Source: Chromatiales bacterium
Lineage (GTDB): Bacteria; Pseudomonadota; Gammaproteobacteria; Steroidobacterales; GCA-2729495
Reading direction: 5' to 3'
Length of the DNA stretch: 64,000 nucleotides
Assembly: GCA_020351875.1 (NCBI GenBank)
Contig: CP070671.1
Span: forward strand, 2,064,965 to 2,128,964
Below the pieces are notes generated by a model. The model was not told the DNA's origin and made no database searches. It saw nothing but the letters and a program-made list of their open reading frames with translations. Shown here piece by piece: positions 1-64,000 of the stretch; within the stretch, counting starts at the first letter, position 1, and every line of letters starts with the position of its first letter. A program made the position numbers and the translations under genes.

Positions 1-450
1 ATCCTGGAACAGGAATCGTCGCTGTTCGGGCAGGCACTCGAGCACCAGGTCGTGAATGAAGTCGACGTTCCGCTGCAGCGGTTCGTGTGGCTTTTCCACG
101 TCGGGTGGTGCCGTGGCGATGGCCTGGATCAGGTTGCGCGCAAAGCCGTCGTGTTCTCGCGGCAGGTCACGCCACAAGACTAAAAAGATGTGGCGCAGGC
201 GCTTCTTGGGATCGTCGATGTTCCGGGCGGTATTGGCCAGCTCCATCAGGCGCGCCGTCGACAGCGGGATGTACACCTCGTAGAGCAGATGCAGCTTGGA
301 CGGAAAATAGGAATACAGGTTGGCGACCGACGTGCCCGCCGCCCGGGCAATGTCGGCCATCCGGCAGTGCGCGTAACCCTTGTCCCTGAAGAGGTCGAAC
401 GCGCTGCTCAGGATCGCCTTGCGCAACTCGGCTTTTTTAACCTGCGCCAT
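1..450 (-). CDS. TetR-family transcriptional regulator (3' end outside window)
   Basis: The 150 visible codons begin MAQVKKAELRKAILSSAF and hold a TetR N-terminal helix-turn-helix at about residues 8-52 (DLFRDKGYAHCRMADIARAAG, then SVANLYSYFPSK). The ligand-binding half runs off the window, so the C-terminus is unseen. The start at 450 has GGGGA five bases upstream; an in-frame ATG at 456 is an alternative. The gene is divergent from the TonB-dependent receptor, with 229 bases between, which is the usual layout for a local repressor of a receptor operon. Family is secure; the ligand and target are inference. Confidence 0.9.
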   Translation of the reverse strand, partial: MAQVKKAELRKAILSSAFDLFRDKGYAHCRMADIARAAGTSVANLYSYFPSKLHLLYEVYIPLSTARLMELANTARNIDDPKKRLRHIFLVLWRDLPREHDGFARNLIQAIATAPPDVEKPHEPLQRNVDFIHDLVLECLPEQRRFLFQD

Positions 451-470
451 GGTCATCCCCACCGCAAGAC

Positions 471-526
471 AAACAGTTTACTGAATCCTGTTTAATGACA
501 AAACCCAAATTATACTTACTGATCAG
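471..526. promoter_or_regulatory. putative TetR operator region between divergent genes
   Basis: AAACAG (471-476) and CTGTTT (488-493) form an inverted repeat with an 11-base spacer. A second site centred on the perfect palindrome CTGATCAG (519-526) shares the TTACTGA core with the spacer of the first. Both lie just upstream of the TetR gene start and in the shared intergenic region with the receptor. Size and position suit a TetR dimer. Binding is inferred. Confidence 0.45.
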
Positions 527-679
527 GTAGTTAACATTCTTTTCATCCGATCACGGCCGTGCTAAAGTAAACGCCGTTCGGTTTTGATCGGCTCTGGCAG
601 CAGCCAAGCAGCGTCGCTCTGCATGCTAGGGGCAACGGCACGACCGTTCCACAGGGGCTGCATGTTAACGGGGGTCAAC

Positions 680-3133
680 ATGGTTACGCGTCACTCATCA
701 CCTGGCTGCATCACGGCCAGGATGGTTCCCGCTGCAATTCTGTTCGGTTTGTTGGTCGCACTCGTCCACCCGGCAGCGTTAGCCGCGGAGGCCTTTGAAG
801 AAATCATCGTCACCGCGACGAAACGCGAGCAGTCGATCCAGGATGTCAGCATCGCGGTGACTGCGTGGTCGGGGCAGCAGATACGCGAGTTGAATCTCGA
901 GCAGAGCTGGGAGATCGCGCGGTTTACACCGGGGGTGAACATTGCTTCCACCAGCGGTGGCCAAGACACCCAGTTCACGATCCGCGGCGTCACGCAGACT
1001 GACTTCAACGACTCTATCGAACCGCCCAATGCCGTGTACGTGGACGACGGCTACATGGCCACGGTGCAGGGCAACCGCTTTGGTTTGTTCGACATCAACC
1101 GCGTGGAAGTGCTGCGCGGGCCGCAGGGCACCCTGTTCGGCCGCAACGCGACCGGCGGCCTGGTGCACTACATCACTAACCGGCCGGGCGAGGAGTTCGA
1201 GGCCTACGGCGACGTGATGGTGGGTTCCGACGAGCAGGTGCGGGTGGAAGGTGCGCTGAACACTCCCATCAACGACGACCTCGCGTTTCGCCTGTCGGCC
1301 GTTTACACGACCCGGGACGAACTCGTCGACAACAAGTATCCGCTGGGCAATGTCATCAACCCGATCACCAGCGTGCCCTATGTGCCGTCGACGGCCGGCC
1401 AGGGTGATTACTGGAACGACGACTCACTGGGGCTGCGCGGCCAGCTGCTGTGGAAGATCAGCGACAAGACCGAGCTGCTGGTGAGCGGCTTTTACTGGGA
1501 CGAGGAAATTTCCACCAACGGCAGCTACGAGCAGGGCGCGGTAACGGCCATCCTCGACGGTGCCGGCCGGCACGTGAACACGATTTTTGCGAAGGACGAT
1601 CCCCAGGGTTGCGAGGCGCTGGGTACCGACGGCACCTGCCAGGACATCGACTTCGTGGACGGCACTTTTGGCGCGCAGACCCGTCCGGTGCAGGGCGGCG
1701 ACCTGTTCGGCTTTGTCGACCCGGGCGGCGGCGGCGACCAGAAGGTCTCGGCCGATCATTCCATCGACAACTTCAACACCTACGAAATGTACGGCCTAAC
1801 GGCTCGCCTGACCTGGGACCTGGGCCCGGCCTTGCTGACCTCCATCACCCATTACATGGACTACGACAAACGCCAGTCGCTCGACACTGACCTGGCCCCG
1901 GTGCCGCAGTCGGTGGTGATGAACGAGAACGACAGCGACACCATTTCGCAGGAACTGCGCCTGAGCGGTGAAACCGACCGCTTCGTGTGGCAAACGGGTT
2001 TCTACTACCTGGGCTTCGATAACGACAACGTGATCGGCTTTGGTTTTCCGCCGGACTCGCCCATCACGCTGCTGATCGGCGGCGTCGATCCGGTGTTCAC
2101 GGGGCCCTTCGAATCCAACAGCTTCGCCCAGTGGGACCGCGATTCCTACTCACTGTTCGGCCAAGTGGACTACAGCCTGACGGATCAATGGACCTTCGTG
2201 CTCGGTGGGCGAATCATCCTCGAAGAAGCCGACTACAAGTACCGGCAGGCCTTTTACACCAGCAACATCGACCAGAAAGTGGAAGACGGTCAGCCGCCAT
2301 TGAATTCCTTCCTGAGCTACCCGTCGTTCGAGGATGATCCCGACGACTGGCTGTGGGCGGGCCGGGTGGTGCTCGAGTTCCGGCCGAACGACGAGCTGAT
2401 GTTCTACGGCGGCGTGAATCGCGGCACCAAGGCCGGCGGCTTCAACGGCAAGCTGAACGACTTCTCGCCGCCATTGCCCACCAACGACATCCCGTACGAT
2501 GACGAAACGCTGTATGCCTACGAGATCGGCGTGAAGTCGACGCTGTTTGACGGCACCACGCGCCTGAACGCGTCTGCCTATTACTACGACTACGAGGACT
2601 ACCAGGCCTTCGTGTTCGTCGGGGCCTCCGGTTTCGTGCGTAACGCCGATGCGGAAACCTACGGGTTCGAAGTCGAGCTGAATTCGCGGCCCATCGACGC
2701 GCTGGACCTGTCGCTCAGTGCGTCGTATATCGATGCAGAAGTCCAGGACCTGGAGATTGCGACGGATATCATCGACGACGTGGAACCGCCGCACACCCCG
2801 GAATGGCAGCTCGCCAGCATCGTGCGCTACACCTTCTTCGACCTGCTGTTCAACGGCGACGTCACGCTGCAGGGCGCGGTCACCTACACCGACGAACGCT
2901 ACTTCAACATCCGCAATTTTGACGGGCAGCTGATGGACGACTACACGCTGGTGGATGCGCGGGTGTCGTGGACCAGCGACGACGACCGCTGGCAGGTCGG
3001 CGTTTTCGGCCAGAACCTGACCGACGAGGAATACAAGGTCACCGGTTTCGACCTGGCCACCTTCTGCGGTTGCAACGAAGAGGCCTGGGGCCGACCCCTG
3101 TGGTGGGGCGTCGACGCCCGCGTCACTTTCTGA
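680..3133 (+). CDS. TonB-dependent outer-membrane receptor
   Basis: The protein has 817 residues: a signal peptide (hydrophobic run ending ALAA near residue 35), a TonB-box-like segment EEIIVTATKRE, a plug domain with the RVEVLRGPQGTLFGRNATGG motif, and a long beta-barrel ending in terminal Phe (VDARVTF), as outer-membrane barrels do. I chose ATG 680 because GGGGGT lies five bases upstream and it places the signal peptide at the N-terminus; in-frame ATGs at 662 and further upstream are less likely. It heads a run of five plus-strand genes (to 6616) and is probably controlled by the divergent TetR gene. The substrate is unknown; this subgroup imports varied organic molecules. Confidence 0.95.
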   Translation: MVTRHSSPGCITARMVPAAILFGLLVALVHPAALAAEAFEEIIVTATKREQSIQDVSIAVTAWSGQQIRELNLEQSWEIARFTPGVNIASTSGGQDTQFTIRGVTQTDFNDSIEPPNAVYVDDGYMATVQGNRFGLFDINRVEVLRGPQGTLFGRNATGGLVHYITNRPGEEFEAYGDVMVGSDEQVRVEGALNTPINDDLAFRLSAVYTTRDELVDNKYPLGNVINPITSVPYVPSTAGQGDYWNDDSLGLRGQLLWKISDKTELLVSGFYWDEEISTNGSYEQGAVTAILDGAGRHVNTIFAKDDPQGCEALGTDGTCQDIDFVDGTFGAQTRPVQGGDLFGFVDPGGGGDQKVSADHSIDNFNTYEMYGLTARLTWDLGPALLTSITHYMDYDKRQSLDTDLAPVPQSVVMNENDSDTISQELRLSGETDRFVWQTGFYYLGFDNDNVIGFGFPPDSPITLLIGGVDPVFTGPFESNSFAQWDRDSYSLFGQVDYSLTDQWTFVLGGRIILEEADYKYRQAFYTSNIDQKVEDGQPPLNSFLSYPSFEDDPDDWLWAGRVVLEFRPNDELMFYGGVNRGTKAGGFNGKLNDFSPPLPTNDIPYDDETLYAYEIGVKSTLFDGTTRLNASAYYYDYEDYQAFVFVGASGFVRNADAETYGFEVELNSRPIDALDLSLSASYIDAEVQDLEIATDIIDDVEPPHTPEWQLASIVRYTFFDLLFNGDVTLQGAVTYTDERYFNIRNFDGQLMDDYTLVDARVSWTSDDDRWQVGVFGQNLTDEEYKVTGFDLATFCGCNEEAWGRPLWWGVDARVTF

Positions 3134-3146
3134 GCCACCCTCGGCC

Positions 3147-4121
3147 ATGGCTAGCCGCACTGTCAGTTGCCGCTCCCGCCCACCGGGCCACTGCCGGTGG
3201 GCCGCCTGGGCTGCGGCCCTGGTGCTCGGGCTGTCCGCCGCCCACGCCGCGCCGCCGATGGTGCCGGCCGGCAAGACGGTGCAGCTCACCGAGCAGGTGT
3301 ACATGATTCCCGACCAGGGCGTCCCGCTGGTGCCGAACGTCGGCATCATCGTGGGCAGTGCCGGCGTGCTGGTGGTCGATACCGGCATGGGGCCGGCGAA
3401 CGCCGAGATCGTGCTGAACGAGGTGCGCCAGATTACCGACAAGCCGATCCTGTACCTGGTGTCCACGCACTTTCATCCCGAGCACAACTTCGGCGCCCAG
3501 TCGTTCCCGCTCAGCACGGTGCTGATCTACTCCACCGCGCAGCATCGCGACGTGCTGACCAAGGGCGAGGCCTACCGCACCTGGTTCATCGACATGTTCG
3601 GTGCCGACGTGCAGGCGCTGCTCGAGCCGGTGAAACTGGTGACACCGGATGTCACCTTCGAACGGCGCGCGGTGGTGAATCTCGGCGATCTGCCGGTGGA
3701 GCTCTTGCACTTTGGCTATGCGGCCCACACCGGCGGCGATACGGTGATCTATCTGCCCGAGCAGAAAATCCTGTTCGCCGGCGGACTGACACCCAACCAG
3801 GGCTTCCCGATCGTGCCGGATGGCGACTCGAGCGTGCGGGGCTGGATTGCGACGCTGGACGACCTGGCGGCGCTCGACGCTGCCACCGTGGTGCCCGGCC
3901 ACGGCCAGCTCACTGACGCGCAGGTGATGCAACGGGTGAAGACCTACCTCACCAGCGTGCAGGGCCAGGCGCGCGACCTGAAAGCCGCCGGCGTGGCGCT
4001 GGCCGACGCACAGGACCGCCTGTACACCGTCTTCACACAGCGTTATCCCGACTGGCGCGAACCCGACTGGATCCGGAACGCGGTGGAGCTGAGCTACGCC
4101 GAGGCCGATGCCGCCAACTGA
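3147..4121 (+). CDS. exported metallo-beta-lactamase-fold hydrolase
   Basis: A 324-residue protein with an N-terminal hydrophobic signal (residues 18-35, ending AHAA). The MBL-fold landmarks are in order: VVDTG (77-81), THFHPEHN (107-114), a third His in YAAHTGG, an Asp-bearing strand near LPEQKILFAGG, and VVPGHGQ. The metal motif reads H-x-H-x-E-H, with Glu where HxHxDH is usual. It starts 13 bases after the receptor stop and overlaps the next gene by 14 bases, so it is cotranscribed and translationally coupled. The likely role is periplasmic hydrolysis of a substrate taken up with the receptor; the substrate cannot be read from sequence. Confidence 0.85.
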   Translation: MASRTVSCRSRPPGHCRWAAWAAALVLGLSAAHAAPPMVPAGKTVQLTEQVYMIPDQGVPLVPNVGIIVGSAGVLVVDTGMGPANAEIVLNEVRQITDKPILYLVSTHFHPEHNFGAQSFPLSTVLIYSTAQHRDVLTKGEAYRTWFIDMFGADVQALLEPVKLVTPDVTFERRAVVNLGDLPVELLHFGYAAHTGGDTVIYLPEQKILFAGGLTPNQGFPIVPDGDSSVRGWIATLDDLAALDAATVVPGHGQLTDAQVMQRVKTYLTSVQGQARDLKAAGVALADAQDRLYTVFTQRYPDWREPDWIRNAVELSYAEADAAN

Positions 4122-5181
4122 CACCGCCACGCTGACTTACCTGGGGCGCGCCGACGCGTCGCGGCTCCTCGCTTTCGGTGGAGTGGTGCTGGTGGTCATC
4201 GGCATGCTGCTGGGCGAGATCTACGCCATTTACATCTCGCACGTGGCGAACGGCTTTATCCGGCAACACTGGCTCGCGATCATCGACGCGGCGGTGAACG
4301 GTGACCTCGACGCGATGACCGATGCCTTTGGCGCGATTGCCGAACTCAGCGAAACACGCGGCCGCACCATGAATACGCATTCCCACATTGCGGCCTACGG
4401 GGTGCTGGCCCTGGTGCTGGCCTATCTCCAGCCGCGCCTGCGCCTGCCGGCGGCCACCGCGCGCTGGCTCGCGTGGGTCTACCTCGCCGGCGCCACGCTG
4501 CAGGTGGCGGGCGTTTATCTCAGCCAGTACGTGGGCGGCTGGGTGCTGAATGCGTCGGACCTCGGTGCGGTGCTGGTGATCGGTGTGGTCGCCGCCACGT
4601 TCTGGGCCGTGCTGCCGGGCACGAGCGAGTCGGCCACGTGGCGCGAGCACCTGCACGCGCACCTGGCGTCACCCGCCAGCCGTTACCTGCTGAAAAGCGG
4701 CCTGCTGCTGATGCTGCTGGGGATGGCGTTTGGCCTCTATTACGCGTGGCGGCTGGTCAGCGTCGACGAACCGGCCGTGTACCAGGCCATGGATGGTGCC
4801 ATTCGCGAGGTACTGGCCGGTAACCCGGCCGCGGGCCGGGACGAGATCGTCACCTTCAAGCGGTCGCAGTCGAAAATTGCGATCACCGCGGCGGCGCACT
4901 CCCATGCGCTGGAGTTTGGCTTCCTGATGCTGCTGCTCGCGCTGGTGCAGCGCTACGTGCTGCTCAGCCGGCGCTGGCAGTTGCGCTGGGCGCAACTCTT
5001 GTCGGTCGGTGCGTACCTGCTGCCGGTGTGCGTCTACCTGGCCACGCTGTATGGCTTGCGGGCGGCGGCCTTCGCGGATATCTCCGGCGGGCTCGTCGTG
5101 CTGGGCCTGTTGGCCATGGCCGTGGGCATGATTCGCTACACGGGCGTGCTGGATGTGCGCGCCGGGGCCGGGGCGCCGTGA
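4108..5181 (+). CDS. multi-pass membrane protein with two H-x-H four-helix modules
   Basis: 357 residues with about eight predicted membrane segments arranged as two similar halves. Each half has a first helix (LLLxGxxxGxxYA type), a long extracytoplasmic loop, then a helix opened by a His pair: NTHSHIAAYG in the first half and AAHSHALEFG in the second, followed by two or three more helices. The paired His at a helix start could bind metal or haem; that is inference. The start codon lies inside the 3' end of the MBL gene, and the stop overlaps the next gene by four bases (GTGA). I do not recognise a named family. It is one of two adjacent genes built from the same unit. Confidence 0.85.
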   Translation: MPPTDTATLTYLGRADASRLLAFGGVVLVVIGMLLGEIYAIYISHVANGFIRQHWLAIIDAAVNGDLDAMTDAFGAIAELSETRGRTMNTHSHIAAYGVLALVLAYLQPRLRLPAATARWLAWVYLAGATLQVAGVYLSQYVGGWVLNASDLGAVLVIGVVAATFWAVLPGTSESATWREHLHAHLASPASRYLLKSGLLLMLLGMAFGLYYAWRLVSVDEPAVYQAMDGAIREVLAGNPAAGRDEIVTFKRSQSKIAITAAAHSHALEFGFLMLLLALVQRYVLLSRRWQLRWAQLLSVGAYLLPVCVYLATLYGLRAAAFADISGGLVVLGLLAMAVGMIRYTGVLDVRAGAGAP

Positions 5182-5690
5182 ACGGCTCGTCGCGGCTGCT
5201 GTTGATCGCCGGTCTGCTGCTGATCCTGGCCGGCTTTCTGTTCGGTCTGGGCTTCAGTCTCGCGGTCGATCACCAGGCGCGCCTGGTGGCCTTTGATGAC
5301 TACGGGCCGGTGTTTGTCAGCCTGGGCGAGGCCGGGGTCATTCCGGACGAGGTCCATGCGGCCAGCGACCAGCGCAGCCTGGCCCATCGTCGCGCCATGG
5401 ACGTGCACACCCACAGTGTCAATCTGGGCATCCTGCTGTTGCTGATCGGGCTCTTAAGCCCGCTGCTGGCCGGGGGCCAAACGTGGCAGCGGCGCGGGCT
5501 GCTGGCGTTGGCCGGTGCGGCGTGGCTGTATCCCGCCGGCCTGTTGCTGCAATTCTTCGGCAGCACGCGCGCGGGGGAAATCGTGGCAGCCATCGGCGCG
5601 GCGGTGATCATCGTCGCCTTCGCCGTCGTGTTCTTGCGCATTAGCCGGGCCCTGGGCGCGCTGGCGACCGCGTCGACTGCGAGCCGGTGA
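5178..5690 (+). CDS. membrane protein, single H-x-H four-helix module
   Basis: 170 residues, GTG start overlapping the upstream stop as GTGA. It has four hydrophobic segments: a helix at about residues 6-28, a 60-residue loop, then DVHTHSVNLGILLLLIGLL, and two further helices. The H-T-H-S pair sits exactly where both halves of the upstream protein carry H-S-H, so this is a third copy of the same module. The stop again overlaps the following gene as GTGA. Function unknown; context suggests a membrane complex with its neighbour. Confidence 0.85.
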   Translation: MNGSSRLLLIAGLLLILAGFLFGLGFSLAVDHQARLVAFDDYGPVFVSLGEAGVIPDEVHAASDQRSLAHRRAMDVHTHSVNLGILLLLIGLLSPLLAGGQTWQRRGLLALAGAAWLYPAGLLLQFFGSTRAGEIVAAIGAAVIIVAFAVVFLRISRALGALATASTASR

Positions 5691-6616
5691 GCGACACACG
5701 CGACTTCGAAGTCGTCGCCGACGGTCTGCAGTTCCCGGAAGGCCCGGTCGCGCTGCCGGACGGTTCGGTGCTGGTGGTGGAAGTGGCGGGCGGCACACTG
5801 ACCCGGATCGCCCCCGCCGGGGAGGTCGAGGTGATCGCCGAACTCGGCGGTGGCCCGAACGGCGCGGCCATCGGCCCCGACGGGCTCTGTTACGTGTGCA
5901 ACAACGGCGGCTTCGTCTGGTTCGAGGAAAGTGGCCTGCTGATGCCCGGCGATGCGCCGGCCGATTACGCGGGCGGGCGCATCGAGCGGGTTGACCTGGA
6001 ATCCGGCCGGCACGAGGTGCTGTACACCGAGTGCAATGGCCACAAGCTCAAGGGGCCGAACGACCTGGTCTTCGACGGGGCCGGTGGTTTCTGGTTCACG
6101 GATACCGGCAAGCATTATGGCCGCATGATGGACCGTAGCGCCGTGTACTACGCGACCACCGACGGTCAACACATCGAAGAGGTGTTCTTTCCCTTCGATC
6201 ACACCAACGGCATTGCACTGGCCCCCGACGATGCGACGCTGTACTTCGCCGAAACCTTCACGGCTCGAATCTGGCAGTTCGCGCTGCGCGCGCCCGGTAC
6301 GCTCGCGGCCCCTGTGCAGCCGTTCAACCCGGCCGATTTGCTGTACGGCGCCCCCGGTCTCGTGGGCTTCGATTCCATGGCCGTCGACAGCGCCGGCAAC
6401 GTCTGCCAGGCCACGCTCTTCAACGGCGGTGTCACGGTCATTTCACCAGCCGGGCAACTGGTGGAGTTTCTCCCGATGCCCGACCCCTTTGTGACCAACA
6501 TCTGTTTCGGTGGCGACGACCTGCAGACTGCCTACCTGGCACTGGCCGGCAGCGGCCAGCTCGTGAAACTGCGCTGGCCAAGACCGGGTCTGCCGTTGCA
6601 CTTTCTGAACAGGTAA
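5687..6616 (+). CDS. SMP-30/gluconolactonase/LRE family protein
   Basis: 309 residues, GTG start. Six-bladed propeller features of SMP-30 lactonases are present: FPEGPVALPDGS (metal Glu), GGGPNGAAIGPDG, GPNDLVFDGAGGFWFTDTG (metal Asn), TNGIALAPDD, and SMAVDSAGNV (metal Asp). There is no signal peptide, so it should be cytoplasmic. Members hydrolyse lactones, often in sugar or aromatic catabolism. It is the last gene of the receptor operon, coupled by a four-base overlap. Exact substrate unknown. Confidence 0.88.
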   Translation: MSDTRDFEVVADGLQFPEGPVALPDGSVLVVEVAGGTLTRIAPAGEVEVIAELGGGPNGAAIGPDGLCYVCNNGGFVWFEESGLLMPGDAPADYAGGRIERVDLESGRHEVLYTECNGHKLKGPNDLVFDGAGGFWFTDTGKHYGRMMDRSAVYYATTDGQHIEEVFFPFDHTNGIALAPDDATLYFAETFTARIWQFALRAPGTLAAPVQPFNPADLLYGAPGLVGFDSMAVDSAGNVCQATLFNGGVTVISPAGQLVEFLPMPDPFVTNICFGGDDLQTAYLALAGSGQLVKLRWPRPGLPLHFLNR

Positions 6617-6735
6617 GGAGCTTTAAGTCCCCGCGCCGCACCAGCCGGATGATGGCCTTTTGCTGGCCGCGGAATTCGTCGTAGCCGAAGACGTCGCGGA
6701 GGATCTGGTGGGCGGGGTGGTCACGGGGGGAGGAT
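6617..6735 (-). pseudogene. recQ: recQ 5' remnant
   Basis: Reading the minus strand from about 6735 gives RDHPAHQILRDVFGYDEF, then RGQQKAIIR and LVRRGD. This matches the extreme N-terminus of RecQ helicases (LRDVFGYDEFRGQQ..II), but the frame then runs into the SMP-30 gene without the Walker A motif that should follow within about 20 residues. Only about 35 codons survive, so it is a decayed fragment. It shows that an ancestral recQ was cut here. Confidence 0.6.
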
Positions 6736-6846
6736 AGCAGCGACCCTGGCGCCGGGGTGAGGCTATCGCAACGTCCCCCGCCTAAGCGCGACGGTAGAAT
6801 GTCAGCTCACGCGAGTCGGGGCGGGCCTAAGTGAGAAGAATTCTTT

Positions 6847-7785
6847 TTAGAATTTAACTTCCGGTGGCAAGCTATGAAGCGACCAAATTTCGTAGGGAAC
6901 CACTTCCGTCGTAAAAGGATCCGAAAACAAGCGGTCTTCGAACCAATTGAGGCGCATGGCATCTTGGGCCGCAATATCTTCGTCCGTAAACGGATCGTCC
7001 GCGCGCTTTTCCGCAAGCGTCAAATATGAATCAAGGAGTGTTTCATAGGCTTCGGTGACGAAGTTGAAATTGTCTTCTGTCACCCTAAGCATTGGCTGCA
7101 CATAGAAACTACCGCCTATACAAGCCACTTTTCGACGGTAGCGCCTATCGGTTGCTGCCGCCGCTTCATCGTCGCCTTTGCAACTCAATTCTCGATGCGG
7201 CTTGGGGTCAACTCCATATTTTTCATAAACCGAATCCATTGCCTCTTTCATGTAGAGCAAATCTTCCTCGGGCGTCGCCCCCGGCAAAACATCAAGAAAA
7301 CCCCCAATCGAACTGTTGCCGTCCGGGTAAAACTGGATTACGAAAGCGGCATGAATCATGCCGACCAATGGAGTCTTTGCATGCATGTCGACGGAATAGA
7401 ATCGACTCCAGACTGTCTGCTTTTGAAAGTCCCGCGTCGGCTTTTTTGTGATGTTGTAGGCGCGCCCCCCTTTTTGAATGACTGGCCCGCGCGCCGCCTT
7501 GGCGTTGTGATCCGCGTACTCCGTGCTCATTACGCGCGTTTCATGTTCGTTGCCGCCGTTCATCTTGTCTATACGGCCGAAATACATGTCCTCCATTCGG
7601 GAGAAGAAGACGAGCGCGCGCGCGGCAAATGCTCTTTGCTCTTCATTCAAGCCGGCAAAATCGCTCGTAAAAAGTGCGTCGTCCTCTGCCAATGCAGCAG
7701 ACGTAGATGTTATCGCAAGCAGGATAGCAACCACTATTCCTGTGCCGATTGCAGTAATCCTATTTAGCCATCCGGAGAAAAACAT
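6847..7785 (-). CDS. exported protein resembling coproporphyrinogen III oxidase
   Basis: 312 residues with a signal peptide (hydrophobic residues 10-32, then ALAEDD). The start ATG at 7785 is set by GGAGGT four bases upstream. Segments recall oxygen-dependent HemF: GGNEHETRV, GPVIQKGGRAYNIT (compare F-E-K-(G/A)-G-V-N-F-S), TPLVGMIHAAFVIQF, FEEDxxY-like SIGGFLDVLPGATPEEDLLYMK, and the C-terminal SLPPEVKF (compare SLPP-V-W). Ordinary HemF is cytoplasmic and more conserved, so this is at best a distant exported relative. The gene is visibly more AT-rich than its neighbours, suggesting transfer. It sits alone between a remnant and a transporter. Confidence 0.5.
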   Translation of the reverse strand: MFFSGWLNRITAIGTGIVVAILLAITSTSAALAEDDALFTSDFAGLNEEQRAFAARALVFFSRMEDMYFGRIDKMNGGNEHETRVMSTEYADHNAKAARGPVIQKGGRAYNITKKPTRDFQKQTVWSRFYSVDMHAKTPLVGMIHAAFVIQFYPDGNSSIGGFLDVLPGATPEEDLLYMKEAMDSVYEKYGVDPKPHRELSCKGDDEAAAATDRRYRRKVACIGGSFYVQPMLRVTEDNFNFVTEAYETLLDSYLTLAEKRADDPFTDEDIAAQDAMRLNWFEDRLFSDPFTTEVVPYEIWSLHSLPPEVKF

Positions 7786-7902
7786 ATTTACCTCCAATGT
7801 GGGTGACGGAGCTCAATAAATAGGGTCGGAGTAAAAACGGTTTGAAGCGGTTGTTGGGCGCTCTCCGCGGGTTGGCGTCCGGGCGAGACACCTATCCCCC
7901 AT

Positions 7903-9225
7903 TCACCCCCCACCCAACAACTCCCGCAGAATCAGAAAGAACACGATTGATAAAATAGCCCCAGCCGGAATAGTCACCACCCAGGAAGTGACGATCCTGC
8001 CAACAACGCCCATGTTGACGGCATGCACACCTTTCGCCAGGCCGACCCCGAGCACTGCGCCGATCAGGGTGTGGGTGGTGGAGACGGGGATGCCGGTACC
8101 CGAGGCCACCACGATGGTGAAGGCGGCGGCGATCTCGGCGGAAAAGCCGCGCACCGGGGTGAGCTGTGTGATCTGGCTGCCCACGGTCTTGATCACGCGC
8201 ACGCCATAGGTGCCCAGGCCCACCACGATGCCGAGTCCGCCAACGATCAGCACCCAGATGGGCAGGCCGGCCTGCTGCGCGACCGAACCTTCTGTCGCAA
8301 TGCTGACCACGGCCGCTACCGGGCCGATGGCATTGGCCACGTCATTCGAGCCATGGGCAAAAGCCATGCTGCAGGCGGTGACGACCATGAGCACCGCAAA
8401 CACGCCTTCGACTTTGGCATAGTGCATGCGCCGGCTCAGTTGCTTGGCAACTTTCATCCGGTTGATCACCAGCTTGCTCGCCATCGCGACCGTCGCGCCG
8501 AAAGTCACCGCGACGAGATACGCCTGCCAGGTCGTCAGTTCCAGCCCAACATGTTTCAGCCCCTTGAAAATGGTGACCAGCGCGATCAGCGTGACCGCAG
8601 CAAACACATACCACGGCGCGTATTGGCGGGCGCGCTTGAACGGTTTTTTATGGGCCAGGATGAGCTTCTTGATGGAGGTGAAAATGCCATAGGCAATCAG
8701 TCCCGCGGTCAGTGGTGAGATCACCCAGCTCATCACAATGGTGCCCACTTTCCCCCATTGCACGGCGCCAAAGCCCACACTGACGACGGCAAAGCCGACG
8801 ATGGCGCCGACAATGGAGTGCGTGGTGGAGACCGGCCAGCCGTTGCGGGAAGCGATCAGCAGCCAGGTGCCGGCTGCCAGCAATGAAGCCAGCATGCCAA
8901 AGACGAGTATCTCGGGTTGCGCGCTGAACTCAGCCGTGTCGACCATCCCCTTGCGGATGGTTTTGGTCACTTCGCCGCCGGCCAGCACCGCGCCGGCAAA
9001 TTCGAATACCCCGGCCACCAGCAAGGCCTGCTTGATGGTCAGGGCACCAGAGCCAATGGAGGTGGCCATGGCGTTGGCCACGTCATTGGCCCCGATGCCC
9101 CAGGCCATGAAGAGGCCGAAGGCCAGTGCCAGGCCGATATAGATGTAGGTCGCGTCCAGCTGATGTTTCCCCGCAGTGGCTGTGATTGTATAGGGGTCGT
9201 GTGCAAATAAGCGGTTCGACCCCAT
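7903..9225 (-). CDS. PiT-family inorganic phosphate transporter
   Basis: 440 residues, about ten to eleven membrane helices. The duplicated PiT signature is clear: MAWGIGANDVANAMATSIGSGAL near the N-terminus and FAHGSNDVANAIGP in the second half, each followed by a (G)xPVSTTHxxxGA motif. It imports phosphate (as metal-phosphate) with protons or sodium. The first ATG (9225) gives about 25 extra residues, and its first codons fall in a palindromic repeat, so the true start may be nearer LDATYIYIG (about 9155) at a non-ATG codon. No PhoU-like partner is adjacent. Confidence 0.93.
   Translation of the reverse strand: MGSNRLFAHDPYTITATAGKHQLDATYIYIGLALAFGLFMAWGIGANDVANAMATSIGSGALTIKQALLVAGVFEFAGAVLAGGEVTKTIRKGMVDTAEFSAQPEILVFGMLASLLAAGTWLLIASRNGWPVSTTHSIVGAIVGFAVVSVGFGAVQWGKVGTIVMSWVISPLTAGLIAYGIFTSIKKLILAHKKPFKRARQYAPWYVFAAVTLIALVTIFKGLKHVGLELTTWQAYLVAVTFGATVAMASKLVINRMKVAKQLSRRMHYAKVEGVFAVLMVVTACSMAFAHGSNDVANAIGPVAAVVSIATEGSVAQQAGLPIWVLIVGGLGIVVGLGTYGVRVIKTVGSQITQLTPVRGFSAEIAAAFTIVVASGTGIPVSTTHTLIGAVLGVGLAKGVHAVNMGVVGRIVTSWVVTIPAGAILSIVFFLILRELLGGG
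9193..9223. repeat. GGGGTC-type inverted repeat
   Basis: GGGGTCG (9193-9199) pairs with CGACCCC (9217-9223). It lies between two divergent genes and is one of several GGGGTC/GACCCC elements in the window. Confidence 0.55.
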
Positions 9226-9233
9226 TTATTCTG

Positions 9234-10436
9234 ATGAGCAAAAACTGTCTGACCCTCGGCCTGCTGTTGTCCCTGCTGCTCTGCGCAGCCTGCGCGACGC
9301 AGCCGGAGCCCGCCGGCGAACTGGAACTGGTAGCCGAGCTCGACCAGGCACCGGGTAACATCGCGGTTACGCCGGACGGTCGGCTGATCCTGAGCCAGCA
9401 CCCGATCTTCCGGCCGGACATCAAGGTTGTGGAACTGCTCCCGGACGGCAGCGTGCGGCCGTTTCCCAACCAGGCATGGAACTCACCGCGCGACGAGGGG
9501 GGTGTCGGCTTCGATGGCGTGCTCGGCATCCAGGCCACCGCGGATGGCCTGGTGTGGATGCTGGATAACGGTCGCGGCAGCTCACGCCTGGTTGCGTGGG
9601 ACACGAACCGCGACGCGCTGCACCGGATCATCGAGGTCGGTGCGCCGGCCCGCGCGCGGCGCTCGTTCTTCAACGACATTGCGGTCGATCCGGTCAACGG
9701 GCAGATCATCATCACCGATGCGAGCGCGAAACATGCCGCGCTGGTCGTGGTGGATCTCAAGACCGGCAGCGCGCGCCGGTTGCTCGAAGGGCACCCGTCG
9801 GTGCAGGCGGAGCCGATCGCGATGACCATCGGCGAGCGGACCTACGCGGTGGACCGCGACGGCAAACCGAAGGCGAGCACCGCGGTGGACGGCATCACGA
9901 TCGATCCGCAGTCCGAGTGGGTGTACTACGGCGCGTCGCAGTCGCTGGACCTGTGGCGCGTGCGGGCCGCGGACCTCGCGGATGTGTCGTTGACGGCCGA
10001 ACAACTCGCCGTGCGCATCGAACGGTATGGCGACCGGCCGGTCTGTGACGGCATCACGATGGATGGTGCCGGGAATGTCTACATCACGGATGTGACCGGC
10101 TATGCGGTGGGTGTGGTCGCCCCGTCCGGCGAATACCGGGTTCTGTACCGGGACGAGCAGCAGCTGAGCTGGCCGGACGGCCCCTTTGCCGTCGGCGCCA
10201 CGCCCACGCTGGGTGACTGTGCGCTGGGGCCGTTCATTGTCATGCTGAAGGAAAATATCTTTGCGAATTTTCCGGAGGTGGTGGACCCGACGGCCGGCGA
10301 CGGCCGCCTGGCTGAGTGGTGGCAGGCGCTGCAGGCGCATGAGGCCTGCCGCCGGAACCTCGACCACTACGCCGTGGAACTGGAGAAGTTCCTGAAGTGG
10401 CTGCGCGCGAGGATAGCCGAACGCCGCGGTGGGTAA
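9234..10436 (+). CDS. chimeric lipoprotein: yellow/royal-jelly-like domain fused to glutathione-transferase C-terminus
   Basis: 400 residues from ATG 9234. The first 310 or so are a lipoprotein (lipobox LLCAAC) of the yellow/major-royal-jelly-protein family, nearly co-linear with the intact paralogue at 53227-54336 (shared SQHPI, VLGIQAT, WMLDNGRGSSRLVAWDTN, RSFFNDIAVDP, DGITID.QSEWVYYGASQS). At LSWPDG the similarity stops. The paralogue continues MAFGPDGYVYVVSNQ, whereas this one continues PFAVGATPTLGDCALGPF and an all-helical tail ending FLKWLRARIAERRG, which reads as a glutathione S-transferase C-terminal domain. The last propeller blade is thus lost. No clear ribosome-binding site precedes ATG 9234. 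Probably a deletion fusion, possibly non-functional. Confidence 0.75.
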   Translation: MSKNCLTLGLLLSLLLCAACATQPEPAGELELVAELDQAPGNIAVTPDGRLILSQHPIFRPDIKVVELLPDGSVRPFPNQAWNSPRDEGGVGFDGVLGIQATADGLVWMLDNGRGSSRLVAWDTNRDALHRIIEVGAPARARRSFFNDIAVDPVNGQIIITDASAKHAALVVVDLKTGSARRLLEGHPSVQAEPIAMTIGERTYAVDRDGKPKASTAVDGITIDPQSEWVYYGASQSLDLWRVRAADLADVSLTAEQLAVRIERYGDRPVCDGITMDGAGNVYITDVTGYAVGVVAPSGEYRVLYRDEQQLSWPDGPFAVGATPTLGDCALGPFIVMLKENIFANFPEVVDPTAGDGRLAEWWQALQAHEACRRNLDHYAVELEKFLKWLRARIAERRGG

Positions 10437-10484
10437 CCGGCCAGCGCTGCCGACCCGAAGCGGCTGTTCAACAATGAGGGCCCC

Positions 10485-11168
10485 ATGATGCTGCCGAAGC
10501 TGAGCGCCAACGAAGTCCGCGTGATTGGCTGCCTGATGGAGAAATCCGTCGTCACACCGGATCAGTATCCGCTGACATTGAATGCGCTGACCAACGCCTG
10601 CAATCAGAAGTCCAGCCGCAACCCGGTCATGTCATTGGATCAGGGCACCGTGGAGCGCACGGTCCGTGACCTGGCGACCAAACATCTCGTGCGCGTGGAC
10701 GAGAATTTCAAGACCGGGGTGGCGAAATACATCCAGCGATTCTGCAACACACAACTGGCCGATTATCAGTTTGAGCAGCCGGAGTTTGCCGTTGTCTGCG
10801 TGTTGTTGCTCCGCGGTGCGCAGACGCCGGGGGAGTTGAGGACGCGCACCGGGCGCCTGCATGCTTTCGCTGACAACGCCGCTGTCGTCAATGCGCTCAC
10901 CGCGCTGATTGAGTGGGAGGGCGGTCCCCTGGTGGTGAAGTTGCCGCGCACCCCGGGCCGCAGAGACGCAGAGTATATGCACCTGTTCTCCGGTCCCATT
11001 GACGTGGCAGCCCACGAATATCAGGCGCCGGCCGCCGCGCCCGCCGTGCCCGCCGGGCCGTCAGGGCACGACGAGGTGTCCCAGTTGGCCCAGAGGGTCA
11101 GTCAGCTGGAAGCGGAAGTCGCCGAACTCAGGGAACTATTGAAGACATCCCAAACACAGCGAACGTAG
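10485..11168 (+). CDS. yceH: YceH family protein (DUF480)
   Basis: 227 residues with the DUF480 layout: two winged-helix domains starting LSANEVRVIGCLMEKSVVTPDQYPLTLNALTNACNQKSSRNPV, the second with LLLRGAQTPGELRTRTGRL, and a C-terminal coiled coil (residues about 195-222, QLAQRVSQLEAEVAELRELL). Length and motifs match E. coli YceH. Role not established; a nucleic-acid-binding function is inferred from the fold. It starts 48 bases after the chimeric gene on the same strand. Confidence 0.93.
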   Translation: MMLPKLSANEVRVIGCLMEKSVVTPDQYPLTLNALTNACNQKSSRNPVMSLDQGTVERTVRDLATKHLVRVDENFKTGVAKYIQRFCNTQLADYQFEQPEFAVVCVLLLRGAQTPGELRTRTGRLHAFADNAAVVNALTALIEWEGGPLVVKLPRTPGRRDAEYMHLFSGPIDVAAHEYQAPAAAPAVPAGPSGHDEVSQLAQRVSQLEAEVAELRELLKTSQTQRT

Positions 11169-11395
11169 GTGCGGAGGAGAAACACGATGACCGAAATCAA
11201 CACTGAATAGGGGTCGAACCGGATTCCCGGTTGACCCTGCTGCCCCTGGTTGGGTTTTTCCTTGCATCGATCGGTTGAAATCGCAGCCGGAAGCAGCCGT
11301 TCAGAAGCTTCCAGGGTGGGGCGAAATGCTGCAACTGCTTCAACGGGCCGCTTCCGGCCCGAAGCGGGCATTGAGAACCAGGCTCCGAGCGAGGG
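11169..11395. other. non-coding spacer with repeats
   Basis: No gene is seen. It contains an imperfect inverted repeat at 11211-11237 (GGGTCGAACCGG / CCGGTTGACCC) of the GGGGTC type. It also contains CCGGAAGCAGCCGTTCAG at 11287-11304, a motif that recurs as CCGAAAGCAGCCGTTCAG at 14581-14598 and in weaker form near 10454. Confidence 0.5.
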
Positions 11396-12706
11396 CTAGA
11401 AGGCGAATCGCGACCTGATGCCCCACACGTAAACCGTATCCTCATCGTTGTTTTTTGGCGGATCGATGATCAGGTGCAGGATCGGCGTAATTGCGATCTG
11501 GGGCGTGATGTTGATCCGGTAAAACAGGTCCAGTGCGCCCTGGTTGTCGAGGTTGCCGTCGTTCGGGCGTGCCCAGGTTAGCCCGATGCCGATCCGGTCA
11601 TTGGCCTGGCCAAAGACATTGTCGATCGCAACACCGGCATTGATCATGTGCTCGAGGGGCGTGGGTGCAATCAGGGTAGAGCCCGAACGCCGGAACAGGA
11701 TGCCATCACTGTCGATGTCCGTATAGCCATAGCGCAGAAACGGCAGGAAGCGGCCAAAGCGCTGAGACGCCGAGACGGCAATGCCCCAGGCACTGAGGTT
11801 TTCATCCTCGCGTTCATCCTGGTGCCAGACGGATAAATGAATGTCACCCGGTGGTGGTCGGCCGGGCTGCCGGGGCGCCAGTTGGGGATCAAAGCCGATC
11901 TCAAAGATCTTGAAGAGTTCGCCCTCGTCGAAAAGGCTGTTAAACCCGGCTTTTTCGGCATCGGCGTTGGCGTCATGAAAGCCGGCGCGCAAATACACGT
12001 TGGGCTGCGGCCGATACATCACGAACCCGCCCAGCCCCCGGTCGGGCAGCGGGATAATGAAATTGGCGCCGTGGATACCATCCACGAAGTCCGTCCGGAA
12101 ATTCTTCAGCGGGAAAAAATCGTAGGCCGATACCGGGAATAGCTTGCCGGCCCGAAATCCCAGCTTTTCACTGAACTTGTGCTGAATCCATAGTTGTCCG
12201 ATGGTGGGGTCCACTTCACTGAAGGCCACCGTCGTCGGATACAGGGATCCCACCTGCGTGAAGAGGGCAACCGGCGGTATGTCGCTGGTGAAATCACGGT
12301 ACAGGAACTCGAAACCGAGTTGGGTCGGCGCCGGTGTGTCTCGGCCCAGGAAGGTCCACGTGCCGTCGACCACGATTTCGTACCCCGCCGCGTCGTCTTC
12401 GGGCCCGACCGTATCGCTGGCATCCTGGTACAGGTGCGTGAAAGAAATGGTTGGCTTGAAGCCGTGCTTCTCGTCCAGGTTGGTCCTGACTCTGGCCCAC
12501 GGTTCCATGATTCCGTTCATGCCCGGAATTTGGAACAGGTAGTCTTGGCGCTCCCGGTCCTGCCGGTACTGCTCGGCAATAGACCCGGGATTGTTCATGG
12601 CCAGGACATCGATCTCGTCGTCACCCCGCGTGGGAGACTCCGCAGTAAATGCCATGGCCGGTATCGTCAGGCACAGCGCCGCAACTGGTCCGAGGACCGG
12701 CTTCAT
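11396..12706 (-). CDS. outer-membrane porin, OprB-like carbohydrate porin
   Basis: 436 residues from ATG 12706 (GGAGATTC upstream). A signal peptide ends near AMAFTAES. The body is a beta-barrel with alternating short strands, segments such as KLGFRAGKLFPVSAYDFFPLKNF and NAGVAIDNVFGQANDRIGIGLTWARP, and a terminal Phe (RSRFAF). This resembles the carbohydrate-selective OprB group. It should form a diffusion channel in the outer membrane. Single gene; divergent from the sulfatase with 160 bases between. Confidence 0.82.
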   Translation of the reverse strand: MKPVLGPVAALCLTIPAMAFTAESPTRGDDEIDVLAMNNPGSIAEQYRQDRERQDYLFQIPGMNGIMEPWARVRTNLDEKHGFKPTISFTHLYQDASDTVGPEDDAAGYEIVVDGTWTFLGRDTPAPTQLGFEFLYRDFTSDIPPVALFTQVGSLYPTTVAFSEVDPTIGQLWIQHKFSEKLGFRAGKLFPVSAYDFFPLKNFRTDFVDGIHGANFIIPLPDRGLGGFVMYRPQPNVYLRAGFHDANADAEKAGFNSLFDEGELFKIFEIGFDPQLAPRQPGRPPPGDIHLSVWHQDEREDENLSAWGIAVSASQRFGRFLPFLRYGYTDIDSDGILFRRSGSTLIAPTPLEHMINAGVAIDNVFGQANDRIGIGLTWARPNDGNLDNQGALDLFYRINITPQIAITPILHLIIDPPKNNDEDTVYVWGIRSRFAF

Positions 12707-12866
12707 TTTTGAATCTCCAAAATTTCGGTAAATACTCCCCACGTTACATCATAGATGCCGGCGGAACGATGGGTGTTGCGGTTTTCCCCTATGGTCGCGC
12801 TGGGCCGCACGCCACATATTCGGCCGCGCTACACTGTCAGTTCCCGTGCACCAGAGGCGGCCCCAC

Positions 12867-14561
12867 ATGAAGCAATTGACCTCGCGTTCAGCGCTAGTCG
12901 CGCTCTTGATGACGACCTGGCTTCTCCACGGTTGCGAGCCATCTGCCACTCCGCCCGCGCAACCCGCGAGCACCGCTGCGCCCGAGCCGGCACCAGCAGC
13001 AGCTCCACGCCCCAACTTTCTGCTCGTTATGGCCGACGACATGGGCTGGACCGACATGGGCAGTTACGGCGGCGAAATAAACACGCCTAACCTCGATGCA
13101 CTGGCGCAGCGGGGCGTGCAGTTCACCGATTTCCACGTGTCCGTCAGTTGTTCCCCAACCCGTTCCATGCTGATGTCGGGCAACGACAATCATGTGGCCG
13201 GACTGGGCAACATGGGTGAATTACTGGCCGCCAATCAGGTCGGGCAGCCGGGGTATGAAGGTCACCTGAATGAGCGCGTTGTGTCGCTGGCTGAGGTGCT
13301 TCGCGAAGGCGGTTACCACACCTATATCGCTGGCAAATGGCACCTGGGCAAAGACGCTGGAACCCGGCCCTTCGACCGCGGGTTCGAACGTAGCTTCTCC
13401 ATGCTGGTCGGCGGGGCCAGCCACTGGGACGACATGCTTGGCATCCTGCCGATGGATGATCCGGCACTGTATTCCGAGAATGGGGAGCTGCTGGATGAGT
13501 TACCGGCAGATTTCTATTCAAGTGAGAGCTACGCGGATTACCTGATAGACGCGATTCGCGAGAATCAAGGCGACGGACAACCGTTCCTGGCCTACCTCGC
13601 CTTCACGGCTCCGCATGATCCGATGCACGCGCCCGAACCATGGCTGTCGAAGTACCGCGGTGCCTACGACGAGGGATACGAGTCGCTCAAGACCCGGCGA
13701 TGGGAGGCGGCCAAGGAGCTTGGGCTCGTTCCCCAAGGTGCGGCCCTGGCTGAGCCGCTTCCGCAGATCCGGTCATGGGATGAACTCAGTGATGAAGAGC
13801 GTGCGGTCGAAGCGCGAGGTATGGAAGTCTACGCCGGCATGATCGATGCAGTGGATCACCACTATGGTCGGGTGGTGGATTTCCTCAAGGAAATCGGCGA
13901 ATACGACAATACGGTGATTATTTTCCTCTCCGACAATGGGGCGAATCCCTGGTATTCCGATCAGTATCCGGGGGCAGACGAACCCGAGTTCCGCGCGAAG
14001 TTTGATAACGGCCTCGACAACATCGGGAAACCTGGTTCGAACTACTCCTACGGCATTGGCTTCGCGAGCGGTTCCGGCGGGCCCCTGGATAAATTCAAGA
14101 TGACAGTGGGAGAGGGCGGCATTCGCGTGCCCCTGCTGATCGCGGGTCCCGGTATCAAGGCGGGCCAACAGAGTGACGCGTTCGCCTACGTCTGGGACAT
14201 CATGCCAACTATCCTGGAGATGGCGGGGTTGGAATATCCTGCTGAGTTTGGTGGTCGCGAGATTGAGTCACCGCGCGGGCGCTCGATGCTTGGCCTGATG
14301 GATGGCTCCAGGGACGCGATCTACGACGCCGAGGAGTTCGTCGGCGGAGAGATGATGGGCGGCAAGTGGATGAGGCAGGGCGCATTCAAAGCCGTACTTG
14401 CTCCGAAGCCCTATGGAGCCGGCACCTGGCAGCTGTTCAATGTGGTTGAGGATCCTGGCGAGTCCAAAGATCTCGCCGAGACTATGCCTGAAAAGCTGGA
14501 GGACCTGAAGGCTGCGTGGGATGACTATGCGAGTGAAGTAGGCGTAATACCGGCAGAGTAG
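12867..14561 (+). CDS. arylsulfatase-type sulfatase lipoprotein
   Basis: 564 residues. ATG 12867 is preferred over 12846 because it gives a compact lipoprotein signal with lipobox LLHGC (Cys23). Sulfatase landmarks: metal Asp pair in MADDMGWTD (57-58), the formylglycine motif C-S-P-T-R at 95-99, GKWHLG, TAPHDPMHAP, and FLSDNGANPW. The Cys form needs oxidation by a formylglycine-generating enzyme or anSME, neither seen here. It probably cleaves sulfate esters at the cell envelope. The divergent porin may admit substrate; that is inference. Confidence 0.92.
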   Translation: MKQLTSRSALVALLMTTWLLHGCEPSATPPAQPASTAAPEPAPAAAPRPNFLLVMADDMGWTDMGSYGGEINTPNLDALAQRGVQFTDFHVSVSCSPTRSMLMSGNDNHVAGLGNMGELLAANQVGQPGYEGHLNERVVSLAEVLREGGYHTYIAGKWHLGKDAGTRPFDRGFERSFSMLVGGASHWDDMLGILPMDDPALYSENGELLDELPADFYSSESYADYLIDAIRENQGDGQPFLAYLAFTAPHDPMHAPEPWLSKYRGAYDEGYESLKTRRWEAAKELGLVPQGAALAEPLPQIRSWDELSDEERAVEARGMEVYAGMIDAVDHHYGRVVDFLKEIGEYDNTVIIFLSDNGANPWYSDQYPGADEPEFRAKFDNGLDNIGKPGSNYSYGIGFASGSGGPLDKFKMTVGEGGIRVPLLIAGPGIKAGQQSDAFAYVWDIMPTILEMAGLEYPAEFGGREIESPRGRSMLGLMDGSRDAIYDAEEFVGGEMMGGKWMRQGAFKAVLAPKPYGAGTWQLFNVVEDPGESKDLAETMPEKLEDLKAAWDDYASEVGVIPAE

Positions 14562-14736
14562 CCTACGTCCACTTCTGGCCGCCGAAAGCAGCCGTTCAGG
14601 TAGCGCCGTCTGTATATTCAGGACATGGCCGAGATATTCCGCCTTGTCCGTAGAGTCAGCTGTTATGTCTCAGCCAAAAGTTAAAGATTATGGGTAACCT
14701 GAAAAACTTTTTGGCCGCTAGCCAGGGACAAATACT

Positions 14737-15192
14737 ATGACCGAAATTAGTATTCCCGGCTCCTTGCCTTCCTGGGTCAAGGATCATATTGAACTGTATC
14801 TTGCCGATGGCGAGGCCGGCCACCTCTGGGATGCGAGTCTGGGCGGTGGTGAAGGCATGCTGACCACCCTGTTGCTGACCACAACGGGTCGTAAGTCGGG
14901 CAAACAGCTGATCATTCCGTTGATCTACCAGCCCACTGGCGACGGCGGTTATTGCGTGATTGCTTCTAAAGGTGGTGCCCCGTCGCATCCTGCCTGGTAT
15001 CTGAACCTGGAAGCGAATCCTGAATTCCATTTGAAAGTGGCCAATGAAGAATTCAAGGCGGTCGCGCGGGTGGCCGAAGGCGATGAACGCGCCAGACTCT
15101 GGGATCTCATGGTGGACCACTACGCGCCGTACACCGACTACCAGGCAGCAACAGAGCGCCAGATTCCTGTGGTGGTCCTGGATCCTGCATAA
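14737..15192 (+). CDS. deazaflavin-type nitroreductase/quinone reductase (Ddn-like)
   Basis: 151 residues with the signature of the F420/FMN split-barrel Ddn group: TTTGRKSGKQLIIPLIY, then GGYCVIASKGGAPSHPAWYLNL and ANPEFHLKV. Characterised members reduce quinones or nitro compounds with F420H2, mainly in actinobacteria; some proteobacterial members are uncharacterised. No F420 biosynthesis gene is in the window. Stand-alone gene, convergent with the small minus-strand gene that ends three bases after it. Confidence 0.8.
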   Translation: MTEISIPGSLPSWVKDHIELYLADGEAGHLWDASLGGGEGMLTTLLLTTTGRKSGKQLIIPLIYQPTGDGGYCVIASKGGAPSHPAWYLNLEANPEFHLKVANEEFKAVARVAEGDERARLWDLMVDHYAPYTDYQAATERQIPVVVLDPA

Positions 15193-15195
15193 GGG

Positions 15196-15672
15196 TTAGC
15201 GTCGGGCGTGCGCGCGATGTCGCCCGGCGCCTGGCTGACTGGCGCTAAGTCCCACGGAGACCCGGATTGTGTCGCCGGGGTGTTGCGCCACCCGCCGCTC
15301 GTAGACTCGACCGGTATACTCGTACCGCACCTGGTAGCCCGCCAGTTCCTGCTTGGCTTCCATGCGCGTCACCATGCGGCAGCGGTAGACCTCGGCAGGC
15401 GCCTTGCGAAGTTCGATATCCTGGTCTAGTGCGCCGAGAAGCCCCGCACCGGGGTCGACGGCCCGGGCGTCGCCCAGCATGGCCGGGTCAACCGGGTTGG
15501 GCGTGGCGGGTTGCTCGTAGCCGCATTCCTGCACTTCGACCGGCACCTGGCGGGCTGCGTAAACGGGCTGCGTGGCGATGACGCGCGCCTCATCGTAGAA
15601 GATTTCCGCGGTAGCCGGTATTGCGAGCGCCAGGGTGGTGAGTGTGGCGATGGTGAGTAGACCCTTGTGCAT
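15196..15672 (-). CDS. exported 2TM-lacking relative of glycine-zipper proteins
   Basis: 158 residues with a signal peptide (ending PATAE). It has the flanking blocks of the glycine-zipper protein at 25676-26293: an N-terminal VPVEVQECGY Cys block and a C-terminal YRCRMVTRMEAKQELAGYQVRYEYTGRVYERRVAQHPGD block. The Gly-rich two-helix segment between them is replaced by a short Pro/Asp linker. It follows the lytic transglycosylase by 21 bases and is the last gene of the envelope operon. Function unknown. Confidence 0.75.
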   Translation of the reverse strand: MHKGLLTIATLTTLALAIPATAEIFYDEARVIATQPVYAARQVPVEVQECGYEQPATPNPVDPAMLGDARAVDPGAGLLGALDQDIELRKAPAEVYRCRMVTRMEAKQELAGYQVRYEYTGRVYERRVAQHPGDTIRVSVGLSASQPGAGRHRAHARR

Positions 15673-15693
15673 GTTGTTCTCCTTATCCTCCGG

Positions 15694-16479
15694 CTACTGC
15701 AGCGGGAAACCCGCCCGTTTCAGCTGGTTGGCGCTGCGGCTGAACTCATCGCGGTCGCCGTAGCTGAGCACGACCACGAATTCACCGACGCCCTGGCGGA
15801 ACCAGTCCAGCTCCAGGTCGGGGGCATAGGCTTCCAGGCGTTCGATGAAGGCGGCGGCGCGATAGGGTTCGCCGAAGCGGATGACGGTGGTGCGGCCGAG
15901 TTCCGAATACAGCCGGTTGGTTTTCGGTGAGCCGGTGATGCGGTCGCCGAGCACGTAACCTAGGTGGCGATAGATGTAGCCGCTGTACCACTCCGCACCC
16001 GACGGGATGCTGCGGCCATTGGCCGCGATGCGCCCGGGCCCGTAGTTGTAGGCGGCCAGCGCCAGGTGCACGTTGCCGTCGTAGGTAGACAGCAGTTCTT
16101 TGAGATACCGCGCGCCGGCATCGATATTGGTGCAGGGATCGTAGAGTTCCGACAGGCGGTGGATGCCGAGGTGATTGGCCGTGCTTGGCCACAGGATCTG
16201 CATCACGCCGTAGGCGTCGGCCTTCGAGCGCGCGGTGGCCTCGAAGTCGCTCTCGCCCCGCGCAACCGCCAGCAACAGTGTCTCTGGCAGATTGTGTGCG
16301 TTGGCCGCGCGCGTGAAGCAATGCGAATGCGGGAAGGTGTAACTCGGCGCCAGGTCGGTGTCATTCGCAAGGTAGTCGCGCCAGGCCTGCTCCAGGCGGG
16401 GTTCCGTGCGCGCGGTGGCGACGCTGCACGCGAAGACGGAGAGCAGCGTGATGACTAGTGCTTTGCGCACGGCGATCAC
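15694..16479 (-). CDS. lytic transglycosylase (SLT) with SPOR-like C-terminus
   Basis: 261 residues, GTG start overlapping the upstream stop as GTGA. After a signal peptide (ending ATART), an SLT domain spans about residues 52-180: catalytic Glu76 in ARGESDF, SKADAYGVMQI, TNIDAGARYLKELL, LALAAYNYGPGRI. It cleaves peptidoglycan glycan strands to 1,6-anhydromuramyl products in the periplasm. The last 60 residues (AAAFIERLEAY...GEFVVVLSYGD) look SPOR-like and align with the C-terminus of the upstream protein. The operon context ties it to the ExbB-like channel. Confidence 0.88.
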   Translation of the reverse strand: MIAVRKALVITLLSVFACSVATARTEPRLEQAWRDYLANDTDLAPSYTFPHSHCFTRAANAHNLPETLLLAVARGESDFEATARSKADAYGVMQILWPSTANHLGIHRLSELYDPCTNIDAGARYLKELLSTYDGNVHLALAAYNYGPGRIAANGRSIPSGAEWYSGYIYRHLGYVLGDRITGSPKTNRLYSELGRTTVIRFGEPYRAAAFIERLEAYAPDLELDWFRQGVGEFVVVLSYGDRDEFSRSANQLKRAGFPLQ

Positions 16480-17162
16480 GGCACCGCCTCCGGCAGGTCC
16501 AGCCCGGTGGCGCCCTGGATCTGCGCGAGCTTCGCGGCGCGCTCGCTGTCATCCGAATAGGCGAAGGCCACCTGGTAGGCGCCGGGCTTCAGGCACACCA
16601 CGCGATAGTCGATGTCAGTGACGGCCGACAGACGCGCGGCAAAACCATTGGCCGCGATCTGGCTGCGGAAGGGATTCCAGATGGACTGCCAGTGCGCATC
16701 CTGAGCCGGCGCCGCCGGCGCGGCGGCTGCGGACGCTTCGTCCATCAGGGGTGCGACCTCGGCCAGCACGGTGGCTGGCGATGCCGGCTCAACACTTGCG
16801 GGCGGTAGCGGTTCCGTCTCGAGGCTTTCGTCGAGACCCCACTCGGGCCCTTGCAATTCTTCAGGCAGCGGCACGTCGGCGACGCGCGTTGCCGGTACTT
16901 CGGCTTCGGTCACTAATTCAGCGGGCAAAACCGATTCCGCCGGTGCCGCGACCTCGCCCACCGGTTCGGCGGGCGCGTCGGGTAACGGCGCTTCGACCAC
17001 CGGCTCCGCTACGGCTTCCGCGATCGCCGGTAATGCGAGTCGCTGCGCTGTGACTTCGACAGGCACAAGCCCTTGCTCGTCGCGCAGCTCCGGGCTGCCC
17101 AAAACCATAACCATCGCGCCGATCACCAGCGCCGCGCCTGTCACAAATCCCAGTACTCGCAT
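16476..17162 (-). CDS. membrane-anchored Pro/Ala/Glu-rich protein with SPOR-like domain
   Basis: 228 residues. An N-terminal membrane anchor (about 5-23), a long acidic Ala/Pro/Glu linker (residues 35-150), then a compact C-terminal domain NGFAARLSAVT...PGAYQVAFAYSDDSE...LAQIQGATGL. This is a SPOR-like arrangement, as in FtsN-type proteins that bind denuded glycan. ATG 17162 follows GGAGG; GTG 17165 is an alternative. Coupled to the transglycosylase by a four-base overlap. The domain call rests on visual alignment only. Confidence 0.65.
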   Translation of the reverse strand: MRVLGFVTGAALVIGAMVMVLGSPELRDEQGLVPVEVTAQRLALPAIAEAVAEPVVEAPLPDAPAEPVGEVAAPAESVLPAELVTEAEVPATRVADVPLPEELQGPEWGLDESLETEPLPPASVEPASPATVLAEVAPLMDEASAAAAPAAPAQDAHWQSIWNPFRSQIAANGFAARLSAVTDIDYRVVCLKPGAYQVAFAYSDDSERAAKLAQIQGATGLDLPEAVP

Positions 17163-17175
17163 CACGGTGGCCTCC

Positions 17176-18681
17176 TCAGTACACGTGCTCGACACGCACG
17201 GCCTGCCAGTCGAGCGCGTGCTGCCAGCGGTGAGTGATATCGCGGAGCCCGCCGAGCCAGGCCTCCAGCTCCAGTCCTTCCAGTCCCTGTTTGGCCGACA
17301 GCGTGCAGCGGGCCGGTAATTGACCGACGTGTGCGCTCAGTTCGCGGGCCGCATTCGGGTCGCTGACCGCGATGGCGTAGAAACTCTCCAGCCCCGGGTG
17401 GCCCTGCCAGGCGGAGGCGGATTGCCGCACGTCCTGCGCCGTTGGAAAGTGCAGGGGCTGGCCGGCGCGCGCGTTGATCCACTGTGTTTGCCCGCAGCGC
17501 GGGCCTGCCAGGGTCACCAGGCCATGGATGACCTGGTAGTTCAGCAGGAACACCGACGCATCGCGCTCTGCGCGGGTCTCCAGCAGGAAGCAGTCGCCGC
17601 GCTTGATGTGGTGGTCCGCGGTCACCAGTCCCGCCCGGCGATACGACCCGCGCCAGTTGCACGCGCGGCGCTTGCGCGGTTCGACGATGCGCAACGGGGT
17701 GAGCAGGTCGTTGCTCACTGCGTTGACGGGTAAGGGTGCCGGTGGGGTGACGTTTGTTTGCGCGACGGTGGTGCTCCCCGTGTACGGCAGGCGCACATAG
17801 GTGCTGGCGCTCACGGCGGGCACAGTATCCGCGTCACCGGTCGGGGTGATCGTCACCCAGTACTGGTACAGGTCGCCGGCGATCGCGTGGGCCTTGCCTT
17901 CCAGCCGGGCGTTGGCCGCGTTTACATTCGACGTGAGCTGCAGCGCGGGTTGCCCGGCCAGGTTGTTGCGCACGAGGGCTAGCGCGCCGCTCATGGCGTT
18001 TGTGTTTGCGGTGTCGTTCTCGTCGGCCTTGGCCGCGATCACGTATTCGCCGGACACCTGGCGCAACAGGTTGCAGGTGAATTCGTGGGCCAGGCGCGCG
18101 GCCAGCAGGTCGGCCTGGGCCGATGTGTACGGCACCTCGCGGCTGCCGCGGAAGTATTCGTCGGTCATCGCCTGTTTGAAGGCGTCTTTTTGCTTGCGTG
18201 TCAGGCGGCCTTCCCAGGATTGGCCCGTGCCGGTCACCCAGCTGCGGTCGGTGGCATCGAGCACGCGCAGCGCCACGCGGTGCCGGCCATCCATCAGCTG
18301 CGTGACTTCCAGGCCCAGGTAGTAGTGCACGGTGTCGCGCGTGCAGTCCACGGCCGGGCCGTCGCGGCCGGCGGCGTTGTTCGTCGATTGCCAGCCGATG
18401 TTGATGCCCGGCTGGTCGACAAGCGTATTCGCCAGCCGCTGGCGAATCGCCAGCACCAGCTTGTTGGTGACCGGTGCCGGCGCGCCGTTGTTGAGCCCGA
18501 CGAACACCACCGTCTCGCCCTTGAAGCGCGGGTGCTCGGTGAGCTGTTCGGCGACATAGGGTGCGAGGTCCTGGTCCACCCAGGTGCCGAGGTCGGCGGC
18601 GCTCGCCTCTGACGCCGACCAAGCCACGAGGCACGCGAACAGTAGCAGGGCGGTGAAGGGGTTCAGCCAGGGCACGTTCAC
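17176..18681 (-). CDS. periplasmic protein with DUF4384-like C-terminal domain
   Basis: 501 residues, signal peptide (ending ASAAD). The N-terminal 180 residues (LTEHPRFKGETVVFVGLNNGAPAPVTNKLVLAIRQRL...DTVHYYLGLEV) recall the periplasmic CsgG/LpoB-like fold. The C-terminal part (RGDCFLLETRAERDASVFLLNYQ...ESFYAIAVSDP) recalls DUF4384, which often follows regulatory or secretion modules. Four to five Cys in the C-terminal half suggest disulfides. It starts one base after the end of the upstream gene. Function unknown; probably part of the envelope complex. Confidence 0.6.
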   Translation of the reverse strand: MNVPWLNPFTALLLFACLVAWSASEASAADLGTWVDQDLAPYVAEQLTEHPRFKGETVVFVGLNNGAPAPVTNKLVLAIRQRLANTLVDQPGINIGWQSTNNAAGRDGPAVDCTRDTVHYYLGLEVTQLMDGRHRVALRVLDATDRSWVTGTGQSWEGRLTRKQKDAFKQAMTDEYFRGSREVPYTSAQADLLAARLAHEFTCNLLRQVSGEYVIAAKADENDTANTNAMSGALALVRNNLAGQPALQLTSNVNAANARLEGKAHAIAGDLYQYWVTITPTGDADTVPAVSASTYVRLPYTGSTTVAQTNVTPPAPLPVNAVSNDLLTPLRIVEPRKRRACNWRGSYRRAGLVTADHHIKRGDCFLLETRAERDASVFLLNYQVIHGLVTLAGPRCGQTQWINARAGQPLHFPTAQDVRQSASAWQGHPGLESFYAIAVSDPNAARELSAHVGQLPARCTLSAKQGLEGLELEAWLGGLRDITHRWQHALDWQAVRVEHVY

Positions 18682-18682
18682 G

Positions 18683-19672
18683 TTACTGCTCCAGCCGCAG
18701 GTTGCCGTCGCCTTCGATCACCAGCGCACCGCCAGTGTGTTCGGCCAGGTAGCCGTTGAGTTGCCCGCGCATCTTCGGCGGCAGCGTGACGCCCCACTGG
18801 AATTTGGGGCCAGACCCCTCGGGGTCAGGCCCCGGGTCAGGGCCCAGGGCGCCGGCGCGACGTAGTGCGGTGGTGACATCCGCCGGCACCGTGCCGGGGT
18901 CCATCTCGTGAAACTGGTTGGGGGCCGACGCGGGCCAGAAGCTGACCGTGCCGCGGTTCACGCTCATGCGTAGCGACTTCTTCTCACCGATGGCGTACAG
19001 GCCGATCTCGTTGCGCGCGACCAGGCGGGTGAGGGCGGCGTCGGATTCGAAACGCAACGTAAATCCCTCGCGAGCAGGGACGTTGGCTGGCGCCTCCGTA
19101 CCTTCCTCAACGGGCACGTGCTGGTTCGCCGAAGATGTCGGCTCCCGTGACGTCGTGGTCAAGTCTTGATCGTTGGGTGGCGAAAAGGGCGCAGGCGCCG
19201 GCGGGGAGCTTGGAGGCACGGGGGCTTCTGCAAGCCCACGCGCCGCCGGTTCCGGTGGGGGTGCCGGTGTTGCCGGCGCCTGCGTTGACTCGGGCGGTGT
19301 GTTCTCGGCGACGGGGTCCCGTTTCGGAATCAGATCCCGCCAGGTGATTTCGCGGATGTTCGAAGGCGAAGGGTTGGGCTGGGCGGCTACCGATTCCGGG
19401 GCCGCCGTTGGCTGCGGCTTTTCTGGCGAAGGTGCTGCTTTCGCCAGTGGAGCTACGGCGGGCTCAGTCGGGCTCACGGGTGGCGGAGCAGGCCGTACTG
19501 ATTCCAAAGGGCTCAGGGGTTCCAGCGAAATGCTCTGTACCAGCGCGAAGATCGCGACCAGGCACAGGGCCAGGATGGCCATGAAGCGCATAATGTCGGT
19601 CTGCAGGTCGGCCGCACCGCCGGCGTCCATGTCGGCAGTGCGCGCCAGGGGGTGGTAGAGCAAACGGTTCAT
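18683..19672 (-). CDS. ExbD-like membrane-anchored proline-rich protein
   Basis: 329 residues. One membrane helix at about 28-46 is preceded by DLQTDIMRFMAIL, in the style of ExbD/TolR N-termini. A Pro/Ala/Ser-rich periplasmic linker (50-200) is followed by a C-terminal globular region with FTLRFESDAALTRLV and a short fold to the end. Residues encoded at 18806-18833 (around PDPEGSGP) come from a GGGGTC-type palindrome inserted in frame. The start overlaps the ExbB-like stop as ATGA. It is probably the partner of the channel protein; a canonical ExbD Asp in the helix is not evident. Confidence 0.6.
   Translation of the reverse strand: MNRLLYHPLARTADMDAGGAADLQTDIMRFMAILALCLVAIFALVQSISLEPLSPLESVRPAPPPVSPTEPAVAPLAKAAPSPEKPQPTAAPESVAAQPNPSPSNIREITWRDLIPKRDPVAENTPPESTQAPATPAPPPEPAARGLAEAPVPPSSPPAPAPFSPPNDQDLTTTSREPTSSANQHVPVEEGTEAPANVPAREGFTLRFESDAALTRLVARNEIGLYAIGEKKSLRMSVNRGTVSFWPASAPNQFHEMDPGTVPADVTTALRRAGALGPDPGPDPEGSGPKFQWGVTLPPKMRGQLNGYLAEHTGGALVIEGDGNLRLEQ
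18806..18833. repeat. GGGGTC-type palindrome inside a coding region
   Basis: GGGGCCAGACCCC (18806-18818) pairs with GGGGTCAGGCCCC (18821-18833) with one mismatch and a two-base spacer. It is in frame within the ExbD-like gene and adds a Gly/Pro/Asp-rich stretch. Confidence 0.75.
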
Positions 19673-20406
19673 CGCTGCTCACCGGTGGCCGGTCCGTGGC
19701 TGCGTTGGGTGGACAAGGGGACGGACCCCATTCCTGGAATGGGGTCGGTCCCCGTTTCGTTCTCGGTCCCCGTTTTGTCGAGGTGGTGTTCGATGCGGGC
19801 CAGCGAGTCGCGCATGGCCACGGTGTCGAAGCGCGCGGCGCGGTCGTAGTGCTGCTGCAGTTGCGAGCCGAGCGTCAGCGCTTTGTACACGCGCATGAGA
19901 TAGCCGCCGACCCCGCCGAAGATGGTGGTGGACAGCGCCAGCAGGATGCCGCCGTTCACCATGCGCTCGAGAATCGCAAACGCCCCCTGTTGCAGCGTCG
20001 CGTCCGGGTCGCCCAGCGCGTAGATCAGCGCGCCGCGCATGCCGATGGCCGTCCAGATCACGCCGGTGCCGAAGAACAGCGTGGTCCAGATGTCGCAGAG
20101 CTGGTCGAGCTGCACGATCTGGTTCGTGCGGGCGCCGTCACCTTCGCTGGCATCGTTGAGCCCGGTACGCAGCCGCTGCAGCGTGACGAAGTATGCGAGC
20201 AGCAGCACCGCGAACACCGGGATCGACGAGCCGAGGTTGAGATACGCCCATTCCAGCCAGTGGCTGAACTCGGGCAGACGGTGGTCGGGGAAGGCCAGCA
20301 GCCCCAGGTGCGCGAGCGTGTAGATCAGCGCGGTCCCGCCGACCAGCGTGCCGAACACGCCGGCCATGAGACCTTGCAGAAACTGCCGTGCACTCGAGTA
20401 GACCAT
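19669..20406 (-). CDS. ExbB/MotA/TolQ-like channel protein
   Basis: 245 residues with four hydrophobic segments (about 12-36, 62-77, 110-131, 148-173). The last two carry TGVIWTAIGMRGAL and VNGGILLALSTTIFGGVGGY, which match the pore helices of the MotA/TolQ/ExbB proton-channel family (GxxGTVxG and A...T.xGL patterns). Such proteins form pentamers around two ExbD/MotB-type subunits and convert proton flow into force. The C-terminal tail (GTENETGTDPIPGMGSVP) is encoded by an inserted palindrome. ATGA overlap with the ExbD-like gene downstream. Confidence 0.72.
   Translation of the reverse strand: MVYSSARQFLQGLMAGVFGTLVGGTALIYTLAHLGLLAFPDHRLPEFSHWLEWAYLNLGSSIPVFAVLLLAYFVTLQRLRTGLNDASEGDGARTNQIVQLDQLCDIWTTLFFGTGVIWTAIGMRGALIYALGDPDATLQQGAFAILERMVNGGILLALSTTIFGGVGGYLMRVYKALTLGSQLQQHYDRAARFDTVAMRDSLARIEHHLDKTGTENETGTDPIPGMGSVPLSTQRSHGPATGEQR
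19717..19753. repeat. GGGGTC-type palindrome inside a coding region
   Basis: Arms GGGGACGGACCCCATTCC (19717-19734) and GGAATGGGGTCGGTCCCC (19736-19753) pair over 18 bases with one mismatch and a single-base spacer. The element is translated in frame near the C-terminus of the ExbB-like gene. Confidence 0.85.
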
Positions 20407-20431
20407 CAGCCGTTCACCGTTTGCCGTGGCC

Positions 20432-20977
20432 CTAGCGCGCGGCGCAGGCCGTGCAGGTGGCCTCGAGCACCAGCTCGACTTCCTGGTAGAGCTCGTTGGC
20501 GCGGTAGTAACCGTCGTTGTCGAGGCTCACCTTCAGCAAGCCGCGTTCTTTGGCGTTCAGCTCGCGTTCCATCTCCAGGTACACGCGGTCGCGGCGCGGG
20601 CAGCTGTGCGAACAATTGTTGTAGTCCCCTTCCAGCGCCACGAACTTCACGTTGAAGTAGGTGTTGTAGTAGCGCTCGGCCTGGCGACGGCTCAACAGGC
20701 CCTGGTCCTTGGACCAGACCAGGAATTCACTGAACGCGCGCTTGTTCTCCGGCTTCGGGTCGCCTTCGGCAATAGTCAGCAGCTCGTCGTAGTAACGGTC
20801 GAACTGGGCTTCGCAGCCGTTCAGCAACTCGGTCTGCACCTGGTCGATGGCCGCGCTCAGGTTCTTCGTCGTCGGGCTGTTGCACGGCGGCGGTGTCGTC
20901 GCGCAGGAGGCAAGCAGCGCGGCGGCGGCGAGCACGCTCGCGAGGCCGGCTACAGGTAAAGTGAATCGTGTGTTCAT
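20432..20977 (-). CDS. lipoprotein of the envelope operon
   Basis: 181 residues from ATG 20977 (GGAGAC upstream). Lipoprotein signal with lipobox LLASC. The mature part is mainly helical and Cys-containing (PPPCNSP, NGCEAQF, NNCSHSCPRRD, EATCTACAAR), with seven Cys that suggest disulfides or metal binding. No family recognised. It lies second in the operon, 26 bases before the channel gene, and could link the channel to the outer membrane. Confidence 0.75.
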   Translation of the reverse strand: MNTRFTLPVAGLASVLAAAALLASCATTPPPCNSPTTKNLSAAIDQVQTELLNGCEAQFDRYYDELLTIAEGDPKPENKRAFSEFLVWSKDQGLLSRRQAERYYNTYFNVKFVALEGDYNNCSHSCPRRDRVYLEMERELNAKERGLLKVSLDNDGYYRANELYQEVELVLEATCTACAAR

Positions 20978-21005
20978 GACTGGGTCTCCGTCAGATCGTT
21001 GCGCA

Positions 21006-21842
21006 TCAGTACTGCAGCGGGCTGGTGTAGGCTTGCTCCACCTGGGCAGGCGGCGGGCCGGCAATCTGGATGTCGCTGCCGGTTTCACCGAACAGGATCG
21101 ACTTCACGCCGCCGACGACCTCCATCATCTCGGGCGTGACGATGCCGAAGCTCTGGTTCACCTGTTCCATCACCGTGGCGCGCGCGATTTCTTCGCGGGT
21201 GCGGGCAATGAGCAGGCTGGTTTCTTCCATGTCGAGATAGACATCGGCGGCGAGCACGGCCAGGGACTGGTCGCTGCGGCTGCCGGAGGTCGAGACCAGC
21301 TGGTAGTACTGCTTGAAGCGTTCGGAAAGGCGCATGCCGGAACGGCCGCGCAGCTTGGGTGCGGGCGCGGTCTTGCCTTCGGGCGCGCCGGCCAGCAGGG
21401 TTTCCTGCAGCATCCACGGCGTCATCTTGTTGCCGAGTTCACTGCGCAGGCGCTTTTCCAGGCTCAGCCGCGTGTTGTTCACGGTGTGTTCCATGTCCGG
21501 CAGGCGCTCTTCCATGATGGCGAGCATCTCCAGGTACGTGGCCCCGAGCTGTTTCGCCATGCGCTGGCAGCCGGGGTCGTCCTCGGCGCCTTCGCACTTG
21601 CTGTCGATGTACAGCTGCTGTTGCTGGTCGAGCCGGCCGATGACTTCCTGCAGGCCGGTTTCCATTTCGCGCGCCACCGTGCTGGTCTGGCGCAGGTCCT
21701 CCACTACGGTGGTGGGGAAGAGGCGAATGGTGGGGCCGTCGGGTTTGTTGCTGACGGTAGCCGCGAGGGCCGCGTCAGCCGAGGCCAGTGCCAGGCACGC
21801 CAGCAGCGCGGCGGCAGGGATGCGTTCAGGGTTCCAGTTCAT
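21006..21842 (-). CDS. exported helical protein, first gene of the envelope operon
   Basis: 278 residues with a signal peptide ending AALAAT. The mature protein is mostly alpha-helical and charged, with likely coiled coils (TSTVAREMETGLQEVIGRLD; EERLPDMEHTVNNTRLSLEKRL) and no known motif. Its only Cys pair is KCEGAEDDPGCQR. It heads the minus-strand run of eight genes to 15196. Function unknown. Confidence 0.75.
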   Translation of the reverse strand: MNWNPERIPAAALLACLALASADAALAATVSNKPDGPTIRLFPTTVVEDLRQTSTVAREMETGLQEVIGRLDQQQQLYIDSKCEGAEDDPGCQRMAKQLGATYLEMLAIMEERLPDMEHTVNNTRLSLEKRLRSELGNKMTPWMLQETLLAGAPEGKTAPAPKLRGRSGMRLSERFKQYYQLVSTSGSRSDQSLAVLAADVYLDMEETSLLIARTREEIARATVMEQVNQSFGIVTPEMMEVVGGVKSILFGETGSDIQIAGPPPAQVEQAYTSPLQY

Positions 21843-21990
21843 CTCGCGTTCTCCGTTGAGCGGGACGGTGTTCGGTACCGTCGTGTTGTGCAGCCATCCT
21901 ATTCAGGGGAAGCTGAACGGAAGCTGAACCGGGGTGTTTTGTGCAGTTTTGCGGCGTGCGACGTCGGTATCGCGGTGTTAAGTTAGGCGC

Positions 21991-22227
21991 ATGGCCAGAA
22001 CCGCACAGGATGTCTACCGCGACGCGCTTGCCCTGAGCGAGGAAGAGCGCGAGGAACTGATTCAGCTGCTGACGATGCAGGCCGACGACGGCTGGGGGAG
22101 CCCGGAGATCAAGCAGGCGTGGATGGAAGAGATCGCGCGGCGGGAGAAGCGCTATCTCGACGGCACGGCGAAATCTATTCCATTGGACGAAGTCCTCCGC
22201 AGGGCACACGAAATCGTCGATGAATGA
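21991..22227 (+). CDS. addiction-module antitoxin (PF09720-type)
   Basis: 78 residues, starting MARTAQDVYRDALALSEEEREELI with the helical ALxLSxxERxELxxxL pattern of the unstable-antitoxin family, then SPEIKQAWMEEIARRE and a C-terminal IPLDEVLRRA segment that wraps the toxin. It overlaps the toxin gene by four bases (ATGA). It should neutralise the adjacent ParE-type toxin and repress the operon. Confidence 0.9.
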   Translation: MARTAQDVYRDALALSEEEREELIQLLTMQADDGWGSPEIKQAWMEEIARREKRYLDGTAKSIPLDEVLRRAHEIVDE

Positions 22228-22562
22228 AGTATCGTCTTGACGACGAGGCGTCCGACGAGTTCATCAACGCGGTGCAGCACTATGCGCGGATGGATCGTCG
22301 GCTTGGTCGCCGCTTCATTGAGGACCTTCGGCGCTCCCTGTCGTTGTTGAGGGATAATCCTTACCTCGGGCCACGGGTAATTGGCGACAATCGTCGCCTG
22401 CTGCTCAAGCGGTTTCCCTACCTGGTTATCTATCGCGTCGATACCGCGAGTCGGCTTATCCACATCCTGGCGATCGTCGATCAGCGGCGCAGGCCTGACG
22501 CTTGGCGAACACGCGTTGAAGAGCCGCCAGCGGCCTACGAGGCGCTGGGCTGGGCCGCCTGA
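22224..22562 (+). CDS. RelE/ParE-family toxin
   Basis: 112 residues with the ParE pattern: LDDEASDEFINAVQHYARMDRRLGRRFIEDL, LLRDNPYLGPRV, RLLLKRFPYLVIYRVD, and the C-terminal VDQRRRPDAWRTRV. All core elements are present, so it is probably active. The target (gyrase or ribosome) cannot be told from sequence. Translationally coupled to its antitoxin. Confidence 0.9.
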   Translation: MKYRLDDEASDEFINAVQHYARMDRRLGRRFIEDLRRSLSLLRDNPYLGPRVIGDNRRLLLKRFPYLVIYRVDTASRLIHILAIVDQRRRPDAWRTRVEEPPAAYEALGWAA

Positions 22563-22576
22563 CGGTTTGGGCAAAG

Positions 22577-22591
22577 TACGTCAAAGACGTA
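22577..22591. promoter_or_regulatory. short palindromic operator candidate
   Basis: TACGTC (22577-22582) and GACGTA (22586-22591) are a perfect six-base inverted repeat with AAA between, 34 bases before the helix-turn-helix gene. It is the expected size for autoregulation by an antitoxin-type XRE protein. Confidence 0.45.
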
Positions 22592-22624
22592 TAGTTGAGC
22601 CAGACAACCATTAATCCTTCGGCG

Positions 22625-22963
22625 ATGAATCGACCAAAAAGCTCCTATGAGGACATCCGGCAAGGGCTGGAGGAATTCATACACAATCCTGATGCGCTCA
22701 CACGCTACGAATATCCGGAACCGGATGTACGTGCGATTCGCGAGGGCATGGACCTTTCGCAAGCCCAATTTGCCGCGCTGATGGCGGTTAGTGTCCGTAC
22801 CTTGCAGAACTGGGAGCAGGGTCACCGTTCGCCGACCGGGGCGGCGAGGACCCTGCTGCGGGTGATGCAGGTGCGACCGGGGGCCGTGCTCGAGTCCGTG
22901 CATCCGCGGGCGGTCAAGTCGTCCAAACGCCGGGCTGGTGGAGGGCGGCAGCAGTCTGCGTGA
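22625..22963 (+). CDS. XRE-type helix-turn-helix protein, NadS/HigA-like orphan antitoxin
   Basis: 112 residues from ATG 22625. The region EPDVRAIREGMDLSQAQFAALMAVSVRTLQNWEQGHRSPTGAARTLLRVMQ is a classic HTH_3 antitoxin domain (about 35-85), followed by a basic tail. NadS-like proteins normally follow a HigB/RelE toxin of their own family. The gene upstream is a ParE toxin with its own antitoxin, so this copy looks orphaned. Confidence 0.8.
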   Translation: MNRPKSSYEDIRQGLEEFIHNPDALTRYEYPEPDVRAIREGMDLSQAQFAALMAVSVRTLQNWEQGHRSPTGAARTLLRVMQVRPGAVLESVHPRAVKSSKRRAGGGRQQSA

Positions 22964-23148
22964 CCTGCAACAGCAGACAAGGCGCCGGCCCCGGTCGCAA
23001 GAAGTAACCGACCCGGCAACTTTTCCATTGCCCCCACCATCGGGCAAATGTCCCAAACGCCGTGAAACCTGCCTTTGCCCGATGCGCGGCCTGGGGCCGG
23101 AACCCACACTTCAGACTATCGAAGCTTGAACCCGCAGAGGTAAAGCAC

Positions 23149-23742
23149 ATGTCTGATACGAACTACAGTTACCCGCTCTACGCGAAGATCCTGCACGTGG
23201 GCCTGGCGGGCTTCGGCATTACCGCGTTCCTGACCGGTGAATTTGCCGAAGACGGCAGCGGTTCCCTCGGTTACCTGGTGCACGCCTACCTGGGGCTGTC
23301 GCTGGCGACCTTCGTGCTGCTGCGCGTGGTCCGCGGCCTGGCGGGACCGGGCCCGCTGCGCTTTTCGGGCTGGTCGCCGTTCTCCCGCCACCAGTGGCAG
23401 CTGGCCGCGGACGATATCCGCAGCCTGTGGCGCCTCAACGTGCCCGAGCGCGGTATGCACGAGGGGCTCGCCGGGCTCACCCAGGCCCTGGGGCTGATTA
23501 TTTTCGCCTTCATGGGGCTCACCGGCACCGCCATGTTCTTCCTCGCCAATGGCGTGGAAAGCGCCTTGTTCGAGGCGGTGGAGGAGGTCCACGAACTGGG
23601 CGAAGCCCTGATCCCCCTCTACCTCACGCTGCACGTGGGTTCGGTGCTAGTACACTCCATGGCCGGTCACCCCATCTGGCAACGCATGTGGAAATTCCGG
23701 AGGAACGGGCCCGCGAGTCCGACCACCACGGTTTCGGCCTGA
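23149..23742 (+). CDS. cytochrome b561-type membrane protein
   Basis: 197 residues, ATG 23149 after AGAGG. Four membrane helices with His positions of bacterial di-haem cytochrome b561: KILHVGLAGFG, GYLVHAYLGLS, and TLHVGSVLVHSMAG in the last helix. It carries electrons in the inner membrane, often between quinone and periplasmic partners. Its last 55 bases overlap the next gene in a different frame, if that gene starts at 23688. Confidence 0.85.
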   Translation: MSDTNYSYPLYAKILHVGLAGFGITAFLTGEFAEDGSGSLGYLVHAYLGLSLATFVLLRVVRGLAGPGPLRFSGWSPFSRHQWQLAADDIRSLWRLNVPERGMHEGLAGLTQALGLIIFAFMGLTGTAMFFLANGVESALFEAVEEVHELGEALIPLYLTLHVGSVLVHSMAGHPIWQRMWKFRRNGPASPTTTVSA

Positions 23743-24236
23743 CGCTGAGCAAATATGGCCCGGCGCTGGTGCTGGCGGCAGCGAGCCTGTTTTTCGCCTA
23801 CGACATCGTCGCTGACCTGCTGGACGACAGTGAATCCACCTTCCACATCGTGGTGGAAGGGCTGGTGTTCGTTGCGATCTCCGGGGTGCTGCTGGCGGAG
23901 TTGCGGCGCGTCGGGCGGCTGCAGTCCGCCGTGCGTGCCGAACGTGCGAAGACCGCCCGGCTGACGGGCGAACTGCTGGCGGTGATGCGCAGCCAGTTCG
24001 AGGCGTGGGAACTGTCGCCATCGGAAAGCGAGGTGGCACTGCTGCTGATCAAGGGCCTGTCCATGCGCGAGATCTCCGCCGCGCGGGACGTCAAGGAAAA
24101 GACAGTGCGGCAGCAGGCCACCAGCATCTACGCCAAGACCGGCTGCGCCGGGCGCCACGAACTGGCGGCCTATTTCATCGAAGACCTGTTGAGCCAGGAC
24201 CAGGCGTCGGACACGTTCCGGGCGCAGTCGCCGTAG
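23688..24236 (+). CDS. membrane-tethered LuxR-type transcription regulator
   Basis: About 182 residues from GTG 23688; the start is uncertain and no ATG is available (CTG 23739 or 23745 are alternatives). Two membrane helices (YGPALVLAAASLFFAYDIVADLL; FHIVVEGLVFVAISGVLLAEL), a short coiled linker, then a LuxR/GerE HTH: LSPSESEVALLLIKGLSMREI, SAARDVKEKTVRQQATSIYAKTG. There is no receiver domain. It is probably a membrane sensor-regulator coupled to the cytochrome b561 gene it overlaps; a redox signal is inference. Confidence 0.75.
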   Translation: MEIPEERARESDHHGFGLTLSKYGPALVLAAASLFFAYDIVADLLDDSESTFHIVVEGLVFVAISGVLLAELRRVGRLQSAVRAERAKTARLTGELLAVMRSQFEAWELSPSESEVALLLIKGLSMREISAARDVKEKTVRQQATSIYAKTGCAGRHELAAYFIEDLLSQDQASDTFRAQSP

Positions 24237-24316
24237 CCCACGCAATCCCATCGGCGGGACGCCGGCGTGGCGGCAGCCGGCGCAGTTCTGCACCACAGGG
24301 ATCAAGCCTTGGGCGC

Positions 24317-24367
24317 AAAAAAGCGGCGCCGACTCTGCGTCGAATAGCCACAGACCCGGCGCCTTTT
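24317..24367. terminator. probable bidirectional terminator
   Basis: GGCGCC at 24325-24330 preceded by A6, and GGCGCC at 24358-24363 followed by TTTT. The A-run and T-run flank an inverted repeat between convergent genes. The loop is long (27 bases), so the strength is uncertain. Confidence 0.5.
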
Positions 24368-24379
24368 CAGGTTATCGAC

Positions 24380-24850
24380 TTACCGGTAGCGCTTGTCCCG
24401 CACCGTGATGCCGACGTCATCGAGCCAGAGGCTGAATGCATTGCGCTGGTAGCCGTGGTTCGTGTAACAGACCCGGTCACCGTGCCAGTGGCGGCGCGCA
24501 GCCCGGGAGTTCTGGCGCCGGTGGGCGCGCCAGTGCTTGCGGGCCCGCTTGTGCTGGCGCCAGTGCCGGCGGGCATGCTTGTTTCCACGCCATTGCTTGC
24601 CGCGGCGCCAGTGGCGATCGCGATAGCGCCGGCCGTCGCGGTAATGACCGTGGCGGTCATTGCGGTGCATGTCGCGTCGCTCAGCCCGGCGGTTCGAACG
24701 GAATTTGCTACCGTCGTGCTGCCGCGTCGCATGGCTGTGTCGATCGCCGTCACGATGGCCGCGACCGCGGTGGTCATCGGCGCTGGCGGCAGCCGAAAGG
24801 CTTAGAGCGAGGGCCGCTGCCAGTACCAGTGTGAGTTTTCTGTGTTTCAT
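24380..24850 (-). CDS. exported His/Arg-rich protein
   Basis: 156 residues from ATG 24850. Signal peptide (ending AAASADD), then a strongly basic region of about 95 residues rich in R, H, D and W (RGRGHRDGDRHSH, DRHWRRGKQWRG, ARRHWRQHKRARKHW). A short ordered C-terminus (CYTNHGYQRNAFSLWLDDVG) follows. The His density suggests metal binding, and the Trp/Arg pattern suggests an envelope or nucleic-acid contact; neither is proven. No family recognised. Confidence 0.65.
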   Translation of the reverse strand: MKHRKLTLVLAAALALSLSAAASADDHRGRGHRDGDRHSHATRQHDGSKFRSNRRAERRDMHRNDRHGHYRDGRRYRDRHWRRGKQWRGNKHARRHWRQHKRARKHWRAHRRQNSRAARRHWHGDRVCYTNHGYQRNAFSLWLDDVGITVRDKRYR

Positions 24851-24959
24851 CACATTGCTCCTTCACTTTCGCGAGCCGAAGTCCGGCCCTGGCACACAAG
24901 CTAGATCGGAGTTGCTGAATCCCCCCTGAACTGGAGGGCGCTGGATAGAACCACGTCCC

Positions 24960-25013
24960 AGAAAAGGTGCTGGGTTTATCTCCTTTGCACAAAATGAACC
25001 CGGCACCTTTTCT
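24960..25013. repeat. AAAAGGTGC inverted repeat
   Basis: AGAAAAGGTGCTGGGTTTAT (24960-24979) pairs with ATGAACCCGGCACCTTTTCT (24994-25013) with two mismatches and a 14-base loop. A half copy (GGAAAAGGTGCCTGGTTTAT) occurs near 43572-43591. Confidence 0.8.
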
Positions 25014-25097
25014 GCGCGGCTGGCAGAGGTACACTGGTATGAAGCCACAGGCATCGGCCGCCGGGAATACAAGGTCAAGTATTTTTTGGACTAGGCG

Positions 25098-25319
25098 ATG
25101 AAACACCCGAAATTCGTTATCTGCATTGATAACGCCGAGTATCCGGCGTCGCTGGAGAGGCGAAAGATCTACCGGGTTGTGGCCGATCCGGAGGCGCTGT
25201 CGCTGGGCCAATTTCGCGTGATCGACGAGTCTGGAGAAGACTACCTCTATCCCGCGTCATGCTTCGTCGACGTCGATCTGCCGGACGAGACCGAGGCTGC
25301 GGTTTTCAAAGCGGCGTAG
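25098..25319 (+). CDS. conserved small protein, function unknown
   Basis: 73 residues: MKHPKFVICIDNAEYPASLE, RRKIYRVVADPEA, FRVIDESGEDYLYPASCFV. It has a compact beta-rich pattern with no signal peptide or membrane segment. Looks like a conserved hypothetical family in proteobacteria; I cannot assign a role. Stand-alone gene. Confidence 0.7.
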   Translation: MKHPKFVICIDNAEYPASLERRKIYRVVADPEALSLGQFRVIDESGEDYLYPASCFVDVDLPDETEAAVFKAA

Positions 25320-25675
25320 AGCAGCCGCCTCAGCTATTGGCGAATTATCTGTTCGCCTAAGTCGTCGCCCCGCATCGGAAAAAGGGGTCAGACTCGCCTT
25401 GTTAGGACGGTGCGCGGAGCGCACCCTACGTTTGCGTCGCGGCACCCGTAGGGTGCACTACGTGCACGTTCTTTCCGCCCGTCCAACGACTGTGGCGGCT
25501 TATGTCCAAACTGCAGAACGCAGGTCACAGTTTGCGCCGCAGAGTCTCGCTGCCCTTGTTGTTCAGCTTTCGTTCATCAACGTCTCTCTATGCTGCACGC
25601 GTGAAAAGTCGTCGGATTACGCGCAGCACGCACGGCGCCGGCGACACAAACGCTCGATAAGGAGAGGAGAGAGCG
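25320..25675. other. 356-base non-coding region with a palindromic repeat
   Basis: No convincing gene. A GGGGTCAGAC motif (25384-25393) is followed by GTGCGCGGAGCGCACCCTACG (25410-25430, 21 bases) and CGTAGGGTGC (25447-25456). The ten-base arms GCACCCTACG / CGTAGGGTGC pair perfectly. This resembles the widespread GTAGGGTGCGC type of extragenic repeat. A ribosome-binding site (AAGGAGAGGAGAG) for the next gene ends the region. Confidence 0.6.
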
Positions 25676-26293
25676 ATGAACATTCGAAAAGCCAAAGCAA
25701 CAACCATTGCAACGATGCTGGTCGCAGGCCTGCCGGGCGTTGCCCTGAGCGGCGGCCATGATGGTGGCGACTTCATGATCGAAGCGCCGGTCACCCGCGT
25801 GGAACCGCTGGTGACCATCGTGGACGTGTCCACGCCCAAGGAAGTCTGCTGGAACGAACAGGTCCGGCATCACACGCGTGGCCACCGGTCGAATACGCCG
25901 GTGATCGTCGGCGGTGCCATCGGCGGCCTGGTCGGTGCGGCCCTTGGTGACGGTCGACGTTCCCGCCGCGGCCTGGCGGCTGTGGGTGCCCTGCTGGGTG
26001 CCGGTGCCGGCTACAAGCATTCGGTGCGCCACGCGCGGCCCGGACACACTTATGTCACCACCGAGCGCGTGTGCGAGATCGAGCAGGTCACGCACCAGGA
26101 AGAGCGCATCGACGGCTACCGCGTGACCTATGAGTACCGCGGCCGGACCTTCGTCACACATACGGCGACGGACCCGGGCGCGACGATCCCGGTCACGGTG
26201 AGCGTGCAGCCGGTCACCTATAATAATGACGGTTACCAGCCGGCCCGTTACCCGAGCCGCAAGCCCTATCGGAATCGTAATTACGAGACCTGA
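25676..26293 (+). CDS. glycine-zipper 2TM-domain exported protein
   Basis: 205 residues. Signal peptide (ending VALSGG), a Cys-containing block (KEVCWNEQV), a glycine-zipper pair NTPVIVGGAIGGLVGAALG and GLAAVGALLGAGAGY, then VCEIEQVTHQEERIDGYRVTYEYRGRTFVTHTATDPG. This matches the 17-kDa-antigen/YMGG-type envelope proteins. Probably peripheral or integral in the outer membrane. It precedes a PepSY-like gene and a two-component pair, which may respond to envelope state. Confidence 0.85.
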   Translation: MNIRKAKATTIATMLVAGLPGVALSGGHDGGDFMIEAPVTRVEPLVTIVDVSTPKEVCWNEQVRHHTRGHRSNTPVIVGGAIGGLVGAALGDGRRSRRGLAAVGALLGAGAGYKHSVRHARPGHTYVTTERVCEIEQVTHQEERIDGYRVTYEYRGRTFVTHTATDPGATIPVTVSVQPVTYNNDGYQPARYPSRKPYRNRNYET

Positions 26294-26295
26294 AG

Positions 26296-26583
26296 TTGAA
26301 GGAAAGACGAGTAATCGCTGCCCTGCTTGCCCTTGCCGCCGCCATGTCTGTTGTTGCAGCCCCGGCGTTCGGTGGAGATCACAAGCACCCCTCGCTGCGC
26401 ATGCAGCTGGCCCAGTCGGAGATTTCCTCCGACCAGGCCGCAGCCATCGCCCGCCGGGCAACTGGTGGCCGGGTGCTGAAGGTGAAGCGCAAGGGCGGCG
26501 TGTACCACGTCAGGGTTTTGCTCGACGGTGACCGCGTGCGCAAGGTGCATGTAGATGCCCGCACCGGTCGCGTGCAGAACTGA
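26296..26583 (+). CDS. small exported PepSY-like protein
   Basis: 95 residues with a TTG start two bases after the glycine-zipper stop. Signal peptide (LLALAAAMSVVAAPAFGG), then SSDQAAAIARRATGGRVLKVKRKGGVYHVRVLLDGDRVRKVHVDARTG, a single PepSY domain. PepSY genes often sit beside PhoPQ-type systems, as here. The TTG start is unusual, but it is the only one that gives a full signal peptide. Confidence 0.78.
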   Translation: MKERRVIAALLALAAAMSVVAAPAFGGDHKHPSLRMQLAQSEISSDQAAAIARRATGGRVLKVKRKGGVYHVRVLLDGDRVRKVHVDARTGRVQN

Positions 26584-26605
26584 GCCGGGAACGGAGGCCA
26601 AAGAT

Positions 26606-27289
26606 ATGCGAGTGCTGGTAATTGAAGACGAAGGTGCGCTGCGCGAGCAGCTGGTGCAGTCACTGCGCCAGGCCGGTTACGCAGTGGATGCGACCGACCG
26701 CGGTGAAGAAGGCGCGTACATGGGCCGCGAATACCCGGTGGACGTCGCGGTGCTGGACCTGGGCCTGCCGGACATCGACGGGCTGGAGGTGCTGAACCGC
26801 TGGCGCGATGCCGGCTTCGACTTCCCCGTGCTGGTGCTGACCGCGCGCGGCCGCTGGGACGAAAAAGTCGAAGGGCTGGAAAACGGTGCCGATGACTACC
26901 TGGCCAAGCCCTTCCATATGGAAGAGGTGCTGGCGCGGCTGCGCGCACTGGTGCGCCGGTCCAGCGGCTGGGCGACCCGCGTGCTGATGGCCGGGCCCAT
27001 TACGCTCGACACCGGCACGCACCAGGTGCGCGTGGGCGAACGCGAACTCGAGCTCACGGCTTACGAATACCGCCTGCTGGAATACCTGATGCTGCATGCG
27101 GGCGAGGTGATCTCCAAGACCACGCTGGCGGAACACCTGTACGACGAAGAAACCGACCGCGACAGCAACGTGGTGGAAGTGCTGGTGGGTCGCCTGCGGC
27201 GCAAGCTGGACCCCGACAGCGACTTTGCCCCCATTGAAACGCTCCGCGGGCGCGGCTACCGGCTGCGCGCGGCCACCACCGACGCGTGA
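26606..27289 (+). CDS. OmpR/PhoP-family response regulator
   Basis: 227 residues from ATG 26606 (GGAGG upstream). Receiver domain with acidic pair E7/D8, phospho-acceptor D51 in AVLDLGLPD, and Lys in LAKPF; then a winged-helix DNA-binding domain (LTAYEYRLLEYLMLHAGEVISKTTLAEHLYD, NVVEVLVGRLRRKL, ETLRGRGYRL). Closest in style to PhoP. It lies 22 bases after the PepSY gene and 33 before its kinase. Confidence 0.93.
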   Translation: MRVLVIEDEGALREQLVQSLRQAGYAVDATDRGEEGAYMGREYPVDVAVLDLGLPDIDGLEVLNRWRDAGFDFPVLVLTARGRWDEKVEGLENGADDYLAKPFHMEEVLARLRALVRRSSGWATRVLMAGPITLDTGTHQVRVGERELELTAYEYRLLEYLMLHAGEVISKTTLAEHLYDEETDRDSNVVEVLVGRLRRKLDPDSDFAPIETLRGRGYRLRAATTDA

Positions 27290-27322
27290 CGACCCGGCGC
27301 ACTGTGGGGGGGTGAGTGCGCA

Positions 27323-28696
27323 ATGACCGACGTTGAAGGCAAACGGCCCGGCTGGTCGCTGCGGCTGCGGGTGCTGCTGGCCGGTGCGGTGGTCGTGGCG
27401 TTATTCGCCGGACTGACGGGGCTCGCTGCCGAGCGCGCGTTTCGCGCCAGCGTGGAAGAAATGGGCCGCGCCCGCCTGCAGTCACGCATCTACATGCTGA
27501 TGGGTGCGGTGAACGTGGATGAAGCGGGCGCGCCGACCGTGCCGGTGGCGCTGCCGGAACCGCGGCTGTCCATCCCCGGGTCGGGCTCGTATGCGGCCAT
27601 CGCGGCGGTGGGCGGCGAGTTGCTGTGGCAATCCGACTCCAGCCTGGGTGTGCAGGTGCAATACGGCGTGGAGCACAGCTCTGACGATGCCGGTTTGAGC
27701 CCGGTCATGCCCGACGACAGAGATCCGCTGCAGACCATCGCCTACCCCGTGTTCTGGGAACTGGACAACGGCGAGGAACAGATCTTCATTTTCCAGGCGG
27801 CGGAAAGCCGCGCGGCCATGGAAGCGGAAGTGGCCGCGTTTCGCGAAATCCTGTGGCGCTGGCTCGGCGGTGGTGCGATTGCCCTGCTCGTGATGCAGGC
27901 CGGCGTGCTGATCTGGAGCCTGTCACCGGTGCAGCGGGTGGCCCGGGAGGTCGGCGAAATCGAAACCGGTAATCGCGGCGCGCTCGGTTCCGACTACCCC
28001 CGCGAGTTGCGGCGCCTGACCGATGGTCTCAATGCACTGATCGGCGGCCGGGAAGCGCGCCTGCGCCGCTACCGCAACACGCTGAGCGACCTCGCGCACA
28101 GTTTGAAAACACCGCTGGCCGTGTTGCGCGCCACGCAGGGTGACGAGAAGGGCGCTGCGTCGACAGAAGTGAACGAACAGCTCGACCGCATGCAGCAGAC
28201 CATCGACTACCACGTGCAGCGCGCGGCGATGTCCGGCCATTCGCCGTTGGCGGCACCGGTGCCGGTGCGGCCGGCGGCGGAGCGCCTGATCAACTCGCTG
28301 CAGAAGATTTACCACGACAAGGGACTCACCATCGACTGCGATATCCCCGAGTCCATTGTGTTTGCCGGCGATCTGGGGGATCTCGCAGAACTGCTCGGCA
28401 ACCTCGGCGACAACGCCTGCAAGTGGGCCCGCGCGCGCGTGCGTTTCCAGGCGGCCAACGAACCGGGCCCGGGCGAGCGGCGGCGCCTGCACCTCAGCGT
28501 GGAAGACGACGGCCCGGGCATCCCAGACGACCTGCGCGAAGCGGTGCTCCAGCGCGGCATGCGCGCGGACTCCCGGGTACCCGGCACGGGCATTGGCCTG
28601 GCGGTGGTGCGCGAAACGGTGGAAGAAATCTACGGCGGCAGCGTGCAGATCGACGTCGGTGATCTCGGTGGCACCCGCGTGCGGCTGATTTGCTAG
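27323..28696 (+). CDS. PhoQ-like sensor histidine kinase
   Basis: 457 residues. Two membrane helices (about 15-37 and 178-198) flank a periplasmic sensor of about 140 residues. A HAMP-like stretch follows, then the H-box LSDLAHSLKTPLAVLR with the phosphorylated His, the N-box LGNLGDNACKWA, and G-boxes VEDDGPGIPDD and GTGIGLAVV. It should phosphorylate the adjacent regulator. The stop codon's last base is the first base of a palindromic repeat, which may also end transcription. Confidence 0.92.
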   Translation: MTDVEGKRPGWSLRLRVLLAGAVVVALFAGLTGLAAERAFRASVEEMGRARLQSRIYMLMGAVNVDEAGAPTVPVALPEPRLSIPGSGSYAAIAAVGGELLWQSDSSLGVQVQYGVEHSSDDAGLSPVMPDDRDPLQTIAYPVFWELDNGEEQIFIFQAAESRAAMEAEVAAFREILWRWLGGGAIALLVMQAGVLIWSLSPVQRVAREVGEIETGNRGALGSDYPRELRRLTDGLNALIGGREARLRRYRNTLSDLAHSLKTPLAVLRATQGDEKGAASTEVNEQLDRMQQTIDYHVQRAAMSGHSPLAAPVPVRPAAERLINSLQKIYHDKGLTIDCDIPESIVFAGDLGDLAELLGNLGDNACKWARARVRFQAANEPGPGERRRLHLSVEDDGPGIPDDLREAVLQRGMRADSRVPGTGIGLAVVRETVEEIYGGSVQIDVGDLGGTRVRLIC

Positions 28697-28769
28697 GTGC
28701 CCGTCATAGCGTTGTCGCTTACCGTGCGGCCGGCGATTTGCAATAAGCTATAACGCTATGGCCGGTGCC
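28696..28769. repeat. 74-base palindromic element, copy A
   Basis: GGTGCCCGTCATAGCGTT at the left, AACGCTATGGCCGGTGCC at the right; the inner nine bases (CATAGCGTT / AACGCTATG) pair perfectly. It aligns over its whole length with the copy at 30969-31042. Its right arm supplies the start codon and first codons of the VOC gene. Confidence 0.75.
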
Positions 28770-29159
28770 AGTCACATTTTTCATCTTGCCGTTCCGTGCC
28801 GTGATCTGAGCGAGGCACAGCAATTCTATGTCGACGGACTCGGTGCCCGGTTGGCGCGCCAGTACGATGACCGGATCACACTGGAGTTCTTTGGTGATCA
28901 ACTGGTCTGCCACCTGGCGCCAGGAAAGATCGACCCGGCACCCGAGATTTATCCCCGGCACTTCGGGGTTACCTTTCGGGAGCGACGGGACTTCGAGCAG
29001 GTCCTGGCACGGGTCAGAGAACAAGAGCTAACCTTTTTTAAAGAGCCGTTCACGCGTTTCGAAGGTCTGCAGGAAGAGCATACGACCTTCTTTCTCAAAG
29101 ACCCGTCCAACAACATTATCGAGTTCAAGCACTATCACGATGCGCGCATGATCTATTGA
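28758..29159 (+). CDS. VOC-superfamily (glyoxalase-fold) protein
   Basis: 133 residues with two beta-alpha-beta-beta-beta modules. Likely metal ligands are the His in SHIFHLAVPC, the His of PRHFGVTF, and the Glu of NNIIEFKHY. It resembles single-domain VOC dioxygenase/lyase-like proteins with a DPSNNIIEFK ending. The MAGA N-terminus comes from the palindromic repeat, so the ancestral start was probably altered. Its end overlaps the remnant gene on the other strand by seven bases. Confidence 0.85.
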   Translation: MAGASHIFHLAVPCRDLSEAQQFYVDGLGARLARQYDDRITLEFFGDQLVCHLAPGKIDPAPEIYPRHFGVTFRERRDFEQVLARVREQELTFFKEPFTRFEGLQEEHTTFFLKDPSNNIIEFKHYHDARMIY

Positions 29160-29550
29160 CGGATCAGTAGCCGGCGAGAAAAGTGCACGACGCGAAAGAG
29201 ATGCGGCAAGGGGTCCGACCAGCGCCCGTTGAAGACCGTGTCGCGCCTGGCGAGGGCCAGGGGATCAAAGAACCGCAGCAATGCGCTCAGCTTGTTCGCC
29301 TCGTATCTCCAGATGCTTTGCAGCTCGTCGGGGATGGCGTTGCGCAGCGTGACGCCAGGCCGATAGTCGAAGCTCGGCTCGACATCGCCATCCCTCACCA
29401 TGGCCACGGTCTGCGCCGCAGCCAACGCCGCAACCCGTGCGGATCATGGTCCATGGACGCAATGAAGAGTTCATTGGCCGGCCCGAGCGAATGGCTCATT
29501 GCGAGGACGCTTCGGAAGTAGGTTCCGTCGTCAGGTATCAGTATTCGCAC
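29153..29550 (-). pseudogene. degraded gene, probably ATP-grasp type
   Basis: Two disconnected minus-strand pieces. From GTG 29550: VRILIPDDGTYFRSVLAMSH, then LGPANELFIASMDHD, a Rossmann-like N-terminus, stopping at 29395. In another frame, 29425-29153: FDYRPGVTLRNAIPDELQSI, LSALLRFFDPLALARRDTVF, NGRWSDPLPHLF, resembling the C-terminus of ATP-grasp proteins. The catalytic middle is missing. It lies beside a CapK/PaaK-like ligase, a common partner in polysaccharide gene sets. The family call is tentative. Confidence 0.45.
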
Positions 29551-29583
29551 GTGTCAGTTCAAGCCGAACGGTCCTGCTGGTGG

Positions 29584-30867
29584 TTATGCCTCTGCGCCCG
29601 GGGAGCACTGGGTGGTAATGAAACGGCGTTTTTCTGTTGGGGACACGTTGAAGCTCTCAACGCGCTCGAACTGGAGTTCCGTGTCGCCGGGGAAGAGACG
29701 CTGGCATTCTTCCCGGATACGTGCGCCGGTTGGCCCGCTGTCGGTACCCGCCAGCAGCTGGTACCGAACTTCAATCTGCAGCGGCGAGACCTGGCGCACC
29801 TCGTACCGCCGCATGCCTTTGATCGCATCCAGCTTGTTCATCACCATGTAGGGGCTCAATCGAGTGCCGTCCGGAAACTGCAGGTAGTCGATCGCCCGGC
29901 CCTGCACGCGCTCAATTGCCCCAAATCCGATCCGGCACGCAGGCCTGTCTGCCGGCACGCGCACCACATCGCCCACCCGGTAGCGAATGAACGGCATGAA
30001 ATAGGAATGCAGTGCAGTGATGACGACCTCGCCGTCCTCGCCCGGTCTCGCGGGGCGGTCTCCACACATCACCTCAACGATGACGGCGTCGTCGCAGGTG
30101 TGGTAGGCGCCACAGCCAAGGCATTGCCACGCAATCAGGTTGCATTCGGTGGCGCCATAGAGATCGATCACCGGGCTGCCGCAGGTTCGCTCGAGCCTTG
30201 CGCGCGTGCCGGGTGACAAGTGCTCAGCGCCGGTGAAGACCCTGCGAAGGGGCAAAGCCGCAAGCCGCTCCGAATAGTCGTCGAGCAATAGTTCAAGCGT
30301 GGTCGGTGGCCCCTTCAGGACAGTCGGGTGGCAACGCTCGATCTCTTCGATCATTTTCAACGGCTCGACTTCAAGCGGTATACCGGAGAGTCGAAACAAG
30401 CCCAGGCGATGCGGCAGGAATTGCTTCGGCGTGGCACCCAGGATCAGCCGGCGATCCCATGGCCGCAGGCCACTCAGTATCAGCGCCCGCAAGCGACGGC
30501 CAAACAGGAAGCGCTCTTCGGCGTGGCGTCGACAAATGCGCATGGCCTCGCCCGTCGATCCGGAGGTCTCGTGGACCACGAAGTCCTCTTTGCCGGCATC
30601 GGCGGCCAGTCGATCAGCAATGGCGGTGCCCTGCAGGTCGCTCTTGGTGGTGATCGGCAGCCTGGCAAGATCGTCGAGTGTGCGAATGTCCGCCGGTGTC
30701 ACTTCCGCGTCGCCGAAAGCCTTGCGGTAGTAGGCAACCTCGCGGTAGGCGTGGGCGACAAGGCGCCGCAAAGACTGTGCCTGGAACCGGCGAATCTGCG
30801 CTGGCGACGAAAAGGCTCGTGGCCAACACGACAGGTATCTTTCGAAGACGCTCGGATAGTGCTTCAC
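29584..30867 (-). CDS. CapK/PaaK-like adenylate-forming enzyme
   Basis: About 427 residues from GTG 30867 (TTG 30882 is an alternative). Adenylating-enzyme features: SGSTGEAMRICR (phosphate-binding loop), LKGPPTTLELLL, FTGAEHLS, DLYGATECNLIAWQC, and YRVGDVVRV. The Cys cluster CLGCGAYHTC after the A5 motif recalls zinc-binding loops of PaaK/CapK proteins. It activates a carboxylate with ATP; in CapK contexts this serves polysaccharide assembly. Its neighbour is decayed, so the pathway may be gone. Confidence 0.82.
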   Translation of the reverse strand: MKHYPSVFERYLSCWPRAFSSPAQIRRFQAQSLRRLVAHAYREVAYYRKAFGDAEVTPADIRTLDDLARLPITTKSDLQGTAIADRLAADAGKEDFVVHETSGSTGEAMRICRRHAEERFLFGRRLRALILSGLRPWDRRLILGATPKQFLPHRLGLFRLSGIPLEVEPLKMIEEIERCHPTVLKGPPTTLELLLDDYSERLAALPLRRVFTGAEHLSPGTRARLERTCGSPVIDLYGATECNLIAWQCLGCGAYHTCDDAVIVEVMCGDRPARPGEDGEVVITALHSYFMPFIRYRVGDVVRVPADRPACRIGFGAIERVQGRAIDYLQFPDGTRLSPYMVMNKLDAIKGMRRYEVRQVSPLQIEVRYQLLAGTDSGPTGARIREECQRLFPGDTELQFERVESFNVSPTEKRRFITTQCSPGAEA

Positions 30868-30968
30868 CGGCCCAGCCGTCAATTCACACGAATCGGGGGA
30901 CAGTGTACCTATTTGCGATTATCCACCGCCGATGCCTCCGCCAGCCTGCTGCGACGTGAGGGACGTAT

Positions 30969-31042
30969 GGTGCCGGTCATAGCTTTATAGCTTTTGGTGC
31001 GACTGACGATCCGGAATAGGCTATAAAGCTATGACCGGCACC
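30969..31042. repeat. 74-base palindromic element, copy B
   Basis: A perfect 23-base inverted repeat: left arm 30969-30991 (GGTGCCGGTCATAGCTTTAT then AGC), right arm 31020-31042, 28-base loop. Same length and order as the copy at 28696-28769. It lies 21 bases before the nitroreductase start. Confidence 0.88.
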
Positions 31043-31063
31043 AGAAGCAGAAGAGGCTGAGCC

Positions 31064-31738
31064 GTGACTGATTACCCGACGATAGCGCTGCCGGCGATGC
31101 CGGATTACTCGCCCGAGGAAATGCGCGAACGCCTGGCGAGTTTCTATAACGAGGCGAAGCGGAGACGCACGGTGCGGGACTATGTCGATACGCCGGTGCC
31201 GCGCGATGCGATCGAGACGGCGATTCTCGCGGCGGGCACAGCGCCGAGCGGCGCCAACCTGCAGCCCTGGCATTTCGTCGTGGTGAGCGACGCCGACACC
31301 AAGCATCAGATTCGCGTGGCCGCGGAAGCGGAGGAGCGGGAGTTCTACGAGCATCGCGCCAGCGCGGAGTGGCTGGAGGCGCTGGCACCTCTGGGTACGG
31401 ACTCGAACAAGCCCTTCCTTGATGTCGCGCCCTACCTGATCGCGATCTTCCTGAAGAAATACGATCTGCTGCCCGACGGGCGCAAGGTGAAGCACTACTA
31501 CCCGGTGGAGTCCACCGGCATTGCGACCGGCTTGCTAATCACGGCACTGAATCACGCCGGGCTGGCCACGCTGACACACACGCCCAGCCCGATGAAATTC
31601 CTCAACGAAATTCTCGACCGGCCAGCGCACGAGCGCCCGTTCCTGCTGCTGGTGGTAGGTCATGCCGCGCCGGATGCCCGGGTCCCCGACATCTACCGCA
31701 AGCCGCTCGAGGAGATCGCAACCTTCGTCGGCAACTGA
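31064..31738 (+). CDS. nitroreductase-family flavoprotein
   Basis: 224 residues, GTG start. FMN-binding pattern RRRTVRDY near residue 35, [19 protein letters not shown], and [26 protein letters not shown]. The layout recalls the iodotyrosine-deiodinase/BluB-like branch of nitroreductases. Cytoplasmic, using reduced FMN; substrate unknown. Single gene, preceded by the palindromic element. Confidence 0.88.
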
Positions 31739-31821
31739 CGTTGGATGCAACACAAGAATCTCGGTAGTCACCCCGCTTTGGGCTCCCCGTAAGATAGGTC
31801 AGCCGGTGCTAGACTTCGCCT

Positions 31822-32058
31822 ATGGCCAAGAAAGCAGAAGACATCTACCGGGAAGCGCTGACCCTCAGCCAGGATGAGAGGGCAGAATTGATTCGCCTGC
31901 TAATCAGGCAAACCGATAGTGACTTTGTTAGTCCTGACATTGAACAGGCGTGGATTGAGGAGGCGGAACGCCGTCACCGTGCAGTTCTGGATGGTACCGA
32001 GCAGCTGGTGCCAAGCGAACAGGTCATGCGTGAGCTTCGCGAAATCGTCTCGAAGTGA
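31822..32058 (+). CDS. addiction-module antitoxin (PF09720-type), second copy
   Basis: 78 residues, MAKKAEDIYREALTLSQDERAELI, SPDIEQAWIEEAERRH, then VPSEQVMRELREIV. It is the same family and length as the antitoxin at 21991. It overlaps the toxin gene by four bases (GTGA). Intact, although its toxin is interrupted. Confidence 0.9.
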   Translation: MAKKAEDIYREALTLSQDERAELIRLLIRQTDSDFVSPDIEQAWIEEAERRHRAVLDGTEQLVPSEQVMRELREIVSK

Positions 32059-32393
32059 AAACTGCGTTCACGCCGCGGGCGCGCCGGGAAGTTTCTGATA
32101 TCGCCGCGTTCTATGCGCAGGAAGACCGGCGGCTCGGAGTTGCATTCATCGAAGCGTTCGAAAGGGTGTTGACTCTCTTGGTCGATAACCCGCAACTTGG
32201 GCGTGTTGTAAGTTCTGATTTTCGGCGGGTCGTGGTCTCCGGGTTTCCCTATAACGTCTATTACATAGTGGACGGGCAGCGCGAGATCATCGAGGTCAGC
32301 GCGGTGTGACATCAGCGGCGTCGCCCAGACTATTGGCGGCGTCGCGTCGAGGACTCGGGGGCTGGCTATGAGGTCTTGCCTTCGGCCGCGTGA
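32055..32393 (+). pseudogene. ParE-type toxin interrupted by in-frame TGA
   Basis: GTG 32055 opens 84 residues (TPRARREVSDIAAFYAQEDR, LLVDNPQLGRVV, VSGFPYNVYYIVD, EIIEVSAV), then TGA at 32307-32309. The same frame continues without a gap as HQRRRPDYWRRRVEDSG and on to TGA 32391-32393. The lost tail is the family's conserved HQRR.P..W..R segment, matching VDQRRRPDAWRTRV in the first toxin. One substitution explains it. The shortened product is probably inactive or weak. Confidence 0.8.
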
Positions 32394-32402
32394 TTTGGCA
32401 TT

Positions 32403-32421
32403 GGTGCCTGGTCCCGGCACC
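32403..32421. repeat. GGTGCC/GGCACC small inverted repeat
   Basis: GGTGCC (32403-32408) and GGCACC (32416-32421) with a seven-base centre, 14 bases before the next start codon. It shares its termini with the 74-base elements. Confidence 0.45.
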
Positions 32422-32435
32422 ATTTTCTTCTACTC

Positions 32436-33347
32436 ATGACCGCGAGACCCTTCCGCGCCCTGCGCCGCATCGAGATAGTCACGCACTGCGTGCCGGTGCT
32501 CGATGACTGCATCGCGGCTTACCGCAAGCTGCTCGGCTTCCAGCTGGTGGATGAAGGCAAGATCCCGGAGGTGCTGTGCCAGGTCTGGGACACCCCGGCG
32601 ATGCGGGGCCTGCGCTACGCATTGCTGCAACCCGCCAGCGGTCAAGAGGTGTACCTGCGGTTCATCGAAACCGGCAACCCCGGCGGTTACTGGCCACCGG
32701 TGACCCAGGGCTGGATCGCCACCGAGATGCTGTGCACCGAGCCGGATGCGTTGGCGGCGCAACTGGAGGGCACCGCGTTCACCCGCATCGGCGGGCCGGC
32801 GGATCTGTATCCCGGGCCGAAGTCGGCGCGGGCAATGCAGACGGCGGGGCCGGCGGGTGAGCTGATGTACTTCACCCGCATCCTGCCGGGCGGCAGCCGC
32901 TTTGGTCTCAAGGGTGCGAAGTCATACGTCGACCGGCCGTTCATCATGGTCGTCGGCTGTGACTCCATGGAACGACTGACCGAGTTCTATGGCGGCAAGC
33001 TCAACCAGCGCATCGTCGAGTCAGCGCCGTTCAGGATCGACCAGATGTCGCGCGTGCTGGGTGCCGAATTGGGCACCACCTATCCGGTGTCGCTCGCGGT
33101 CGTACCGGGACGGCAGTTTTTGCTGGAGCTGGAGGAGTTCCCGGCGCACCTGCACCGGCGAAACAGACCTGACGGCCAGTTGCCCGAGGGGCTGGCGATG
33201 GTGAGTTTTGGATCGGCCGATCTCGAACTGCTGGACCTGGAATGCAGGGCAGCGCCCAGGACGATGGAAGGGGTGCCCTACAACGGCCGGAAGGTGGCGG
33301 TGGCCGAAGGGCCGGCCGGGGAGTGGCTGGAGCTGGTCGCAATTTAG
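32436..33347 (+). CDS. two-domain VOC-superfamily protein
   Basis: 303 residues with two glyoxalase-fold halves: FRALRRIEIVTHCVPVLDDCIAAYRKLLGF at the N-terminus and FIMVVGCDSMERLTEFYGGKL at about residue 170, ending EGPAGEWLELVAI. A metal centre like that of extradiol dioxygenases is not clear, because the usual His in the second half is missing (VVGCDS). Substrate unknown. Convergent with the fumarate reductase operon. Confidence 0.75.
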   Translation: MTARPFRALRRIEIVTHCVPVLDDCIAAYRKLLGFQLVDEGKIPEVLCQVWDTPAMRGLRYALLQPASGQEVYLRFIETGNPGGYWPPVTQGWIATEMLCTEPDALAAQLEGTAFTRIGGPADLYPGPKSARAMQTAGPAGELMYFTRILPGGSRFGLKGAKSYVDRPFIMVVGCDSMERLTEFYGGKLNQRIVESAPFRIDQMSRVLGAELGTTYPVSLAVVPGRQFLLELEEFPAHLHRRNRPDGQLPEGLAMVSFGSADLELLDLECRAAPRTMEGVPYNGRKVAVAEGPAGEWLELVAI

Positions 33348-33379
33348 ACAGTCGCAACAAGTGTCGGCCCGGCCCCGCC

Positions 33380-34207
33380 TCAGTCGGCGCGCGCCGTGAA
33401 GGGCGGTGCCTCGATCGGGGCTTTGTGCTCGCCCGCGGGCGGTTCGGCCACCGGCGCCGGCGCCGGGCGCCGGCGCTTCAGGCGCAGCAGGTCGAGCAGC
33501 AGGTCGCGGCGGGCCAGCTGGACGGCACGGGCGGGATCCACCCCCTTTGGGCACACGCGGGTGCACTCGCCGGCATAGTGGCAGTGGTGCGCGCCGCGGG
33601 GGCCGGCGAGCGCCGGTTTGCGCAAGGCAAAGCCCTGGTCGCGGGAATCGGCGTTGTAGCGGTGCGCAGCGGTCAGCGGCATCGGGCCCAGGAAACCGGC
33701 GCCGAGTGCCATGGTCGGGCACGCCGCCATGCAGGCACCGCACTTGATGCAGTAGGAGAACTGCAGGAACTTCAGCAGTTCTTCCGGCGATTGCAGGAAC
33801 TCGGCGGCGCCCGGCTCGATGCCGGCCTTGTCGTCCCGCACGAGAAACGGCTTGAGTTCCGCGTGCGCCGCGAACATGGTGCGGAGATCGGCAACCAGGT
33901 CGCGCACGACGGGGAAGTTAGCCAGGGGTGCAAGGCGCAAGGTCTTACGCGCCACGTCGTGCACCTGCGTGTTGCACGCCAGGCCGGGCTTGCCGTTGAT
34001 CATCATGCCGCACGATCCACACAGGCCCATGCGGCACGAAAAACGCCACGCCAGTGTGGCATCCAGCTGCTGGCGGATCTGCAGCAGGCCATCGAGTACC
34101 GTCATGCCGGCCTGCACTGCGACCGGAAAATCGGCCCACACAGGCTTCGCATCGCGGCCGGGTTCATAACGCTGCACCCGGAACGTGACTGTTTCCCGGT
34201 CCTTCAT
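33380..34207 (-). CDS. frdB: fumarate reductase/succinate dehydrogenase iron-sulfur subunit
   Basis: 275 residues. The N-terminal ferredoxin domain carries the 2Fe-2S motif FSCRMGLCGSCGMMINGKPGLAC. The C-terminal domain has CIKCGACMAACP for 4Fe-4S and CHYAGECTRVCPKGVDP for the second cluster set. It passes electrons between the flavin of the A subunit and the membrane subunits. Last gene of the operon, nine bases after the D subunit. The C-terminus has a Pro/Ala-rich extension. Confidence 0.92.
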   Translation of the reverse strand: MKDRETVTFRVQRYEPGRDAKPVWADFPVAVQAGMTVLDGLLQIRQQLDATLAWRFSCRMGLCGSCGMMINGKPGLACNTQVHDVARKTLRLAPLANFPVVRDLVADLRTMFAAHAELKPFLVRDDKAGIEPGAAEFLQSPEELLKFLQFSYCIKCGACMAACPTMALGAGFLGPMPLTAAHRYNADSRDQGFALRKPALAGPRGAHHCHYAGECTRVCPKGVDPARAVQLARRDLLLDLLRLKRRRPAPAPVAEPPAGEHKAPIEAPPFTARAD

Positions 34208-34216
34208 ATCGCCTCG

Positions 34217-34606
34217 TTACTCGCCGGTCAGGCCGAAGTGGAACACGAGCACCGTGGCAGTGCCCACCGCGAACAGCGCGATGCCGACGAGCCAGCAGCC
34301 GGTCGCAATACGCGCCGACGCGCGGGGGCTGCACCAGCGCTCGGTCAGGATCGTATGCACGCCGTACAGGCCATGGAACAGGGCCATGCCCAGCAGCAAC
34401 ACGTAGCTGGCGGTGAACCAGCCGCTTTCACCACGCTCGACCACGCGGTTCCAGGTCATTGGCCTGGACCACGCGGAGGTGATCTGCCGCAGGAGTCCGT
34501 CCAGGTGAAACATCCCCAGGTGCAGACCGAGCAACACCAGGACGATCAGGGCGGCGACGAGGTTCGCAGCCCAGTAGCGTGTCCCACGCAGGTTCCCGGT
34601 GTTCAA
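34217..34606 (-). CDS. fumarate reductase/succinate dehydrogenase membrane subunit D
   Basis: 129 residues from TTG 34606, which overlaps the C subunit stop as TTGA. Three membrane helices with His at LGLHLGMFHL and ALFHGLYGVHTIL, suitable as haem b or quinone-site ligands. The upstream ATG of the longer frame is unlikely because it would run through the C subunit. It anchors the complex in the inner membrane. Confidence 0.85.
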   Translation of the reverse strand: MNTGNLRGTRYWAANLVAALIVLVLLGLHLGMFHLDGLLRQITSAWSRPMTWNRVVERGESGWFTASYVLLLGMALFHGLYGVHTILTERWCSPRASARIATGCWLVGIALFAVGTATVLVFHFGLTGE

Positions 34607-35043
34607 TGGGGAAACCGCACTAGTTCGAAACCGCCGGCCGCGATCAGTACGGCGGTCAACACCATCATCGCGATCATCAACGGTCGCTGCTTGTGTGTGG
34701 ACCCGCGGTAGGGATAGACCGGACGCTCGGGCCGGCCCAGGCCAAAGCCGAACTCGATGATCACGAGACGAATGCCGTTGAAGGCGTGAAACGCGAAGGC
34801 TGCAAAGACAAGGTACTCGAAGTAGTGATAACCGAACAGGTGGGTCATCTTGCACAGCCTGTCCCAGGCTTCGGGCCCAAACAGGCGGGCGCCGGTGAGG
34901 AAGACGTGGATGCTCAGGTACAGCAGCAAAACCACGCCGCTGACACGCTGACACAAGAATACGTAGGCTTCGATGCCGCGCCGGCCGCCGCCGAGCCAGC
35001 CGAGAAGGCCGAGGCGGTTGGGCGGGGACGGGATGGATTCCAT
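34603..35043 (-). CDS. fumarate reductase/succinate dehydrogenase cytochrome b subunit C
   Basis: 146 residues from ATG 35043 (GGGAG eight bases upstream; ATG 35049 also possible). Three helices with QRVSGVVLLLYLSIHVFLTG and FAAFAFHAFNGIRLVIIEFG, which carry the His of SdhC-type haem binding. With subunit D this gives four candidate haem ligands, so a two-haem type is possible. Sixteen to twenty bases after the A subunit. Confidence 0.87.
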   Translation of the reverse strand: MESIPSPPNRLGLLGWLGGGRRGIEAYVFLCQRVSGVVLLLYLSIHVFLTGARLFGPEAWDRLCKMTHLFGYHYFEYLVFAAFAFHAFNGIRLVIIEFGFGLGRPERPVYPYRGSTHKQRPLMIAMMVLTAVLIAAGGFELVRFPH

Positions 35044-35064
35044 GGGCATTGCTCCCGAGCCAGC

Positions 35065-36783
35065 TCAGTAGCTGCGCTCCGCGGGGTGCCAGTGAGTGAT
35101 GCGCACCGGTTTGTAGCCAATCTGCAGCTCGTCGCCGACTTTTCTGACTAGCGTGTGCCGCAGCCAGCTGGCGTCGTCGCGGGCAGGGAAATCGCGACGT
35201 GCATGCGCGCCCCGTGATTCTTCCCGCGCAAGGGCCGAGCGCAATGCGACGCCTGCCAGGTCGAACAGGTTTTCCAGCTCGAGTACGGTGATCAGATTGA
35301 TGTTGTAGATGCGGCTGCGGTCATCGACCCGCACGGTGTCGAAACGAGCCCGCAGCGTTTCGAGTTGCGCCAGGCCCACCCGCAGTGCCGCGCCGGTTCG
35401 GTAAACCCCCATGCAGGCATCCATCAGGTGACGTAACTCGTGTTCGAGTTCATAAGGGTTTTCATCGCCGTCACGATTCAGCAGATCGTCGAATACTCGC
35501 GCTTCCTCGGCGCGAACACAATCGTCCGGTAGCTCCGGCAGCGTGCTGCCGGCGCGCAGGTAGTCGGCGATCTGTTCACCGCAGATGCCACCCCACACCA
35601 GGCACTCGGCCGTCGAATTGGTGCCCAGGCGATTCGCGCCGTGCAGCGATACGCAGGCCGCCTCACCGGCCACCCAGATGCCGTCGACACCCGTGGCGCC
35701 GTCGATGTCGCACTCGATGCCGCCCATGGAATAGTGGGCCGCGGGCCGCACGGGAATCGGCGCGAGGATGGGATCCACGTCCACGAATTTCATGGCCACC
35801 TCGCGAATCAGCGGCAGCCGCGTCTGGATGCGTTCGGCGCCCAAGTGGGCCAGGTCCAGGTGCAGGTAGTCCAGGCCCTCTGGCCCCGCGAAGCCGCGCC
35901 CGGCTTCGATCTCGGTGATCATCGCGCGCGAGATCAGGTCGCGCGGGGCCAGTTCCAGCAGCTTCGGCGCGTAATCCGCCATGAAGCGCTCGCCGTCTTT
36001 ATTGAGCAGGTAGGCGCCCTCGCCGCGGCAGCCCTCCGTGATCAGGATGGCCGACGGCACCAGTCCAGTGGGGTGGAACTGCACGAACTCCATGTCTTCC
36101 AGCGCCAGGCCCGCGCGCAGTGCCATGGCCAGGCCGTCGCCGCTGACCGTGCGCGAGTAGGTGGTGAAGTCGTAAAGCGTGCCGGCGCCGCCCGTGGCAA
36201 TGAGCAGCGCCCGGCCGCGCAGCGCCACGAATTCGCCGCTGGCCATGTCGATGGCCGTCAGGCCGCGGAACTGCCCGTCCTCGACGATGATGCGGGTGAC
36301 GAACAGCTCGTCGTAGCGGTGATGGTTGCGGTACTTCTGCAGCGTGTCGTAAAGCGTCTGCATTTCAAAAAAACCAGTCTTGTCCGCGGCCATGGTGGCG
36401 CGGGGGAAACTGTGGCCGCCGAACGGCCGCTGCAGGATGCGGCCGTCGTCGCGACGCGACCAGGGCATGCCCCAGTTCTCGAGCAGGCGAATTTCGCGTG
36501 GCGAGCGCTCGACGAAACGGTAGACGACGTCCTGGTCGGCGAGAAAATCCGAGCCCTTGATGGTGTCCCAGGCGTGCAGGTCCAGGTTGTCGCCTTCTTC
36601 GGCTCTGAGCACCGCGCCGGTGCCGCCTTCGGCGCAAACCGAGTGGGCGCGCATCAGCTGCACCTTGGAGACGAGACCGATGTCGACGCTGTCTCCCAGT
36701 TGGCTACCGACTTCCAGGGCCGCGCGCAGGCCGGCCAGTCCCGTGCCGAGAATCAGCACGTCGTGCGTGCGGTGCTGAGCCAC
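35065..36783 (-). CDS. frdA: fumarate reductase/succinate dehydrogenase flavoprotein subunit
   Basis: 572 residues. FAD-binding [12 protein letters not shown] at the N-terminus; His47 in [11 protein letters not shown] is the covalent FAD site (compare MRSHTVAAEGG of E. coli FrdA). Active-site blocks are [48 protein letters not shown], and [13 protein letters not shown]. It looks closer to FrdA than SdhA by these motifs, though direction cannot be deduced. First gene of the A-C-D-B operon. Confidence 0.95.
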
Positions 36784-36815
36784 GCGTTACTGCCTGTTGC
36801 GGTAGCCCGGGCCGC

Positions 36816-37121
36816 TTACTCGGGCGCCGGCTCGACCAGGTCGGAATTGACTTCGTAGTGCGAGCCGTCTGTTGCGACCAGCACCACCTGCCAGAGTTCT
36901 TCGTCGGGGATGGACGTGCGCTCGTGCCCGGGCAGCTCGCGTTCATCGTCCACCTGCAAGCCCCACACGCGCACATGGCGGATGCCCGCCACCGGGATAC
37001 GCCTGGCGTCGAAGCGGTCTGCCAGACTCCATGCGCGGCCCTGTTCAGACCAGGTAACGAAACCCCGTTGTTCAATCTGCGCGAGCCGGTCTGGGAAACG
37101 CGGCCTGTCTGGCGTCGACAT
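36816..37121 (-). CDS. small conserved protein upstream of the reductase operon
   Basis: 101 residues from ATG 37121 (GGGACT upstream; ATG 37133 possible). Contains RFPDRLAQIEQRGFVTWSEQ, GIRHVRVWGLQVDDERELP, and ELWQVVLVATDGSHYEV. No signal, membrane segment or known motif. Cotranscribed with frdA (32-base gap), so it may be an accessory protein; that is inference. Confidence 0.6.
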   Translation of the reverse strand: MSTPDRPRFPDRLAQIEQRGFVTWSEQGRAWSLADRFDARRIPVAGIRHVRVWGLQVDDERELPGHERTSIPDEELWQVVLVATDGSHYEVNSDLVEPAPE

Positions 37122-37212
37122 CAAGAGTCCCATTTGAGCCGAACACCTGGCGATGGTAGCAGAGTTAATGATTACGATTAACCGGGGTCAGACCGCATTT
37201 CCCGGTCCGGTG

Positions 37213-39837
37213 TTAGCGGCGCCGCCCACCGCGCCGCCCACCGCCCCGGCCGCCGAAGCCGCGGTCCATTCGTCGCTGGTGGTTGCCATAGCGCTGGTAG
37301 CCGCGCGAGCGATTGCGGGAATCGCGATCGAGCCGATCGTAGCTGGGTGCTGAGCGCTGACGGTCCCGATCCGTGCCACCGCGCAAATCGCCGCCGGCGG
37401 TCGAGCGCTGCAACTGGTTGTCGCGTGATTGGCTGCTGGCGCTGCGGGAGTCCGGATCGGGGTTTTGTACCTGGGTCCAGCTGTCGCCTTCTTTCTTGTA
37501 GACGTTGCCGTCCCGGCCGGCGTACACATCGCCGCCGCTGGTTTCGGCCACGAAGGCCCGTTCATCGCCCTGGCGCACCACGGTACCCTGCGCGCCGCCG
37601 CTGGTTTCAAAATCGCGCTGCACGCCCTCGGCCGTGCGCCGGGTCTCGGTCTCGATGGTCTTGCCGTCCTTGGTGATGGTGCCGGTACCGGTGATCTCGC
37701 CAGCTTCCACCTCGCGCGTGAATTCACCGGTGCCACCTTCCGAGCCCTGCACGGTGGCCTGGCCGCTGCCATCCTGCCACTCGCTCTGGAACTCCGCGGA
37801 ACGCTGCTCGCCGGTGATGCTGCCTTCGCTGACCAGTGTGTCGCCCTGGCGCTCGCGGACCACCGTGCCCTGGGTGCCCAGCGAGCTTTCGAACTCCGTG
37901 ACCATGCGGCCATCGCTCCACTGGCTTTGCTTGTAGCGCCACTCGTCGCCGCGCGTGGTCACCCGCTGGCTCCAGCCCTCGTCGTCGCGGAAGTCCACGT
38001 ATCGATTACCCGCTGTCACGGTGTCGGTGTTCGGGTTGTAGGCGTAACTGCGCCCGGCAAACTCGTCGCTGTCCCACACAGCATCGCCCCGCGCGTAGAC
38101 GCCGGTCTCCGGATTGAACACGGCCGTGGTGGCGGCCGCGCCGTAGGGGCCGTAGGCCACGACGGTCTCGCCGTAGCGCCCGGTGTCCGGGTTGTACCAG
38201 CTGCCATAACCGTAGGTGGGCGGGTAGGGGTAGTACGGGTAGTAGTAATAGTCGTCGTACCAGTAATAGGCACCGCTCGGGTACCAGCGGTAGGTGGTGG
38301 TCACGGGCTCGTGGTAGCCCGTGCCGTATACCACGCTGTTGTTCACCACGTAGGCCTGCTCATAGCCCGGCGTGTAGCTGTAGGTCACAGAGTCTTCATC
38401 GCTGCTGTCGATTTTCACGAAGGTCGTGTTGTAGGCCGGGGAGGTGGCCGGGATGTTCGCAAACTCTGCGGGCAGCGAATCCGCCAGCGCCCAGGGGCCA
38501 TTCGGCGAGCGGCTCTTGAACCAGATGGCGTTGTGACACAGGTAATGGATGCCCTGGTATTCCAGCACCTGGTAACTGGTGTTGACGGCCATCCTGATGG
38601 CAGTGCCTTCGATGGGCTGGAATGCCGGTTCGCCGGAATAGGTGACAGTCGGCGCCAGGTTGGCCGCACTGCGCTGGACCGTGATCTGGCGGGGGATGGT
38701 CGCGACCGCGGCGGCTTCTTTCGCCTCCTTGGTGCCGGGCACACTGGCGCGCAGGTAGCCTTTCTCGTGCGCTGCCGGGATATTCGCAAACGGAGCCGGC
38801 AGACTGGTGGTCCATTCCCAAGGTCCATCCAGGCCCGGTGCCACGAACCAGCGGCCCGACAGCAGCACGTACACGCGCGCTTCCAGGCGCAGCAGTTCCT
38901 GCCTGGTGTTCGCCGCGTATTCCAGGCCCTCGTCACCGAGGGGCGTCCAGTTCGGTTGGCCCTGCAGCTGGATCAGCTCCGCTGGCTCTGTCGCGTAGAA
39001 CACACGCGGCAGCGGCGTCACCGGTCGCGGGAGCGCGGCGAGGTCAGCCGGCAGCACGGGTTTAACCTGGGCCCAGTTGCCGTCGTCCGGCAGCTTCGCG
39101 AGCTCCGCTGGAAGACTGATCGCCCATTCCCAACTGCTGCCCAGTGCAGCGGCAGTGAGCCACTTGTCGTCATAGCGCAGGTAAGCCCGTTCGGTGTTCT
39201 TCTCGCGAAACAGGTCCCAGTTCGCGTTCAGGACGAACTCGAGGCTGGTGTCCTTGATCGGCACCCAGAGGGCTTCGGACTCCACGTGCAGCAGCAGCGC
39301 GGGCACGGTGGCGACGAGAATCTGCGGTGCCGCCGGGTTCAGGCCTTGTACAGAGGGTAAGTCTATGTCGTCCGGCATGTACTCCAGCGCGAGATCCAGC
39401 GGCACGGTGGTGGGCTGGGCCGTAAAGGCTTCCCGAATGAGCGCGTAGGCTTCGTCGCCCTCCGGCACGTTCGGGATGGACAGCTCGGAGATCTCGGCGT
39501 CGTACAACAGCACCTCACGCGTTTCCAGGTCCACTTCCGTCTTGCCCTGGAATCGCATTGAACCGTAAGGCGAGGTGGCCGAACCGGTGGGCGTGACCTG
39601 GAACGCTACCCAGCCGGATATCCGTTCGAAGTCGTCCCACGTATCGAGCTGCGGCGCGTACACGACAATTCTGCCCTTCGGGCCGGAGCGCTCGCGCGGA
39701 TACCACGCGTCGGGTTCCATCGCGGCGGCGATCTGTGCGGGCGGGGCTGCAGGGTCGTCGTCGGCGTGGGTTGTGAGCGAGCCGAAGACCGGGAGCACCG
39801 TCAACAGGATGCCGAGAAAGGGTTTATTCGGGCGCAT
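37213..39837 (-). CDS. large exported repeat protein with RGG-like tail
   Basis: 874 residues. Signal peptide (ending LTTHADD). Three tandem units of about 60 residues at about 192-252, 296-356 and 405-465 share the pattern PixxTxLExxxN...LxxxxxxYLxxxxxWFxaxxLxGPWexaxSLPAeFAnIP. Then comes a Tyr/Pro-rich stretch (about 510-560, YWYDDYYYYPYYPYPP), short TG-rich repeats, a polar region with many S/D/R/Q, and a basic end RGFGGRGGGRRGGRRR. No enzyme motif seen. It is probably cell-surface or periplasmic. Single gene. Confidence 0.75.
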   Translation of the reverse strand: MRPNKPFLGILLTVLPVFGSLTTHADDDPAAPPAQIAAAMEPDAWYPRERSGPKGRIVVYAPQLDTWDDFERISGWVAFQVTPTGSATSPYGSMRFQGKTEVDLETREVLLYDAEISELSIPNVPEGDEAYALIREAFTAQPTTVPLDLALEYMPDDIDLPSVQGLNPAAPQILVATVPALLLHVESEALWVPIKDTSLEFVLNANWDLFREKNTERAYLRYDDKWLTAAALGSSWEWAISLPAELAKLPDDGNWAQVKPVLPADLAALPRPVTPLPRVFYATEPAELIQLQGQPNWTPLGDEGLEYAANTRQELLRLEARVYVLLSGRWFVAPGLDGPWEWTTSLPAPFANIPAAHEKGYLRASVPGTKEAKEAAAVATIPRQITVQRSAANLAPTVTYSGEPAFQPIEGTAIRMAVNTSYQVLEYQGIHYLCHNAIWFKSRSPNGPWALADSLPAEFANIPATSPAYNTTFVKIDSSDEDSVTYSYTPGYEQAYVVNNSVVYGTGYHEPVTTTYRWYPSGAYYWYDDYYYYPYYPYPPTYGYGSWYNPDTGRYGETVVAYGPYGAAATTAVFNPETGVYARGDAVWDSDEFAGRSYAYNPNTDTVTAGNRYVDFRDDEGWSQRVTTRGDEWRYKQSQWSDGRMVTEFESSLGTQGTVVRERQGDTLVSEGSITGEQRSAEFQSEWQDGSGQATVQGSEGGTGEFTREVEAGEITGTGTITKDGKTIETETRRTAEGVQRDFETSGGAQGTVVRQGDERAFVAETSGGDVYAGRDGNVYKKEGDSWTQVQNPDPDSRSASSQSRDNQLQRSTAGGDLRGGTDRDRQRSAPSYDRLDRDSRNRSRGYQRYGNHQRRMDRGFGGRGGGRRGGRRR

Positions 39838-39901
39838 GGTTTGCTACGGCTATGGTTCTACAGACCATTATGGTCGATAGCGCCAGCGTGTTGTCACCTC
39901 T

Positions 39902-41224
39902 TCAAGGGTTTGTGTCACCAGCAGGAGCACGGTCCATCTCGCGTTGCAGGCCGCGCAGGGCCAGCGTGTAGCGACTGCGACCGGGTTCCATGGCCTGCGC
40001 CCGTTGGTAAGCGCGCTGCGCTTCCTGGTATTGCCCGCGCTGCTGTTGCGCTCTCCCCAGCCAGTAATAACTGTCTGACGCCTCCGGCGCCTGGGCGACA
40101 CGCGCCGCAGCGGTGGCGAGAGCCTGGTCGAGATATTCCGAGGCGGTACTGCGCGCATCGATCTCTGCGTAGTTTTTCGCGAGCATCAACAGGTTCTCGA
40201 CCGTCGCGTCCTTGCCCTCGACTTCGGCCGCGGTCACATCCAGCATCACGCGGTAGTAATGCGCGTAGTTCTCGGTGTCGCCAGCCGCCTGGAAGTTGTC
40301 GAGGGCCTTGTGCAGCAGCGTCAGGTTGGCAGGATCCCGTTCCGCGGCCTGGCGATACAGTTCGGCCGCCTGGTTCCAGCGCCCGCGTTTTTCCAGGCGC
40401 CGCCCAAATTTCTCGTACCCGTTAGCCAGTCGCCGATCGATGGCCTCGGCCCGGCCCGGCAGCGTGTAGAACCAGGTTGTCGTGCCGTAAGCGAGCGCCA
40501 CGAGCACGGCAAAGGTGCCCAGATTGACGCGCGCACAGCGCGTCGCGTCGCCCGCGCCGAGCAGCGCCGGCCCACCGGTTGTTGCCGTGCTCTCATGACC
40601 AATGAGGTAGTGCACCAGCATCAGCACCAGTGCCGTGCCCACCAGGATCTCCGCGACCTCGGCTTCGTTGATACTGAGCCAGCCCACTTCGAAGACCGCC
40701 GCGTTGACGAAAAAGATCCACAGGTACAATGGCGGCGCGGCCACGCCCAGCCGGTCCAGCCACCGGGCCGGCGCCCAGGCAATGCGCAGGGCAAGGGGGT
40801 AGAGCAGCCCGAAGCCGATCAGCGCGGCGGCCAGCGTGTACTCCACGACGTCTTTCAGCAGCGTGCTTTCCGGGCCCGTCAGAAAGTTGTGCAGGTTGGT
40901 TTCACCCTGCACGTTGTGTTCAGCAAAAAACTCGGGGGATTCGATGCCGAAGAGCCGCTGGCCCCAGGAGATCTCCTCCATCACGGTGTAGAAACTCGCC
41001 AGCGCGAGCAACGCGAAGAACCAGCGATACCGCCAGCGGCGGCGGGCCAGCGCAATCGACAGAGCGAACACGGCCACGAACAGCCAGCTCTGCAGCCACT
41101 CGCCGTACAGGTCCTCGTAAGTCATGCGCACGTAGGCAGCCGGCCAGGCCGTGGCGAGCACGAGGAACACGGCGCCGATCAGGCCGTACAGGAACCAGGC
41201 GGAGTAGTGATGGGCTCGGGGCAT
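39902..41224 (-). CDS. multi-pass membrane protein with C-terminal TPR repeats
   Basis: 440 residues. About seven membrane helices in the first 250 residues, with a conserved-looking loop EEISWGQRLFGIESPEFFAE followed by HNVQGETNLHN. Then a soluble region with tetratricopeptide pairs (WNQAAELYRQAAERDPANLTLLHKAL; YYWLGRAQQQRGQYQEAQRAYQRAQAMEP). The EEISWGQRxFG...NxQGExNxHN signature occurs in uncharacterised membrane proteins. Function unknown. Confidence 0.75.
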   Translation of the reverse strand: MPRAHHYSAWFLYGLIGAVFLVLATAWPAAYVRMTYEDLYGEWLQSWLFVAVFALSIALARRRWRYRWFFALLALASFYTVMEEISWGQRLFGIESPEFFAEHNVQGETNLHNFLTGPESTLLKDVVEYTLAAALIGFGLLYPLALRIAWAPARWLDRLGVAAPPLYLWIFFVNAAVFEVGWLSINEAEVAEILVGTALVLMLVHYLIGHESTATTGGPALLGAGDATRCARVNLGTFAVLVALAYGTTTWFYTLPGRAEAIDRRLANGYEKFGRRLEKRGRWNQAAELYRQAAERDPANLTLLHKALDNFQAAGDTENYAHYYRVMLDVTAAEVEGKDATVENLLMLAKNYAEIDARSTASEYLDQALATAAARVAQAPEASDSYYWLGRAQQQRGQYQEAQRAYQRAQAMEPGRSRYTLALRGLQREMDRAPAGDTNP

Positions 41225-41307
41225 GCGGGGTGGGTTCCGGGCGGTTGCGGGCCAGTCGTGATGCCGAAACCTTTTTACATAATGGCAAAATTCAGCACTT
41301 CACGTGG

Positions 41308-41332
41308 GGGTCAATTTGGTATCTTTCGACCC
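41308..41332. repeat. degenerate GGGTC...GACCC repeat
   Basis: GGGTC (41308-41312) and GACCC (41328-41332) flank a 15-base centre upstream of the lipoprotein gene. It is likely a worn copy of the GGGGTC family. Confidence 0.35.
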
Positions 41333-41418
41333 AAGAATCCAACATCAAGCGGCAAACACAAAATGCCGGTCGGCCATTGCGCTGACTGAAGCGAACAGCC
41401 GCTGCAGGGGTAAGATCA

Positions 41419-43422
41419 ATGCGCAAGCTCAGTTTCTTGTACGTCAGTGTATTCGCGGCATTCGTCCTGGCTGCCTGTGGCGGCGGGGGCGGTGGCGGCG
41501 GCGCGGGTGGTGCGGCGCCGGCGGCCCTGCCGGGCATGACCACGCTCGCCGTGACCGTCAACGACTCCAGTACGCCCGAGACCGACGCGTTGCTCGCCGC
41601 GTTGCTGGACGAATGCGACCCGGCCACGGATCCCGATGGTTGCGAGGCGCCGCCGGTGGCGGAGTGTCCTGACGGCTCCACGCCCGAGAACGGTGAGTGC
41701 CCGCCAGAGGACCCGGTTAATCAGTTGCTGGTCGAAGTCACGACGGTCACCTTGCTCGGGCCCGATGGTCCGGAAGAAGTCTTCGACGGCAGCCGGGTGG
41801 TCGATCTGTTCAAGCTCAAGGACGGGGTAGAGCTCAAGTTCCTGTCCGCCGAGGCCAAGCCGGGCATCTACGACAAGATCCGCTTGAGGGTCGAAGGCGA
41901 GCCGATGCTGTTTTCCGAGGAATACCCGGACGGCCTCGAGGTGAAATTGCCGGGCAACAAGATCGACCTGAACCCCAGGGAGGAGTTTCGGCTCCTGCCG
42001 GGCGACACGGTGCTGATCGAGCTCGACTGGCATGCCCGGAGATCCCTGAAGCTCAACAATGATCCGCCGATCTTGCGGCCGGTGATCTTCGTATCGATCG
42101 AAATCGAGTCGCGACCGATCGATCGCATCGTGCGGGCCAGTGGCATCGTGGGTGATATCGAATCTGATGAGTTCGAGCTGTGTATGGCGGCCTTCATCCA
42201 GCCGATTCGCCTGCCAGGGGAGGGCGATGAGCCCCCCACCGCGAACGAGGGAGGCGGCAGCCACGGGGACGAGGAATGTATCGACATCATCGTCACGGAC
42301 AAGACCGGCCTGTTCGACGAGAACGGCGAACCCAAGACGCTGGAAGACCTGTCTGAGGGCGACCCGCTGACGGTCATCGGCTTGCTGAGAGTCGAGTCCG
42401 ACATGATGGACGAATGCGACGAGGCAGCCATTCCGGAGAACGAGTGCAACGAGGTCACACCGCGGACGGCGATGACCCACGACAACGGCCAAGGTCGGGG
42501 CCATTCCGACAGCAATAGCGACTCGGACAGCGATTCCGGCAACGGCAACGGCAACGGTAACGGTAACGGCAACGGCAACGGCAACGGTAACGGGAACGGC
42601 AACGGTAACGGTAACGGCAATGGCGGGGGCCATTCCGATAGCGACAGCGACTCGGACAGCGACAGCGACTCGGACAGCGATAGCGACTCGGATAGTGACG
42701 ACCGACCGCGGCTAAGCCTGGAAATCGTCGCGGCGGTGGTCGAATGCGGCCCGCCGGGCACCTGGATCCGCGAACGCGGCACGCTCGAAACTGCGCCCGA
42801 CGGCATGGGCGAGTTCGACTTCCGCCTCGCCGGGCCCGAGGGCCGGCTGCTCATCGGCAAGGTCTATCCCGAGACCCGCATCTTCGTGCGCAGCAAGGAC
42901 GACGGGATCATGGAGATCGGCGCCGAGGAGCTCGAAGCGGGTGACCGCGCGATCGTCGAGGCCGTGTTCATCCCGGGTGATGACACGGGGCCGACGCCGA
43001 AGCAGACCCCGCAGGACTGCGATGAGGCCTCGATACCGGAAGAGTGCCAGGAAGTGCCGGAGATACTGGACGGCACCCTGCGAATTGCCATCATGCTGGC
43101 CACGATGGGCGACGACGGCGGCGAGCCGCCGCCCGTCCCGGCTGAGAGCGTCGACGGAATCCTGCTGAGCGTGGATCTGGAGACGGGTCAGTTGATGGTG
43201 GCAACCGTCACCGGCGATCGCTGCGTCAACACCGACGAGGACACGACGTTCCTGCAGGTCGTGAACACCGAGGAGGATCCGGACTTCTTCCCGGCCACCA
43301 TCGAAGACCTGGAGGTGGGCAGTTTCGTGCTGGCGACGGGCGACACCGGGGGTTGTATCGAGGCAAATGTCGTCGTGGCCCGCGGCCCCGACGAGCTGCC
43401 GGATCCCGATCCGTCACCATAG
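41419..43422 (+). CDS. DUF4382-like lipoprotein with Gly-Asn and Ser-Asp repeats
   Basis: 667 residues. Lipobox LAACG followed by a poly-Gly linker. The N-terminal part (MTTLAVTVNDSST..., LLVEVTTVTLLGPDG, VDLFKLKDG, PGIYDKIRLRVEG) matches DUF4382 surface proteins. Residues about 363-428 are (SD)n, (GN)n, then (SD)n repeats. The C-terminal half has paired Cys blocks and an OB-like fold. Highly acidic and probably surface exposed; the SD region could bind calcium. A terminator follows. Confidence 0.8.
   Translation: MRKLSFLYVSVFAAFVLAACGGGGGGGGAGGAAPAALPGMTTLAVTVNDSSTPETDALLAALLDECDPATDPDGCEAPPVAECPDGSTPENGECPPEDPVNQLLVEVTTVTLLGPDGPEEVFDGSRVVDLFKLKDGVELKFLSAEAKPGIYDKIRLRVEGEPMLFSEEYPDGLEVKLPGNKIDLNPREEFRLLPGDTVLIELDWHARRSLKLNNDPPILRPVIFVSIEIESRPIDRIVRASGIVGDIESDEFELCMAAFIQPIRLPGEGDEPPTANEGGGSHGDEECIDIIVTDKTGLFDENGEPKTLEDLSEGDPLTVIGLLRVESDMMDECDEAAIPENECNEVTPRTAMTHDNGQGRGHSDSNSDSDSDSGNGNGNGNGNGNGNGNGNGNGNGNGNGNGGGHSDSDSDSDSDSDSDSDSDSDSDDRPRLSLEIVAAVVECGPPGTWIRERGTLETAPDGMGEFDFRLAGPEGRLLIGKVYPETRIFVRSKDDGIMEIGAEELEAGDRAIVEAVFIPGDDTGPTPKQTPQDCDEASIPEECQEVPEILDGTLRIAIMLATMGDDGGEPPPVPAESVDGILLSVDLETGQLMVATVTGDRCVNTDEDTTFLQVVNTEEDPDFFPATIEDLEVGSFVLATGDTGGCIEANVVVARGPDELPDPDPSP
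42499..42703. repeat. hexanucleotide repeat tract in coding sequence
   Basis: About 14 tandem GGCAAC/GGTAAC units (42538-42621) between two GACAGC/GACTCG-type tracts (about 42508-42537 and 42638-42700). Each SD tract is preceded by GGGGCCATTCCGA. In-frame variation in copy number is expected by slippage. Confidence 0.9.
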
Positions 43423-43455
43423 GGCCAGTAACCGACGACTCAGTCCGTTGTACCA

Positions 43456-43491
43456 AGCCCGGCGCGCCGATGGCGCGTCGGGCTTTCTTTT
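43456..43491 (+). terminator. rho-independent terminator
   Basis: AGCCCGGCGCGCC (43456-43468) and GGCGCGTCGGGCT (43472-43484) form a stem with one mismatch and a three-base loop, followed by TTCTTTT. It lies 34 bases after the lipoprotein stop. Confidence 0.88.
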
Positions 43492-43512
43492 GCGCGTGGC
43501 TTTTGCCTGCCG

Positions 43513-43556
43513 CTAACCCCACACCTCGTTGGCAATGTCGCCGATCAGTGCCAGCT
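43513..43556 (-). pseudogene. 3' remnant of a MetE-like gene
   Basis: The minus strand reads LALIGDIANEVWG then TAG, almost identical to the C-terminus LALIVQIADEVWG of the intact gene at 45171-46274. The 43-base stretch also matches at DNA level (ACCCCACACCTCGT.GGC). Only about 14 codons remain. It indicates a former tandem duplicate, or a break and re-insertion. Confidence 0.7.
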
Positions 43557-43649
43557 TTCAGAGGAAAAGCCAGGAAAAGGTGCCTGGTTTATTTGTTGAA
43601 AGATGGGCCATGCACGTTTTCCGTTTTCCCCCGCTTTTTGCCGCGAAAT

Positions 43650-45050
43650 TCAGGGCAGGCAGGCGAGATCGCGCTCGAAGCGCAGGTTGTCGATGATGGG
43701 GCGGGTGTCTTGCGGGGTCGAGGTTTGGAAGCGCACCCGGTAGATCTCGCCCAGTTGCCCGAGCATTAGCGTGCCGGTCTTTGTCGTGCAACACGTGCTC
43801 GATACGGCCGACTTGGCCGTGCCGAGCACGGCGCCGTCGGCGCCGATGGCGGTCATCAGCACGCTGGCCCCGGGCTCGGCGAACACGTCCGCGCCCACGC
43901 GGGTGACTGGCGTGTCAAAGTTCACGGTGATGTGAAACGGGGTCTCCGGCGGCGGGTTGAAGCGCCGCTCGTTGTCCCACACCACCGTGTTCCCTGTGGC
44001 GAGGCGCCGGTATTCCGGGCCGCGGGTCGTGTCGCCGGCGGCGCTGGCGAAATGCAGGCATTCGGTGGCGTAGTCGTCCGCCACCGCGGCGAACGCCGCC
44101 GGCAGTGAGCCATCGGGCAGGGTTTCGAAATCCAGGGTCACCGGCGCTGTCGGCGACACGAATACCGACACGACGTCGGTGCCGCCGGAATCGGCCTGGC
44201 GCCTGCCGTCGCGGGCCTGGAGTTCGAACTGTAACTCCGTCGTCGCAGTGACCGGCGGTGCGATCAGTGTGGGGTTCGACGTGGCGGCTTCGCTCAGCGT
44301 GACTGCCGGCCCGGCCCGCTGGGTCCAGTTGACGGCGGCGATGCGACCGTCGCCGTCCACGGTGCTTGCCTGCAGCTGCACGACGTCACCCGCTTTCACG
44401 GCCTGGTCCGGTCCGGCGTCGACTTCGGGCGGCGGCGGTTCTTCCGGTTCCGGCGGCTTCGGCCGATTGATGTCGCCGCTGGTGGCAATGACGGTGGAAC
44501 CGACAAGCGCCACCAGGCCGGCCGCCACGATCAGTGCAGTGACTGATACTCGCGTTGTAGCGGCGAGGGCCCGCCGGGTCACCTTGCGGTTCTGCAACAG
44601 CGCGTAGGCCAGGCCGCAGCCCAGTAGTGTGAAGGCCAGGTCAAGGGGATCCATGCGGCCGTTTTGCAGGTAAGCGCCGAGGTGGTCGAGCACCGGCCAG
44701 CGGTCGAAAAATGCCGGCAGTCTGGCCGTTACGGTGGGGGCGATGCTGTCGGCCTGGGCGATTTCCAGCGCGCAGCTCACCACCAGCCAGAAACTGCAGG
44801 CCGCACCGGCCGCGAACCGCCACGGGCGCAGCACCAGGCCGGTGAGCAGGCAGAACGCCACCGCGTGCAGGAAAGAGGGCAGGCTCCATCCCCACGCGCT
44901 GGCCAGCCACGGCCAGTCGAGTTGGGCCTGCCAGGCGGTCGGTAACAGGTACGCGGTGCCTTGCGGACGGCCGGCGACGTAAACCATCGCGCCGGCGCCG
45001 AGGCACATCACGGCAAGTATCGCGAGTGATTTCGTGGAACGGCTGTTCAT
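43650..45050 (-). CDS. VanZ-like membrane protein with PKD-like extracellular domain
   Basis: 466 residues. The first 150 hold four hydrophobic segments with VanZ-like features (SFLHAVAFCLLTGLVLRPW; VLDHLGAYLQNGRMDPLDLAFTLLG); a further helix at about 175-195 exports the rest. Then PPEVDAGPDQAVKAGDVVQLQAS...AAVNWTQRAGPAVTLSEA, a PKD/REJ-like beta-sandwich (about 215-300), and a C-terminal beta-rich domain (FETLPDGSLPA...) with Cys pairs. Role unknown; perhaps cell-surface adhesion or sensing. Single gene. Confidence 0.75.
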   Translation of the reverse strand: MNSRSTKSLAILAVMCLGAGAMVYVAGRPQGTAYLLPTAWQAQLDWPWLASAWGWSLPSFLHAVAFCLLTGLVLRPWRFAAGAACSFWLVVSCALEIAQADSIAPTVTARLPAFFDRWPVLDHLGAYLQNGRMDPLDLAFTLLGCGLAYALLQNRKVTRRALAATTRVSVTALIVAAGLVALVGSTVIATSGDINRPKPPEPEEPPPPEVDAGPDQAVKAGDVVQLQASTVDGDGRIAAVNWTQRAGPAVTLSEAATSNPTLIAPPVTATTELQFELQARDGRRQADSGGTDVVSVFVSPTAPVTLDFETLPDGSLPAAFAAVADDYATECLHFASAAGDTTRGPEYRRLATGNTVVWDNERRFNPPPETPFHITVNFDTPVTRVGADVFAEPGASVLMTAIGADGAVLGTAKSAVSSTCCTTKTGTLMLGQLGEIYRVRFQTSTPQDTRPIIDNLRFERDLACLP

Positions 45051-45170
45051 GACAAGCTCTTGTTTAGGGATAACTTGACTCGCCTGCCCGCCAGAAACAA
45101 GTCTGAATCCGGGGGCAGTTAACTTAATGGCGTCTTAATCACTCGAACGGGCCACCAATCCACCTGTTTC

Positions 45171-46274
45171 CTAACCCCACACCTCGTCGGCGATCTGCAC
45201 GATCAGCGCTAGCTTTTGCCACTGTTCCTCTTCGGCCAACAGGTTGCCTTCTTCAGTGCTGGCAAAGCCGCACTGGGGGCTGAGGCAGAGTTGTTCCAGG
45301 TCTGCGTAGCGGGTGGCTTCGTCGATACGGCGCAGGACGTCATCGCGTGTCTCGATGGTGCCGGTCTTGGTGGTGATCAGGCCCAGCACCACCAGCTTGT
45401 CCTTCGGCAGGAAGCGCAGCGGCTCGAAGCCGCCGGCGCGGTCGGTGTCGTATTCCAGGAAATAGCCGTCTACGTTGGTCTCGTTGAACAGGATGTCGGC
45501 GATGGGTTCGTAGCCACCCTGGCTGAACCAGCTGGAACGGTAATTGCCGCGACAGGAATGCGTGGTGACGCGCAGGTCCGCCGGGCGATTGGCCAGCGCC
45601 TTGTTGATGGTGGCGGTGTAGGTGTGTGCCAGTGCATCCGGGTCTGTGCCCTTGGCCTTGAGCTGTTCGCGCTGCTCCGGGTCGCAGAGGTGCGCGAAGA
45701 TCGTGTCGTCGAGTTGCAGGTAGCGGCAACCGGCGTCATAAAAAGCCTGCATGGCATCTTTGTAAGTCTGCGCGAGATCGGCAAAGAACTGGTCGAGATC
45801 CGGATAGACCGCCTGGCTGATCTCTTCGCGCCCGGTGCGAAAGTGCAGCACGCTGGGCGACGGGATGGTCATCTTGGCCGTGTGCTTCGTGGTCGTCTGC
45901 AAGAACCGGAAATGGTCGAGCATCGGGTGACCGTCGAAGGACACGCGGCCGGTGACCCGCACGTTGTCGGACCCTGTCTCGATGTCCTTGAACTGGATGC
46001 TTCGCTGCACCCGGTCGATGCCTTGCAGGCCCCAGTAGAAATCGAAGTGCCACTGCGAGCGGCGGAACTCGCCGTCGGTCACCGCCTGCAGGCCGATCTG
46101 TTCCTGCTTGCGGACGATCTTCTCGATTTCGCGGTCTTCGACCGCGCGCAGCGCGTCTGCGCTGAGTTCGCCGGCGGCGACCTGCAGCCGGGCCGCTTTC
46201 AGCGGCGCAGTGCGCAGCAGGCTGCCGACCATGTCGGCGCGAAAGGGTGGCAGGGTGCGAGCCAGGCCCCTCAT
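45171..46274 (-). CDS. MetE-like cobalamin-independent methyltransferase (YxjG type)
   Basis: 367 residues corresponding to the catalytic C-terminal barrel of MetE. Blocks: FRADMVGSLLR, GLQAVTDGEFRRSQWHFDFYWGL, YLQLDDTIFAHLCD, THSCRGN (Zn His and Cys), GLITTKTGTIE, LCLSPQCGFAST (Zn Cys). It lacks the N-terminal MetE half, like YxjG/YxjH. Probably transfers a methyl group to a thiol such as homocysteine from a donor not visible in sequence. No S-box or cobalamin riboswitch seen upstream. Confidence 0.88.
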   Translation of the reverse strand: MRGLARTLPPFRADMVGSLLRTAPLKAARLQVAAGELSADALRAVEDREIEKIVRKQEQIGLQAVTDGEFRRSQWHFDFYWGLQGIDRVQRSIQFKDIETGSDNVRVTGRVSFDGHPMLDHFRFLQTTTKHTAKMTIPSPSVLHFRTGREEISQAVYPDLDQFFADLAQTYKDAMQAFYDAGCRYLQLDDTIFAHLCDPEQREQLKAKGTDPDALAHTYTATINKALANRPADLRVTTHSCRGNYRSSWFSQGGYEPIADILFNETNVDGYFLEYDTDRAGGFEPLRFLPKDKLVVLGLITTKTGTIETRDDVLRRIDEATRYADLEQLCLSPQCGFASTEEGNLLAEEEQWQKLALIVQIADEVWG

Positions 46275-46342
46275 CGGGCCAGCAACTTAGCGCGGACGTT
46301 CACTGGGTCTCGGCAGAATAGCCCCGGCACCTTGCCGAGAAA

Positions 46343-48484
46343 CTACACAGCCTCGAGCTGGCCCGGGTCGGCGGTTTCCTGGTCCGGCACCCGGGTGACC
46401 TCGCACATCAGGCCTTTCAGGTTCGTGGCGCCGGATTCCGGGCCCACATGCAGGTCGTCGGTGAGCAAGTTGATGTTGCAGTCGCGGTAGCCATAGCCAG
46501 GCGCGTCGAGCTCCGGGTACCACCAGCCAAACTCCGCGGCGACCACGCGCGGGTCGATGCCGTCGAAGACCCGGGCCTTGTGCTTCACCTTGCCGCGCGG
46601 GTTTTCGATGTACACCCAGTCGCCGTCGGCAATGCCCCGGGCCGCGGCCGCATCCGGATGCAGCGTGAGCAGCGGGGCGGGGTGCTTTTTCCGCAGGAAC
46701 TTGCTGTGCCGGTGCTCGGACCCGAAGTACTCCTTCACCCGGGTGCCGGTCGTCAGCACCAGTGGGTATTTCTGCACGAACTCCGGCTCGCGGGCCGGCG
46801 ATTCGGGCGGTTCCATGTGCGCCGGCAGCGGGTCGTAACCCCAGTCGGCGTTCTGCTGGATGTATAACTCGAACTTGCCGCTGGGCGACTTGAAGCCTTC
46901 GGTCTCGTACTTGCGGAACGTCGGCTCGTTGCGCAGGTACCCCATGTCCTTGAACTGCTCCCAGGTGATGCCTTCCGGCTCGAGGATATAGTCCAGCGAA
47001 TCTTCGTAGGAATCCCAGAACTGGTCTTCGAAGCCGAGTTTCTTGCCCAGTTCGTTCAGGATTTCGATGTCGCTCATCGCTTCGCCTTCCGGCTCCACGA
47101 TCTTCGGCCGCGGGAAGATGTAGCCGTGGGACTTCCAGTAGTCGGCAATGTTGTCGAACTCGAGCCAGGTGGCCGCTGGCAGCACGATGTCGGCCAGCTC
47201 GGTAGACGGGGTCGGGAACACGTCGGCCATCACCAGGAACTCGACTTTTTTCAGGCAGCGCTCCACCCGTTCGGTGTTCTCGCGGGCCACCAGCGGATTG
47301 CTGCCCATGATCAGCAGCGCCCGCGCCTGGTAGGGGTCGCCGTACTCGATCGCGTCCCACACCGCGTGCGGGCTGGTGCGATTGATGGACGCGGCCAGGC
47401 GGTACTTTTCACCGCCCAGCATCCGGTCCACCGCGTCGTGAAAATTCTGCCCGCAGAACTCCATGCGCGGCAGGCCCGGGGGCGGGCCGAACATCACGTT
47501 GCCGCCCGGCGCGTCGAGGTTGCCGGTCAGCGCACTCATGTAAATCAGGCAGCGGTCGGAGTTCGCACAGTTCACGTTGTGCTCGATGCCGACACCCCAC
47601 TGGATCGCGGCCGGCTTGATCTCGGCGAACAATCGGGCTGCGGCAATGATCTTGTCCTTCGGCACCCACGTAATCTGCTCGGCGACCTCGGGTGTGTATT
47701 CCTTCAGGCGCTCGGCGAACTGGTCGAAACCGTGGCTGTACTTTTCGACAAACTCCTTGTCATACAGGTCTTCTGCCACCATCACGTGCATCATCGCCAT
47801 CGCCAGCGCCACGTCGGTGCCGGGCCGCAACTGCAGCCAGATGTCGGCCTTTTCCGCCAGCTTGGTGCGCTGCGGGTCCACCACGATGTACTTCGGGTGA
47901 TGTTTCAGGTTCAGCGCCAGGTTCACGCCGATGTACTCATCAGCGTTGGACACGATGGTGTTGCTGCCCCAGGACATGATGCACTGCGGGTGGTTGTCGT
48001 AATCGACGATCGGGACCGACATGCCGAGTTGTTTCGACACCGCCAGCCGCGGCAGGTAGCAGATGTGGCCGTTGGCCAGCACGTTCGGCGAACCGAAGGC
48101 ATTCGCCAGCCGATAAATAAAGCGGTGGTGGCTGCGGCCGGTGCCGTGCCCGAACACCACGGCCTCGGGGCCGGACTCGTCTTTAATCTGGTTGAACTTC
48201 GCCGCGATTGCCGTCAGCGCCTCGTCCCAGCTGATGCGCTCCCACTTGCCCTCGCCCCGTTCGCCGGCGCGTCGCATCGGGTACTTCAGCCGGTCGGGGT
48301 GATACTGCATGTCGTCGATGAACCCGCGGGCCTTGCGGCACAGGTAGCCCTTGCTGATCGGGTGTGCCTTGTCGGGCAGGATCCGCGTGGCTTTGCCGCC
48401 CACCACTTCGACATAGGCCCCGCAGCCGGCATGCCCGCAGGCGCGGCAGTTGGTGCGAACTCGGGTGGTGACTTCGGTATCCAT
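46343..48484 (-). CDS. molybdopterin oxidoreductase, catalytic subunit
   Basis: 713 residues. N-terminal 4Fe-4S site from Cys13, Cys16, Cys21 and Cys49 (NCRACGHAGCG...YLCRKARG); the second gap is four residues rather than the usual three. Typical DMSO-reductase-family blocks: GHGTGRSHHRFIYRLANAFG, SWGSN, GNLDAPGGN, LLIMGSNPL, DIVLPAATWLE. Cys142 in GHICYLPRLA is a likely Mo/W ligand. No twin-arginine signal, so cytoplasmic; no partner subunit adjacent. The reaction is not deducible; acetylene-hydratase and thiosulfate-reductase-like enzymes are relatives. Confidence 0.88.
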   Translation of the reverse strand: MDTEVTTRVRTNCRACGHAGCGAYVEVVGGKATRILPDKAHPISKGYLCRKARGFIDDMQYHPDRLKYPMRRAGERGEGKWERISWDEALTAIAAKFNQIKDESGPEAVVFGHGTGRSHHRFIYRLANAFGSPNVLANGHICYLPRLAVSKQLGMSVPIVDYDNHPQCIMSWGSNTIVSNADEYIGVNLALNLKHHPKYIVVDPQRTKLAEKADIWLQLRPGTDVALAMAMMHVMVAEDLYDKEFVEKYSHGFDQFAERLKEYTPEVAEQITWVPKDKIIAAARLFAEIKPAAIQWGVGIEHNVNCANSDRCLIYMSALTGNLDAPGGNVMFGPPPGLPRMEFCGQNFHDAVDRMLGGEKYRLAASINRTSPHAVWDAIEYGDPYQARALLIMGSNPLVARENTERVERCLKKVEFLVMADVFPTPSTELADIVLPAATWLEFDNIADYWKSHGYIFPRPKIVEPEGEAMSDIEILNELGKKLGFEDQFWDSYEDSLDYILEPEGITWEQFKDMGYLRNEPTFRKYETEGFKSPSGKFELYIQQNADWGYDPLPAHMEPPESPAREPEFVQKYPLVLTTGTRVKEYFGSEHRHSKFLRKKHPAPLLTLHPDAAAARGIADGDWVYIENPRGKVKHKARVFDGIDPRVVAAEFGWWYPELDAPGYGYRDCNINLLTDDLHVGPESGATNLKGLMCEVTRVPDQETADPGQLEAV

Positions 48485-48629
48485 GGCAGTGTCTCGCTGT
48501 GGGCGTCACGCAGCATCAGGGTGCCGCGTCGGCCTGAACCCCTGATACTACAATGAGTTGACGGGGTCGGACCACGCTAACTGGTTGACTCGTATAAGAA
48601 TCCACCCCGCCCAGGGCCGATTTTCGCGC

Positions 48630-48667
48630 TTAGCGGCCGCTTTTCACCGCTGAAAAGCGCCGTCTAA
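48630..48667 (-). terminator. hairpin after the aldo/keto reductase gene
   Basis: TTAGCGGCCGCTTTTC (48630-48645) pairs with GAAAAGCGCCGTCTAA (48652-48667) with a few mismatches and a six-base loop. It lies three bases past the reductase stop on the minus strand. No long T-run follows, so strength is unsure. Confidence 0.5.
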
Positions 48668-48669
48668 GG

Positions 48670-49647
48670 CTAGCTTCTCGCCGGGCCGAAGCGCTCCGCG
48701 GGCAACGCGGTGATCTCGTCGATCTCCTCCAGTTCCTGGGAACCGGGCCGCCATTCACCGGCCTTCACGTTCTGCTCGAGCTGGGTCGGGCTCGTCACGC
48801 CCGCAATCACGCTGGACACCTGCGGCCGGCTCGCCAGCCAGCCCATGGCCAGGTCCAGCAGTGAATGGTCGTAGCGCTGGCAGACTTCTTTCAGCGCTTC
48901 GACCTTCGTCACCTTGTCGTCCGATGCAAAGGCGCTGGCCGCGAACTGTTGCCACTTGTTCAGCCGCGTGCCTTCGGGAAAAGGTTCGTCTTTCTTGTAC
49001 TTGCCGGTCAGCAAGCCACTTTCCAGCGGGAAGTAGGGCAGGATGCCGAGCCCGAACTTCTCGCACACCGGCACCACGTCTTTCTCGATGTCGCGGGTCA
49101 ACAGGCTGTAGCGGTTCTGTGCACTCACGTAGGGCGTGATATTGGCCGTGCGCGCAGTCCACTCCGCATCGGTGATCTGCCAGCCGTTGTAGTTCGAGCA
49201 ACCGATGTAGCGCACCTTGCCCTGGTGCACCAGGTCGTCTAGCGCACGCAGCGTTTCTTCCACCGGCGTGTTCGTGTCGTAGAAGTGAATCTGGTACAGG
49301 TCGATGTAGTCGGTGCCCAGCCTCTGCAGGCTCGCTTCCACCGCCTGCATCACGTAGCGCCGCGAGCCGCCCTGCATGTCGAGACGCTCGCTGGACATCG
49401 GCCCGGCAAACTTCGTGGCCACCACCACTTCCGCGCGCCGCGCGCCCAGGGCCCGGCCGAGGTATTCCTCCGACTTGCCGCGGTCGCCGTAGACATCGGC
49501 CACGTCGAACAGGTTCACGCCGAGTTCCAGTGCCGTGTGCACGATGGCCGCGGACTCCGCGTCGTCATTCATCGTGTGAAAGTTCATGCAGCCCAGGCCG
49601 ACGACGGAGACCTTCAGGCCCGAGTGGCCGAGATTCTTGTATTCCAT
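48670..49647 (-). CDS. aldo/keto reductase
   Basis: 325 residues from ATG 49647 (AAGGA upstream). TIM-barrel AKR motifs: LGHSGLKVSVVGLGCM, Asp/Tyr in FDVADVYGDRGKSEE, Lys in VVATKFAG, His in DLYQIHFYD, ALDDLVHQGKVRYIGCSN, and SSVIAGVTSPTQLEQN near the C-terminus. NADPH-dependent carbonyl reduction, cytoplasmic. Substrate unknown. The thioesterase gene lies 31 bases upstream on the same strand. Confidence 0.93.
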   Translation of the reverse strand: MEYKNLGHSGLKVSVVGLGCMNFHTMNDDAESAAIVHTALELGVNLFDVADVYGDRGKSEEYLGRALGARRAEVVVATKFAGPMSSERLDMQGGSRRYVMQAVEASLQRLGTDYIDLYQIHFYDTNTPVEETLRALDDLVHQGKVRYIGCSNYNGWQITDAEWTARTANITPYVSAQNRYSLLTRDIEKDVVPVCEKFGLGILPYFPLESGLLTGKYKKDEPFPEGTRLNKWQQFAASAFASDDKVTKVEALKEVCQRYDHSLLDLAMGWLASRPQVSSVIAGVTSPTQLEQNVKAGEWRPGSQELEEIDEITALPAERFGPARS

Positions 49648-49678
49648 GTCCTTATCCTCGGATCCGGATGGTGTAAGA

Positions 49679-50161
49679 CTATTGTGCGCGGCTCCGACTC
49701 GCAATTCGTGCATCGCGGCGGTACTGGGCCGCCTCGTAACGCCGCTTTTCTTCATCGGTGTGGGGCAATACCGGCGGTGCGGAGCTGGGTTTGCCGTCCT
49801 GGTCCAGTGCGACGAAGGTCAGGTAGGCGGACACCACGTGCCGGGTATCGCCGCTGTGGCTGTCTTCCGCAACCACGCGCACGCCGATTTCCATCGAACT
49901 GCGCCACGAACGATTGACTGCCGCCTTGATGATCAGCGTTTCACCGGCCCGCGCCGGTGCCACGAAGTTCAGGCTGTCGACAGCTGCGGTGACGCAGGAC
50001 TTGCCGCTGTGCCGTTCGGCCACGATTAGTGCGATGCGATCGCAAAGGCTCATGACCACGCCGCCGAAAACCGTGTACTTGGAGTTCAGGTCGTTCGGAA
50101 AAATCTTGTAGACGTTCTGCTCGACAGCCGACTCTGCCGGTGCTTTGCCCTTCGTGGTCAT
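49679..50161 (-). CDS. acyl-CoA thioesterase, YciA-like hotdog fold
   Basis: 160 residues from ATG 50161. Hotdog pattern: IFPNDLNSKYTVFGGVVMSLCDRIALIVAERH (GG and catalytic Asp region), VTAAVDSLNFVAPARAGETL, RSSMEIGVRVVAED, HVVSAYLTFVALD. It hydrolyses acyl-CoA to free acid in the cytoplasm. Longer in-frame starts (to 50209) add no homologous sequence. Confidence 0.88.
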   Translation of the reverse strand: MTTKGKAPAESAVEQNVYKIFPNDLNSKYTVFGGVVMSLCDRIALIVAERHSGKSCVTAAVDSLNFVAPARAGETLIIKAAVNRSWRSSMEIGVRVVAEDSHSGDTRHVVSAYLTFVALDQDGKPSSAPPVLPHTDEEKRRYEAAQYRRDARIASRSRAQ

Positions 50162-50338
50162 ATACAGAGGCTCCCGCGCCACCCGGCCCGATTTCCGGGA
50201 TTTTGTCATATTGCCGGACCCGCGCGACCCGCTGAATCCGTTGCAGGACGAGGTCTGTAGCGCCGTGGCAACAAAATGGAACCGCGTGGCCCGTACCCGA
50301 TCTAAAATAGTAACGATAACCTTTCGAGGTGAACTGAT

Positions 50339-50791
50339 ATGAATAATCAGAAGTGGGTGTTGGGCATCGTGTGCCTGCTGGCGATTAGCTTCTCCGCAGG
50401 CGCGCAGGAAATCTATAAACGCACCAACGCAGACGGCGTGGTCGAGTTCAGCGACCGGCCTTTCGCGAATGGTACCCAGGTGGAAGTGCGGCCCAACGTG
50501 GTGGCAACCAATCCCGTGGCTCGCAGGCCGCGGGCGCCTGCAGCGGAAGCGGAGTCAGATGCCGTACCTGCTGCACCGGCGGCTGATCGAGCCCGCCAGG
50601 TGACCAGCGACAACGACGTGAACTACGTCCGCGCCCGGCGCACCCGCGCCGCCCGCGACACCGCTGAGAACCGCCGGGAACGGCGCGAGCAACGTGGCTA
50701 CCGCGAAGAGCGCCCGTCGACCAATCCGGATCCCGGGCGTGCCACCCGCAACGCCGCACGCGCTGCTGCCCAGCGCCCCGGAGGAAGATAA
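50339..50791 (+). CDS. DUF4124 exported protein
   Basis: 150 residues. Signal peptide (ending FSAGAQ) then the short DUF4124 motif EIYKRTNADGVVEFSDRPF. The remainder is an Ala/Arg/Pro-rich basic tail with RRERREQRGYREERP. Such proteins are periplasmic and uncharacterised. Confidence 0.82.
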   Translation: MNNQKWVLGIVCLLAISFSAGAQEIYKRTNADGVVEFSDRPFANGTQVEVRPNVVATNPVARRPRAPAAEAESDAVPAAPAADRARQVTSDNDVNYVRARRTRAARDTAENRRERREQRGYREERPSTNPDPGRATRNAARAAAQRPGGR

Positions 50792-50846
50792 GCGCATTGC
50801 CAGGCTGGGCGCCTGGCGCTGCTTGTCCACAGGGAAGTCAACAGGC

Positions 50847-51050
50847 TCAATCGTTCAGAACGAAGGTCACCTTCATGTGGACCCGGTATTCGACGATCGA
50901 ATCATTGTCGACCCTGACCTCCTGATCCTGGACCCAGGCACCTTTGACATTCTTCAGCGTCTTGGTCGCGCGGGCGACGCCTTCCTCAATGGCATCGTTA
51001 AAACTATTCGGTGAAGTCGCGGTGATTTCTGTAACGCGCGCAACAGTCAT
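50847..51050 (-). CDS. dodecin
   Basis: 67 residues: ARVTEITATSPNSFNDAIEEGVARATKTLKNV, GAWVQDQEVRVDN, EYRVHMKVTFVL. This is the full-length dodecin pattern, with the Trp (GAWVQ) that stacks on flavin and Gln beside it. It forms a dodecamer that stores FMN or riboflavin. Single gene, convergent with the DUF4124 gene. Confidence 0.93.
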   Translation of the reverse strand: MTVARVTEITATSPNSFNDAIEEGVARATKTLKNVKGAWVQDQEVRVDNDSIVEYRVHMKVTFVLND

Positions 51051-51190
51051 TGGGATTCTCCTTCTGGTAAGTGACGACTCCTCAAGCTAGCAGTTCAAGC
51101 TGGGGTGGGGGATAGGTGCTTCTGCGTACTCAGGCGATAGTGGGAATCGCGTATATCTGCGCGCCGGCGAAAGAGTCACCATTTTTGCTT

Positions 51191-51691
51191 ATGAGTGCTC
51201 CAAAACACCGAGACCGAATGGGTGAACACCGAACCGACCGGCTGCTCCGGGAACTGGTGCATGACCCGTACAAGTCCAAGCGCAAACTGGCCGAACCGTC
51301 TGTGTGCCGGGACTGCGGCGTGGTTTACCTCGACGGCCGCTGGACCAGCAAACCAGCTCCAGCCGACGCGCAGGAAACCACCTGCCCGGCCTGTCGCCGC
51401 ACCCAGGACCAGGTGCCGGCGGGTTTTCTGACACTCAGCGGCGAGTTTCTGGCGCAGCACCGGGATGAAATCACCGGTCTGATCCACAATATCGAAGCTC
51501 GCGAGAGAGCGGCGCACCCACTGAAGCGCATCATGGGCCTGGAGGAGGACGACGGGAAGCTGGTCGTGACCTTCACCGACCCGCACCTGGCGCGAACCGT
51601 GGGCGACGCTATCGGTCATGCGTACGGCGGTGAGGTGGACTTCGACTACCAGAAAGACGAGTACTTGTTGCGCGTCAACTGGTCGCGGTAA
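51191..51691 (+). CDS. BCAM0308-like zinc-ribbon protein
   Basis: 166 residues from ATG 51191. Starts MSAPKHRDRMGEHRTDRLLR, then a zinc-ribbon pair CRDCG ... CPACRR (about residues 38-75) and a C-terminal alpha/beta region ERAAHPLKRIMGLEEDDGKLVVTFTDPHLARTVGDAI. This resembles the BCAM0308 family, which I recall only as uncharacterised. No signal peptide. Confidence 0.75.
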   Translation: MSAPKHRDRMGEHRTDRLLRELVHDPYKSKRKLAEPSVCRDCGVVYLDGRWTSKPAPADAQETTCPACRRTQDQVPAGFLTLSGEFLAQHRDEITGLIHNIEARERAAHPLKRIMGLEEDDGKLVVTFTDPHLARTVGDAIGHAYGGEVDFDYQKDEYLLRVNWSR

Positions 51692-51699
51692 CGCGGCGT

Positions 51700-52251
51700 T
51701 CAGTCCAACTTCAGTAACCGGTAGCGCTGCAGGTGGTCGCGGTTCCACAGCGACATACCCGCCCTTTGACCCACGCTCTCAACCGCGAGAATGTAGTCCG
51801 GATCGTCGAAGTCGATCCGGGCATCGGACTGCTCGGCCCGTAGCGCATCGACAATGAAGTGATCCAGGAAACGTTCCTCGTGCTGGCTTGACAGACGCCC
51901 CTTGAATCCGCGCCGGTGCATGCGTACGTGGAAAGAAGCCTGTCGCAAGTGGGGCAACCAGTGACTTGCAATGCGGCAGGCGTGCTCCTCGAACGCCTCA
52001 GGCGACTGGAAGTTGAAAGTCTCCGTGACGGGCATCACCCGGGATATCGCGCTCGCAAAGGCTCGATCATCCGTCGCCAACCCGTGGACTGACTCCAGAA
52101 ATTGGTGCACATCGTCGACCCGCAGGACCAGCACATTCCAGTAATCTGTGCGCTCCAGATGGCCAAACACCGCCAGCTGCTTCCGCACCCTGTGGAATGC
52201 TTCCGCCCCTGTTTCTGTCGTGATGACTACATTCCAATCCGCATGCGGCAT
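51700..52251 (-). CDS. stand-alone THUMP-domain protein
   Basis: 183 residues: ADWNVVITTETGAEAFHRVR, then a THUMP-like region TFNFQSPEAFEEHACRIASH, SFHVRMHRRGFKGRLSSQHEE, ARIDFDDPDYILAVESVGQR, MSLW. THUMP domains bind RNA in tRNA-modifying enzymes, usually fused to a catalytic domain; none is attached here. It may act as a tRNA-binding adaptor (inference). Confidence 0.75.
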   Translation of the reverse strand: MPHADWNVVITTETGAEAFHRVRKQLAVFGHLERTDYWNVLVLRVDDVHQFLESVHGLATDDRAFASAISRVMPVTETFNFQSPEAFEEHACRIASHWLPHLRQASFHVRMHRRGFKGRLSSQHEERFLDHFIVDALRAEQSDARIDFDDPDYILAVESVGQRAGMSLWNRDHLQRYRLLKLD

Positions 52252-52365
52252 TCAGGCTCCCCGTTGGTGGCCGATATGCAGCCATCGATTTCACGGCCGT
52301 CGCACAGCCAATAGTGGCCGGACGGACAGGATAGTGCACGGAACACGGGCAAGTCGGTATCCAGG

Positions 52366-53214
52366 ATGACCGATGATGAATGCATCACGCTGCTCCAGTG
52401 GCTGCTGCCCAGGCTAGCGTTGCGGTGGCCGGGCTTTCGCCGCGTGCGCAAACAGGTCTGCAAGCGTTTCCAGCGCCGCCTGTCAGAGCTGGGCCTCGAC
52501 GGCGCCGACGCCTATCGGCAATACCTGCAGCGCAACCCCGACGAGTGGCCGGTTGCCGATTACCTGTGCCGCGTGACCATTTCCCGTTTCAACCGGGATC
52601 GGGGCGTGTTCGGCTACCTCGCCGACCAGGTGCTCCCGGAACTCGGTGCCCGGGCCGAAGCACGCGGTGCCACGCGATTGGAGGCCTGGAGCGTGGGCTG
52701 CGCCTCGGGCGAAGAGCCCTACACGCTGGCCCTCATATGGCACTATGAGGTCGCAGGACGGCTGCCCGCGCTGAGCCTGCGCATTCTCGGCACGGACATC
52801 GATGACGTCCTCCTGCAGCGCGCGCAGCAAGCCTGCTACCCGGGGAGTGCGCTGAAAGCATTGCCCGGCGAGTGGCTGGCGGACGCCTTTGAACAGGCGG
52901 GCAACAGCTATCGGCTAAAACCAACGATCACCGATTACGTCCGGTTCGGGAACCATGACCTTCGTAAAGGGCTGCCGAATGATCACGACTTCGACCTGGT
53001 CCTGTGCCGGAACCTGGCATTCACCTATTTCGACGAGAACCTGCAGTGTCGCACCGCTGCAACCCTGAATCGGAGCCTGCGTGACGGCGGCGCGCTGGTT
53101 CTGGGCCAGCATGAGCGGCTACCCGATGCGGTGGCAGGCTTCACCCCATGGTCATCGGCACACCGGGTCTATCGCAAGCTCGTAGACGAGAATGGGCCTG
53201 TCACAGCCGCTTGA
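52366..53214 (+). CDS. CheR-like protein methyltransferase
   Basis: 282 residues. An N-terminal helical region and a Rossmann methyltransferase core: AWSVGCASGEEPYTLALIW (SAM loop), LRILGTDIDDVLLQRAQQ, FDLVLCRNLAFTYFD, LRDGGALVLGQHERLP. The usual ITTFFRD motif is ISRFNRD here. There are no chemotaxis genes nearby, so a non-chemotaxis role is likely. The lipoprotein gene follows after 12 bases and is probably cotranscribed. Confidence 0.85.
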   Translation: MTDDECITLLQWLLPRLALRWPGFRRVRKQVCKRFQRRLSELGLDGADAYRQYLQRNPDEWPVADYLCRVTISRFNRDRGVFGYLADQVLPELGARAEARGATRLEAWSVGCASGEEPYTLALIWHYEVAGRLPALSLRILGTDIDDVLLQRAQQACYPGSALKALPGEWLADAFEQAGNSYRLKPTITDYVRFGNHDLRKGLPNDHDFDLVLCRNLAFTYFDENLQCRTAATLNRSLRDGGALVLGQHERLPDAVAGFTPWSSAHRVYRKLVDENGPVTAA

Positions 53215-53226
53215 GGAGTTCGGATA

Positions 53227-54336
53227 ATGCGATTCTTGTGCTGGCGAATATCGCGCCTTACCTGGAGCCTGTTGTTCCCGCTGCTGCTGTGCGTGGCCTG
53301 CGCGACGCAGCCAGTGCCGGAAAGCCGGCTCGAAGTGGTTGCCGAACTCGAACAGGGGCCGGGCAACATCGCGGTCACGCCCGATGGGCGCCTGATCATC
53401 AGCCAGCACCCGATCTATCGGCCCGAGATCCGCGTGATAGAGCTGCTGCCGGATGGGACGGTTCGCCCGTTTCCGAATGCAGAATGGGCAGCCAAGCGAA
53501 ATGAAGCCGGGGTGGGTCTCGACGGCGTGCTGGGCATCCAGGCCACCGAGGACGGTCTCGTGTGGATGCTGGACAATGGTCGCGGCAGTTCCCGGCTCGT
53601 TGCCTGGGACACGAACAAAGACGAGCTGCAGCAGGTCATAGAAATCGGCCCGCCGGCCCGTGCGCGGCGGTCGTTCTTCAACGACATCGCAGTGGATCCC
53701 GTACATCGCAGCATATTGATCAGCGATGCGAGCGCGAAGACCCCGGCCATCGTGGTGGTCGACCTGGATTCCGGCAGCGCCCGGCGGGTGCTGGAGGGAC
53801 ACCCGTCGGTCATGGCCGAGCCGATCGCGATGCCGATCGGCGACAAGACCTACGGGGTCGACAAAGATGGCAAGCCGGTGGCCAGTGTCGGCGTCGACGG
53901 CATCACGATCGATCTGCAGTCGGAGTGGGTCTACTACGGTGCGTCCCAGAGCATGGACCTGTGGCGCGTGCGGGCGTCAGACCTGGTAGACGACACGCTC
54001 ACGGAGTCTGAACTCGCCGCGCGGATCGAACGCTACGGTGACCGCCCGGTCTGTGACGGCATCACGATCGACAACGCTGGTAACGTCTACATCACCGATA
54101 TCACCAGCTATGCGGTGGGGGTGGTGGATCCTGCCGGCGAGTACCGCATTCTGCATCGGGATGAGCAGCGCCTGAGTTGGCCCGATGGCATGGCCTTCGG
54201 GCCCGACGGCTACGTGTACGTGGTGTCGAATCAACTGCACCTGTCCATACCGTTCAACCGCGGCAAGGACCTGACCGAACCACCCTTCTACGTGTTGCGC
54301 TTCAAGGCCCTGGCGCCGGGAACCGTGGGGCGCTAG
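53227..54336 (+). CDS. yellow/royal-jelly-protein-like lipoprotein (intact paralogue)
   Basis: 369 residues, GGAG eight bases before ATG. Lipobox LLCVAC. A full propeller of the yellow/MRJP family: SQHPIYRPEIRVIELL, WMLDNGRGSSRLVAWDTN, RSFFNDIAVDP, DGITIDLQSEWVYYGASQS, DGITIDNAGNVYITDITSYA, SWPDGMAFGPDGYVYVVSNQ. Bacterial members are uncharacterised. It is the intact homologue of the chimeric gene at 9234 and shows what that gene lost. Confidence 0.85.
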   Translation: MRFLCWRISRLTWSLLFPLLLCVACATQPVPESRLEVVAELEQGPGNIAVTPDGRLIISQHPIYRPEIRVIELLPDGTVRPFPNAEWAAKRNEAGVGLDGVLGIQATEDGLVWMLDNGRGSSRLVAWDTNKDELQQVIEIGPPARARRSFFNDIAVDPVHRSILISDASAKTPAIVVVDLDSGSARRVLEGHPSVMAEPIAMPIGDKTYGVDKDGKPVASVGVDGITIDLQSEWVYYGASQSMDLWRVRASDLVDDTLTESELAARIERYGDRPVCDGITIDNAGNVYITDITSYAVGVVDPAGEYRILHRDEQRLSWPDGMAFGPDGYVYVVSNQLHLSIPFNRGKDLTEPPFYVLRFKALAPGTVGR

Positions 54337-54349
54337 CACCTGACGATGG

Positions 54350-54772
54350 TCACAGCTGTTCGGTCGAGCGTCGCTGCTCGCGCAGGATCTCTACGATGGT
54401 TTCGGCGGGCACGGTGTGGCCTTTGCCAACTCCCGGGCAGTACTCGGCAACTGCGGTCCACGCTTTTGCCTTCATGTTCTCCGGCCAGAAGGGCCAGGTG
54501 CGGCACTGCGTAGGCCGGGCTTCGTACACGCTGCACCGGCCGTGCTCCCGGAACATGCACTCCACTTCGCGGTTGTCGAGGTGGAAACAGCCTTCGGTTT
54601 TGGCGCAGTACTGCCGGGTGAACTCGCGCGTGGGAATGCCCAGCGCGGCCGCCAGGCGCCGGCGGTCTGGCAGAGTCAGGTAGACGTAACCGTAGTCGCC
54701 GCGTGACACGCAGCACTTGCCACTGCCCTGGCACGCGAAGCGAATTCCCTGCTCCCACCATGGCTTACTCAT
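54350..54772 (-). CDS. YkgJ-like CxxCxxCC zinc/iron-chelating protein
   Basis: 140 residues from ATG 54772. Cys-rich: FACQGSGKCCVSRG, YCAKTEGC, CMFREHGRCSVYEARPTQCRTWPF, EYCPG. This matches the YkgJ family pattern (CxxxxxCC ... C ... RPxxCRxWPF). Metal binding is likely; role unknown. It is convergent with the lipoprotein gene; the SDR gene lies six bases upstream on the same strand. Confidence 0.88.
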   Translation of the reverse strand: MSKPWWEQGIRFACQGSGKCCVSRGDYGYVYLTLPDRRRLAAALGIPTREFTRQYCAKTEGCFHLDNREVECMFREHGRCSVYEARPTQCRTWPFWPENMKAKAWTAVAEYCPGVGKGHTVPAETIVEILREQRRSTEQL

Positions 54773-54778
54773 CAAGTG

Positions 54779-55597
54779 TCAGGACCCACCCGCCGGATCG
54801 TCTTTCCAGCGCCAGGTCTTGCCGTTCTGCTTGATGGAATGCGTATCGATCACCCGGATCATTCCGGCCACGCTGTCTTCGATCGGGACGAAAAAACTGG
54901 TTGGCTTTTCGCCATGGGTCGCGACGCGGCCGGGCATCAGGACCATCACTTTGATGCCTTCACGGCGGCCCTTGCGGCCGATGTCGAGCTGAAAGTTGTC
55001 GATGGCCGCCTTGCTCGCCTTGTAATAGGAAAAGCCCTGCACCGGGATGCCTTCCCGGCCCTGGCCGGTGGTCAGTGTGGCCACGGTGCCCTGGCCGCTC
55101 GCCTGCAGGTGCGGCCAGAAGGACTCGGTGACCTTCAGCGGGCCGCGCACGTTGGTATGGAAGAAGCGGTCGAACTCCTGGTAGTCCAGCGTGCCGAAGG
55201 TCTGCTCCTTGTCCGGCCCGCGCATCAGTGCGGCATTGTTGATCAGCACGTCGATGGGCTGGCCCTCGTAACGCTGCGCCACCGTTTCAATGCTTTCAAA
55301 ATCCATCAGGTCCAGGCGCTCTACCGTGACCCGGGCGTGCTTGGCAGCAAACGCGTTCAGCTCGTCGGCACCGTCGGGATTACGGCAAGTGGCGATCACG
55401 CGGTAGCCCTTGTCGGCGTACTGCCGGGCGAACTCGAAGCCGATGCCGCGATTCGCGCCGGTGATCAGCACCGTTCGCGCGGCATCGTCCGCAGCGAGCG
55501 CGGCGGTGAACGGCACCCCCGCCAGTAACAGGGCGATTGCCAGCGCCCACCCCCAGGCTGCGCCCCGGCAGCCTTGTTGATGGATAGATCTGCTCAT
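54779..55597 (-). CDS. short-chain dehydrogenase with signal peptide
   Basis: 272 residues. Signal peptide (WALAIALLLAGVPFTAALAADD), then an SDR fold: TGANRGIGFE (cofactor loop, about 46-55), RLDLMD, LINNAAL, and YYKASK for the catalytic Tyr/Lys. The Ser usually two strands before the Tyr reads LTTGQG, so Thr may replace it. An exported SDR would need a periplasmic nicotinamide cofactor, so either the signal is an uncleaved anchor or the activity is unusual. Confidence 0.87.
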   Translation of the reverse strand: MSRSIHQQGCRGAAWGWALAIALLLAGVPFTAALAADDAARTVLITGANRGIGFEFARQYADKGYRVIATCRNPDGADELNAFAAKHARVTVERLDLMDFESIETVAQRYEGQPIDVLINNAALMRGPDKEQTFGTLDYQEFDRFFHTNVRGPLKVTESFWPHLQASGQGTVATLTTGQGREGIPVQGFSYYKASKAAIDNFQLDIGRKGRREGIKVMVLMPGRVATHGEKPTSFFVPIEDSVAGMIRVIDTHSIKQNGKTWRWKDDPAGGS

Positions 55598-55639
55598 TGT
55601 TTGTCTCCGCTGTTCAGCCGGACCATCACCTGGCGAAGC

Positions 55640-56497
55640 TTAGCCGATTCCCGCGCTTCGCCTGGCAATGGCCTTCAGGCCTTCCGCCAGCAGCCATAAA
55701 AACAGCAACGGCATGATGATGGTCTGGAACACGAAGATCACGATCAGGTTGATGATGTGTTCCGTGGCTTTCGACACGCGCTCGCCCAATGCCTCCATGC
55801 GGGCCTCGACATCCAGGGAGTCGAGCGACTGGTCGAGCCAGTTGCTGAAGCGGTCGACGATGGAATCGTCCGGAGCCGGTGGCGGCGAGAGTTCTTCGTT
55901 CGCGGACTCGATTTCCGCGCTGGTGGCTTCCAGTGCCGCCACCGCTGCGCTCTGCTCCGCAGCCAGGAAGTTGTCGAAGACCAGGTTGCTACCGATGATC
56001 AGCAGCGGCACCGCAAAGCGCAGGAACACCGCAATCAGCAGCCCGCGCATCGCGACGCCTGTCGTCTTTCCGGAATCGCCGCCTGGCCACCACAGGGCCA
56101 CGAGCAGCAACGCGCCCGCGACCAGTAACAGCGCGCTGGTGCCCCACCAGCCGGTGATATCCAGCAACACGTTCTGCAGCCCCAGTGAACTGGTGGCCAC
56201 CAGCATCACGGTAGAAAAGCGTTCCACCAGGTCGTTGATCGGGTCGAGAATCTGGCCGAGGGAGAAAATCACGCCGACACCGGCCGGTTCCACGGCGACC
56301 TCCGTCCCCTGGGCGACGGAGATCACGCCGTTGAGTGTGCGCGCCGCGGCGAAGGTCACCAGGGCCCGGCCGAAGGCGCGTTCGGCGTAGTCTTCGCCGA
56401 GGCCATCGACCCACCCGGTCATGGCCAGCAGCGCAACCCCGATGGTGGCCAGGGTCCACAACAGTTTCGCGCGCGTGCCGCCGGGTGTCGCCGTCAT
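55640..56497 (-). CDS. membrane protein, function unknown
   Basis: 285 residues, about five or six hydrophobic segments (near 14-32, 92-115, 118-136, 150-175, 240-270). A cytoplasmic or periplasmic linker with an acidic coiled coil (AALEATSAEIESANEEL) precedes RFSNWLDQSLDSLDVEARMEAL. Segment RALVTFAAARTLNGVISVAQGTEVAVEPAGVG looks conserved but I cannot place it. Single gene. Confidence 0.65.
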   Translation of the reverse strand: MTATPGGTRAKLLWTLATIGVALLAMTGWVDGLGEDYAERAFGRALVTFAAARTLNGVISVAQGTEVAVEPAGVGVIFSLGQILDPINDLVERFSTVMLVATSSLGLQNVLLDITGWWGTSALLLVAGALLLVALWWPGGDSGKTTGVAMRGLLIAVFLRFAVPLLIIGSNLVFDNFLAAEQSAAVAALEATSAEIESANEELSPPPAPDDSIVDRFSNWLDQSLDSLDVEARMEALGERVSKATEHIINLIVIFVFQTIIMPLLFLWLLAEGLKAIARRSAGIG

Positions 56498-56581
56498 GCC
56501 CGGGATGGTGCCTGAGCCACCATCGCAGCGCCAGATCGCGCCTGCACGGGGCGTGCCGGGCGGGGCGTGACTTCTGCGAGC

Positions 56582-57067
56582 CTACTGCCGGTTTGCGGTC
56601 GCCGGCGCCTTCGGCGCCCGGATTTTCAGCAGGCCGTTGCCGAAGCTGGCGGTCACCTTTTTTACCTTGATGGCGTGCGGCAATTCCACGAGCCGGTGCA
56701 CGTCGTGGTCGTGAAATTCCGACCAGCGAATCGTGGCGGTGCGCTTCTTACGCTTCGACTTGCGGGTGGCTCTCACGATCAATTCGCGCGGGCTGGCCGT
56801 CACCGTGATGCGGCGGCGCTTGAAGCCCACCAGCGCAACCCGGAGTTCGTAGCCATCCTGGTCTTCCAGCAGCTCTGCCGTCGGCCAGCAGTATTCCTTC
56901 TCAGCGGCCACCCAGTCTGCCAGCTGATGGCCCTCTTCGTACCCGCGACCGGCGAACAGTTCGTACGCGCGTTCGCGAATGCGGTCGACCAGCTTCTCGA
57001 ACTCGACAAAAACCGGGAGCGTCCGATCACCGGCCACCGCCACTTTCTGTACCTTGAGTTTGGACAT
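56582..57067 (-). CDS. DUF2934-HSP20 fusion protein
   Basis: 161 residues. The N-terminal IRERAYELFAGRGYEEGHQL then ADWVAAEKE is the DUF2934 helical motif (about 30-58). The C-terminal half is an alpha-crystallin-type beta-sandwich: GYELRVALVGFKRRRITVTA, ELIVRATRKSKRKK, RLVELPHAIKVKKVTASFGNGLLKI. The last stretch (VKKVTASFGNGLLKI) is the canonical small-heat-shock pattern. Probably a small chaperone; the IXI tail after it is short. Confidence 0.78.
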   Translation of the reverse strand: MSKLKVQKVAVAGDRTLPVFVEFEKLVDRIRERAYELFAGRGYEEGHQLADWVAAEKEYCWPTAELLEDQDGYELRVALVGFKRRRITVTASPRELIVRATRKSKRKKRTATIRWSEFHDHDVHRLVELPHAIKVKKVTASFGNGLLKIRAPKAPATANRQ

Positions 57068-57291
57068 GTTGCTCGCCTGTCAGCAGTTAGCCAATATGCT
57101 GAAGGCGACGGGACGAGTGAAATAGGTGCTTTCCACATTGATGAGCGGCGATTGGCAGCGCCGGTCCGCGCCTGCAGCGGCATTGGCCGCCGCAGCCGGT
57201 AACTTGCTAATCTTAATGAGTGCATTTCGCCGCAAGCCGCAATACTGAACGGGGCGCACGAACCCGTCACCAGAAGGAAAAATGGCCTGAC

Positions 57292-58155
57292 ATGATCAGA
57301 TACCTGTCCGCGCTGGCCCTGGTGGTCAGTCTGCTTTCCCCGGCCCTGGCCCAGCAACCCACCGGAACGCTGGCGAAGGTCGCCGACAGCCAGCGCTTTG
57401 TCATCGGCTACGTGCCCGACGCACCGCCGCTGTCGTTTCGCGACGCGTCCGGCCAGCCCGTGGGTTATTCCATTGAACTGTGCAAGGTCATTGCCGACGC
57501 GGTGAAGCAGCACCTGGGGCTGGACGAATTGACCGTAGACTACGTACCGCTGGAACTGCCGGTGAAGCGTATCGAGGCAGTGGTAAGCGGCACGGTCGAC
57601 ATCGAATGCGGGGCGTCCACCATTACCTTGGGAAGGCGCGAACAGCTGGACTTCACGCTGATGACACTGATTACCGGCGCGTCGTCGCTGTCGCTGGCGA
57701 AATCCGGCATCCGCAACAACGCCGACCTGAACGGCAAGAGCATTGCGGTGATCGCCGGCACCACCACCGAGACGGCGCTGCAGACTTTCCTGGAGACCAA
57801 CAATTTCGACGCGAAGGTGGTCATCGTGACAACCCAGAAAGAGGGCCTGGGCGCGCTGGACCAGGGCAAGGTCGATGCCTACGTGTCCGACCAGACCATT
57901 CTCACCGGTCACATCATCGAAGCCGAAGACCCCAGCGTGTACCGGCTGGCGCCGGACGTGTTCTCCTTCGAGCCCTACGGCTTCATGGTGCGCAAGGACG
58001 ACGGGGAATTCCGCCTGGTGGCGGATCGCGCGCTGGCGCAGTACTACCGCTCACTGCGCGTGCAGCGCCTGTATCACCAGTGGTTCGGCCGCTACGGCAT
58101 CCCGCAATCGCCGGTCCTGAAAGCCATGTACCAGTTCCAGGGCCTGCCCGACTGA
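57292..58155 (+). CDS. extracellular solute-binding protein family 3
   Basis: 287 residues. Signal peptide (SALALVVSLLSPALAQ), then a bilobal fold: LAKVADSQRFVIGYVPDAPPLSF, GQPVGYSIELCKVIADAVK, LPVKRIEAVVSGTVDIECGA, GKSIAVIAGTTTE, YVSDQTILTGH, FEPYGFMVRKDD. It resembles amino-acid-binding periplasmic proteins. No transporter permease or ATPase is adjacent, so the ligand and partner are unknown. Confidence 0.9.
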   Translation: MIRYLSALALVVSLLSPALAQQPTGTLAKVADSQRFVIGYVPDAPPLSFRDASGQPVGYSIELCKVIADAVKQHLGLDELTVDYVPLELPVKRIEAVVSGTVDIECGASTITLGRREQLDFTLMTLITGASSLSLAKSGIRNNADLNGKSIAVIAGTTTETALQTFLETNNFDAKVVIVTTQKEGLGALDQGKVDAYVSDQTILTGHIIEAEDPSVYRLAPDVFSFEPYGFMVRKDDGEFRLVADRALAQYYRSLRVQRLYHQWFGRYGIPQSPVLKAMYQFQGLPD

Positions 58156-58162
58156 CGTTCGG

Positions 58163-58960
58163 CTATTTTTCGAACAGCAGCGTGAAGCGGTCGGAGTTGC
58201 CCCGCACCGTCTTGCGGCCGACTTCAAAGCGCAGTTCGTCGTCGGGCCGGTGGTGCAGCGTGGAGTAATCCACGAACTTGAAACCGGCACCGGTGATTTC
58301 CTTCACGACCTGCACCGGGTCGAGCCGGCGCCAGCTCTCGTCGGTCATCGGTGCCATGTGGCGTCGGGTGTGGTCGACCACGCCAAAGCGGCCGCCTTTC
58401 TTCAGCGCGGCCAAAGCCGCGATGTAGAGTTCCGAACGCGCCGCAGGCGTCAGGTTGTGCAGGTTGCGGAAGGTCAGCACGAGGTCTGCATCTTTCACAC
58501 CGAAATCCACCGGCTTCATGTCCATGTAGCCGCGCCGCTCCGTGGCCACCATGTACGATGAAATGTCGACGATGTTCAGGTCCTGGAAACCTTCCAGTTG
58601 GCTGACCTGGGTGAGGATGCCGCCGAAACCCATCGCCTTGGCCAGGCCGCCCACCGCGATGTACTCGCCTTCGTCGCGCAATACCGGCACCAGGATCTTC
58701 GTGTACCAGCCGCCGCCGGGCAGGATTTCAACCACGCGCATGTCGGGTTCCAGGCCGAAGAACTCCAGCGTGCGCTTCGGTTGCCGGTTGCGATCGCGGG
58801 CCTTTTCTGCCGCCGTGCGGATGTCTGCGGCGATCGCAAGGTCGATCGGGTCATTCGACGCCCGCTGGTGGCCCCGCGCGAAGCTGGCTTGTGGTGCGGC
58901 CAGTGCAATGATCAGCGTTGCCGCCACGACCGCGGAGAATTTCTGTTGGTGGTTGTTCAC
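58163..58960 (-). CDS. SAM-dependent methyltransferase with signal peptide
   Basis: 265 residues from GTG 58960 (GGAGTC upstream). Signal peptide (VVAATLIIALAAPQASFARG), then a methyltransferase-like core: PDMRVVEILPGGGWYTKILVP (SAM loop), ADLVLTFRNLHNL, LKKGGRFGVVDHTRRH. Exported methyltransferase-like proteins of this type occur in proteobacteria and have no known substrate; periplasmic SAM is not expected. It is convergent with the binding-protein gene. Confidence 0.82.
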   Translation of the reverse strand: MNNHQQKFSAVVAATLIIALAAPQASFARGHQRASNDPIDLAIAADIRTAAEKARDRNRQPKRTLEFFGLEPDMRVVEILPGGGWYTKILVPVLRDEGEYIAVGGLAKAMGFGGILTQVSQLEGFQDLNIVDISSYMVATERRGYMDMKPVDFGVKDADLVLTFRNLHNLTPAARSELYIAALAALKKGGRFGVVDHTRRHMAPMTDESWRRLDPVQVVKEITGAGFKFVDYSTLHHRPDDELRFEVGRKTVRGNSDRFTLLFEK

Positions 58961-59039
58961 GGTTGCAGACTCCCTGCCAGGTGATGGGCCCGCCAAGCAT
59001 AGACGAATTGCCGTGCACGGGCGTTGGTCGGCGGGCGGG

Positions 59040-59948
59040 CTATTCGCCCGGCGAGTTCAGCACCACCCGCACCCGCTCGGTATCGGGAAAGACCTGGCGC
59101 ACCCGGGCCTCGAGCACGTCGAGCAGCTTTTCGATCTGCCCGGTGTCCAGGTCTTCGTCCAGGTCCAGGTCCGCGTCGACGAGCACCGACGACGTGCCGG
59201 CCCAGACGGCAGCCAGGTGATTCACACCGTCGACACCCGGGGTGGACTGTACGGTGGCGCGCAGTTGATCGAGTTCGCGTTCCGGCAACGAGCGGCCCGT
59301 GATCAGGGCCCGGGCCTGCGCCATCAGCACCAGTGATGCCGCGAGCATCATCACCGCGGCCACCAGCGCACCGAGGGCGTCGAACACCAGCATGTCCAGG
59401 CTCTGGCACAACGCGAGCGCCACCAGGCCGACCACGCTGGTAAAGGTGCCGATCACGTCGCGGAGCAGGGCGCTTTTCACCAGCGGGCGGTTCATGTTGC
59501 GAAAGGCGGCGCGCAGGCTGCCTTCTTCGGCGGCGAGTTTGCGCATGCTCAGGCTCACCGCGTAGCTGTTCGTCACGACGGCCAGGCCGACCACGGCCAG
59601 CGCGAGCCACGCGGCCTCCAACGGTTCCGGGTGCACCAGTTGCTGGTAACCACGCCACGCCGACAGGCCCGCGCCGATGACCAGCATCGCGACGGCTGAC
59701 AGCAGCCCCCAGAAAAAGGCTTCGCGCGCGTAGCCAAAGGGATGGTCCGCGTTACGGGGCCGCCGGGCGCGGCGCTCGCCAATCACGAGCAGCGCCGAGC
59801 CGGTGCTGTCGGCCAGCCCCTGGGCCATTTCCGAGAACACGACCGCGCTGCCGGTGAGTACCGCCACGACCAGGTTGCTGACCACGTCGAAGACGTCGAC
59901 CAGGAACGAGACGACCACCACGCGCCGTGTGGAGATAGATTTGCCCAT
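59040..59948 (-). CDS. cation diffusion facilitator-like transporter
   Basis: 302 residues from ATG 59948. Six membrane helices and a C-terminal cytoplasmic domain with GVDGVNHLAAVWAGTSSVLVDADLDLDEDL. The CDF layout is clear, but the usual metal His/Asp pairs are changed: helix 2 has FSEMAQGLAD and helix 5 has LLRDVIGTFTS instead of HxxxD. Metal specificity is therefore unclear. It should move divalent cations out of the cytoplasm. Confidence 0.85.
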   Translation of the reverse strand: MGKSISTRRVVVVSFLVDVFDVVSNLVVAVLTGSAVVFSEMAQGLADSTGSALLVIGERRARRPRNADHPFGYAREAFFWGLLSAVAMLVIGAGLSAWRGYQQLVHPEPLEAAWLALAVVGLAVVTNSYAVSLSMRKLAAEEGSLRAAFRNMNRPLVKSALLRDVIGTFTSVVGLVALALCQSLDMLVFDALGALVAAVMMLAASLVLMAQARALITGRSLPERELDQLRATVQSTPGVDGVNHLAAVWAGTSSVLVDADLDLDEDLDTGQIEKLLDVLEARVRQVFPDTERVRVVLNSPGE

Positions 59949-60005
59949 CGCGCCCCGGAGCATAACCTCGCCGGGAAACCGGCAACAGGCATCACTGCCA
60001 GTGCA

Positions 60006-61037
60006 TCAGGACCGCTCGATGAACTCGATGGTCTTCTGCGCCAGCTCTTCCGGGTTTTCCTCGATCAGGAAGAAGCCCTTGTCCGGATAGATCTCGTGGG
60101 GTTGCCCGGCGGTGCCCGGAATCTGGTCGTGGAACACCTGGGGATTGAAGCCCTGGGTGGCGAGGTTTTCGCTGATCAGGGTTAGCGTGGGTTTGTTCCA
60201 GCCGGCGAGTGCCGCCCACACTTCGGCGTTCGGTGCGTGGGCCGGGTTCAGCGGCGTGGCCGGGATCAGCATCGGCAGGCGGCGCGGGCCGCCCTTGAAG
60301 CGTTCCTGCGGGTAAGGCGCGTCGAGCCCGGCGAGCGTGTCGGCGTCGAGCTCCCGCTCGGTCATGTCCGACACCATGCCGCTGATCGGGAACTGCTCCG
60401 GCTTCAGGATGTAGCGCCGCCAGCCGGCGACCCACGCGGCACCCAGCACGCTGTTCGCGCGCGGCACGGTGGTGGTGTTCAGCACGAGTCGGGCGAAGAT
60501 CTCGGGGTGTGCCACCGCGACCGGCAGCCCGAAGTAGCCGCCCCAGTCGAACAGGAAGCCGGTCGCACCGCGAATGTTCAGCGCCTGCAGGGTCGCGGTG
60601 AGCCATTCCACGTGCTTCTGGAACGTGTGCGCTTCCCAGTCGGCCGGTTTGTCCGAACGCCCGAAGCCGACCAGATCCGGCGCGATGACCCGGTAACCGG
60701 CTGCGGTCAGGGTCGGGATCATGTCGCGGAAGGAATAGCTCCAGGTGGCCTGCCCGTGAATCATCACGATGACATGTCCGTCGGCCGGCCCTTCGTCCAG
60801 ATAGTGCACCCGCAAGGTGCCGAGGTCGGGGTCCACGATCTCGACGTAGTGCGGAGCGAACGGGAAGTCAGCCAGTGCCGCGAAGCGTATGTCGGGTGTG
60901 CGGAGCACTTTCAAGGCCGGGTTGTAGCCAGGGCCGTTACCGCGCGCCTGCACGTCGTAGTGGTTCCAGACGAGCAGCGCCGTGACGGCCACGACCGCGA
61001 TGAGCAGCGTGGCAACCAGCCGTCGAAGGAATTTCAT
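60006..61037 (-). CDS. haloalkane-dehalogenase-like alpha/beta hydrolase lacking catalytic His
   Basis: 343 residues. An N-terminal membrane anchor (residues 8-23) is followed by an alpha/beta hydrolase of the dehalogenase group: HGQATWSYSFR (94-104; HGEPTW in dehalogenases), nucleophile Asp164 in FLFDWGGYFGL. The segment that should carry the catalytic His, GHFLQE in dehalogenases, reads GFFLIEE (321-327), with Phe322 in place of His. The enzyme may be inactive as a dehalogenase or use a different base. The DUF4197 gene starts three bases beyond its start on the same strand. Confidence 0.85.
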   Translation of the reverse strand: MKFLRRLVATLLIAVVAVTALLVWNHYDVQARGNGPGYNPALKVLRTPDIRFAALADFPFAPHYVEIVDPDLGTLRVHYLDEGPADGHVIVMIHGQATWSYSFRDMIPTLTAAGYRVIAPDLVGFGRSDKPADWEAHTFQKHVEWLTATLQALNIRGATGFLFDWGGYFGLPVAVAHPEIFARLVLNTTTVPRANSVLGAAWVAGWRRYILKPEQFPISGMVSDMTERELDADTLAGLDAPYPQERFKGGPRRLPMLIPATPLNPAHAPNAEVWAALAGWNKPTLTLISENLATQGFNPQVFHDQIPGTAGQPHEIYPDKGFFLIEENPEELAQKTIEFIERS

Positions 61038-61040
61038 TAC

Positions 61041-61778
61041 CTAGCGCGCCCCGAACACCTGTTGCAGCAGTTCCGTGGTGCGCTCGACGGGATCGTTGCG
61101 AATGGCGGCTTCTTCCTTGGCCAGGTACAGGAAGATGCCGTCCAGGCCTTTGCCCACCACGTAAGTCGTCAGGTCTGCCTCGACCTTCGGCACGAAGGGC
61201 AGCGCGTTGTACTGGCCCATGGCCGATTCATAGGTCGCGGCCGCACCGACCTGGTCCAGGCTCTGATCCACGATGGGTTCCATGGCTTCGGCGAGCGGGT
61301 CCGACATCTGCCCCCGCAGGTACTGGGTGGCAGCGTCGTCCGGCCCGTTGTAGATGGCCATCACATCGTCGAGCGTCAGTGTGCGAATCGCGTCAATGAA
61401 CAATGCCTTCGCTTTAGGGGTGGCGAGTTCCGCGGCGCGGTTCAGTTCCAGTTCCAGGTTGTCGAGGGTGCCGGCCATCCCGACTTTCGCCAGTGTCGAC
61501 TGCACGGTCTTCAGGCTGTCCGGCAACGGGATCCGAATCAGCGGGTCGGCGTTGAAACCGTCCTCGCGGCCCAGCGTATCGACGACGCGGACCGTGCCGA
61601 CCTCCAAAGCCTCTTTCAGCCCGGCGCCGATCTGGCTGGTGGTTAACTCGCTGGCGCTAGCGGGCTTGTCGACGCTTTTGCCGAACAGGTCGTCGAGCCA
61701 GTCGGCGCCTGCGGGCAGCGGACTGCCAAGGATTGCAATCAAGGCCACAAGAGGGACTGGGCGCGGGAACTTGTGCAT
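61041..61778 (-). CDS. DUF4197 exported protein
   Basis: 245 residues. Signal peptide (LVALIAILGSPLPAGA), then the DUF4197 layout: LTTSQIGAGLKEALEVGTVRVVDTLGREDGF, PLPDSLKTVQSTLAKVG, DAIRTLTLDDVMAIYNGPDDAATQYLR, and YNALPFVPKVEADLTTYVVGKGLDGIF. Function unknown; mostly helical and periplasmic. It is immediately upstream of the hydrolase gene on the minus strand. Confidence 0.9.
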   Translation of the reverse strand: MHKFPRPVPLVALIAILGSPLPAGADWLDDLFGKSVDKPASASELTTSQIGAGLKEALEVGTVRVVDTLGREDGFNADPLIRIPLPDSLKTVQSTLAKVGMAGTLDNLELELNRAAELATPKAKALFIDAIRTLTLDDVMAIYNGPDDAATQYLRGQMSDPLAEAMEPIVDQSLDQVGAAATYESAMGQYNALPFVPKVEADLTTYVVGKGLDGIFLYLAKEEAAIRNDPVERTTELLQQVFGAR

Positions 61779-61868
61779 GGCTCTTCTCCGCAGTGCGGGT
61801 ATACCTTAGCAACAAAGTGCATGGGCCCCACGTTCGCTGCTGAGCCACGCAGCGACGTGCCGCCTGCG

Positions 61869-62861
61869 TCACGATGTCGTTGAACTGTGCGGCAGCGTCA
61901 GCGCCCGGCGGATATCGGCCAGGTGCGCGGCATTGTCGTATTCGATCCGGCCCTCGCGCTGAGCCACACCTAACTGCTGCCAAAGGCTGTCGATCTCCGT
62001 AGGCAGTGGTGTCGCGCGCATCTCGGCGTATTGCCCGGTCAGCACCGGCACCCCTGTCGCGTCGTCGGCAATGCCCAGCACATCGCCCACTTCCGCAATC
62101 TCCATCATGTGATAGCCGGCCTGGCAAATGGCGCGCAAGCCGTCCTGCAGGCTTTTCTCGCCGTTCGTTTGTTCGCGAATCCTGACGTCCGCCAGCAGGC
62201 AGAACAGCGCGCCGCCCCAGTAGGTGCGACCCCAGGTGGGCGTGTAATCCAGGCCCTTGTCCCCGGCGCGCGGCAGGCCCTTTGGCATGCCGTCCAGGAA
62301 ACCGAGCCACACCTGGTCTGCAGTGAGTGCGCCTGCCTGCGCGCGGGCGATGGATTCCACGTAAGTGGCAAGCCCTTCCGTCAGCCACTGGTGGCGACGG
62401 TGCACGCTCGGGAATGCGAGATGAATGAGCTCGTGAATCAGGATCCAGTCGCGGGCCAGTGCCTGCGGCGTGGCCGACAGCCCGACCAGCACGTTCACGA
62501 CGGCGCCGTTGGTGGTCGGGTTCGCCTGGCCGGTCATGACCTTGTTGCCGCGTGCACCCCGCAGGTTGACCGAGGCTTCGGGAATCGGGAACTCGCCGTA
62601 ATACTTTGCAACGATCCCCGCCGACTGCCGCAGCCAGGCGGTCAGCGCGTCCGTCGACAGCTCGAACGGCCGGCCTTCGATGGACAACTCCAGCCGCGAC
62701 TCGCCGACGACCACGGTGGTGTTTGTGCTTTCCCGGTCCGGGGGTGGCAGTCTGCTGTACCGCGACGCCGCCGACACCGTGTCCGCAGCCCGCAGCAGCC
62801 GGGGCCGGGCGGCCAGGGCTCCGAGCAGGGCAGGCAGCAGGCTGCGGCGTGACAGGGGCAT
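61869..62861 (-). CDS. exported zinc metallopeptidase (gluzincin type)
   Basis: 330 residues from ATG 62861, with a twin-arginine-like N-terminus (SRRSLLPALLG). The zinc motif HELIH at 143-147 is followed by Glu162 in WLTEGLATYVES, the gluzincin third ligand. WGGALFCLLADVRIRE and a helical C-terminus complete the domain. It is probably a periplasmic peptidase, distantly like M61 or M1 catalytic domains. Substrate unknown. Confidence 0.82.
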   Translation of the reverse strand: MPLSRRSLLPALLGALAARPRLLRAADTVSAASRYSRLPPPDRESTNTTVVVGESRLELSIEGRPFELSTDALTAWLRQSAGIVAKYYGEFPIPEASVNLRGARGNKVMTGQANPTTNGAVVNVLVGLSATPQALARDWILIHELIHLAFPSVHRRHQWLTEGLATYVESIARAQAGALTADQVWLGFLDGMPKGLPRAGDKGLDYTPTWGRTYWGGALFCLLADVRIREQTNGEKSLQDGLRAICQAGYHMMEIAEVGDVLGIADDATGVPVLTGQYAEMRATPLPTEIDSLWQQLGVAQREGRIEYDNAAHLADIRRALTLPHSSTTS

Positions 62862-62918
62862 GATCGGTCGGACCCTTGTCTCCGCCGGTAGTTCTGCACT
62901 CGGGGCCTGGCGCGCGGA

Positions 62919-63788
62919 TTGACCGCCAGTCGAACGGCGCGCGCCGGCTGGCCGACGCTGGCGAACGCGCCTGGCTTCATGATTGATGGGCTCAACGACA
63001 CCGGCAAGATCGATACCTTTTCCATCGCCGGTGCGGACCACTCGTACACGGTGCCGAACCACCGTGTGCGCGCGATCAACAATGACCTCGCGCAGCGCAC
63101 GTTTTTGCCGGGCTGGCTGCGCTCAGTCGGCCCGGGCTGGACCGGCTGGGCGGTGGAGTCCTTCATGGACGAGCTCGCGGTGGCGGCGGAACAGGACCCG
63201 ATCGAGTTTCGCCTCGCGTTACTGGATGGCAGTGGCAAGAATGCCGGCGAGGCCCCGCAGAGCACGGGCGGGGCGAAGCGCCTGGCCAACGTGTTGCGGC
63301 GGGTGCGGGAAATGTCGGGCTGGAGTGAGACATTGCCGGCCGGCGAAGGGCGCGGTGTTGCGGTTTGTGCCGGGCAGTAACGCAACATGCCCACCTGGAT
63401 TGCGTGTGTGGCACATGTCGCTGCGGACCAGGCGACGGACACGGTCGATGTAAAGCGGCTCACGATGGTGATCGACGTCGGCACGGTAGTGCATCCGGAC
63501 GGCGCGCTGGCCCAGGCCCAGGGTGCGGCCCTGTGGGGCCTGAGCCTCGCGCTGCACGAGGGCACTGCGTTCGAAAACGGGCAGGTCAAAGACCGCAACC
63601 TGAACAGTTACCGGCCGCTGCGCGTGGGCGACGTGCCGGCCCTCGACGTGGAGTTTATCGACAGCGACGAATTCCCGAGCGGCCTGGGCGAACCGCCGCT
63701 GATCTGCGTGGCGCCGGCCATTGCGAATGCGATCTACCAGGCCGCCGGCGTGCGGGTGCGCGACCTGCCGATTCGCAAGCTGGGCTGA
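62919..63788 (+). pseudogene. molybdenum hydroxylase (IorB-like) large-subunit remnant
   Basis: One reading frame with an internal TAA at 63378-63380. Before it: LANAPGFMIDGL, DTFSIAGADHSYTVPNHRVR, LPGWLRSVGPGWTGWAVESF. After it: MPTWIACVAHVA, LTMVIDVGTVVHPDGALAQA, LWGLSLALHEGT, and PLICVAPAIANAIYQAAGVRVRDLP. This is the C-terminal part of an isoquinoline-oxidoreductase/aldehyde-dehydrogenase type molybdenum subunit. The first half is missing and the stop falls where a Glu or Gln is expected. No partner iron-sulfur subunit is present. Confidence 0.82.
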
Positions 63789-63800
63789 TACCCGCCGCGA

Positions 63801-64000
63801 TCAGTCCCGCTCGCAATTGCCGCCGGCGCTGGCCGGCTGCGTGTTCTCCACGCCCTCGGCGCCCGCATAGAACACGATGAACTCCGCCGGCCCTTCGATC
63901 ACCCGGCTGCTGTGCATGGTCTTCATGACTTCGACTATCGGCTCGCCGGCACTCAGCAGCTTGCGCTGGCCGGACTCGGTTGTCACCTGCAGCTTGCCCT
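63801..64000 (-). CDS. cupin-domain protein, C-terminal part
   Basis: The visible 66 codons read GKLQVTTESGQRKLLSAGEP, IVEVMKTMHSSRVIEGPAEF, IVFYAGAEGVENT. This fits the end of a cupin (TESG...L.AGE..vEv...H ... FYAG). The start is outside the window. Identity beyond the cupin fold is open. Confidence 0.65.
   Translation of the reverse strand, partial: GKLQVTTESGQRKLLSAGEPIVEVMKTMHSSRVIEGPAEFIVFYAGAEGVENTQPASAGGNCERD

Follow-up and report, generated by a model that had tools for sequence, protein, structure and literature searches.

A conserved seven-gene locus of Gammaproteobacteria that may join a Tol/Ton/Mot-type motor to its own lytic transglycosylase

Why would a lytic transglycosylase share an operon with what resembles the inner-membrane pair of an ion-driven motor? 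The question is raised by eight minus-strand genes (denoted A–H, 15196–21842) in the window, the 64 000 nucleotide stretch of Chromatiales bacterium contig CP070671.1 that was analysed. A preliminary description had presented them as an eight-gene envelope operon; all eight open reading frames were found at the coordinates it gave. The tight packing was also reproduced, with distances, for the starts used here, of 28 (A–B), 25 (B–C), −4 (C–D, an ATGA overlap), 1 (D–E), 13 (E–F), −4 (F–G, GTGA) and 21 nt (G–H). Six genes (A, B, C, E, G and H) were compared with the nearest relative, and in all of them synonymous divergence is far above non-synonymous divergence, with dN/dS ∼ 0.14 for A and B, 0.20 for C (over 165 codons only), 0.27 for E and 0.17 for G and H. 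A promoter and terminator scan gave nothing clearly above chance. A palindrome within the C gene (19717–19753) was considered as a dispersed repeat and rejected, its half-site being absent elsewhere in the genome.

It is near certain that A–G form one conserved unit. Two motifs of C served to gather the loci; the analysis used 80 of the 107 confirmed stretches, the best ones, so distant carriers are under-sampled. Among these 80 named gammaproteobacterial loci, all seven genes are present in 61 and are colinear on one strand in 59, distant genomes included, and the recurrence of gene order that the preliminary description had asked about is thereby established. The incomplete loci number 19, of which 16 run off the locus edge; the 21 non-colinear loci comprise 16 that run off the edge, two with EFG before ABCD, two cut by N runs and one rearranged. 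In the record of the cultivable Litorirhabdus singularis IMCC14734 (L098) the order is EFG-ABCD. In L081 and L088 the cluster is split: E stands at another place of the same scaffolded chromosome, adjoining the rest of D, and both D pieces end in N runs, so that we read these splits as scaffolding breaks and not as true exceptions to the gene order. L084/L183 is a real exception (C-B; F-G-D). The eighth gene does not belong to the conserved set: H is facultative and follows G in 11 of the 57 loci that leave room after G.

Across a class-wide sample of 369 genomes, C was found in six (the present one counted) and A in exactly the same six; E is present in five of these and has one weak partial match besides, and the sixth genome's contig stops inside D. 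Carriers include Woeseiaceae MAGs, and the set recurs as a block in many marine bacteria; Woeseiales are reported to make up 1–22% of 16S sequences retrieved from marine sediments (PMC7082342). Two further matches were discarded as chance: a supposed second copy in the present genome (tblastn, G000:C1:469480; 28% identity, two stops, a frame that crosses stops) and 36 residues with a stop in G022 that overlap an open reading frame which reads as NuoG-like. No plasmid or phage record carrying C was found. Searches of the open-licence literature returned no description of the A–G block, consistent with the earlier statement that no named system was known to have this combination. We consider the chances about even that A–G constitute a trans-envelope, ion-driven motor of the Tol/Ton/Mot type joined with a wall enzyme of its own.

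Of the family labels first proposed, only that of G (15694–16479) is assigned by a curated family model at its cut-off, in Pfam; no such model assigns those of C, D, E, F or H. G matches SLT at 2.7e-28 (98.3 bits versus a cut-off of 21.3) and Slt70 in a profile comparison at 6e-20. Residues E76, S77, M93, Q94, I95 and A143-Y144-N145 are invariant in 23 of 23 aligned G proteins, and the active-site patterns are present in 66 to 67 of 67 matches (the E-S pattern in 66), a count in which, as in those for C and D below, four contigs appear twice under two locus ids, L001–L011 are left out, and matches < 150 aa (C, G) or ≤ 100 aa (D) are omitted. Its sequence thus identifies G as a lytic transglycosylase whose active-site motif is intact, and its SLT catalytic domain is GH23-type. 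A hydrophobic segment stands at the N terminus of G, and its tail is SPOR-like. F (16476–17162) consists of an N-terminal hydrophobic segment, a Pro-rich linker and a SPOR-like domain; when F-only and G-only sequence sets were compared, this domain proved homologous to the G tail (P 9.7e-9 versus 0.012–0.02 for reversed controls). The SPOR assignment of both is weak. Pfam SPOR matched 4 of 23 F members (best E 0.063), the window protein matching 0 families; profile–profile comparison with SPOR gave 4e-4 for F, 1e-3 for G and 0.0086 for F+G, versus 0.13, 0.012 and 0.053 when reversed, and a full-length SPOR register was obtained from the combined F+G profile only. SPOR domains are reported to bind denuded septal glycan (PMC6895207). 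The earlier suggestion that the set acts on peptidoglycan rests on the intact transglycosylase motif of G and the SPOR-like domains of F and G, from which we infer the action itself.

Three further products would belong to the envelope. A (21006–21842), a helical protein of 278 aa, starts with a hydrophobic segment; it is defined by its open reading frame and an alignment of 15, in which the two Cys residues C83 and C92 are conserved. B (20432–20977, 181 aa) is by sequence a lipoprotein (LLASC, C25), and C25, C32, C55 and C178 are invariant in its alignment of 20. E (17176–18681, 501 aa) has an N-terminal hydrophobic segment and possibly a DUF4384-like C-terminal part, Pfam DUF4384 being matched by 2 of 22 aligned members (best E 0.0023), the window protein not among them; the CsgG family, part of the initial label, is not listed by Pfam for any E member. 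A and B gave no significant Pfam or PDB match, no significant relative of A, B, E or the C-domain of D turned up in the libraries searched, and none of A, B and E can be placed convincingly in a described family. A, B, E, F and G, five of the seven proteins, have a hydrophobic segment at the N terminus, and export of A and E is probable.

These proteins bear on a rival reading that we regard as unlikely but serious, in which the part of G is confined to opening the wall for the building of a trans-envelope apparatus made of the C–D motor with A, B and E, whose output at the outer membrane would be transport, secretion, surface movement or lipid traffic. The NCBIfam matches of G do include specialized assembly enzymes, the best being the flagellar BB0259 type (75 bits) and another IagB (30.5 bits), both under their cut-offs, and A and B rank with the best conserved proteins. 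Against such a role, the SPOR-like domain is carried by two proteins, F and G, which suggests targeting to a particular glycan and not hole-making, and the core proteins matched no TonB-dependent receptor, secretin or adhesin family.

D (18683–19672; alignment of 29) stands where a B-subunit would, overlapping C and bearing an Asp in a single transmembrane helix. This residue (Asp26) lies at the head of the only membrane helix and is found in 82 of 82 matches > 100 aa, from loci gathered through C. A variable spacer, Pro-rich or coiled-coil, leads to a C-domain of about 130 aa (residues 199–329) that is confidently predicted (AF2, pLDDT 88.4) and appears to be without a solved-structure match among the matches listed. 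The ExbD family is absent among the nine Pfam families matched by 29 D members at E 1, and ExbD, TolR, TonB and OmpA structures are absent among the listed matches of the C-domain; VIA lists one match for it, unrelated and at Z 2.6, and this absence does not exclude an ExbD/TolR fold.

C (19669–20406, 245 aa; alignment of 36) is a four-helix inner-membrane protein and a candidate channel subunit of the MotA/TolQ/ExbB type. It has four hydrophobic segments in a MotA-like arrangement, only a short cytoplasmic loop and K+R densest in the C-terminal tail, a charge layout that fits N-in/C-in. The AF2 model (pLDDT 84.5) contains long helices at 92–131 and 134–218. In VIA the top membrane proteins are TolQ (Z 10.2; rmsd 4.9, 151 aligned), ExbB (9.9) and ZorA (9.1), and unrelated helical bundles (SNARE) score equally, with Z 9.8–10.0. 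Foldseek gave no match at E 0.001, with TM-scores of about 0.1–0.4 among the matches listed. The model suggests a fold closest, among membrane proteins, to those of TolQ, ExbB and ZorA, with decoy bundles scoring as well; the ExbB/MotA structural match whose absence would have told against the earlier label is present, but weak. Sequence profiles are no more than suggestive: Pfam PF01618 (MotA_ExbB) matched 1 of 36 members (E 0.68), the window protein matched 0 families, and a PDB profile search gave no match. With hhalign, C reached P 0.0067 against all 22 ExbB/TolQ-type sequences, but 4 of 80 shuffled controls scored higher, and P 0.0087 over 40 columns against 12 ExbB-type sequences, which the best of 80 shuffles ties; in the latter alignment G-x3-T-x2-G-M (first pore helix) and A-L-x-T-T (second) are in register. 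The 10 TolQ-type sequences alone gave P 0.14, out of register. MotA (n = 2, the sequences passing the motif filter, too few to carry weight) gave P 0.51 with C, worse than its reversed control (0.033) and hence no support, and MotA (n = 2 sequences) against the TolQ/ExbB profile gave P 0.011. The motifs of C are present in 86 of 86 matches ≥ 150 aa, partly by construction because the loci were fetched with two of them.

On this evidence C and D could instead form a passive linkage between inner and outer membrane that organizes the transglycosylase, with C a scaffold, D a tether and no ion channel. We think this improbable. C indeed has no significant sequence homology to the channel family, shuffled controls reach its profile score, and helical bundles match it as well as TolQ does; set against these are the invariant Asp at the head of the D helix, the four-segment layout of C with its N-in/C-in charges, and its top membrane-protein matches, all from the 5:2 motor group. 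A phage defence system of the Zorya kind, suggested by the ZorA chains among the structural matches of C (Z 8.1–9.1), had already been set aside in the preliminary description and is extremely unlikely, as the PADLOC matches of the eight proteins at E 1 include no Zorya model, none of the eight matches a nuclease or helicase family, C was found in no plasmid or phage record, and A, B, E, F and G begin with hydrophobic segments.

We judge it likely that C and D are a motor. In this ion-driven inner-membrane machine of the general MotA/TolQ/ExbB type, C would supply the ring and D the axle, and the invariant Asp of D would bind the ion. The spacer of D would carry its C-domain outward to the wall and outer membrane, where the partners may be the lipoprotein B and the probably exported A; E could serve as an exported regulator or sensor. 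The SPOR-like domains would direct F and G to certain glycan strands, probably ones stripped of peptides, for G to cut, and the motor may gate or position this cutting, or couple it to movement of the outer membrane. Inference extends to export, ion flow, pentamer–dimer assembly, what the SPOR-like domains bind, the coupling and any part played at the division site. More tentative is the proposal that A–G represent a further class of trans-envelope, ion-driven motor, with a minimal four-helix ring that has next to no cytoplasmic domain and an axle C-domain of new fold, in which the motor switches the cutting by a lytic transglycosylase dedicated to it and targeted through SPOR.

Passages of two papers (PMC12505986, PMC9389320) name six motors of the same broad type: MotAB, ExbBD, TolQR, AglRQS, GldLM and ZorAB. 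C–D resembles TolQ–TolR(–TolA) and ExbB–ExbD(–TonB) in the adjacent multi-helix and single-helix inner-membrane proteins, the Asp in the B-subunit helix and the envelope partners. It differs in that C matches no family model and combines four hydrophobic segments with a short cytoplasmic loop, and in that no ExbD, TolR or TonB structure is listed for the C-domain of D. Besides C, PF01618 finds seven matches in the present genome, one of them a protein that reads as TolQ-like (L102), so that C is not their replacement. With MotA–MotB it shares the four segments of C and, by eye, the start of the D helix (D-I-M-R-F-M versus D-F-V-T-A-M of MotB in L143), but C lacks the torque-generating cytoplasmic domain and no OmpA-like domain was found in D; MotA_N has no match in the present genome. 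GldL–GldM and AglRQS are remote or distinct members of the 5:2 group, as C–D would be; A–G matched no gliding or type IX family, and the D C-domain has about 130 aa versus the four domains reported for GldM. GldLM is described as having no clear sequence homology to other motors of the group (PMC9389320), and so provides a precedent for C–D. ZorA–ZorB would be remote motor relatives by the predicted fold of C, but the locus has no Zorya gene model and no nuclease or helicase match. On the enzyme side, G resembles RlpA and SPOR-domain lytic transglycosylases in joining a lytic transglycosylase to a SPOR-like domain; the catalytic domain of RlpA is of another fold than SLT, the domain found in G, and G sits in a motor-like operon.

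None of these six motors is known to us to have a lytic transglycosylase of its own encoded in the operon. If the motor does switch the cutting, A–G would be the first case of a motor coupled directly to cleavage of the wall, and in our judgement the set bears on the energetic and spatial control of bacterial wall cutting. Being compact and conserved, and offering for test a single aspartate and a single catalytic glutamate, the set makes the question directly approachable.

The optional H (15196–15672) is a 17-kDa-antigen-like protein without a glycine zipper; it matches no family itself, NCBIfam NF008437 staying below cut-off (E 2.4e-4), and 4 of 16 aligned proteins match zipper models. A two-component cassette that the preliminary description had not picked up lies near the operon on the plus strand (25676–28696) and adjoins it in eight other loci. 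It begins with a glycine-zipper 17-kDa-type protein, H′ (25676–26293; Pfam Rick_17kDa_Anti 4.5e-5, 23.7 bits versus a cut-off of 24.2; 52% to the L042 copy by tblastn), followed by a PepSY-domain protein (26296–26583; Pfam PepSY 5.7e-7), an OmpR-type response regulator (26606–27289; Pfam Response_reg 6.8e-25, Trans_reg_C 1.6e-24; 72% to the L042 copy) and a sensor histidine kinase (27323–28696; Pfam HATPase_c 3.9e-15; 72% to the kinase adjoining the operon in a same-genus relative).

The eight minus-strand genes of the preliminary description (window 15196–21842) were correctly observed: eight ORFs, denoted A–H, fill this span, in transcription order A (21842–21006), B, C, D, E, F, G and H (to 15196), with intergenic gaps from A to H of 28, 25, −4, 1, 13, −4 and 21 nt. 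The host genome comprises 3.49 Mb in one contig, and the loci closest to the window C gene lie in MAGs named Woeseiaceae or Gammaproteobacteria (pattern scan, best 80 of 107 confirmed loci). Comparison of the window with its nearest relative gave dN values of 0.10–0.25 against dS values of 0.68–1.16 for six genes (all but D and F; C over 165 codons), and these six are thus under purifying selection; A, B and C are the best conserved. Only G reaches a Pfam curated cut-off, and none of the eight products reaches an NCBIfam one.

A first look at 60 genomes gave C in eight, including the window genome; one of these, G022, was rejected as a carrier because its match is due to chance. In a class-wide sample of 369 genomes, C occurs in six (including the window genome) and A in the same six, while E is found in five of them and as one weak partial match in G278; in the sixth C genome (G242) the contig end falls inside D. 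Plasmid and phage records gave no match to C at E 1e-5. A pattern scan with the C alignment (one genome per species, 84,980 species) yielded 151 stretches, of which 107 were confirmed, and gene content was counted in the best 80 of these with iterated profiles, one per gene. All of A–G are present in 61 of the 80 and colinear on a single strand in 59; L097 and L098 have the order EFG then ABCD. Sixteen of the 19 incomplete loci break off where genes are lacking, the locus edge being about 150 nt away or less. Runs of N interrupt D in L081 and L088, the remainder of D and E lying elsewhere on the same scaffolded chromosome, as does F-G-H in one of the two; L084 is a true rearrangement. H follows G in 11 of the 57 loci with room for it (same best 80). 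A feoB-like gene, identified by reading its sequence, lies upstream in 25/80 loci, and 24/80 have a nucleoside-kinase-like gene downstream; the window instead carries a ParDE-type toxin–antitoxin pair and an HTH gene upstream. Since the gene set recurs while its flanks vary, A–G is maintained as a block.

Two cluster copies are found in MAG MO_071.B18 (L025, L032) and in genome G430 (L187, L188). At L181 (G455:C1:612000-624000) E follows part of D, the F match is weak and no G was found alongside; a G-tail match carrying a stop lies elsewhere on this chromosome, and the set may be decaying.

The 245-residue C had been described as an ExbB/MotA-like channel. C does not match the PF01618 model and D has no ExbD match, so neither is filed as a family member. 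Members of the C family contain four hydrophobic segments; K+R counts average 1.4 (N-terminus), 0.8, 2.9, 1.4 and 7.4 (tail), and these fit a predicted N-in/C-in orientation, the tail most clearly. An AlphaFold2 model (36 sequences; pLDDT 84.5, pTM 0.66) has long helices at 92–131 and 134–218. VIA places TolQ first (9ddn_E, Z 10.2, rmsd 4.9, 151 aligned), followed by further TolQ, ExbB (5sv0, Z 9.9) and ZorA (8vvn, Z 9.1). SNARE-type helical bundles, however, also score Z 9.8–10.0, and Foldseek gave no match at E 0.001, with low TM-scores. Profiles of C found nothing significant in PDB or Pfam. Against 22 TolQ/ExbB-type proteins from relatives, hhalign aligned C in register over 167–168 columns (P 0.0067; reversed control 0.26), with 4/80 block-shuffled controls scoring above the real alignment; the 12 ExbB-type sequences alone gave P 0.0087 (the best of 80 shuffles ties) and the 10 TolQ-type sequences P 0.14, out of register. 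This profile relation is suggestive, not proof. A published classification (PMC12505986) groups channels of this type by two to five cytoplasmic-domain helices, with ZorAB and GldLM given as remote relatives; compared with the classes in the passages concerned, C would be smaller, with about 28 residues between segments two and three in our segmentation. The C-terminal tail of gene C contains an in-frame, near-perfect 37-nt palindrome (19717–19753), whose half-site has no other occurrence in the genome at up to 2 mismatches.

In D, an Asp heads the sole membrane helix in 79/82 matches by pattern and in the remaining three by reading. Most of 29 aligned sequences have a Pro-rich spacer, whereas that of L088, L089 and L097 reads as coiled-coil-like. 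Solved structures gave no clear likeness (best Foldseek E 0.039, TM 0.22; one VIA row, Z 2.6) to the C-domain model (29 sequences; pLDDT 88.4, pTM 0.78). We consider it probable that C and D work together like a MotA/TolQ/ExbB-type motor. The window D carries a GC-rich, inverted-repeat-like insert in its C-domain (about 18804–18840, protein GPDPGPDPEGSG), which is wholly or mostly absent from the 28 other aligned sequences. In L089:1113-2750, C and D form a single uninterrupted frame; the topology would allow such a fusion, but the frame may instead reflect an error of sequencing. The L089 contig is labelled Desulfobacterales, yet is close to gammaproteobacterial copies; it is possibly misbinned, or sequencing error is involved.

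The assignment of G as a lytic transglycosylase is borne out by an SLT match above the Pfam cut-off (2.7e-28), by a Slt70 profile match (6e-20) and by active-site motifs E76-S77, M93-Q94-I95 and A143-Y144-N145, invariant in 23/23 aligned sequences. Homology links the tail of G to the C-terminal region of F (hhalign P 9.7e-9, against 0.02 and 0.012 for the reversed controls). The tie of both to SPOR is weaker: hhalign gave 4e-4 for F (reversed 0.13), 1e-3 for G (reversed 0.012) and 0.0086 for the two combined, in full-length register (reversed 0.053); Pfam matches SPOR in 4/23 F members (best 0.063). According to the abstract of PMC6895207, the SPOR ligand is denuded glycan, enriched at septa. 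Among the other products, neither A nor B has a significant match in Pfam or PDB; the proposed DUF4384 likeness of E comes down to a weak match in 2/22 members; and H, as described, aligns with 17-kDa-antigen-like proteins and lacks the glycine zipper.

We propose that A–G form a machine spanning the envelope: C and D would act in the manner of an ion-driven motor of Tol/Ton/Mot type, A, B and E would make up the outer part, and the SPOR-like regions of F and G would direct wall cutting to chosen glycan. Cutting by G may be the output of the machine, or may only make room for it. The interpretation in the preliminary description is supported in part. The A–G system is uncharacterised in the literature searched, no description of it being found among those papers.

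Eight loci (L042, L073, L074, L079, L080, L082, L086 and L098; best 80 of 107, many with short flanks) encode histidine kinases of a single family 0.1–2.4 kb from the operon; grouped near the kinase are a response regulator in 8/8, a glycine-zipper protein in 8/8 and a PepSY protein in 6/8. In the window, the kinase (27323–28696, plus strand; 72% match to that of a same-genus relative) adjoins genes for a glycine-zipper protein, a PepSY protein and an OmpR-type regulator (25676–27289, plus strand). Across the eight loci, genes of the same families lie up- or downstream of the operon and on either strand, and this varied placement suggests a functional tie; we infer that the cassette is perhaps an envelope sensor regulating the operon. 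Between operon and cassette, the window holds the antitoxin/ParE-type pair with the HTH gene (21991–22963, plus strand) and an Arg/His-rich protein with a leader-like start (24380–24853, minus strand). In L042, the same-genus relative, just some 0.7 kb separates the zipper-protein gene from A, and a similar Arg/His-rich protein, found by reading, is encoded immediately upstream of A.
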